This document shows, piece by piece, positions 1 through 12,645 of a DNA stretch of 12,645 nt. The position numbers were made by a program, and so were the translations under genes. The number at the start of each line of letters is the position of its first letter. Positions within the stretch are counted from its first letter, which is position 1. Source of the DNA: Planctomycetota bacterium (GTDB lineage: Bacteria; Planctomycetota; B129-G9). Under the pieces are notes generated by a model, which was not told where the DNA came from, ran no database searches, and saw nothing but the letters and a program-made list of their open reading frames with translations. The DNA lies in NCBI GenBank assembly GCA_003644325.1, contig QNCA01000009.1, positions 1 through 12,645 on the forward strand, given 5' to 3'.

Positions 1-1
1 A

Positions 2-916
2 GTCAGGTCCTCCGCCGCGAGGCGGCGTTTCGCCCGCGACAAGGAGGTGCTGAAATCCCTGGGCATATCCATCGAATACGTCCCCCGCAACAGCCTGGAC
101 ACGGGCGGATACTACATACGACGCGAGTCATTCGCCCACCCCGCCATTCACCTGACGGCGGAACACCGACGCTTGCTGGCCTGTCTCCACACAACGGCGG
201 CTCTGGAAAGCAACAGCCCCGTCCTGGGTCCGCTGCTGTCGGCCTTGCAGAAACTGCGCTTCGACGACACGCCGTACGACGTTCCACGGACGGATGACCA
301 CCTGCCGGTGTTCAAACTCGGCGCGGACGAACAGCCGTCGGTGCGCGCCAACCTGGCGGCCTTGATTAACGCGGCCAGGGCTTGCAAGATAGTCACTTTT
401 TACTATCACAGTATGCACAGGGACGACGTCGGCCGGCGCGCCGTCGAGCCTTACGGGACCTTCCTGCGGGAAGGCAAGTGGTATCTCGTCGGCAGGTGTA
501 CGGTGAAACAGGCGATAAGGCTCTTCCGCCTGGACAGGATCATGACGCAGGTGCAGGTAAACAGGGGAAACCCGGGCCGGGCCGATTTCAAGCGCCCGCG
601 CGGCTTCCGCCTGAAGAAATACCTTGGTGTCCTGCCGTGGGAGAAAGGCCCGAAGCCGGAAACGAAGAAACTCTACGATGCGAAAATCACATTCGATGAC
701 GAAGTCTGGTGGATGGCGCGCGAGTCGCTTGCGGCCTCGACCTGCCGGGTCAGCGCAAAAACCGGAGGGGTCGTTGTAAGCATGCCGGTGTACCGCGAGG
801 AGCCTCTTATCAGATGGCTGCTCAAGTTCGGCCCGCACGCCGTCGTCACGTCGCCGAAGCGTCTCAGGAATCTATTGATTGATACCGTAAAGAAAATCAG
901 GCAAAGGCACACGTGA
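2..916 (+). CDS. WYL-domain transcriptional regulator (5' end off the window; PafB-like member of a tandem pair)
   Basis: The frame is open to the left edge. The residues before the first possible start (GTG at 47) read RRFARDKEVLKSLGI, the usual junction between the N-terminal winged helix and the rest of a WYL regulator, so the DNA-binding domain lies off the window and GTG 47 is probably internal. In the visible 304 residues the WYL domain spans about 127-180, with the signature WYLVG at 160-164 followed by RLFRLDRI. The C-terminal WCX-type region ends with WLLKFGPHAVV and a basic helix. WYL domains are ligand- or nucleic-acid-sensing modules of DNA-binding regulators. The next WYL gene begins within 34 bp, matching the tandem arrangement of actinobacterial PafB and PafC, which act as a heterodimer in the DNA-damage response. 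That function is not shown here, and regulators of phage-defence or metabolic genes share the same architecture. Confidence 0.9.
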   Translation, partial: VRSSAARRRFARDKEVLKSLGISIEYVPRNSLDTGGYYIRRESFAHPAIHLTAEHRRLLACLHTTAALESNSPVLGPLLSALQKLRFDDTPYDVPRTDDHLPVFKLGADEQPSVRANLAALINAARACKIVTFYYHSMHRDDVGRRAVEPYGTFLREGKWYLVGRCTVKQAIRLFRLDRIMTQVQVNRGNPGRADFKRPRGFRLKKYLGVLPWEKGPKPETKKLYDAKITFDDEVWWMARESLAASTCRVSAKTGGVVVSMPVYREEPLIRWLLKFGPHAVVTSPKRLRNLLIDTVKKIRQRHT

Positions 917-949
917 CAGATGCCCCCCTTATGCAACAGGAAAAGAAAG

Positions 950-1933
950 ATGCAGCCGGATGAAACAAAAAAGAGGCTGGGCAGAATCCTGAACCTTGTG
1001 CCGCTCGCCGCAAAACGACGCGGCGCGGACCTGCTGGAACTCGCCGACTACCTCGGCTGCGGCATCGACGAACTGGTGCGGGACGTGCACGCTCTCATAA
1101 TGTGCGGCGTGCCGCCGTACTCTCCCAGCGACTACGTCCAGGCGTACGTCGAGGACGGCCGCCTGCACATCAACTTCCCGGGCGGATTTAAGCGCCCGGT
1201 GCGTCTCTCGGCGGATGAACACGCCGCCCTGCAATGCGCGCTGATGCAGGCGGAGCGGGCCGCAGGGCCGGGCGGCGCCCCGGACATAAGGGAACTGATG
1301 CGCAAGTTGGCCGTACGCCGCAGCGGACGCAGGGTCAGGGACAAGGACTACGTGTACTGCACCGTCCAGGTCAAAATGCCGAAGAAGAAGCGCGCCGTCC
1401 TGCAACAGGCCATCGACCGACAGAAGGAACTGATAATCGAGTACCACTCCCTGCGCAGCGGCGTCACCACACGGCGGCGCGTGCGGCCTTACGCGCTCCT
1501 TGCGCGCAGCCACCGCTGGTACCTCGTCGCCTACGACAAAAAACACCGCAAGACCATTCCCTTTCGCGGCGACAGAATAAGACACGCCTCCATCACGGAC
1601 ACCGACTTTCAGCGCCCGGAATATTTCGACCTGACGGAATACCTCGAAGGCAGGATGTATATCAACGCCAGGCCCACGATGAGCGTGAGGGTGCGGTTCG
1701 GTCCGGAGTACGCCCGGTTCATCGCTGAGAAGTACCCACCCGAAGCCTTGCAAAAGCGTGGGGGCGGCTGCATCGACCTGCGGCTGGACACCGACAGCCT
1801 GAACTGGGCGGCCCGTTGGGTGCTCAAGCACGGCCCTTACGCCACCGCGCGAGAACCGAAAGAACTGCGCCGCGAGATAGTCCGCGCCTGCGACAAAATC
1901 CTCGAAGCATACGGCGACGGTGACTGTCACTAA
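950..1933 (+). CDS. WYL-domain transcriptional regulator (PafC-like partner)
   Basis: This 327-residue protein has three parts. An N-terminal helix-turn-helix-like region (about 8-55) resembles the atypical HTH of PafC proteins. The WYL domain (about 155-215) carries WYLVAY at 190-195 and RGDRI at 206-210. A WCX-type C-terminal region (about 243-320) ends in WVLKHGPYA and a basic helix. I chose ATG 950 because AGGA lies 8 bases upstream; ATG 920, ten codons earlier in the same frame, is also possible but has a poorer ribosome site. Either start lies within 34 bp of the first WYL stop, so the two are almost certainly co-transcribed and may heterodimerise. The last six codons (GDGDCH) and the TAA lie in the left arm of the palindrome starting at 1918, so the natural C-terminus may have been replaced by repeat sequence. 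Confidence 0.9.
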   Translation: MQPDETKKRLGRILNLVPLAAKRRGADLLELADYLGCGIDELVRDVHALIMCGVPPYSPSDYVQAYVEDGRLHINFPGGFKRPVRLSADEHAALQCALMQAERAAGPGGAPDIRELMRKLAVRRSGRRVRDKDYVYCTVQVKMPKKKRAVLQQAIDRQKELIIEYHSLRSGVTTRRRVRPYALLARSHRWYLVAYDKKHRKTIPFRGDRIRHASITDTDFQRPEYFDLTEYLEGRMYINARPTMSVRVRFGPEYARFIAEKYPPEALQKRGGGCIDLRLDTDSLNWAARWVLKHGPYATAREPKELRREIVRACDKILEAYGDGDCH

Positions 1934-1971
1934 CTACGGAATCTCGCGGGCCTGTCGAGCGAGATTCGTAG
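1934..1971. repeat. Stem-loop just after the second WYL gene
   Basis: CTACG plus AATCTCGC (1934-1947, with G1939 bulged) pairs with GCGAGATTCGTAG (1959-1971), giving 13 base pairs around an 11-base loop. It begins at the base after the stop codon. There is no following T-run, so it is not a canonical rho-independent terminator. It is better explained as the core of the outer palindrome, though it could still protect the 3' end of the WYL mRNA. Confidence 0.7.
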
Positions 1972-1973
1972 AT

Positions 1974-2143
1974 TACTCAAGTTGACTGACTTTTCCTGAG
2001 CGATGGCGGGTGCTTGGTTATAATCTACCGTCTCATACCTTACGGTGACAGTCACCAATCTGCGATCCGTTCCGACAAGGTCGGAACGGATCCGTAATTG
2101 GTGACAGTCACCGAGGTTAACAAAAAGTCAGTCAACTTGAGTA
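1974..2143. mobile_element. MITE-like element, copy 1 (carries an inner palindrome)
   Basis: This non-coding element of about 170 bp is bounded by perfect 21-bp terminal inverted repeats: TACTCAAGTTGACTGACTTTT (1974-1994) and its complement (2123-2143). GATTA occurs directly on both sides (1971-1975 and 2144-2148). It looks like a target duplication of 3-5 bp, although TA at the inverted-repeat ends leaves the exact border ambiguous. The body holds GATGGCGGGTGCTTG (2002-2016), TATAAT (2019-2024) and GTTAAC near the right end. Copy 2 at 12525-12637 matches this body but lacks the 56 bp at 2057-2112. Size, inverted ends and lack of coding capacity fit a non-autonomous element moved in trans. 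The transposase family cannot be told from the window. Confidence 0.8.
2044..2112. repeat. Inner REPIN-like palindrome inside MITE copy 1
   Basis: Two direct copies of GGTGACAGTCACC (2044-2056 and 2100-2112) flank a perfect 13-bp stem, GATCCGTTCCGAC (2064-2076) with its complement (2080-2092), around the loop AAG. The whole 69-bp unit is close to a palindrome. In MITE copy 2 the corresponding site has one GGTGACAGTCACC (12596-12608) and nothing else, so 56 bp were gained here or lost there. The architecture repeats that of the outer palindrome, with an unrelated stem sequence. Confidence 0.8.
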
Positions 2144-2170
2144 GATTAGTGACTGTCACCGATGCAATCA

Positions 2171-2764
2171 CTACGGCCTGATGGCGCGGAATTCGTCGCG
2201 CAGCCTTTTGTGGGCATAGAAAAGGACGACAGATAGCCCGTAAAGTGCGACAAAGGCATAGAACACGACGAGCAACATATTCGGGGTTTTTACCGTCAGG
2301 AAAAGCACGACCGGCCATACCGCGCCGCGTAAAATGCCGAGAACCCCGCCGTAGATGAGTCCCTTCCTCGCCCATCTCTTGAACGTGACAGCGCCGATGC
2401 CGCAGATGAAAAGGACGACGTCCGCCAGGTGCCACAGCGCGAGGCCGACGACGGACATTATTACGGCATCGGCGTCGGCGGTCTGCAGGCGGGGCGTTCC
2501 GGTAATACCGAGAACGGTGATTATTCCCAGGAGCGCGGACACCGCGACAACGGCCCTTCCGGCCATGGGGTAGATCCAGTCCCCCCTTGCCTCGTCGCTT
2601 CGCAGGCGGACAAAACAATCCCCGCAATAATATTCGCCGTAGTAGAAGTACTTGCAGTCGTAACAGAGATACGCGCCGCAGGTCTTACACCGGACCTCGG
2701 CGGGCTGCTCGGGGTGAAACTTGCAGTAGCGCGTTTCGGGCGCTGGCGTGTTAGGGGCGATCAA
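2171..2764 (-). CDS. B-box-like zinc-finger protein with four membrane segments, function unknown
   Basis: The 197-residue product opens with a compact zinc-binding motif: C14-x2-H17, C26-x2-C29, C34-x2-C37 and C47-x2-C50, resembling a B-box-type finger. Four hydrophobic segments follow, at about 68-90, 103-125, 135-157 and 161-184, and a short basic tail. It is therefore an inner-membrane protein with a soluble metal-binding head. The start is TTG 2764: a TGA lies two codons upstream in frame, the nearby ATG (2771-2769) is out of frame, and GGAG sits 8 bases upstream of the TTG. It lies 59 bp downstream of the carboxypeptidase on the same strand and may share its transcript. Its stop is 10 bp from the repeat block at 1918-2161. 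I do not recognise a specific family and assign no function. Confidence 0.8.
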   Translation of the reverse strand: MIAPNTPAPETRYCKFHPEQPAEVRCKTCGAYLCYDCKYFYYGEYYCGDCFVRLRSDEARGDWIYPMAGRAVVAVSALLGIITVLGITGTPRLQTADADAVIMSVVGLALWHLADVVLFICGIGAVTFKRWARKGLIYGGVLGILRGAVWPVVLFLTVKTPNMLLVVFYAFVALYGLSVVLFYAHKRLRDEFRAIRP

Positions 2765-2823
2765 TAATCATGCTCCGGTTTGCCGGTAATGTCGCGTTTC
2801 ACGGGCGGCAACAGTCGTTCCGG

Positions 2824-4647
2824 TCATCTTCGCGCCGTGTCGCCGGCGAGTTCGGCCTGGTTGATCGGCGCCCTTTCGTAACGGCCGCACTCATAATTGA
2901 GCCACATGCCTTCACCGGCGAGATAGACCGGGCGCGTGGCCGGCCGCAGGTCCGGGGCAAAGCCGATGCCGTCGGTCGCCCCGATCACCACGGCGCCACG
3001 CGAGAAGTCAAAGTGCGCATCGTCATGTATCGAGATTACTCCCGTGAACGTATCATTCCCGTAGCGTGTTCTGGTCCAGGCTCCCGGGCCGACCAGGCGA
3101 TGAAGCCGGCCGAGCCTGTCGAGCAATTTGAGGCGTGAGACCCCTGCATCCTCCTCGGGTACCATCCTGTGCTCTCTTGAGAGAAGCATCGGCTTGTTGA
3201 ATACCAGCGTCACCACGGCCCTGCCCTGCTTCAGTTCGCCGGAATTTCTCGCCACTTTTGTCTCTCCGCCGTATGACTGGGTCATCTGGAAGACCTCGCG
3301 GCCGTCCTGCCGCACGGTAATCTGCCGGACGCACCCCGGGCCCGTGGCCCAGTCGGCGGCGAAAAGAAAGGCATTGAAGTTCTCCAAAGCAACCGGAACG
3401 ATTTGATGCGGGTCCAGCATGAAGCCGGAACCCGTGAGATACCGCCGCACGGAAAAAGAAGGAGAAAGTTCCACGCAGAGAGACATGATTCCCCGTGAGC
3501 CGTAAAAAAAGTCAACACTGCTGCCGGTGATCGGCTCAAGGTATAACTGGCTGCCCTGGCTGTGCCGGTATCGCCTGCCGAACCCCGGAATGGCGGCGGT
3601 TCGCCTGTGCCGGTTGATAAGGTGGGCCATGCCCCCGGCGAGGAATTCATAAGTCTCATAATCCTTCCGCGGCCTTTCCCTCTTATATGCGTGAGGGTAG
3701 AGTATCTTTTCGCTGAATGAATGATAGTCGATATACAGGACGAAGTTGTGCGCCGGGTCGTCTACGAGTGTGATAAGCGCGCGAATTTCCTTCTCTGTTT
3801 CCTTTGGTCGAGTGGGGTCGTCGGGATGCGGCGCGCCCCTGTAGAATTTGCTGGAGGTGTCGTCACTGCCGCCGATGTCATCACCGATAAGATGCGGCAT
3901 GTCACCGGACAGACGCCACTCGTAGGGATAGTTGCGGTTCAAATCGACGCCGACCTGCCCGTCGGGCAGCGGCCGCCTGTTCTTGCGCCACAGGCGATGG
4001 CCTCTGTCCGGCTCCTCCTGGGAGTAAACGAAACCGTCGGGATTGACGACGGGCACTATCCATATCTCGGTGTTATCGACGATGTACCTGACATAATCGT
4101 CGGTTTCATAGTCTTCCAAGAGGCGCTTCGCGAAATACATCGCGGTTTCTATTCCTATCCATTCGCACGCATGCACACCGCCCGTTACCAGGATATCCGG
4201 CTTGACCGGGTCATCTTTTGAGGCATTGCGGCTGATCTTGATTGCGTAGATGGGGCGGCCTTCCCAGGACTTGCCGATTTTATCGATCTTCGCGAGGTCT
4301 TTCGCGTGCAGACCGTATCGCCGCTGCCATTGACTGAGGGTTTGCAGGATTTCGTCGAAGGTATGGAAGTCGGATTTGAATTCGCGGCGGGCCTCCGGTG
4401 ACAGCCCGGTATTCAGGGGTGTAAGGTAAGCACACCCCGCACCTGCCGCCATGCAGACCATCAACAGTGCGCACAACGAAACAGCCGGATCCGCCGAACG
4501 GGCGATTCTTGACCCCACGGGCGGAAAAAGGCGGCTGGAAAGTGACAAATTTGGCGCCCGAACCTGACGATTTTTGTCACTTTGGCTCTCTTCGCGTTTT
4601 GCCCGGGACTCCCGGCCCATAGCCCGATTTCTGCCATACGTCAACAT
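2824..4647 (-). CDS. Exported M14-family zinc carboxypeptidase with a C-terminal extension
   Basis: The 607-residue product has a basic leader, a hydrophobic segment (about 55-70) ending GAGC that suggests a signal peptide or a poorly matching lipobox, a peptidase domain (about 93-435) and a beta-looking extension of about 165 residues. M14 landmarks are visible: the zinc ligands H159 and E162 in GGVHACEW, NPDGF at 202-206, RLWRKNRR at 218-225, GVDLNRNY with N237/R238, the third zinc ligand H309 in DYHSFSEKILYP, and the catalytic glutamate E393 in CVELSP. M14 enzymes remove C-terminal residues from peptides or act on peptidoglycan peptides; the substrate here is unknown. ATG 4647 is preceded by GGAGAGTGAGAG. 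The leader before the hydrophobic segment is unusually long, so a later start such as the GTG for residue 44 is possible. Oddity: the HARE arginine is Cys161. Confidence 0.92.
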   Translation of the reverse strand: MLTYGRNRAMGRESRAKREESQSDKNRQVRAPNLSLSSRLFPPVGSRIARSADPAVSLCALLMVCMAAGAGCAYLTPLNTGLSPEARREFKSDFHTFDEILQTLSQWQRRYGLHAKDLAKIDKIGKSWEGRPIYAIKISRNASKDDPVKPDILVTGGVHACEWIGIETAMYFAKRLLEDYETDDYVRYIVDNTEIWIVPVVNPDGFVYSQEEPDRGHRLWRKNRRPLPDGQVGVDLNRNYPYEWRLSGDMPHLIGDDIGGSDDTSSKFYRGAPHPDDPTRPKETEKEIRALITLVDDPAHNFVLYIDYHSFSEKILYPHAYKRERPRKDYETYEFLAGGMAHLINRHRRTAAIPGFGRRYRHSQGSQLYLEPITGSSVDFFYGSRGIMSLCVELSPSFSVRRYLTGSGFMLDPHQIVPVALENFNAFLFAADWATGPGCVRQITVRQDGREVFQMTQSYGGETKVARNSGELKQGRAVVTLVFNKPMLLSREHRMVPEEDAGVSRLKLLDRLGRLHRLVGPGAWTRTRYGNDTFTGVISIHDDAHFDFSRGAVVIGATDGIGFAPDLRPATRPVYLAGEGMWLNYECGRYERAPINQAELAGDTARR

Positions 4648-4671
4648 CTCTCACTCTCCATCTTCACCATG

Positions 4672-4700
4672 ATTGTGCCACAAACTTCGGACGATTTCAA
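4672..4700 (-). promoter_or_regulatory. Candidate sigma-70 promoter for the carboxypeptidase
   Basis: Read on the minus strand, TTGAAA (4700-4695) and CACAAT (4677-4672) are separated by exactly 17 bp. The predicted start near 4665 leaves a short leader of about 18 bases containing the GGAGAG ribosome site before ATG 4647. The -35 matches five of six consensus bases and the -10 four of six. Confidence 0.5.
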
Positions 4701-4881
4701 GCGAAATAAATTCACGCGGGCCTTAAGCGCCCGTGTTCGAGTCCGCCTGTTTACGCCCGGTTAACTTGTGCCACTTCCCATTTGGCTGAACTCGGAGCAA
4801 AATTGGTGCCGGAGTTGCACTTTCTGAATGTCACCCGGCCGCCCCGGGAATTCCTCCCTACCCTCTTTTCCGAGAATATCC

Positions 4882-4909
4882 TTGACTGGCGCCCTTCGCG
4901 GCGCATAAT
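4882..4909 (+). promoter_or_regulatory. Candidate sigma-70 promoter for guaBA
   Basis: TTGACT (4882-4887) and CATAAT (4904-4909) are separated by 16 bp. Transcription would start near 4916 and leave a leader of about 93 bases before the guaB ATG. Each box is one base from consensus. Confidence 0.55.
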
Positions 4910-5008
4910 GATAGAGCACATCCAGGTATCATACCCGCGGTTTCATAGATAGGCTCTCGGTTGCCCCGTAAGCCTTCGGCCTATTCCCGTTTTTTGAGGC
5001 AGGTAAAC

Positions 5009-6511
5009 ATGAGCAACCCTCACCCTATACCCGCAGGCAAGACCGGAACACGTCCGATAGACGGGATAACCTTCGACGACGTGCTCATCGTGCCGAAGAG
5101 GTCCGACGTAATCCCGCTGGATGTCGGCACCGGCACCCTGCTGACCAGGAACATAACCTTGAACATACCGATTGTCTCGGCGGCGATGGACACCGTGACC
5201 GACGCGCGCCTGGCCATAGCGCTGGCGCAGGAGGGCGGCCTGGGAATAATCCACCGCAACCTGGACATAGCCCGCCAGGCCAATGAAGTGCGCAAGGTAA
5301 AGCGCTCGGAGGCCGGCGTCATTACCTCGCCGGTGACCCTTACACCCGACGCCACTATCGAAAAGGCGCGCGAACTGATGGCCCGCCACAACATATCCGG
5401 CCTGCCGGTGCTGGACGGCGGCAAACTCGTCGGCATAATCACGCGCCGCGACCTGCGCTTCCACAAAGACACCGCCAGCAGGGTGGATCGCATCATGACC
5501 ACGAAACTTATCACCGCGCCGCCGGAGACCACCACCGAACAGGCCATGGACATCCTGCACCGGAACAAGGTGGAAAAACTCCTTCTCGTGGACAATGCTA
5601 TGCGACTGAGAGGCCTCATCACCATAAAGGACATAGACAAGATGGCGCAGTACCCCAACGCCTGCAAGGACGTGTACGGCAGGCTGCGCTGCGGGGCCGC
5701 CGTGGACACCGGCGACTACGAGCGCATCGAAAAACTCATCGAAGCGGGCGTGGACGTCATCGCAGTGGATAAGGCACACGGCCATTCCACCCGTGTCATC
5801 GAAACCATCCGCGAGATAAAAAAACGGTACAACGTGGAGTGCATCGCGGGCAACGTCGTCACGGCCGAGGCGACAAAGGATTTGATAGATGCCGGGGCCG
5901 ACGGCATCAAGGTGGGGGTGGGGCCGTCGGCCATCTGTACCACGCGCATCGTCGCGGGCGTGGGCGTACCGCAGATAACGGCCATCATGAACGCGGTCTC
6001 CGTGGCGGACGCCGCCGGGGTGCCGGTCATCGCCGACGGCGGCATACGTTACTCCGGCGACATATCCAAGGCCGTCGCGGCGGGCGCCCACTGCGTGATG
6101 ATAGGCACGCTGCTGGCGGGCACCGAGGAAAGCCCCGGAGAGACTATCCTCTTCCAGGGCCGCACCTACAAAATCTGCCGCGGCATGGGTTCGCTGGGGG
6201 CGATGGTCGAAGGCAGCAAGTCGCGCTACTCACAGGAAGGTATCAAGATAAAAGACAAACTCGTCCCGGAAGGCATAGAAGGCCGCGTGCCGTACAAGGG
6301 GCCGCTCTCGCGGCTCGTCTATCAACTGGTCGGCGGTCTTCGAGCGACGATGGGCTACACCGGCGCGCGCAACATAGAGGAGTTGCGCCGCAACGTCGAG
6401 TTCGTCCGGGTAAGCCCCGCGGGACTGGCCGAGAGCCACCCCCACGACATCACCATAACCAAGGAGGCGCCCAACTACACCTTCAAGGAAAGCCCGTCCC
6501 ATGAAGCGTGA
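5009..6511 (+). CDS. guaB: Inosine-5'-monophosphate dehydrogenase
   Basis: This enzyme oxidises IMP to XMP with NAD+, the first committed step of guanine nucleotide synthesis, in the cytoplasm. From ATG 5009, with GAGGCAGG just upstream, it has 500 residues, close to the usual length of about 490. The TIM barrel is interrupted by two CBS domains (about 103-215). Landmarks include [20 protein letters not shown] near 58-77, AHGHS at 256-260, the catalytic Cys310 in [18 protein letters not shown] at 343-351, GMGSLGAM at 392-399, the flap R406-Y407, and [18 protein letters not shown] at 4961 would add 16 residues unlike the family and has no ribosome site. Residues usually DTAHGHS and PGSIC read DKAHGHS and PSAIC here. 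The 3' end overlaps guaA by 11 bp, so the two genes form an operon, probably translationally coupled. Confidence 0.97.
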
Positions 6512-8045
6512 CGAATGGATAGCGGTCCTGGATTTCGGCTCGCAGTACGCGCAACTCATCGCGCGGCGCGTGAGGGAACTCAACGTTTACAGCGAAATAA
6601 TCCGCTGCAATACCCCCGCCGCGGAAATCAAGAAGCGCGCCCCGAAGGGAATCATCATGAGCGGCGGGCCGGCCAGCGTCTATGCCCCGGGCGCTCCGCA
6701 ATGCGACAGGGAAATCCTCAACCTCGGCATCCCCACCCTCGGCCTCTGCTACGGCATGCAAATCGGCTGCACCTGCCTCGGCTGCAAGGTCACACCCGCA
6801 GAAGCGCGCGAGTACGGCCGCCGTGAAATCGAAATCGTCGAAGAAGAACCGCTTTTCAAGGACCTGGGCAAGAAACTCACCGTCTGGATGAGCCACGGAG
6901 ACCAGGTCCGCGACGCGCACGACGACCTTATCACCCTGGCCTCCACGCCCACCTGCACCCATGCCGCCGTCCGGCACAAGTCCGTGCCGTTCTACGGGCT
7001 GCAATTTCACCCCGAGGTGACGCACACGCCGAGGGGCATGGAAGTCATGCGGAACTTCCTGTACGGCGTCTGCGGCTGCAAGGGCACATGGAAAATGTCG
7101 TCGTTCGTCGAGGAGACCGTCAGGCGCATCCGCGAGCGCGTGGGCGACAAGAAAGTCGTCCTGGGCTTGAGCGGCGGGGTCGATTCGTCCGTCGTCGCCT
7201 GCCTACTGCAAAAGGCCGTCGGCGAGCAACTGGAGTGCATCTTTGTCGATAACGGCCTTCTGCGCAGGGGAGAGTTCCAACAGGTCGTGCGCGACTTCCA
7301 TGATAACTATCACGCCAAACTTCATGCCGTCGATGCATCAAAGCGGTTTCTTGATGCGCTGGAAGGCGTCGAGGACCCGGAGAAGAAACGCAAGATAATC
7401 GGCGCACTCTTCATAGAGGTTTTCAAAGAAACGGCGGAGAAGATAAAGGACGCCCGCTTCCTGGCACAGGGCACGATATACCCCGATGTCATCGAGTCAT
7501 CCTCGCCGGTCGGCGGGCCGAGCGCCACCATCAAGAGCCATCATAACGTCGGCGGCCTGCCGGAGCAACTGGGCTTCGAGTTGATAGAGCCGATGCGCGA
7601 ACTCTTCAAAGACGAAGTCCGCCGCCTCGGCGAGGAACTCGGCATGAAGCACGAGCAAATCTGGCGGCATCCCATCCCCGGGCCCGGCCTGGCGATACGC
7701 TGCCTCGGCGCGGTGACGAAAGAGAAACTCGCCATACTGCGCGAGGCGGACTACATCCTCATCGAAGAGTTGCGCAAGAGCGGCTGGTACGACAGGGTCG
7801 CCCAGGCATTCGCCGTGATCCTGCCCGTCAAGTCGGTGGGTGTAATGGGCGATGAGCGAACCTACGAACACGTTATAGCGCTTCGCGTAATCGACACGGT
7901 CGATTTCATGACCGCCGACTTCTCGCGTCTCCCACACGAACTGCTCGGCGGAATCTCCAGCCGCATAATCAACGAGGTCCGCGGCGTCAACCGCGTCGTT
8001 TACGACATCTCCACCAAGCCCCCCTCCACCATTTGCTGGGAGTAA
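6501..8045 (+). CDS. guaA: GMP synthase (glutamine-hydrolysing)
   Basis: This enzyme converts XMP to GMP using ATP and glutamine, the step after guaB. The 514-residue protein has both expected halves. The class I glutamine amidotransferase domain (about 6-195) carries the nucleophile Cys83 in GLCYGMQ and the His170/Glu172 dyad in QFHPEV. The ATP pyrophosphatase domain has the P-loop SGGVDSS at 224-230, followed by [11 protein letters not shown]. The C-terminal dimerisation and XMP-binding part contains [11 protein letters not shown] and ends [16 protein letters not shown], matching the family ending. Length is normal and no frameshift is seen. ATG 6501 lies inside guaB, with AAGGA about 12 bases upstream, consistent with coupling. 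An oddity is the cysteine-rich stretch after the nucleophile (C90, C92, C95, then C191 and C193), where relatives usually have few cysteines. Confidence 0.97.
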
Positions 8046-8106
8046 GGACCTCGACGGAAACGTTTCGGCGGATAGAACACGCGGGGAGGAGCAGCGGGGA
8101 GGAGGA

Positions 8107-8135
8107 AGGCCGTCCCGATTTATCGGGATCGGCCT
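8107..8135 (+). terminator. Hairpin downstream of guaA, possible weak terminator
   Basis: AGGCCG (8107-8112) pairs with CGGCCT (8130-8135), and inside it TCCCGAT pairs with ATCGGGA around a two-base loop, with T8129 bulged. The stem is strong, but no T-run follows, so it may end guaBA transcription only partly or act as a 3' stabiliser. Confidence 0.45.
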
Positions 8136-8143
8136 GACGGGAG

Positions 8144-8157
8144 GGGGCTGACTCCCC
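8144..8157. repeat. GGGG-CTGA-CCCC palindrome family, copy 1
   Basis: GGGGCTGACTCCCC resembles the inverted complement of the palindrome at 12289-12307 (GGGGTCAGCCCC). The two copies sit in different intergenic gaps, in opposite sense, which suggests a small dispersed palindromic repeat. Confidence 0.45.
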
Positions 8158-8245
8158 GAGTGCGAAAAACCACTTTCCGCAACAGGAACCAATCAGGCGG
8201 TCATACTTGAATCTGCGTAATCTGTGGATTTCTTTGAAATTGGCC

Positions 8246-8274
8246 TTGACAATCGGCCTTTCGCAGGATATAAT
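8246..8274 (+). promoter_or_regulatory. Perfect-consensus sigma-70 promoter
   Basis: TTGACA (8246-8251) and TATAAT (8269-8274) are separated by exactly 17 bp, matching consensus at all twelve positions. It is the best promoter in the window. No gene starts soon after it. The first intrinsic terminator follows about 125 bp later, so its direct product is predicted to be a short RNA beginning near 8281. Confidence 0.8.
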
Positions 8275-8280
8275 CAACGG

Positions 8281-8410
8281 GCGTGAAGTAAGATAGAGTA
8301 TAGAAAATTTAGTCAATGGGATTTCGGTGATGGCAGGTGCTTGCACAACCCGGGAAACACCAGAGCGGATCTCTGTGCCGTAATATGCAGGGAGTCCGCT
8401 TTTTTATTTT
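8281..8410 (+). ncRNA. Candidate small RNA (or terminated leader of the PEP-CTERM gene)
   Basis: The interval runs from the predicted start of a consensus promoter to the T-run of an intrinsic terminator, about 128 bases. I could not match it to 6S, SRP, tmRNA, RNase P or a riboswitch I know. Possible local helices include GUGC-GCAC near 8336-8347 and the terminator itself. It contains GATGGCAGGTGCTTG (8329-8343), shared with one or two mismatches by both MITE-like copies. A 17-codon frame, ATG 8330 to TAA 8383, starts within that motif and stops in the terminator loop. It has no clear ribosome site, so I do not call it a gene, but a leader peptide that affects the hairpin cannot be excluded. 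The next gene starts 320 bp downstream on the same strand. Confidence 0.55.
8364..8410 (+). terminator. Intrinsic terminator of the candidate small RNA
   Basis: AGCGGATCTCTG (8364-8375) pairs with CAGGGA plus TCCGCT (8388-8400), giving 12 pairs with one wobble and G8394 bulged, around a 12-base loop. It is followed by TTTTTATTTT (8401-8410), a typical rho-independent terminator. Confidence 0.8.
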
Positions 8411-8550
8411 GTCCCGTGAAATGGAAAATCAATTAAGGACATGAAAACGTTAAAGGTGGGTTCCCCCGCGAGAACCTCGGGGAAACAATCTTGTCGATTT
8501 CGACTAAATCTGTCGGACGGGAATTGTGGTGATTCTTGCGGTGCGGACAA

Positions 8551-8566
8551 TGTGTCTGATTACACA
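8551..8566. promoter_or_regulatory. CRP/FNR-shaped palindrome upstream of the PEP-CTERM gene
   Basis: TGTGT-CTGATT-ACACA has the 5-6-5 layout of CRP/FNR-family operators. It is bracketed by direct copies of GCGGACAA (8543-8550 and 8570-8577). A TATAAT lies at 8598-8603, which would put the palindrome centre roughly 50 bp upstream of the transcription start. I see no good -35 for that -10, as expected for an activated promoter. The regulator is unknown. Confidence 0.35.
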
Positions 8567-8729
8567 CCCGCGGACAACGGAGAGCGGGCCGCAGGGCTAT
8601 AATATGCCCACCGCCCCCTTTTCCTTTGCCCCCGCCATCACCCGTCCGGAAAGGAGGTAAGTCGCAAAAAAAATTACAGATTATTCGCGTTCGTAACTGA
8701 ACCTTAGTGATTTTGCCAAGGAGGTTGTC

Positions 8730-10619
8730 ATGAATATGAAAAATTTGGGAGTATTTGCTTTTGCTGTCGCGATCTCCCTTGCCTTGGCTACGGCTGCCGA
8801 TGCACTGGTCGTTACAGACCTCGACACGGGCCTGACGGTGCCAAATCTCAACTGGATCATCGTCAACGACGCGTCAGTAACAACGTATGGGGCGAACAAT
8901 GACAACTACAACATTAAGGTAGGCACGGCCAACTGGGGCGCGAACGAATGGGATTTGCAGCCTCGTGTTTGGCACTCCGCGGGAACGGTGCTGCCCGGAA
9001 ATCTAAATGGATACCGGGCGGATTTCACCTACGACCTGTATACGTGGGATTCTTATAATCCGTGGAACGCGCCGCAGAAGGGCTACTGGGACAACTTCGG
9101 AGTGGAACTGGACAACACTTCGTATCTGTGGAATCGAGTGCCGGCCGTCTCCGACCCAATGGCGGCGGGCGCCAATCACTGGATACAGGGCGGTACCACA
9201 TGGGGCGACGGGATTTGCGAATACTACGGCGGAAACGCCTCAGTCACAATCGCCGGCGCAGGGACCGGCAACACGACATACCTCTCGGTGTACCTGTCGA
9301 CCGATGTGGATCCCCATCGTGACCGACTGTTCCCATCGTGGGGTGAATTCAACAGGGAAGAAACATCGGGCGAACCTGGAGACGGGTGCGGACAGTCCTT
9401 CTGGAAGACCCCGAAACTATACGCCCCCCACTTCTCCGTCGACAACGGCGCACTGGGATTGCCCACTCCTATGCCCAACGACGTATGGACGCTCGGAGCC
9501 GGTGACAACCACGGAGAAATCTTCCAGTCGCCGGGAGACAACACCAACTTCCGCGTCATCCGCGGTATCGACATGGGCTTGTGGTCTGACCAAGACACTC
9601 CGATCACCGACACGGCCGAAGACAACATCGATGCCATCTCTTATGCCAATGATTATTTTTACATCAAAGAGATAAACGAGTACGAGTATGAACCCATCGT
9701 AACTATTGGCGGGGCTGAGGTTGCTTTCTCGGTAAATCCGCTTACGTTGGGTATAGCGGGAACAGCGGTGAACGTTGAAGCACTGAGCGGCACACCGCCC
9801 AATCCGCCGGGCGAAGCCCACGGCGATATCTTCCACGCCTGCTGGTCAGCCCCGCCGGGGAGCGGTTGCCCGGGTGGTAATTCCCTGCTCTGGGATGACA
9901 ACACGAACCTCGGTCTAGATGCGCCTGATAAACCTGACGACGTCGACGCACTAGAAAACACTATCTTAGTGGACGGGGTCGTGGGCTGGATCCCTGGCGT
10001 CCTCTTCTCGGTGGACCGGTTCGCCGTCGGGGCTCCAAACACGGCCGTCAACGTACAGGCCACATTCAACGAAGCCGCCGCCGACGTCTTCTACACCGAC
10101 CTGAGCGGCCAGAACTGGCTGTTCATTGACGAGGCCGGTCTGGGACTGTTTGCCGATGGAACCGGAGCGCAGGACGAACTCGACGCTTTAATGTTCTATG
10201 TGAGCCCCGAATATGATGATTTCCTGCGCCAGCGCATTGAGGAGATCATCCAGGGCGACTACACTGAGGAACCCATCATTGCCGACTGGATGGCCCAGGA
10301 GAACTATGATTACTATCTCCAGGAGGGCGAGTTCCTGTTTGGGTTCCTGTTCTCCGTCGAAGACGGTTCGATGGGCCTGCCCGGCACGGCGGTTAACTGG
10401 GAGGCTAATACAGACTCCTCCGAACAGGCGGACGTATTCTTTTCATTCGGCAATGGGATGAACTACCTGTTCGCCGAAGAATGCGACCTCGGACTGCTCA
10501 TCACCGACGAACTGAACGCGCTGGACAACAACGCGATAATCCCCGAGCCGGCCACGATTGCGCTTGTCTGCTTCGGGCTGGTCGGCCTGGCGGGCGCGGT
10601 CCGCAGGAAACTGCGTTAA
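8730..10619 (+). CDS. Secreted PEP-CTERM protein with four degenerate internal repeats
   Basis: The 629-residue protein has an N-terminal signal peptide (basic start, hydrophobic 7-20, likely cleavage after the ADA near 23-25) and a C-terminal PEP-CTERM sorting signal: PEP at 605-607, a hydrophobic segment to about 623, then RRKLR. PEP-CTERM tails are processed by an exosortase at the membrane; no exosortase is in the window. The start is supported by AAGGAGG five bases before ATG 8730. Residues about 28-230 form a tryptophan- and tyrosine-rich domain without a motif I recognise. From 235 on come four units starting FSV and ending in a D-x-L/I-D/N-A-L-like segment. The whole protein is acidic with few cysteines, typical of an extracellular or biofilm-matrix protein. 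I cannot assign a ligand or enzyme activity. Confidence 0.88.
   Translation: MNMKNLGVFAFAVAISLALATAADALVVTDLDTGLTVPNLNWIIVNDASVTTYGANNDNYNIKVGTANWGANEWDLQPRVWHSAGTVLPGNLNGYRADFTYDLYTWDSYNPWNAPQKGYWDNFGVELDNTSYLWNRVPAVSDPMAAGANHWIQGGTTWGDGICEYYGGNASVTIAGAGTGNTTYLSVYLSTDVDPHRDRLFPSWGEFNREETSGEPGDGCGQSFWKTPKLYAPHFSVDNGALGLPTPMPNDVWTLGAGDNHGEIFQSPGDNTNFRVIRGIDMGLWSDQDTPITDTAEDNIDAISYANDYFYIKEINEYEYEPIVTIGGAEVAFSVNPLTLGIAGTAVNVEALSGTPPNPPGEAHGDIFHACWSAPPGSGCPGGNSLLWDDNTNLGLDAPDKPDDVDALENTILVDGVVGWIPGVLFSVDRFAVGAPNTAVNVQATFNEAAADVFYTDLSGQNWLFIDEAGLGLFADGTGAQDELDALMFYVSPEYDDFLRQRIEEIIQGDYTEEPIIADWMAQENYDYYLQEGEFLFGFLFSVEDGSMGLPGTAVNWEANTDSSEQADVFFSFGNGMNYLFAEECDLGLLITDELNALDNNAIIPEPATIALVCFGLVGLAGAVRRKLR
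9432..10529 (+). repeat. Four degenerate protein repeats coded within the PEP-CTERM gene
   Basis: Units lie at protein residues 235-304, 333-409, 426-488 and 541-600. Shared landmarks are FSV, a glycine-rich LG-x-PGTAVN segment (unit 1 lacks TAVN), a DIF/DVF strand, an N-x-LF-type strand, LGL, and a closing DELDAL-like motif. Acidic, tyrosine-rich linkers separate units 1-2 and 3-4. The DNA copies are too diverged to look like recent duplications. Confidence 0.7.
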
Positions 10620-10778
10620 AGACAGTAGGCAGCAGGAAAGCCACCGCTTCGCTTACAGGCGCGGTAGGCGAGTAGGAAAGGGATTTGATATTAGGACAGG
10701 GCAGAGTACTATTGTCCGATTCAGTCTCCCTCGGCAGGTCTCGGGACAGGCGATACAAGTCCCTGTTGATGAAAGAAG

Positions 10779-10810
10779 GGCGGCCCCGATATATCGGGGC
10801 CGCCTTTTTT
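10779..10810 (+). terminator. Strong intrinsic terminator between convergent genes
   Basis: Bases 10779-10804 form a perfect palindrome (11-bp GC-rich stem, loop TATA) followed by TTTTTT. It lies 160 bp after the PEP-CTERM stop. On the minus strand the hairpin is followed by a pyrimidine-rich stretch with fewer Ts, so it may also serve the opposing membrane-protein gene. Confidence 0.85.
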
Positions 10811-10892
10811 GGGCGGACGGACAAATTGAAGGCGTTCCTTTTCCACAATCCACAGTCCACAATTGTTCTTTCTACCGGGACGGGATAGGCTC

Positions 10893-12173
10893 TCAGTCAT
10901 CGTAGCGCGTTCTGTTCTCGTTCCCACCCTGGGGAGTATCGCTGTAAAGCGGGTTGGGCAGATTCCACTCATCACGCAGTCGGCGGATTTCCACTTCGAT
11001 TTCTCGCAATCTTGTTATAAGTGCGTCGGCCCTTTCACGCGTCTCCCGCAGGTTGCCCTCGTTTCTATGAAGTTTCCATTCCAGGTTGCGCTTTTTGACC
11101 TCCAGAATCGCCTTCGCATCCTCATCGGTTGTTTCCATCTTTTCGGTTATTTCATCTATCTTTTGGCGTTGCAGCGGCATCGCCCCGCTCAGCGTATCCA
11201 TCTGTTTTAACGTATCCTCTTTTTCCTGGAGTACTCCATGGTACTCTAGCGCCAGGGAAGCCAGTTGCCGCCTGGCGCGCTCTCTCGGGAGGGGCGTGGC
11301 ACCTGTCAATTCGCCGATATTCAGAACCACCGATGAATAGAAGTCTCTCTGGCCCGCCGGGCGAATGATCTGAAAATCGAGCCGGTCTCTTCCCATGTAA
11401 GGCCGCAATGCCCAGGCGAGTTGAATTCCGACCAGCGCGTAGGCCAGCATCCACAGGAAGAGCACGAAGCGGCTTTTCGGCCTGACGCCGGATTCCTTCT
11501 CGCGCTTTCTGGCAAGGAATTTGCTCCCGCGGGCCAGATACGCAAGACCCACCAGCCCCGACAGGCCCAGTATCACGATGTTCACAAGCATAAGAAGGTT
11601 ATAACGCGACGCGCCCCGGCTTATGGTGATAAGGCAGAAACCCGTAATCGGAGCCATACACACGAGTACGAGGGACGTAGCGCAAACGCTCATCACAAAA
11701 AGTCCCAGCATCTGCCGGAAATATACACGAAGATTCAGAAGAATCCCTATCAGGTACAACGTGGGCAGCAAGACGGCGAGGGATATCATGAAAACCAGGG
11801 GCAGTTTGACCATGCTGGAGATGCTCTGCCGCGGGAAGTGGTTGTACGTGCCCATGACAAAACCGTATATCATGAAGCAGACCAGCGCCACCAGGGCCAT
11901 CTGTGCGATGAACTTGTAGGATGCCCTGTCGTCCTTGATATCGAAGTAGAGCGCATCGCGCAGACGCAGGACCCTGGGAATGATGCTGAAGAAACCCTCG
12001 CCGATCTTTTCATCTACGGGCGGCTCGTCCGGTATGTCGTCCTTTTCAGGCTTTGAAGTGAATTGTGCCCGGCCGTACGGGTCCTGCTGAGCGTGCGGCC
12101 CTTGCTGCCACATCTGCCCGGGCGGGGGTTGATGCGGTGCCTGGCCCGGGCGGTCGTTGGGGTTGTCTGCCAT
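10893..12173 (-). CDS. Membrane protein with Pro/Gln-rich head and C-terminal coiled coil, function unknown
   Basis: From ATG 12173, with GGAGG seven bases upstream, the product has 426 residues. A Pro/Gln-rich, disordered head (1-55) precedes at least five hydrophobic segments, at about 87-109, 122-147, 156-184, 192-214 and 236-255. The last ends in QLAWALRPYMG, a motif I recall from conserved but unnamed membrane proteins in planctomycete-like genomes. A charged region at about 298-402 has heptad-like spacing and should form a coiled coil, followed by a polar tail. The topology suggests an inner-membrane protein with a long cytoplasmic or periplasmic rod, perhaps a scaffold or envelope-organising protein; this is inference. 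A TTG at 12203 would add ten residues but ignores the excellent GGAGG site. Its 3' end faces the PEP-CTERM gene. Confidence 0.82.
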   Translation of the reverse strand: MADNPNDRPGQAPHQPPPGQMWQQGPHAQQDPYGRAQFTSKPEKDDIPDEPPVDEKIGEGFFSIIPRVLRLRDALYFDIKDDRASYKFIAQMALVALVCFMIYGFVMGTYNHFPRQSISSMVKLPLVFMISLAVLLPTLYLIGILLNLRVYFRQMLGLFVMSVCATSLVLVCMAPITGFCLITISRGASRYNLLMLVNIVILGLSGLVGLAYLARGSKFLARKREKESGVRPKSRFVLFLWMLAYALVGIQLAWALRPYMGRDRLDFQIIRPAGQRDFYSSVVLNIGELTGATPLPRERARRQLASLALEYHGVLQEKEDTLKQMDTLSGAMPLQRQKIDEITEKMETTDEDAKAILEVKKRNLEWKLHRNEGNLRETRERADALITRLREIEVEIRRLRDEWNLPNPLYSDTPQGGNENRTRYDD

Positions 12174-12288
12174 GTCAGATCCTCCATCAAATGTTATGCG
12201 CAATTTTGCAAATTACTTTCTTTGTCAGGTTAAACGGATGGAGGAACGGTTTGGTTTTGCCGTGCAGCCAAAAAGGGAACCCGCACTC

Positions 12289-12307
12289 AAAGGGGTCAGC
12301 CCCCTTT
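12289..12307. repeat. GGGG-TCAG-CCCC palindrome family, copy 2
   Basis: AAAGGGG (12289-12295) pairs perfectly with CCCCTTT (12301-12307) around TCAGC. It is related in inverted sense to the shorter palindrome at 8144-8157. It is not followed by a T-run beyond its own arm. Confidence 0.55.
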
Positions 12308-12346
12308 AGATATTACGGCGAATCCGGTCTATATTACTTCCGCAAC

Positions 12347-12410
12347 CGCCAAGAGCGCCAAGAACGCCAAGAGAAATAGCCGCAGATAAACGCGAGATGA
12401 ACGCAGATGA
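12347..12410. repeat. Short tandem motifs: CGCCAAGAN x3, then GCAGAT-type units
   Basis: Three contiguous 9-mers CGCCAAGAG, CGCCAAGAA and CGCCAAGAG fill 12347-12373. After a short gap come CGCAGATAAA, CGCGAGATGAA and CGCAGATGA (12381-12410). A related tract, seen in inverted sense as CCACAGATTACGCAGAT, lies at 8211-8230. They look like non-coding low-complexity repeats common to this genome. Confidence 0.65.
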
Positions 12411-12524
12411 TAACTTCCGCACCTCTACACCCCTATACCTCGATACTTATTTTTCCACAGATTTCACCGATTGCGTTTATCCCGAGGCAGTTTCGAGGGG
12501 CAGATTGAAGCGAAAATCAATTTA

Positions 12525-12637
12525 CTCAAGTTGGCTGACTTTTTCTGGATGATGGTGGGTGCTTGATTATAATGTGCTGTTTCACAACACCTTACGGTGA
12601 CAGTCACCGAGGTTAACAAAAAGTCAGCCAACTTAAG
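12525..12637. mobile_element. MITE-like element, copy 2 (without inner palindrome)
   Basis: The 113-bp element has 20-bp terminal inverted repeats with one mismatch: CTCAAGTTGGCTGACTTTTT (12525-12544) and the complement at 12618-12637. The body carries GATGGTGGGTGCTTG (12551-12565), TATAAT (12568-12573), CTTACGGTGACAGTCACCGA and GTTAAC, in the same order as copy 1. No clear target duplication is visible here, and the window ends eight bases later. Confidence 0.8.
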
Positions 12638-12645
12638 AAACTTAT

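Follow-up and report, generated by a model that had tools for sequence, protein, structure and literature searches.

How did a palindrome at the 3' end of a regulator gene come to hold another repeat, which itself holds a second palindrome? The DNA analysed here (the window) is a stretch of 12,645 nucleotides from a 2.28-Mb Planctomycetota MAG (471 contigs, 79.7% complete), referred to below as the source genome (G000). We describe the layers, ask which mobile systems they belong to, and then consider the order in which they came together.

Anatomy of the nested block

The three layers lie where a sequence-only reading of the window had put them, with an outer palindrome, a MITE within it and an inner palindrome within the MITE. 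The features are listed below; "no strand" marks those assigned to neither strand.

920..1933, plus strand: gene for a WYL/PafC-like regulator; the outer left box encodes its last four residues, GDCH
1918..1975, no strand: left part of the outer REP doublet, with a box at 1919-1931 (GGTGACTGTCACT), the inner end TACGGA and the stem AATCTCG.., ending with the left target duplication
1969..1975, no strand: left 7-bp target-site duplication, TAGATTA
1976..2141, plus strand: MITE of 166 bp with no room for a transposase gene and a REP doublet aboard; aligns with subfamily A
1976..1994, plus strand: left terminal inverted repeat of the MITE, CTCAAGTTGACTGACTTTT, common to 1.0-1.4-kb insertion sequences of other Planctomycetota
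2044..2056, no strand: inner box 1, GGTGACAGTCACC
2057..2099, no strand: hairpin spacer of the inner doublet, 43 bp, CCGTTCC..GGAACGG stem
2100..2112, no strand: inner box 2, GGTGACAGTCACC, its central base identical to that of box 1
2123..2141, minus strand: right terminal inverted repeat of the MITE
2142..2148, no strand: right 7-bp target-site duplication, TAGATTA
2149..2161, no strand: right part of the outer REP doublet; its box, AGTGACTGTCACC, is at 2148-2160
12525..12637, plus strand: second MITE copy (copy 2), 113 bp, with a single box at 12596-12608 and the spacer absent

When the inserted element is removed, 1918-1975 joins 2149-2161 and a near-palindrome of 71 bp is restored, as had been claimed. 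In the joined sequence, 52/71 positions are self-complementary (ungapped) and the RNA fold is -42.8 kcal/mol; for the inner 71 bp (2043-2113) the values are 58/71 and -51.2 kcal/mol, and the 34-nt arms of the inner palindrome (2043-2076/2080-2113) are 85% complementary. Both palindromes follow a common plan, in which a hairpin spacer is enclosed by a pair of 13-bp dyads (GGTGACWGTCACC, slightly varied), and the inner boxes pair with the outer ones (pairs I4 and I7). Because inner boxes 1 and 2 have the same central base, they are also direct repeats. The inner palindrome had been described as being of the same design with an unrelated stem; both points are borne out, yet the boxes and TTACGGA/TCGTAGA-like inner ends are common to the two palindromes. 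No Rfam family reached its gathering score in the window.

The borders of the element needed adjustment. The direct repeat proposed as a GATTA target duplication is present, but it is 7 bp long, TAGATTA, with GATTA as its last five bases. Similarly, the "perfect 21-bp inverted ends" are indeed 100% complementary over 21 nt (1974-1994/2123-2143), but the ends of the element account for 19 bp and the outer 2 bp are duplication. The element proper is 166 bp (1976-2141). Most copies have a full-length form of 169 bp, compared with 113 bp for copy 2; in the nested MITE the left arm differs by a further 3 bases, which accounts for its 166 bp. The 56-bp difference between the full-length form and copy 2 is made up of the 43-bp spacer plus one 13-bp palindrome; its gain at this locus is not upheld by the comparisons given further below.

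At the gene border, the WYL stop codon TAA (1931-1933) starts at the last base of the outer left box. In a same-genus genome (G053), the WYL orthologue (72% identity) ends ..AAYQSV with its own stop, a second WYL gene lies upstream, and no box is present at the locus. Related genomes had been proposed as a source of empty sites at this border. The block is absent from G053, but the downstream sequence there looks unrelated, so that the comparison gives absence alone and not a clean, precise empty site. For the zinc-finger gene at the other border, the matches in the class are all weak.

A block found as a single indivisible unit would speak against nesting. It is instead composite, since palindromes occur outside MITEs, MITEs occur with and without the inner palindrome, and G053 carries a doublet (L318) that is related to the outer one of the window but is not interrupted. 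Two different dispersal systems are involved, as had been suggested. We consider it likely that the block is made of one MITE and a pair of doublets from a single REP family, brought together by transposition systems of two unrelated kinds, RAYT and DDE.

The 13-bp box family and its link to a RAYT-like gene

The core GTGACWGTCAC occurs at 528 sites in the source genome, with 0 for the reversed control. A genome-wide search for paired motifs, the check that the earlier reading had called for, found 97 exact pairs at 25-60 bp. Two of 392 genomes in the phylum, the source genome and G053, contained the exact pair. The GTGACNGTCAC sites in the four genomes of the class numbered 579, 13 (same-genus genome), 4 (same-family genome) and 3, with control counts of 1, 0, 0 and 2, respectively. 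A cross-phylum scan of bacteria and archaea (one genome per species, stretches of at most 8 kb) gave at least 106 stretches with a box pair from many phyla, Anaerolineae being the commonest among the matches listed; the chance expectation for the collection scanned is about 2 pairs (arithmetic, even base composition). In the open-access literature, the core sequence was met in primers and otherwise in no paper titled on repeats.

The boxes are many, short and extragenic palindromes that occur in doublets that fold, as is characteristic of REPINs. With up to one mismatch allowed, 17/287 boxes in 870 kb (121 contigs) lie inside ORFs, though ORFs cover about 77.5% of the sequence by a crude rule. 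Runs of boxes spaced 43-72 bp apart comprised 182 single, 72 double, 13 triple and 2 quadruple boxes (up to 2 mismatches, MITE-borne boxes included). In the ACGG..CGTAG class of spacers (n=28) the stems differ, and the fold z values, calculated with RNA parameters against single-base shuffles, are all negative (-1.4 to -5.8, mean -3.3); at least 3 of the 28 doublets are inside MITEs (L060, L282, L308). The central base is identical in the two boxes of 75/104 doublets overall, of 42/44 in the GTTCCG-stem class and of 18/28 in the ACGG..CGTAG class; the doublets flanking the RAYT gene described below have A..T. GTAG at the foot of each palindrome, by which the GTAG-tagged REP super-family is recognised, was not found: in ACGG..CGTAG spacers, GTAG lies 2-3 bases from one box with a GTAA-like sequence at the other, and beside the RAYT gene it occurs at one of four boxes, 7 bases off (both by eye).

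The source assembly contains a single match to PF01797 (Y1 transposase; L223/L227). The gene is bracketed by box pairs (L223 positions 74, 129 and 855, 910), the low-copy, REP-flanked arrangement by which RAYT genes are recognised. Its frame is open (226-234 aa), with HVH at 60 and YVECNP (Y---NP) at 120, and it scores 52.4 bits against the PF01797 cut-off of 23. The best NCBIfam model is REP_Tyr_transpos at 66.9 bits, below the cut-off of 80, and no PDB entry matched by sequence at E 0.1. Its homologue in G053 (58% identity) is flanked by a sister palindrome, GGGGACAGTCCCC. Arrays in which boxes recur (G073:C175, Treponema L173, Bacteroidetes L117) had raised the idea of integron-like cassettes; it was given up once a RAYT gene turned up between boxes, first in L138 and later in the source genome. 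A CRISPR-like array was also considered and rejected; the C1 array (L031 5120-5295) has two near-identical spacers.

We then looked at RAYT loci more widely. The phylum set holds 32 loci, 30 from a search that matched 77/392 genomes and two from a PF01797 search of the source genome's own class. At least 14 bp are common to both flanks within 250 bp in 20/32 loci, and in 1/868 cross-locus pairs. GG[GT]G[AT][CG]A[CG] is found on both sides of 14/32 loci, with 0.5 in single-base shuffles. Among the 106 listed cross-phylum loci there are five RAYT-like ORFs, and all 5/5 are bracketed by boxes (dyads within 400 bp, one mismatch allowed), as are 5/659 of the other ORFs of 150-300 aa. The five are L138 from Fibrobacteria, L153 from Bacteroidota, and L147, L122 and L185 from Chloroflexota; L138 is not independent, being the source of the idea and one of four queries. 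No RAYT-like ORF was seen in the stretches, at most 8 kb long, of the other 101/106 loci. In addition to its 13 GTGACNGTCAC sites the same-genus genome has three Y1 genes, none of which is flanked by GTGACNGTCAC in the sequence inspected around them; the same-family genome, with its 4 sites, has no Y1 match; these assemblies are 73-76% complete. In a tree of 33 RAYT proteins, the GTGACWG label falls on three separate branches and requires 3 changes (shuffled mean 5.7; 2/500 shuffles as low). The same dyad was thus retained, or arrived at, repeatedly, and the simple view that REP sequence tracks RAYT descent is unsupported.

Taken together with the bracketing of the transposase gene in the source genome and of five out of five RAYT-like ORFs in other phyla, the presence of boxes inside MITEs and of hairpin spacers with conserved inner ends makes it very unlikely that the palindromes are operators or architectural protein sites (dyad GTGAC-W-GTCAC) spread under selection, with coincidental RAYT neighbours. 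Such sites would account for a 13-mer that is a perfect dyad of typical operator size and for the Y1-free same-family genome with its 4 sites. They would also fit the intergenic position of the boxes, of which fewer lie between divergent genes (28, for 76 gaps) than between convergent ones (54, for 76 gaps), the tandem count being 98 for 184 gaps. The palindromes are best read as REP doublets of REPIN/TIRYT type, and the enzyme behind them is most likely a RAYT-like transposase that acts on single-stranded DNA.

Known families resemble the boxes in different respects. TIRtrons or TIRYTs are described as Y1 transposases flanked by inverted repeats other than the GTAG type, with the motif GGGGWSAS (Di Nocera 2013, PMC3733652; subclass 2.1, PMC6006769, 2018). 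The flanking seen at the RAYT loci here agrees with that account, and also with what is described for REPs generally. As far as those descriptions go, the likeness lies in a Y1/TnpA_REP-like gene flanked by self-complementary GG(T/G)GACWG repeats, which are also dispersed as single, double and grouped elements. The box here is GGTGACWG, however, and the repeat of the source genome, GGTGACAG, is one base off GGGGWSAS, while the same-genus RAYT homologue carries GGGGACAG. The 528 core sites also differ from the "moderately abundant" TIR families of PMC3733652. Unlike subclass 2.1 as characterised there, with its C-terminal helix-turn-helix, the RAYT of the source genome has Y1_Tnp alone in Pfam; a same-genus paralogue, L225, matches a DnaA model at residues 254-343. 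The REPINs of Pseudomonas are REP doublets forming hairpins (2011, PMC3116915). On that account they share with the present family two REPs about 70 bp apart, a folding spacer, a mostly intergenic location, high copy number and the presence of a RAYT gene, but the boxes here are perfect 13-bp dyads, often direct as well as inverted repeats, their GTAG foot is inconstant, and the doublets ride inside a MITE.

The MITE, its relatives and its landing sites

The element has terminal inverted repeats, a target duplication and no coding capacity, the marks of a MITE. The survey of its copies covered 911 kb in 138 sequences, namely 121 unselected contigs and 17 loci chosen through a search with the loaded block. 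The search for the inverted ends, also proposed in the sequence-only reading, gave 184 plus-strand and 199 minus-strand matches to the 19-bp end with up to 3 mismatches, with 0 for the control. Adjacent ends formed 57 pairs, 42 at 164-174 bp and 6 at 112-113 bp. Among the 53 copies with usable flanks, an exact duplication of 7 bp was found in 12 and of 6 bp in another 12, together 24/53 against 21/2756 mismatched flank pairs, and 29/53 copies had no exact 6-7 bp duplication. In the unselected contigs alone, duplications occur at 19/38 copies against 4/1406 mismatched flanks. MITE ends lie within 250 bp of contig ends in 45/240 cases, compared with 7/480 random inner stretches, so that the assembly breaks there and the copy numbers are lower bounds.

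Ends of this type (up to 2 mismatches) were found in 25/392 genomes of the phylum, where lone two-mismatch matches may be chance because some genomes have control matches too. In three genomes (G387, G156 and G144), facing ends of the MITE type bound elements of 1.0-1.4 kb with DDE_5 or DDE_Tnp_1 matches. These elements are closest to IS701 models, the best transposase scoring 155.7 bits, below the NCBIfam cut-off of 170; the DDE gene of G156 is broken into two frames, and the element of G387 has TAAGATA on both sides. The MITE resembles IS701/IS4-like DDE insertion sequences (NCBIfam NF049999, NF033540) in having the same 19-bp ends with at most one mismatch, and one copy of the latter has a 7-bp duplication (L334). 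It differs in having no gene. No autonomous partner was seen in the loaded contigs (by end spacing) or in four same-genus loci with similar ends (longest ORFs looked at), and one protein query of the 79.7% complete source assembly, run with no positive control, found no transposase for the MITE.

The MITE also appears to favour boxes as landing sites. A box lies within 22 bp outside 29/182 MITE ends, each with at least 40 bp of outside sequence, compared with 0.45% of random positions (n=20,000), an approximately 36-fold enrichment; the unselected contigs give 24/148. The box-adjacent ends are not all independent because outer contexts are repeated: six of the 29 share one context, a subfamily-B MITE (by eye), and 10 of the 29 have another MITE end within 110 bp outside. 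These repeated contexts, whose ends may descend from few nested copies, are what one would expect if the outer box and the MITE formed one larger element moving as a unit, the REP being a part of it and not its target. We regard that arrangement as highly improbable, given the differing outer flanks of the remaining box-adjacent ends, the 153/182 ends with no box within 22 bp and the exact 6-7 bp duplications at other sites.

Two known kinds of system come close. Insertion sequences that target REPs, such as ISPsy8, ISPa11, ISPpu9 and others, have been described (Tobes and Pareja 2006, PMC1525189), and to judge from that account the likeness is that a second transposon favours REPs as landing sites; here, in contrast, the second transposon is a MITE, makes a 6-7 bp duplication and itself carries the REP doublet that is targeted. 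In Anabaena variabilis, GTAG-15 and others are reported as REP dimers within longer palindromes (PMC3733652). GTAG-15, as presented there, is similarly a REP doublet nested in another palindromic repeat, but the surrounding repeat in our case is a MITE: it has transposon ends and duplications, and some of its copies hold the doublet while others lack it. We found no paper on the nesting of MITEs and REPs in the open literature.

Order of events and turnover of the spacer

The sequence-only reading had proposed that the outer palindrome came first, then the MITE and finally the inner palindrome. The first step can be kept: the outer palindrome most likely preceded the MITE. To place the inner palindrome, we compared MITE frames with and without the spacer. 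In the 121 unselected contigs, the GTTCCG inner stem is present in 26/31 subfamily-A frames; of the rest, 4 contain one box each and 1 has a tandem arrangement. With the 17 loci picked for a loaded block included, 43/48 are loaded. Rows with a missing or shortened left arm (31/83) were unused, and some "single dyad" labels are artefacts of the loose pattern. Of the four subfamily-B frames counted, 2 have a single dyad and 2 an AATCTCG spacer, whose stem is of the type seen in the outer palindrome of the window. A further subfamily-B frame, L314, has a two-hairpin spacer and falls outside the length limit of the count.

Subfamily A was aligned using 44 copies, 13/57 pairs being left out where the motif gave no orientation. 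The four aligned spacer-less copies show 1-6 differences from the nearest loaded copy and 5-9 from one another, so that each is nearer to a loaded copy than to any other spacer-less one, two of them by a margin of one. Copy 2 differs at 2 positions from the loaded copy L293_114, and four differences from the consensus are common to both. G053 contains a MITE-like copy with a recognised left end and a similar GTTCCG stem (L319), and another of 129 bp with boxes of GGGGACTGTCAC type (L262).

The loading of most unselected frames and the scatter of the spacer-less copies suggest that a loaded MITE entered the outer palindrome. The MITE probably carried the inner palindrome already on entering the outer doublet, and copy 2 has probably lost its spacer. 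The last step of the proposed order is thus not retained for this locus. That a spacer-less MITE was inserted and the doublet formed inside it afterwards, here, is to our minds very improbable: the same stem recurs in 26/31 unselected subfamily-A frames, the four aligned spacer-less copies do not cluster, and a similar stem is present in the same-genus copy L319. It would agree with the occurrence of spacer-less copies at separate loci, some with exact duplications, and with the different spacers found in one MITE frame, which mean that gains must have occurred in the MITE lineage. Across that lineage in general, the spacer may have come after the MITE, because one frame is seen with different spacers or none; spacers would accordingly also have been gained or exchanged.

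What removes or adds a spacer is a separate matter. Direct repeats of 13 bp around a hairpin are a classic substrate for deletion by slippage, and the 56-bp difference corresponds exactly to one box plus the spacer between such repeats. Together with the finding of one RAYT gene for hundreds of boxes, this gives some weight to the view that the boxes are now only slippage-prone or recombining repeats, whose spacers turn over through slippage during replication and through gene conversion, without any transposase acting today. We hold this to be rather unlikely, although it is the alternative we take most seriously, because it explains the losses but neither the gains of different spacers nor the original spread to hundreds of loci, and because the RAYT frame is open and has its motifs. 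Slippage of this kind is compatible with the origin that we favour for the family.

The explanation we favour runs as follows. A RAYT-like Y1 tyrosine/HuH transposase would have GGTGACWGTCACC as its REP, or TIRYT-type repeat, and in a doublet a pair of these boxes would enclose a hairpin spacer that varies. The RAYT presumably recognises the folded single strand and mobilises doublets in trans. The MITE, with its CTCAAGTTGACTGACTTTT ends and duplication of 6-7 bp, would be related to DDE (IS701/IS4-like) insertion sequences but non-autonomous, presumably spread by a DDE transposase, and the REP at its middle would be able to accommodate a spacer cassette. A doublet-loaded MITE would then have inserted at TAGATTA in an older doublet at the 3' end of the WYL gene. 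Spacers may be lost by deletion between the 13-bp direct repeats, through the RAYT or slippage, and gained through RAYT action or recombination between REPs. The anatomy, the copy numbers, the duplication, the linkage of transposase and palindrome, the loaded and unloaded MITEs and the target bias can be read from the sequence; from these we infer all movement.

A more speculative extension, which we think unlikely, is a loop of mutual amplification. The RAYT would dock at the 13-bp palindrome and insert, remove or exchange hairpin cassettes (spacer plus one box), also at the central REP of the MITE; the MITE would carry loaded REPs to new loci; and REP doublets would be its favoured landing sites. 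If this were true, the MITE copies with no spacer or with GTTCCG, AATCTCG or two-hairpin spacers would be a base-resolution record of the gain and loss of REP cassettes.

These observations bear on how RAYTs spread REPs. Direct evidence of REPIN movement, in the account of PMC3116915, consists of three single reads with an excised doublet and one doublet missing in 200 reads. The dozens of near-identical MITE copies described here represent filled and empty sites for one REP spacer; the sites held by the MITE have exact borders, and an open transposase gene adjoins the same palindrome. The REP type GGTGACWGTCACC recurs beside RAYT-like genes in Planctomycetota, Fibrobacterota, Bacteroidota and Chloroflexota.

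WYL regulator genes and a RAYT paralogue in the same genus

Two WYL/WCX-domain regulator genes lie next to each other in the window (2-916 and 920-1933), and a pair of neighbouring WYL-like genes is likewise present in the same-genus genome G053. Directly 3' of the WYL orthologue in G053 (L324, contig C74) stands a palindrome, CTGTCCCCCAAAGGGGTCAGACCCCTTTAGGGGACAG, which is unlike that of the window. It is similar to the GGGGACAG repeats of G053's own REP-associated Y1 tyrosine transposase (RAYT), and is perhaps a further REP-like doublet at the same WYL gene end.

G053 also carries a longer RAYT paralogue of 352 aa (L225, contig C261) with a DnaA-like C-terminal stretch. It resembles subclass 2.1 of PMC6006769. 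No long repeat common to both sides was found in its flanks.

Other features of the window

By eye and by a repeat-pair search of the window, respectively, two features were recorded:

8730-10619, open reading frame whose C-terminus looks like a putative PEP-CTERM sorting signal
10773-10810, gapless inverted repeat of 19 bp with a T-run at its end, positioned like an intrinsic terminator

Short runs of the CGCCAAGA type, apparently a further dispersed simple repeat, are present at 12337-12400 and also next to the MITE copy of L017.

Dyad arrays and nested doublets elsewhere

In the window's own genome, four 13-bp dyads form a tandem array (L031, contig C1, 5120-5295), with a 52-bp period across the last three and near-identical spacers between these. 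In loci from Anaerolineae MAGs (e.g. L123, L202 and L219), inspection by eye revealed GTGACAGTCAC/GTGACTGTCAC doublets inside a second, outer inverted repeat, which is GTAACTACTCAG..CTGAGTAGTTAC-like, a comparable two-layer design in a different phylum.
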